10,000 nt of DNA from Chloroflexota bacterium (GTDB lineage Bacteria > Chloroflexota > Anaerolineae > Anaerolineales > Villigracilaceae): NCBI GenBank assembly GCA_020217065.1, contig JAIWOB010000125.1, positions 1-10,000 of the forward strand. Direction: 5' to 3'. Numbering within the stretch: the first letter of the stretch is position 1; every line of letters begins with the position of its first letter. Shown piece after piece: positions 1 through 10,000 of this stretch. Made by a program: the position numbers and the translations under genes. Below the pieces are notes generated by a model that saw only the letters and a list, made by a program, of their open reading frames with translations, searched no databases and was not told the origin of the DNA.

Positions 1-2
1 GA

Positions 3-479
3 CATGTCGGCAAGGCGATTGTCCACCTGGCAAAATGGCTGGGATTCCGCGTTGCGGTCAGCGACGACCGCGCCGAGTTATGCACGCCTGAAGTCACGCC
101 TGAAGCGGACGCCTACTATCCTGTGCCGATGAGCGAACTCCCCAAACACACGCGAATTGACCGCCGCACTTTTCTGATATTGACTACAAGAGGTTCGAGC
201 GTAGACGTGGACGGTCTCGCCCCCCTTCTCGACACGCCCGCCGCGTACATCGGCGTCATCGGCTCAAAGCGCAGATGGGCGACAACCGTCAAAGGTCTGA
301 AAGCGCAGGGCGTTTCCGAAGAAAAAATCGCCAGGGTTCATTCCCCGATGGGCTTGGAATTACAGGCGGAGACCCCGGAAGAAATCGCCGTCAGCGTCAT
401 GGCGGAAGTGCTGATGATTCGAGACAAGGGAACGGGAAAACAGATGAAAGCCGGAGAAGAGGTTGTTCGCCGTCAATAA
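3..479 (+). CDS. XdhC-family protein, C-terminal part (5' truncated by window edge)
   Basis: This is the C-terminal Rossmann-type domain of an XdhC/CoxI-family protein. Such proteins bind molybdenum cofactor and help sulfurate it and insert it into xanthine dehydrogenase or related molybdenum hydroxylases in the cytoplasm. The frame is open from the left edge, so the real start lies outside the window and the GTG at 123 is not a credible start. The visible 158 codons begin HVGKAIVHLAKWLGFRV, the tail of the glycine-rich nucleotide-binding loop, followed by the family-typical SDDRAE. Later come YIGVIGSKRR, then a HSPMGLE segment and TPEEIAVSVMAEVL, all hallmarks of XdhC_C. The stop is TAA at 477-479. 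No terminator is obvious after it. The partner hydroxylase is not in the window, so which enzyme it serves is unknown. Family assignment is firm; the specific role is inferred. Confidence 0.9.
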   Translation, partial: HVGKAIVHLAKWLGFRVAVSDDRAELCTPEVTPEADAYYPVPMSELPKHTRIDRRTFLILTTRGSSVDVDGLAPLLDTPAAYIGVIGSKRRWATTVKGLKAQGVSEEKIARVHSPMGLELQAETPEEIAVSVMAEVLMIRDKGTGKQMKAGEEVVRRQ

Positions 480-507
480 AACAAAAGCGGGAAACGGCTT
501 GGAGCGG

Positions 508-519
508 CGAAACGTTTCG
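508..519. repeat. Perfect 12-bp palindrome in the XdhC-SPFH intergenic region
   Basis: CGAAACGTTTCG is a perfect inverted repeat lying 29 bases after the XdhC-family stop and about 36 bases upstream of the proposed -35 box of the next gene. No T-run follows it, so it is not an intrinsic terminator. It could be an operator half-way up the promoter region or chance; nothing else in the window links it to a regulator. Confidence 0.3.
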
Positions 520-554
520 AGTCCAGGCGCGTAAAAAGATAAGACAAACGGTTC

Positions 555-584
555 TTGCGTCAACAGATTCATTCGGCTTATAAT
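555..584 (+). promoter_or_regulatory. Sigma-70-type promoter for the SPFH gene
   Basis: TTGCGT (555-560) is followed after 18 bases by a perfect TATAAT (579-584). Transcription would start near 591, giving a leader of about 24 bases with the Shine-Dalgarno AAGGAG at 604-609, five bases before the ATG at 615. The -10 box is excellent and the -35 box is weak. Confidence 0.6.
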
Positions 585-614
585 TTGTTCGCAGCGATAA
601 AAAAAGGAGAAACC

Positions 615-1658
615 ATGGCAAGGATTTTCGACGTCATCGAATATGCAAACGAAATGAACGAAGAAATCGTTCATCGCTTTCCAGAGCAGGGAATCGGGGA
701 TTTTCGCATCGGCTCCCAAGTGATTGTGCGCGAGACTCAGGCGGCGGTCTTTTTCCGCGACGGCAACGCGCTGGACGTCTTTAAAGCGGGGCGGCACACC
801 ATCGCAACGGCGAACATCCCCTATTTGATTGATTACATCGGCAAGGCGTTCAATGAGCGCACCCCCTTCCCCGCCGAAGTGTACTTCGTCTCGATGAAGG
901 AATTCGCAAACAAAAAATGGGGAACGCCTCAGCCCATCATCGTCCGCAACCCCGGCATGGGGCTGGGCGTGGCGTTGCTGCAAGGCTTTGGCACGTATTC
1001 CTTTCAGGTAAAAGACCCGCAGCAGTTCGTAACCCAAATTGTGGGCGCGCAAGGAACTTACCGCACCGCCGATATCGAAGAGCGGCTGCGCACGATGCTG
1101 TTGTCTAAACTTCAGGACACGCTTGGCGAAACCGCCGCAAAGCATTCCGTCCCTGAAATCATTGGCTTGACCGAGGAACTCGGCGCGGCTGTGCGCGTGA
1201 AAGCCAAGGATGACTTCGAAGCCATTGGTCTAACGCTGAAGACTTTCTACATCGGCAACTTGAAGCCCTCCGAAAAGTCGGCTCAGGAATTGCGCGATAT
1301 GGGGATGCTCGACATGGCGACCTATACTCAATTGCAGGCGGCGGACGCGATGCGCGACGCAGCCCAGAATCAGAGCGGCGGCGCAGGTCTGACGGCTGGC
1401 ATTGGTGCCGGAATGGGAATCGGCAACTTGATGGGACAAGCGCTGCAAGGCGGAATGCAGAATACCGGCGCGGGCGGCGCTCCCGCCGCAGGCGCAAAAA
1501 TGCCCGACATCATGACCCCCGCCGAAGCGGCTCAGTTCATGAAAGTCACCGAAGAAGACATCATGGCTGCCATCAACGACGGCAGCCTGAAGGCGAAGAA
1601 GGTCGGCAAGGCTTACCGTATCAGCAAGGATAATCTTGAAAGTTTTATGAATAGTTAG
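615..1658 (+). CDS. SPFH (band 7, YdjI/virion-core-like) protein with C-terminal excisionase-type HTH
   Basis: A 347-aa protein, starting at the ATG 615 with AAGGAG five bases upstream; an upstream in-frame start at 555 would overlap the promoter and is rejected. Residues about 20-220 form an SPFH/band-7 domain of the 'virion core protein-like' subgroup. Visible family marks are the GSQVIVRETQAAVFF strand pair, GRHTIATANIP, FPAEVYFVSMKEF, KWGTPQPI, GTYSFQVKDPQQF and the following IVGAQGTYR. A Gly/Met/Ala-rich linker (about 250-295) follows. Residues 299-346 then form a helix-turn-helix of the excisionase/HTH_17 (MerR-like) type: MTPAEAAQFMKVTEEDIMAAI, a turn with GSLKAKKVGKAYRIS, and a closing LESFM. 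No signal peptide or membrane helix is seen, so it is probably cytoplasmic and oligomeric. From recall, relatives usually end in a zinc ribbon, so an HTH here is notable. Monocistronic, with its own promoter and terminator. Function unknown; domain assignments are strong. Confidence 0.85.
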   Translation: MARIFDVIEYANEMNEEIVHRFPEQGIGDFRIGSQVIVRETQAAVFFRDGNALDVFKAGRHTIATANIPYLIDYIGKAFNERTPFPAEVYFVSMKEFANKKWGTPQPIIVRNPGMGLGVALLQGFGTYSFQVKDPQQFVTQIVGAQGTYRTADIEERLRTMLLSKLQDTLGETAAKHSVPEIIGLTEELGAAVRVKAKDDFEAIGLTLKTFYIGNLKPSEKSAQELRDMGMLDMATYTQLQAADAMRDAAQNQSGGAGLTAGIGAGMGIGNLMGQALQGGMQNTGAGGAPAAGAKMPDIMTPAEAAQFMKVTEEDIMAAINDGSLKAKKVGKAYRISKDNLESFMNS

Positions 1659-1671
1659 TTTCCAGCCGCCG

Positions 1672-1715
1672 AGCGTCCCGAAGGTTTTGACAAGCCTTCG
1701 GGACGCTTTATTATT
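1672..1715 (+). terminator. Intrinsic terminator after the SPFH gene
   Basis: A perfect 13-bp stem, AGCGTCCCGAAGG (1672-1684) with CCTTCGGGACGCT (1695-1707), encloses a 10-base loop and is followed by TTATTATT. It lies between convergent genes, 3 bases before the end of nnr. On the minus strand the T-tract is poor, so it acts mainly for the plus-strand gene, though the stem could also slow transcripts coming out of nnr. Confidence 0.88.
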
Positions 1716-3252
1716 CCAATTCGCCCATCACATCCGGGACGCTGTCGAGCAGGTCGCCGGCGAGGACGGAAGCCGTTGAGCCGAGGTCTTCGGCGGCAAC
1801 GAGACCCGCCTGGGCGTGGATGAAGGCGCCAGCGACAGCGGCATCGTAAACGTCAACCCCCTGGGAAAGCAAGCCGACAATCAAGCCCGCCAAAACGTCG
1901 CCGGTGCCGGCGCGGGCTAGAGCGGGAGAAGCGACAGGGATGACGGTCATTTTCCCATCCGGCGCGGCAACCACGGTAAACGCGCCCTTCAAAACCACAA
2001 CGCGTCCCCATTCCTTTGCATACTGAAGAGCGACCTCATCCTTTCTTTGCAGGATTTCCTCGCGGGAAAGCCCCGTCAGCGCAGACATTTCGCCGATGTG
2101 CGGCGTCAGCGCGGCGGAAGAGGGAACTTTCTTATGCCAGTCTGGAATTTTGGCGAGATGCCGCAAACCGTCCGCGTCTATTACGGTGGGAAGTTTGACG
2201 TTTGAAATCGCCTCCTCGACAAATTTGGCGGTCGAAGGATGAGCGCCCAAGCCAGGTCCAATTAAAAAGGCGGTGGGACGCTGGAGATGATTCAACAAAA
2301 CGGCGGCCGCTTTTTCTGAAATAAAACCCGCCTCGTGCGGGAGCAAAACCCAAGTGGCTTCGGGAAGGCGTCCCGCAAGGACAGGGTGCAAAGGTTCGGG
2401 AACGGCAAGCGTCACCAGCCCCGCGCCGGCGCGGTAGGCTGCGGCTCCAGCCAGCAAAGCGGCGCCGGTGTAGTTTTGCGAACCGGCGGCAATCAACGCC
2501 GTCCCAAACGTTCCCTTGTGAGAATCAAGGGGGCGGTCAGGCAAAAGCCCGGCGACCAGTTCGTAATCCGCGACTTCGGACTGAATCCCATAAAACGAAT
2601 CAAGTTCCAGCGGCAAACCTATATCCACAACAGTTAGTTCGCCGACAAATTCGAAGGCGGGCAATTTCAAAAGTCCCCGCTTGACAGCCGCCATGCACAC
2701 CGTCAAGTCGGCGGGAATACATTCAAGTGCGGTTTTGCCGGAATCGCAGTCTACGCCGGAGGGACAATCTACGGCGATAACAAAGGGCGGCTCTTCCATA
2801 AGTTCCATCGCCAAAAGCGTTTGTTCCAGGATGGCGGCGGCATCGTCGCGGAGAGGGAGTTTGAAGCCTGTGCCAAGCAGCCCGTCGAGCAAAACGTCGG
2901 CGGAAGAAAGGGCGGCTTCGTCAAAATCCACGCCCGCTGCGGCGAAGGTCGCGCGCCCGCCGGCGGCGCGCAGTTGAGCGACTAATTCATCCTCTTGCTT
3001 ACGCTTGAAAATATAAGCGCTCGCATGAAAGCCTTCTTCCGCAAGGCGGGTCAGGGCGATGAGGGTATCTCCGCCGTTATTGCCAGGACCAACCAGCCCG
3101 AACACGTTTTGCCAGCCGTTTTTGGAAAGAACTTCGGCGGCGGTTTCTGCAAGTCCGCGCCCCGCGTTTTGCATCATTTCGGCGTAAGATAAGCCGCGCG
3201 CATTCGCCTCCTTTTCGATGGCAATCATTTGGGATACGGTCACGAGTTTCAT
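1711..3252 (-). CDS. nnr: Bifunctional NAD(P)H-hydrate epimerase / ADP-dependent NAD(P)H-hydrate dehydratase
   Basis: A 513-aa metabolite-repair enzyme that restores hydrated NADH and NADPH. The N-terminal YjeF_N/NAXE domain (residues 1 to about 225) interconverts R and S hydrates. The C-terminal ribokinase-like NAXD domain (about 240-510) dehydrates the S form using ADP. Seen in the N-domain: NAGR (29-32), the nucleotide loop GPGNNGGDT (55-63) and VDCPSGVD (161-168). Seen in the C-domain: an AAYRAGAGLVTLA segment, GPGLG (332-336), DADGL (359-363), TPHIGE (383-388), LKGAFTVV, and the catalytic ARAGTGDVLAG (446-456) with Asp452. Full length for the fused bacterial form. The ATG at 3252 is chosen because GGAGAAGG sits just upstream and the product begins MKLVTVSQM as in relatives. 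An in-frame TTG at 3282, also with an AAGGAA upstream, would add ten residues of no recognised homology. Housekeeping; convergent with the SPFH gene and divergent from the Zn-ribbon gene. Confidence 0.96.
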   Translation of the reverse strand: MKLVTVSQMIAIEKEANARGLSYAEMMQNAGRGLAETAAEVLSKNGWQNVFGLVGPGNNGGDTLIALTRLAEEGFHASAYIFKRKQEDELVAQLRAAGGRATFAAAGVDFDEAALSSADVLLDGLLGTGFKLPLRDDAAAILEQTLLAMELMEEPPFVIAVDCPSGVDCDSGKTALECIPADLTVCMAAVKRGLLKLPAFEFVGELTVVDIGLPLELDSFYGIQSEVADYELVAGLLPDRPLDSHKGTFGTALIAAGSQNYTGAALLAGAAAYRAGAGLVTLAVPEPLHPVLAGRLPEATWVLLPHEAGFISEKAAAVLLNHLQRPTAFLIGPGLGAHPSTAKFVEEAISNVKLPTVIDADGLRHLAKIPDWHKKVPSSAALTPHIGEMSALTGLSREEILQRKDEVALQYAKEWGRVVVLKGAFTVVAAPDGKMTVIPVASPALARAGTGDVLAGLIVGLLSQGVDVYDAAVAGAFIHAQAGLVAAEDLGSTASVLAGDLLDSVPDVMGELE

Positions 3253-3294
3253 GCCTTCTCCATTCTCAATGTGAAAATTCAACTTTATTTCCTT

Positions 3295-3300
3295 AATATA
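3295..3300 (-). promoter_or_regulatory. Possible -10 box for nnr
   Basis: On the minus strand TATATT lies about 43 bases before the nnr ATG, giving a plausible leader. No good -35 box is found 16-18 bases further upstream, so this is only a weak candidate. Confidence 0.3.
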
Positions 3301-3390
3301 CCGCAGTCCTTCCTTTTAGCCGCTTCCAAATCTTGATAGTCTTTGATAGCCGCGCCGCATAGAATGAAGAGCGGAAAGGATGTGAACCCC

Positions 3391-3627
3391 ATGGAAATCC
3401 CACGACATTGGAGACTTAAACAACAGCGATACAATTTGAGCGGCAGGGTGTGCCCGCACTGCGAAAACAAAATCTTCCCGCCGCGAAGCGTTTGCCCCAA
3501 TTGCGGAGGCGACTTAAATCAGGCTCCCGCCAGCGTCTCAAGAGTCGACGCTTACACAACGGTTTATAAACCCTCTGCGAAAGAAGTTGCAATTTCCGCC
3601 CTTCTTGAAGAACGGGTTGCGGCATAG
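3391..3627 (+). CDS. Small Zn-ribbon protein (DUF35/OB-fold-associated type), short C-terminus
   Basis: A 78-aa protein. The start at ATG 3391 gives MEIPRHWRLKQQRY, which resembles the N-terminal helix of Zn-ribbon/OB-fold DUF35 proteins. AAAGGA at 3375-3380 serves as a slightly distant Shine-Dalgarno; upstream in-frame starts (3343, 3364) lack support. Residues 21-38 form a rubredoxin-like zinc knuckle: C21-P-H-C24 and C35-P-N-C38, with FPPR between them. In full-length DUF35 proteins an OB-fold of about 70-80 residues follows. Here only about 40 residues remain, including VDAYTTVYKP, which looks like the first OB strands, before a TAG stop. A terminator begins 16 bases later, so no lost downstream coding remains visible. 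It may be a naturally short variant or a truncated gene. DUF35 proteins often partner thiolases or HMG-CoA synthase in acyl-CoA metabolism; no such partner is in the window. Function is not assigned. Confidence 0.72.
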   Translation: MEIPRHWRLKQQRYNLSGRVCPHCENKIFPPRSVCPNCGGDLNQAPASVSRVDAYTTVYKPSAKEVAISALLEERVAA

Positions 3628-3643
3628 CAAATTGATTTTCTCC

Positions 3644-3680
3644 AAAGACTGGACGCCATCGCCGTCCAGTCTTTTTATTT
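3644..3680 (+). terminator. Intrinsic terminator after the Zn-ribbon gene
   Basis: A perfect 12-bp stem, AAAGACTGGACG (3644-3655) with CGTCCAGTCTTT (3663-3674), has a 7-base loop and runs into TTTTTATTT. It isolates the following regulator operon from upstream transcription. Confidence 0.9.
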
Positions 3681-3693
3681 GTCAAAAATACTC

Positions 3694-3722
3694 TTGAATT
3701 TTTCTTATTTTTGCCCTATACT
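3694..3722 (+). promoter_or_regulatory. Promoter of the GntR-glycyl radical enzyme operon
   Basis: TTGAAT (3694-3699), 17-base spacer, TATACT (3717-3722). The near-consensus boxes and optimal spacing make this a strong sigma-70-type candidate, with transcription expected to begin around 3729, about 27 bases before the regulator's ATG. The region is notably AT-rich compared with its surroundings. Confidence 0.8.
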
Positions 3723-3731
3723 ATATTTATC

Positions 3732-3742
3732 TGGTAAAACCA
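3732..3742 (+). promoter_or_regulatory. FadR-subfamily operator TGGT-N3-ACCA
   Basis: TGGTAAAACCA is an exact instance of the TGGTNNNACCA inverted repeat recognised by FadR-subfamily GntR regulators such as PdhR. It sits just downstream of the predicted transcription start, where bound repressor would block initiation, and 14 bases upstream of a FadR-type gene. Autorepression with relief by the pathway substrate is the natural inference. Binding has not been shown. Confidence 0.75.
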
Positions 3743-3755
3743 CCAGCCACAAACT

Positions 3756-4484
3756 ATGCGAAGCCCTATTGAGCCTATTAAAGCGCAAAGCCTAAAGGAA
3801 GCCTGCGTCAACCGTTTGGAAGAGTTAATTCTTTCCGGCGAATTGCAAATTGGCGAACAACTTCCCTCTGAGCGGGATTTTGCCGCCCGCATCGGGGTCA
3901 GCCGTCCCGTTCTGCATGAGGCGCTTGTGGATTTGGACGCCAAAGGGTTGGTGAAAATCGTCCCGCGGCGCGGGGTTTTCGTCAACGATTACCGCCGCTC
4001 CGGTTCGATGGCAATTTTATCTTCCCTGTTGACTTATCATAACGGACGCCTCGACCCAGCGTTTACCCAAAGCCTGATTGATATGCGCTTGGTTGTGGAA
4101 ATGGAAACCGCGCGGCTTGCGGCGCAAAACCGCAAAGAAGCCCAATTGGCGGAACTTCACGTTCTGCTTGAAGACGAGCAAAAAGCCGCCTGCTGCGACC
4201 CGCAATCCTTGACCGAACTTGACTTTTCGTTTCACCTCTCAGTCGCCATTGCGTCCGGCAACCTGGTTTACCCCCTCATTATCAATTCGTTCAAAGGCGT
4301 TTACACGAGCCTGACCGGCGAATTCTTCCGCAAATATTATGGAACGGACGTAGCGGAAAACGTTCGTCAATTTCACGTCAGAATCGTAGACGCCATTGAG
4401 CGAAAGGACGCCGAGAACGCCGCCAGCGTCATGAGGGAAATGCTCCGTCACGGAGAATCTTATTTGAAAGGAGAAAGACCATGA
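3756..4484 (+). CDS. GntR-family (FadR/FCD subfamily) transcriptional regulator
   Basis: A 242-aa DNA-binding regulator. Residues about 10-78 form the GntR winged helix: ELILSGELQIGEQLPSERDFA, then the recognition region GVSRPVLHEAL, then the wing GLVKIVPRRGVFV. Residues about 100-236 form the all-helical FCD effector domain, where a carboxylate-type ligand often binds beside a metal. Asp156-x3-His160 and His207 match three usual metal ligands. At the usual fourth position, 22 residues after His207, there is Met229, with His232 one turn later, so the metal site may be altered. The ATG at 3756 has no Shine-Dalgarno and only a short leader, suggesting weak translation. It is the first gene of the operon. 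Its TGA overlaps the ATG of the glycyl radical enzyme (ATGA), so it very likely controls that enzyme from the operator at 3732-3742. Family is certain; the inducer is unknown. Confidence 0.95.
   Translation: MRSPIEPIKAQSLKEACVNRLEELILSGELQIGEQLPSERDFAARIGVSRPVLHEALVDLDAKGLVKIVPRRGVFVNDYRRSGSMAILSSLLTYHNGRLDPAFTQSLIDMRLVVEMETARLAAQNRKEAQLAELHVLLEDEQKAACCDPQSLTELDFSFHLSVAIASGNLVYPLIINSFKGVYTSLTGEFFRKYYGTDVAENVRQFHVRIVDAIERKDAENAASVMREMLRHGESYLKGERP
4467..4473 (+). promoter_or_regulatory. Strong ribosome binding site of the glycyl radical enzyme
   Basis: AAAGGAG lies seven bases before the ATG at 4481, inside the end of the regulator gene. It fixes the start of the enzyme and contrasts with the absent site of the regulator, so much more enzyme than regulator would be made from the same transcript. 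Confidence 0.8.
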
Positions 4485-7003
4485 CCACATGCGAAGTCGC
4501 AGAAAAACCCCGCTTCGCCATCAAAACGCCCGCCAATCTTTCGCCGCGTATTGCATGGCTGCGCGATTATTATTTTCAGGGCGTGGAGCGCAAATGGAAT
4601 AATGAATATACCGCCTGGACGACGGGCGCTCCCTGGGATTTCCAATACAACGAACTGTCGTTTTACATCGTCCCAGAGACCTACGCCTTCCTCCAGACCT
4701 TTCGTTCCTCCTTCAAGCAGAGCGCGCGCCGCGTAGAACTCCATCCCGATTTTTGGAAGTGGAGCCTGCCGGAGCGCCGCGCCTGGTTCAACCGCGAAGT
4801 CATGGTGAATTATCTGCCAAAGGAAATCCTGCCCGGCGACCTGATTGCCGGCGCGCGTTTCAACGTCATGACTTCCTCCTGCCTGAATAAAAAGGAAACC
4901 CAGGAGCGGGATAAATTGGTTTACGGTCCAAAGGGAGCGCGGGCGGCAATGCTTTGGTTTCACAATCACGGCTACGGAAACGCAGGCGCAACTTCGGGAC
5001 ACCTTATCCCCGATTATCAGAGAATTATCCGCGAAGGCTGGAAGTCGGTCAACGCCGAGTTGGAGACAATCTACGCCGGACTTTCGGGAGCGGAAAAGCG
5101 GGGGAAAAAAGGCGGGCAACTGCGCGCGATGATAACCGCCTCGACAATGGCGCGCGACCTGGCTGCCGAATATTCCAAAGAATGCCTCAATCTAGCGAAC
5201 GCCGAATCCGACGCCGTTAGAAAAAGGGAATTGCTCCAAATGGCGGACAATTTGACGCGAGTCCCATGGGAGCCGGCGCAGACTTTCTGGGAGGCTGTGC
5301 AATCGCTTTGGCTAACCCACATGCTGGTCATGTCCGACGAGAATTACCCAGGTCCCGGCGACTCCTTCGGGCGGCTTGACCAGTATTTATACCCGCTCTG
5401 GGAAAAATCCATCCGCGAAGGCATGGATGTTGAGTTTGGCAAGGAAATCCTGAAATGCTTTTGGATTCACTGCAACACCGCCTACGACGGCATGATTCGC
5501 ACAGGCGGCAATCAGGGCATCACGGCGGGATACGGTCAACTCTTTACCATTTCAGGGATGGGCGCAGGCGGACGCGACATGACCAACGATTTAACTTATA
5601 TCCTGTTGGACGTGATTGACGAAATGTCGCCCATTTTGGAGCCAAAACCCAACGTGCGCCTCCATCGCGGTTCGCCCGAAAAACTGCTCGACCGCGTGGT
5701 GGAGATGATTGCATCCAGCCAGGGGTCCCCCTTCCTGCTCAACTTCGACGAGCGCTCAATGGCTGGTTTGATGCTCGAAGCGAAGAAATCGGGCGCGGAA
5801 CGCCTCATCAACGAAAACAACGTCTTTGATTATGCGCCGGTGGGCTGCCTGGAAAATACAATGGCAGGCAACGACCGCTCCGGCACAGTGGACGCCAACC
5901 TAAACCTCCTCAAAGCGGTGGAATTGACCCTGACCGGCGGCTACGACCTGATTCCCTTTCGGGATGAAATAACGGGCAAGACCGATAAGCGAATCCGATG
6001 GGGAGAGGACACCGGCGACCCGACTCAATTCAAAACCTGGGAAGAATTCTGGGAAGCATATGCCGCGCAAACCCGCCGCATCGTCCGCCGTATCGTGGAA
6101 TTATACGAACAATCCGAGGCGATTCGGGCGAAGTACTTCCCCACCCCCTACCTTTCCTGTCTCGTCAAGGGCTGCGCGCAAAAAGGCTTGGACGTCAACG
6201 AAGGCGGAGCGGAACTCAATTATGTAACCATTGAAGCGGTGACTTACGCCACCGCCGTCGATTCGCTGCTGGCGGTCAAGCATCTGGTGTACGACACAAA
6301 GGCTTGCAGCATGGCGGAATTGATTCAAGCGTTGAAGGATAATTGGGTGGGGCATGAGGTTTTGCAAGCCCGCGCCCTTCACAAAACCCCAAAATACGGA
6401 CGCGACGACGACTACGCCGACGCCCTTGCCAGACAGGTGATGGAACTTTGGACGGAAGAAACCTGGAAGCATAAGACCAAATCTACAAACCGCCAATTCC
6501 GCCCTGGGATGTTGTCGTGGAATTATTGGGTGGCGGATTCTTTCATCCTGCCCGCCAGCCCAGACGGACGTCCGCGCGGGAAATTTCTTTCAAACGCGCT
6601 TTGCCCGTCCAACGGCGCCGACATCAACGGACCTACCGCCAACGTCAACTCGGTCGGCAAGGCGTTAGGCGGAAAAGCCGCCGACGGCAAAGGCGACTGG
6701 GCGGATTACTTAAATCTGCTCCCAAATGGCGGCAGCCACACCATGACTTTCAACCCCTCCATCCTGCGCGACCCCGAACACCGCGAGAAATTCAAAGCCT
6801 TTATAAAAGGCTATATCGAAAACGGAGGCTCCGCCCTGCAAATTAACCTGATTGACGCCGACATGCTGCGCGACGCTCAAAAACACCCGGAAAATTACCG
6901 CCACCTTCTCGTGCGCGTCACCGGCTACAACGCCTACTTCACCTCCATCGGGCGCGAACTTCAAAACGAAATCATCGCCCGCGAATCTCATCAGATGCGA
7001 TGA
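4481..7003 (+). CDS. Glycyl radical enzyme of the PFL-like superfamily, substrate unknown
   Basis: An 840-aa enzyme that would carry a backbone glycyl radical and generate a transient cysteine thiyl radical for a strictly anaerobic elimination, decarboxylation or C-C/C-heteroatom cleavage. The PFL-type barrel fills residues about 20-700. The C-terminal Gly_radical domain (about 715-840) ends with LRDAQKHPENYRHL, then R812-V-T-G815-Y816 and NEIIARE; Gly815 is the radical site. The thiyl cysteine is Cys456 in APVGCLEN, with Glu458 giving the C-x-E motif of dehydratase/decarboxylase/lyase-type members and not the Cys-Cys pair of pyruvate formate-lyase. Other superfamily marks are GHLIPDYQRII (173-183), GRLDQYLYP (297-305), GGRDMTNDLTYILLD (363-377), VRLHRGSPEKLL (392-403) and the less usual PFLLNFDE (417-424). 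No signal for microcompartment targeting is apparent. It overlaps the regulator and the activase by four bases each. No small Fe-S subunit gene, as in hydroxyphenylacetate decarboxylase or benzylsuccinate synthase, is nearby. Arylacetate decarboxylase-like chemistry is one possibility, but no substrate can be named. Confidence 0.95.
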   Translation: MTTCEVAEKPRFAIKTPANLSPRIAWLRDYYFQGVERKWNNEYTAWTTGAPWDFQYNELSFYIVPETYAFLQTFRSSFKQSARRVELHPDFWKWSLPERRAWFNREVMVNYLPKEILPGDLIAGARFNVMTSSCLNKKETQERDKLVYGPKGARAAMLWFHNHGYGNAGATSGHLIPDYQRIIREGWKSVNAELETIYAGLSGAEKRGKKGGQLRAMITASTMARDLAAEYSKECLNLANAESDAVRKRELLQMADNLTRVPWEPAQTFWEAVQSLWLTHMLVMSDENYPGPGDSFGRLDQYLYPLWEKSIREGMDVEFGKEILKCFWIHCNTAYDGMIRTGGNQGITAGYGQLFTISGMGAGGRDMTNDLTYILLDVIDEMSPILEPKPNVRLHRGSPEKLLDRVVEMIASSQGSPFLLNFDERSMAGLMLEAKKSGAERLINENNVFDYAPVGCLENTMAGNDRSGTVDANLNLLKAVELTLTGGYDLIPFRDEITGKTDKRIRWGEDTGDPTQFKTWEEFWEAYAAQTRRIVRRIVELYEQSEAIRAKYFPTPYLSCLVKGCAQKGLDVNEGGAELNYVTIEAVTYATAVDSLLAVKHLVYDTKACSMAELIQALKDNWVGHEVLQARALHKTPKYGRDDDYADALARQVMELWTEETWKHKTKSTNRQFRPGMLSWNYWVADSFILPASPDGRPRGKFLSNALCPSNGADINGPTANVNSVGKALGGKAADGKGDWADYLNLLPNGGSHTMTFNPSILRDPEHREKFKAFIKGYIENGGSALQINLIDADMLRDAQKHPENYRHLLVRVTGYNAYFTSIGRELQNEIIARESHQMR

Positions 7004-7962
7004 CCAGCGGAAAAATTTTGCACCTCCAGCGTCTTTCCACAGAAGACGGACCGGGCATTCGCACGACGGTCTTCTTCAAAGGATGTCCTCTGCGCTGCGA
7101 CTGGTGTCACAATCCTGAAAGCATTTCTTCGAGCCTGCAAACCCAGTGGTTCTCAACCCGCTGTCTGGGATGCAAAACCTGCGTCGAGACCTGTCCCAAC
7201 GACTGCCTTTCCTTGACGGAAAACGGCATTGTCATCAACCGCGAAACCTGTCAAACATGCGGCAAATGCGCCGAAGCCTGTCCGTCGGGCGCGCTCGAAA
7301 CGATAGGCAAGACTGTGACCGTTAACTGGCTGCTGTCGGAACTTTTGAAAGACCGCGCCTACTACGAAAAGTCGGGCGGCGGAGTGACGCTCTCCGGCGG
7401 AGAGCCGACCTTCCAGCCTGAGTTTGCCGAAACGCTTCTGCGCGAATTGAAAGAAAACGAGATTTCCACCGCCCTCGACACCTGCGGCTTGTGCTCGCGG
7501 CGAACTCTTGACCGCCTTCTGCCGTACGCCGACTTAATCCTATTTGACCTCAAACTATTCGACCCGATTCTGCATCGGAAATTCACAGGCGCGGCAAACG
7601 AACAGATTTTGGAAAACCTGGAATATGTCCGCAATTACATTCACAGCCAGAAGCGTCCCATCGCCTTGTGGATTCGCACCCCGCTCATCCCCGCAGCGAC
7701 CGCCACGACGGATAACCTGATTGCAATCGGCCGCCACTTGGCGGATAAACTCAACGGGACGGTGTCCCGCTGGGAACTGTGCGCCTTTAACAACCTCTGC
7801 CGCGACCAATACGCCCGTCTCGGAATTTCCTGGAAGTATGAGCAAACCCCGCTGATGACCGCAGAAGATTTGGCGCGTTGCGAACAAGCCGCCAAATCCT
7901 GCGGGATTCGCCCAGACATCGTCCTCGTCACAGGCGCCGCCCGCGCGCTGGAAACAACTTAG
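7000..7962 (+). CDS. Glycyl radical enzyme activase (radical SAM, two extra 4Fe-4S clusters)
   Basis: A 320-aa radical-SAM protein that would abstract hydrogen from Gly815 of the upstream enzyme using S-adenosylmethionine. Residues 13-27 (STEDGPGIRTTVFFK) are the activase signature. C29-x3-C33-x2-C36 in CPLRCDWC binds the SAM 4Fe-4S cluster. An inserted ferredoxin domain has two further cysteine quartets, C55/C58/C61/C65 and C84/C87/C90/C94, typical of activases for glycerol dehydratase, hydroxyphenylacetate decarboxylase and similar enzymes but absent from the pyruvate formate-lyase activase. The SAM-contacting LSGGEP (131-136) and the FDLK (182-185) motif are present. Full length for the class. 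Its ATG overlaps the enzyme's TGA (ATGA) and has no good Shine-Dalgarno, so translation is probably coupled. It is dedicated to the upstream enzyme by position. Very confident in family. Confidence 0.97.
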   Translation: MTSGKILHLQRLSTEDGPGIRTTVFFKGCPLRCDWCHNPESISSSLQTQWFSTRCLGCKTCVETCPNDCLSLTENGIVINRETCQTCGKCAEACPSGALETIGKTVTVNWLLSELLKDRAYYEKSGGGVTLSGGEPTFQPEFAETLLRELKENEISTALDTCGLCSRRTLDRLLPYADLILFDLKLFDPILHRKFTGAANEQILENLEYVRNYIHSQKRPIALWIRTPLIPAATATTDNLIAIGRHLADKLNGTVSRWELCAFNNLCRDQYARLGISWKYEQTPLMTAEDLARCEQAAKSCGIRPDIVLVTGAARALETT

Positions 7963-7970
7963 GAGAAACC

Positions 7971-8816
7971 ATGCAACCCCTAACCGCCTTTTCGGAAGAA
8001 GACATCCAAAACACCAAACCGGAGATGAAAATTGGCTTGCTGGCGACTGTCACGCCGGAAGGTTTCCCCCATATCACGCTACTTTCCTCTCTCATGGCTT
8101 GCGCGCCGTCCAAAATGTGTTTCGGACAATTCGTCGAAGGGACATCCAAAAAACACATCCTTGAAAATCCGAAGGTTGGATTTCTCATCATGAGTCTGGA
8201 CAAAAACCTCTGGCGCGGCAAGGCAAATTACACTCATCGAGTCAAAGAAGGCGCGGAATACGATTATTACAACAACACGCCAATGTTCCGTTACAACGCC
8301 TACTTCGGCGTGCATACCGTCTATTATTTCGACTTGGTCAACCAAAGCGGAAAATCTCCCCTGCCCATGAACAAAATCGTCGCCGCCGCCGTTCAAACAA
8401 GGCTGGCGCGCGCTTTCGGGCGCAAAACGGCAAAGGAAGAAGTCGCCAACCGCTGGACGCGCGATTTTTTAAATAAAATGGACAACCTAAAATTCCTGTC
8501 CTATGTCGGCGCGGACGGTTACCCTCTCATCATTCCCGCCATTCAAACTCAAAGCCTCGACTCGGCGCGCGTCTTGTTTTCCACTTCGGCGTATTCGGAC
8601 GAAATAGAAGCCATTCCGGCGGGGGTTCCCCTTGCCGTCTTTGGCATGGCGCTGACGATGGAAGACGTACTCCTGCGCGGAACGTATCAAGGCGTCCGCC
8701 GCATAGGAGGAATCAAAGCCGGAGTTGTCGAACTGAATTGGGTCTACAACCCAATGCCGCCGGCACCGGGGCAGGTTTACCCTCCACTAAAGTTGAATCC
8801 CGTACGGCAATTTTAG
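7971..8816 (+). CDS. Two-domain FMN-binding split-barrel (PPOX-like) protein
   Basis: A 281-aa protein with AGGAG at 7961-7965, which overlaps the activase stop, five bases before the ATG. The fold call rests on two repeated split-barrel-like units. The first, about 20-122, has IGLLATVTPEGFPHITLL, then a strand with MCFGQF, then TSKKHILENPKVGFLIM, the usual start of PPOX-type flavin/F420-binding proteins. The second, about 172-260, has LKFLSYVGADGYPLIIP, VLFSTSAYSDE and a barrel-closing GTYQGVRRIGGIKAGVVELNWVY. A helical linker (about 132-170) joins them. No signal peptide or membrane helix. Last gene of the operon, ahead of a terminator, so it is likely co-regulated with the radical enzyme. 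It could be a flavin-dependent reductase acting on the pathway product, an electron donor to the activase clusters, or an oxygen-defence protein; sequence does not decide. Recognition of the family is moderate and function is unknown. Confidence 0.7.
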   Translation: MQPLTAFSEEDIQNTKPEMKIGLLATVTPEGFPHITLLSSLMACAPSKMCFGQFVEGTSKKHILENPKVGFLIMSLDKNLWRGKANYTHRVKEGAEYDYYNNTPMFRYNAYFGVHTVYYFDLVNQSGKSPLPMNKIVAAAVQTRLARAFGRKTAKEEVANRWTRDFLNKMDNLKFLSYVGADGYPLIIPAIQTQSLDSARVLFSTSAYSDEIEAIPAGVPLAVFGMALTMEDVLLRGTYQGVRRIGGIKAGVVELNWVYNPMPPAPGQVYPPLKLNPVRQF

Positions 8817-8827
8817 AATCGCGCGTC

Positions 8828-8857
8828 AAAAAGCCGCTCCGCGAGGGGCGGCTTTTT
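8828..8857 (+). terminator. Intrinsic terminator closing the glycyl radical operon
   Basis: A 13-bp stem with one G-U pair, AAAAAGCCGCTCC (8828-8840) with GGGGCGGCTTTTT (8845-8857), is capped by a GCGA (GNRA) tetraloop and ends in five T. An alternative outer pairing, GCGTCAA (8823-8829) with TTGACGC (8861-8867), flanks it. That downstream arm contains the -35 box of the next gene, so terminator and promoter touch. Confidence 0.9.
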
Positions 8858-8860
8858 CGA

Positions 8861-8890
8861 TTGACGCATTGCGGCTTAATGTGCTAAACT
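8861..8890 (+). promoter_or_regulatory. Promoter of the LacI-family gene
   Basis: TTGACG (8861-8866), 18-base spacer, TAAACT (8885-8890), preceded by TGC as an extended -10. Transcription would begin near 8897, only about 14 bases before the ATG. Confidence 0.7.
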
Positions 8891-8903
8891 GAAAGCGCTT
8901 TCA
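8890..8903. promoter_or_regulatory. LacI-family operator TGAAAGCGCTTTCA
   Basis: A perfect 14-bp palindrome with central CG, the shape bound by LacI-family dimers. It also satisfies every position of the catabolite-responsive element pattern TGWAANCGNTNWCA. It begins at the last base of the -10 box and is centred on the expected transcription start, 8 bases before the LacI-family ATG, so autorepression is likely. Confidence 0.85.
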
Positions 8904-8910
8904 TAAAAAT

Positions 8911-9921
8911 ATGCCGCACGGAAAAAAATCTCCAACCATTTACGATGTCGCAGAGCTTGCTGGCGTAAGTATATCAACCATTTCGCGCGTCTTGAACTCG
9001 CCAGACAAGGTTAACGTGAAAACGCGCAAGCGCGTGATGGAAGCCATTGACCGGCTTGGATTCGTTCCGCGCGCCGAAGCGCGCGCGCACGCGCTCCAAA
9101 GCGCAAACCGCATCGGAGTGCTGACGCCATTTTTCACGGCGCCGTCCTTTGTGCAAAGATTTAGGGGCGTCGCCTCGGCGTTGTCAAAGGAAAATTACGA
9201 ACTGGTTATTTACCCGGTGGATTCGGTAGACCACCTGCAGGGGTATATTTCCTCCATTCCGTTAATGAGAACGATTGACGGTTTAATCATTATGTCGCTC
9301 TCCCTGGGCGACCAGGACGCCCAACGACTATCCAACAACGGCATGGAAACCGTCCTAATCGAATACTCCCACCCGAAACTAAACAGCATCCTGATTGACG
9401 ACGAATACGGCGGGCAAATGGCGGCGGAACATTTGATAAGCAAAGGGCACACGCTCCTTGCATTTTTAGGAGATATTGAGCCGCCTGAGAAATACGCCAT
9501 CCACCCGGTCAAGTCGCGCTTGCAAGGATTCAAGCGGGCGCTGCGGGAAGCGGGAATACCGCTCTCCGAACCTTATATTCGTTCCGTGCCATACAGCCAG
9601 GAAGAAACGAAAAAAGCCGCTCACGAATTGCTCACCCTGCCAACCCCTCCATCGGCGATTTTCGTCGCCTCGGATATTCAAGCGTTAAGCGTAATGAAGG
9701 TTGCGCGCCAACTAAACATTCGCGTTCCGCAAGACCTTGCCATTATCGGTTTCGACGACATTGACGTCGCCGAACACGTCGACTTGACGACCATTCGCCA
9801 GCATCTGGACGAATCCGGCAGGCTTGCGGCGGAAATCCTGCTGGCGCGAATTAACGAACCAAGCCGTCCATTACAGCACATCAACCTGCCGCTGAACTTA
9901 ATCGAGCGTTTGACAACTTGA
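8911..9921 (+). CDS. LacI-family transcriptional regulator
   Basis: A 336-aa repressor, full length for the family. Residues 9-30 (TIYDVAELAGVSISTISRVLNS) are the N-terminal helix-turn-helix. Residues about 53-65, with the EARAHALQ segment, correspond to the hinge helix that inserts into the central CG of the operator. From IGVL (68-71) onward lies the periplasmic-binding-protein-like effector domain, with IDGLIIMS, the GGQMAAEHLISKGH segment, FVASDIQALSVMKVARQLNIRVP and IIGFDDIDVAEHVDLTTIRQ. Ligands are usually sugars or their phosphates; which one cannot be told. The ATG at 8911 follows an AT-rich stretch without a Shine-Dalgarno, and the leader is only about 14 bases, so low expression is expected. 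It has its own promoter and operator. No sugar gene is inside the window; a promoter with a similar operator half-site follows at the right edge. Confidence 0.96.
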   Translation: MPHGKKSPTIYDVAELAGVSISTISRVLNSPDKVNVKTRKRVMEAIDRLGFVPRAEARAHALQSANRIGVLTPFFTAPSFVQRFRGVASALSKENYELVIYPVDSVDHLQGYISSIPLMRTIDGLIIMSLSLGDQDAQRLSNNGMETVLIEYSHPKLNSILIDDEYGGQMAAEHLISKGHTLLAFLGDIEPPEKYAIHPVKSRLQGFKRALREAGIPLSEPYIRSVPYSQEETKKAAHELLTLPTPPSAIFVASDIQALSVMKVARQLNIRVPQDLAIIGFDDIDVAEHVDLTTIRQHLDESGRLAAEILLARINEPSRPLQHINLPLNLIERLTT

Positions 9922-9964
9922 CCCTTCCCATAAAGCAAAGTTGCGTTTGAATTCAAGAAACATA

Positions 9965-9992
9965 TTGACATTTAATAAAAATATGCTATACT
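9965..9992 (+). promoter_or_regulatory. Promoter at right edge for the next, unseen gene
   Basis: TTGACA (9965-9970, perfect), 16-base spacer, TATACT (9987-9992), with a TGC extended -10. TGAAA follows directly from the last base of the -10 (9992-9996), exactly as in the LacI operator at 8890. The 16 bases 9981-9996 match 8879-8894 at 14 positions. The second operator arm, if any, is beyond the window. No terminator is seen between the LacI stop and this promoter. Confidence 0.65.
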
Positions 9993-10000
9993 GAAAATGA

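Follow-up and report, generated by a model that had tools for sequence, protein, structure and literature searches.

A conserved gene set for a glycyl radical enzyme, its activase and a PPOX-like protein in a Chloroflexota bacterium and its relatives

Described glycyl radical systems and the present locus

Known substrates of glycyl radical enzymes (GREs) in anoxic habitats include choline, isethionate, hydroxyproline and hydrocarbons. The C-x-E eliminase branch of the superfamily is marked by a Cys-x-Glu motif together with a His or Asp at the position of H164 of glycerol dehydratase (GD), in which H281, S282 and D447 are substrate contacts; C-x-E is also found in GRE decarboxylases. The operons of X-succinate synthases carry small accessory subunits and CoA-activation genes. 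A putative PPOX protein, LssP, occurs in the limonenylsuccinate synthase operon (PMC12583861). This operon differs from the present one in its GRE class and in encoding a full hydrocarbon pathway; LssP shares with our protein the PPOX label and a place in a GRE operon. PMC13101534 and PMC13416013 deal with other enzymes. No description of a GRE-PPOX pair such as the present one was found in the literature searched, a search not exhaustive of print, and the system, a variant within the GRE superfamily, is apparently uncharacterised in that literature.

The window analysed here is a stretch of 10,000 nucleotides from a Chloroflexota bacterium (contig JAIWOB010000125.1, positions 1 to 10,000). 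The elements that the preliminary description had assigned to positions 3694-8857 were all located where claimed:

3694..3722, + strand: promoter-like TTGAAT-17-TATACT (motif scan; similar pair in relatives)
3732..3742, + strand: TGGTAAAACCA, the predicted operator of the FadR-type regulator, 9 nt past the -10 box
3756..4484, + strand: FadR-type GntR/FCD transcriptional regulator, 242 aa (ORF, Pfam and NCBIfam profiles)
4481..7003, + strand: GRE, 840 aa, with C456-x-E458, H174 and the glycyl loop around G815
7000..7962, + strand: radical-SAM glycyl-radical activase, 320 aa, with CxxxCxxC and two ferredoxin-type cysteine clusters
7971..8816, + strand: PPOX-like protein, 281 aa, with an FMN-binding-type split barrel (residues about 6-132) followed by another half that is barrel-like (residues about 161-266)
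8828..8857, + strand: intrinsic terminator hairpin (folding energy)

The ATGA overlaps reported previously are true at the regulator/GRE and GRE/activase junctions only; the PPOX ATG at 7971 lies 8 nt past the activase stop, with no overlap, and is preceded by AGGAGAAACC. The region holds 4 promoter-type matches, about as many as chance would give (3.5). In 16 of 19 Chloroflexota relatives a -35/-10-like pair (8-10 matches out of 12) stops 10-18 nt 5' of the operator, a count made without a shuffled control. The terminator hairpin with its flanks folds at -25.2 kcal/mol (z -3.47) and was missed by the consensus scan, probably because its T run sits within the stem.

Placement of the encoded proteins

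The GRE scores 406.3 bits with the PFL-like Pfam model and 78.2 bits with Gly_radical (PF01228, cut-off 22.2). It possesses the C-terminal Gly_radical domain and RVxGYxxYF loop of the superfamily, with G815 invariant among 37 sequences, and the catalytic cysteine of the central loop, C456, which is likewise invariant and aligns with GD C433. C456, E458 and H174 (equivalent to GD H164) correspond to the marks of the C-x-E eliminases GD, PD, CutC and HypD. No named family accommodates the enzyme: its top NCBIfam score is 403 bits against a cut-off of 678, full-length NCBIfam equivalogs reach at most 382 bits against cut-offs of 994-1150, and the 4-hydroxyphenylacetate/indoleacetate decarboxylase cut-offs are missed (NF033715, 176.0 of 1150 bits; NF033718, 258.3 of 1100 bits). 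A tree restricted to HypD, GD, CutC and another orphan GRE as outside references unites all 96 family members in a single clade with support 1.0, apart from these four. By the scores and this clade, the GRE does not belong to a cluster of known function, an outcome that the preliminary description had named as refuting its proposal.

Identity to HypD, GD and CutC amounts to 31-33%. HypD shares the GRE fold, the C-x-E motif and the His equivalent to GD H164, and of the single-domain PDB GREs it has the top profile score, 432 bits. It is nevertheless only 33% identical, and the window GRE scores 378.2 bits on the HypD profile NF043068 (cut-off 1100), on which two HypD from the same class, used as a control, score 1308 and 1375 bits. 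With respect to the B12-independent glycerol/1,2-propanediol dehydratases, identity is 32%, the equivalent of GD Y640 is lost, the contacts H281/S282 and D447 are replaced by P292/G293 and V470 in 11/11 aligned family members, and dehydrogenase and shell genes do not recur beside the window-type GRE. CutC resembles the enzyme in GRE fold and C-x-E motif (the family profile gives its single-domain chains 391-394 bits and a two-domain chain a summed 467 bits), but it is 31% identical and has Asp where the window GRE has H174, and the CutC cut-off is missed (TIGR04394, 313.2 of 1050 bits). Accessory genes of the X-succinate synthase type are absent from the window operon, and no such family recurs beside its relatives. 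Structural comparison of a GRE model derived from 37 sequences yielded, among the matches listed, Z scores of 31.7-32.2 for IseG, HpsG and isethionate lyase, all C-S eliminases, 31.4 for arylacetate decarboxylase and 30.9 for benzylsuccinate synthase; on this model, structural Z gives no clean split between reaction classes. The public names of the listed GRE and PPOX homologues are generic, of uncultured-organism type or poorly fitting, and most entries are nameless. A plasmid copy of the operon was considered and rejected, the best plasmid match being 31% identical and to other GREs.

The activase displays Radical_SAM and, in two stretches, Fer4 Pfam domains. It exceeds the TIGR02494 cut-off (308.8 against 174.35 bits) and falls below that of the HypD activase NF043069 (289 against 425 bits). 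The PPOX-like protein has a split-barrel fold, its Pfam match to PNPOx_N (29.9 bits) being barely above the cut-off of 28.1, and keeps a GQFxxGxSK-type motif across the family; a PDB sequence search returned no match better than E 0.012. Among the matches listed, the fold of its first barrel is like that of FMN-binding split-barrel proteins (HupZ, Desulfovibrio FMN-bp, LDB0262, F420/biliverdin reductases), from which it differs by having two barrel halves per chain and by its association with one GRE family. The preliminary description had left the choice between a flavin and an F420 protein. Host F420 synthesis, expected of an F420-dependent split-barrel reductase, does not hold for the family as a whole: of 24 carrier genomes, some of them incomplete, 7 have CofD above the cut-off. 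The 17 carriers without CofD over the cut-off rule out F420 as a universal cofactor, and FMN would therefore be the better guess.

Conservation, neighborhood and regulation

The GRE-activase-PPOX order is kept in 69/69 loci with at least 2 kb downstream, distributed over Chloroflexota, Desulfobacterota, Spirochaetota and others. The dedicated activase is found 3' of the GRE in all of these, and the split-barrel gene, whose absence beside close GRE homologues would have refuted the earlier proposal, is likewise present in all 69. The regulator is present in 44 of the 71 loci having at least 1 kb upstream, and none was seen adjoining the GRE in the 17 loci of a 47%-identity subfamily, where upstream DNA is short in some. 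The regulator is hence optional, and the conserved unit consists of three genes and not of the four initially described. Co-occurrence extends to unlinked cases: in the class sample, PPOX was found in 26/28 GRE genomes and GRE in 26/26 PPOX genomes, and in the phylum sample the two co-occur in 4/4 in both directions. Two genomes have the GRE with no PPOX found; in one (G219) no activase adjoins the GRE, and in the other (G090) the contig stops within the activase. In a further genome (G013) PPOX is unlinked to the GRE and, within the 16 kb examined, to any activase. Such a PPOX occurs in 0/3 genomes with a HypD-like GRE and no window-type GRE. Judged from these loci and genomes, the PPOX-like protein is a near-obligate partner of the GRE. 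The family is also abundant: the window GRE has at least 120 database homologues at 82% identity or more, a Desulfobacula member at least 120 at 67% or more to itself, and the PPOX of the family 2175 at E 0.001 or better.

No extra pathway gene recurs, no other family being near more than 9 of 80 loci; as stated in the preliminary description for the operon, dehydrogenase, transporter, small-subunit and shell genes are lacking, and none recurs beside the relatives. The commonest other neighbor, radical SAM/UPF0004 (9/80 loci), lies on the opposite strand in 8/9; it and a few others are common to related Dehalococcoidia. Among the selected neighbors annotated, GRE, activase and PPOX are interrupted in a distant subfamily by nitroreductase-ferredoxin, protein kinase, CAAX protease, peptidase, FAD-binding protein, amylase-like and aminotransferase genes, and sulfatase, MatE, OYE-type, chemoreceptor, PPK2 and other genes follow PPOX; both sets vary between genomes.

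The regulator (FCD 73.9 bits, GntR 66.1 bits) shares its GntR-FCD domains with FadR/PdhR/LldR/NanR-type regulators but lies under all NCBIfam equivalog cut-offs. TGGTNNNACCA, the operator type of such regulators, occurs once in the window, at the predicted operator. It precedes the regulator in 41/42 loci (search span 1.6 kb upstream of the GRE), lies at most 270 bp from the regulator start in 39/42 relatives against a background of 0.018 per 270 bp, and is absent from 27/27 loci without regulator having at least 1 kb upstream. The predicted sites thus show the arrangement of a FadR-type regulon, with the operator preceding its regulator. Outside the operon, GGTGGTNNNACCASC was no commoner in 19 carrier genomes than its reversed control, and a search for GGTGGTTTTACCA in 8 carrier genomes hit the site of the operon itself in 7 of them and three sites elsewhere. 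Eight stretches around extra operator-like sites were inspected: six sites are intragenic and two lie between genes or at a gene edge, one at thioredoxin and RACo-like genes (L228) and one at a response regulator (L229). No wider regulon was drawn from these eight. In Cryosericum, a hybrid-cluster protein gene adjoining the operon has an operator copy. A survey of prismane-family loci (Hcp or CO dehydrogenase; 30 taken from 53 listed) found the pattern extragenic in 0/29 loci of other carriers and intragenic in 3/29; in one of these three, L234, the locus ends at the gene start, its upstream region being outside the sequence. The Cryosericum copy is treated here as a local duplication.

Possible function and significance

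The reading that we favor, at somewhat less than even confidence, is that of a probably transferable operon for one anaerobic radical reaction, in which an eliminase-type GRE and a flavin-type partner serve the same pathway. The regulator would repress the operon until the substrate or a metabolite releases it, and the activase would place the glycyl radical on the GRE. The latter would form a thiyl radical at C456, abstract hydrogen from a polar substrate and expel water or another small leaving group. The PPOX-like protein might act next, most simply by FMN reduction or other processing of the unsaturated or carbonyl product, which would explain the lack of recurring dehydrogenase, transporter and shell genes. 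The predicted reaction class is uncertain because the other GD substrate-contact positions are lost. Also counting against the reading are the presence of C-x-E in decarboxylases, the nearly equal structural Z scores and the genomes G219 and G090. The module may, as suggested previously, be catabolic and devoted to one substrate.

The main rival, rather unlikely in our estimation, makes the PPOX-like protein a maintenance partner that either supplies the activase with electrons from FMN or helps to protect or repair the glycyl radical. The three HypD-like-only genomes devoid of such a PPOX argue against this role, as does G013, where PPOX stands apart from both the GRE and, in the segment examined, the activase. 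A lower probability is given to the GRE being a decarboxylase or other one-step lyase whose product exits the cell: no downstream enzyme would then be necessary, in keeping with the absence of recurring pathway genes beside the trio, and C-x-E is compatible with a decarboxylase. Some public records label homologues 'trans-4-hydroxy-L-proline dehydratase', but a divergent member of such a known family is very improbable given the identity and the HypD profile scores detailed above. A fumarate-adding hydrocarbon activator of the X-succinate synthase type, suggested by carriers that include many MAGs of Desulfobacterota, Syntrophaceae and Chloroflexota (record titles place several in sediments or the subsurface), is the least credible, in view of the C-x-E motif, the non-recurrence of small-subunit, CoA-transferase and beta-oxidation genes, and PDB profile scores of 259-268 bits for that type against 391-432 for CutC, GD and HypD.

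Extending the favored eliminase-flavoprotein reading, we propose, a shade more tentatively still, that the GRE and a tandem split-barrel flavoprotein are obligate partners in a widespread anaerobic pathway, as yet uncharacterised, and that together they link thiyl-radical elimination with flavin chemistry on a single substrate. The pathway would serve sediment anaerobes, uncultured Chloroflexota and Desulfobacterota among them, and its substrate would be some abundant compound for which no GRE has so far been described. With a conserved operator and a flavin-type partner that is nearly always present, the system can be put to the test with few proteins and one inducer to be found. Since GREs act in anoxic habitats and this orphan family is common, it may flag a flux of carbon, nitrogen or sulfur that has gone unrecognised. 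An oxygen-sensitive GRE accompanied by a flavin-type protein, often with its own switch, in uncultured sediment bacteria points to an unexplored anaerobic pathway.

Boundaries and gene content of the operon

The contig originates from a genome bin that is 66% complete (157 contigs totalling 1.6 Mb) and, to judge by its relatives, of Anaerolineales type. The preliminary description grouped a FadR-type regulator, a glycyl radical enzyme (GRE), an activase and a PPOX-like split-barrel protein (PPOX) into one bounded unit of transcription, and this grouping stands: the four genes share one strand between two hairpins.

Features of the window (the four operon genes are on the same strand)
3644-3674, terminator-like hairpin 3' of a small zinc-ribbon ORF; 5' boundary of the operon
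3756-4484, FadR-type regulator
4481-7003, GRE
7000-7962, activase
7971-8816, PPOX
8828-8857, terminator; 3' boundary of the operon
8911 (start), LacI-type regulator; next gene past the operon terminator

The ATGA overlaps of the preliminary description are present at two junctions; at the third, the genes are separated by 8 nt and a good ribosome-binding site is present. The small ORF (3343-3627) encodes a ChsH2-like zinc ribbon and is flanked by the operon on one side and an NAD(P)H-hydrate repair gene on the other. A perfect palindrome, TGAAAGCGCTTTCA, located at 8890-8903 just 5' of the LacI-type regulator, is probably the operator of that regulator itself.

Conservation of the unit and co-occurrence of PPOX with the GRE

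Relatives were obtained by scanning one genome per species, and the best 80 of 136 were kept. Activase and PPOX are found 3' of the GRE on the same strand in all 69 loci with at least 2 kb downstream, the split-barrel gene thus being retained beside close GRE homologues. The regulator lies 5' of the GRE in 44 of the 71 loci with at least 1 kb upstream; conservation of gene order therefore extends to GRE-activase-PPOX but not to the regulator. No further gene family occurs near the GRE in more than 9 of the 80 loci. The carriers, nearly all MAGs, are labelled in their records as Chloroflexota (Anaerolineales, Dehalococcoidia and others), Spirochaetota or Desulfobacterota, the last with Syntrophaceae among them; SAR324, Bacteroidetes, Bacillota and Candidatus Cryosericum contribute one record each. 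In a second subfamily (about 47% identity; 17 loci from other genomes of the class), the stretch that carries the GRE also contains the activase in 15 loci and a PPOX of 24-30% identity in 14, and unrelated genes often intervene.

The strongest evidence for a tie between PPOX and the GRE is their co-occurrence in genomes. In the class sample (298 genomes), the GRE was detected at 47% identity or above in 27 genomes and as a fragment at a contig start in a 28th (G054). PPOX was detected in 26, all of which contain the GRE (Fisher's test, 2e-35, relatedness of the genomes being ignored). The GRE occurs without PPOX in genomes G090, where the contig ends within the activase, and G219. The latter (locus L112, 3025-8304) carries the one well-covered GRE, 76% identical, that has neither activase nor PPOX behind it; an aminotransferase gene precedes it and an amine-oxidase-like gene follows. 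In the phylum sample (400 genomes, some shared with the class sample), PPOX and GRE occur in the same four genomes. PPOX is kept even though it lies away from the GRE in three genomes (G013, G137, G217), and each of the 20 carrier genomes reached from the loci has one full-length PPOX, one adding a 37-residue partial match. PPOX was absent from the three class-sample genomes whose only strong GRE match is HypD-like (HypD, trans-4-hydroxy-L-proline dehydratase); given the co-occurrence, PPOX is therefore tied, in these samples, to this GRE and not to GREs generally. Since, in the phylum sample, the operon was found in none of the 10 other genomes of the window's own genus, yet in one other genome of its family, it is a patchy, probably transferred trait.

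A separate lineage of glycyl radical enzymes

By sequence criteria, the window GRE is assigned to no known GRE family. Pfam places it in the GRE superfamily (406 and 78 bits). Its best NCBIfam score, 403 bits, is for the broad subfamily TIGR01774 (cut-off 678), and full-length equivalogs reach at most 382 bits against cut-offs of 994-1150. As a yardstick, two other GREs of the same bacterial class reach 1308 and 1375 bits for HypD (cut-off 1100). The best PDB match in a single-sequence search scored 299 bits; the family profile gave 432 bits for HypD, 387-394 for single-domain choline trimethylamine-lyase (CutC) and 467, summed over two stretches, for a two-domain CutC chain. In a tree of 101 sequences, built without decarboxylases and X-succinate synthases (compared by score only), all 96 family members form one clade (support 1.0) apart from HypD, glycerol dehydratase, CutC and a 990-aa orphan GRE. 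This clade and the equivalog scores, all below cut-off, agree with the separate cluster, outside those of known function, envisaged in the preliminary description. The distant subfamily is firm (17/17, support 0.998) and the near one weak (79/79, support 0.32). In public records, homologues go under the names formate C-acetyltransferase, pyruvate-formate lyase or trans-4-hydroxy-L-proline dehydratase; for the window GRE, every one of the corresponding NCBIfam cut-offs was missed.

In two lake MAGs (L050, 5990-8959; L053, 6705-9677), the operon is adjoined by another orphan GRE, about 990 aa long. This enzyme carries an N-terminal stretch of about 190 residues ahead of its GRE domain, is accompanied by an activase of its own, and likewise scores below every NCBIfam cut-off listed.

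Regulation and proposed function

The single TGGTNNNACCA of the window is located at 3732-3742, just 3' of the -10 box. When 270 bp around the regulator start were searched, 39 of 42 loci carried the operator pattern, the expectation being 0.018 per 270 bp; widening the search to 1.6 kb 5' of the GRE raised the count to 41, all except L049. All 33 loci in which no regulator was detected lack the pattern, and upstream DNA of 1 kb or more is available for 27 of them. Of 19 Chloroflexota cases, counted without a shuffled control, 16 show a -35/-10-like pair whose 3' end lies 10-18 nt 5' of the operator; the arrangement is less regular in other phyla. Promoter and predicted operator together have, as read from the DNA, the layout of an autorepressor. 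In Candidatus Cryosericum odellii (L230, 5600-7500; the region also covered by L064), the gene adjoining the operon encodes a hybrid-cluster protein (prismane). The promoter region of this gene is near-identical to that of the GRE operon, with operator GGTGGTATGACCACC in both, reflecting either duplication of the promoter or a regulon common to the two.

This anatomy is tentatively read as fitting a pathway in which the substrate would induce the operon, the GRE would carry out a radical elimination and the flavin-type PPOX protein would work on the same pathway. The main rival, a maintenance role for the PPOX protein, is considered rather unlikely. That a PPOX protein can accompany a GRE has a precedent in LssP, a putative PPOX protein of the limonenylsuccinate synthase operon, its function being left open by the authors (PMC12583861). 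No description of the GRE-PPOX pair was found in the literature searched, which omits most subscription journals. GRE systems as such are known; the apparently new feature here is the near-obligate partnership with a split-barrel protein.
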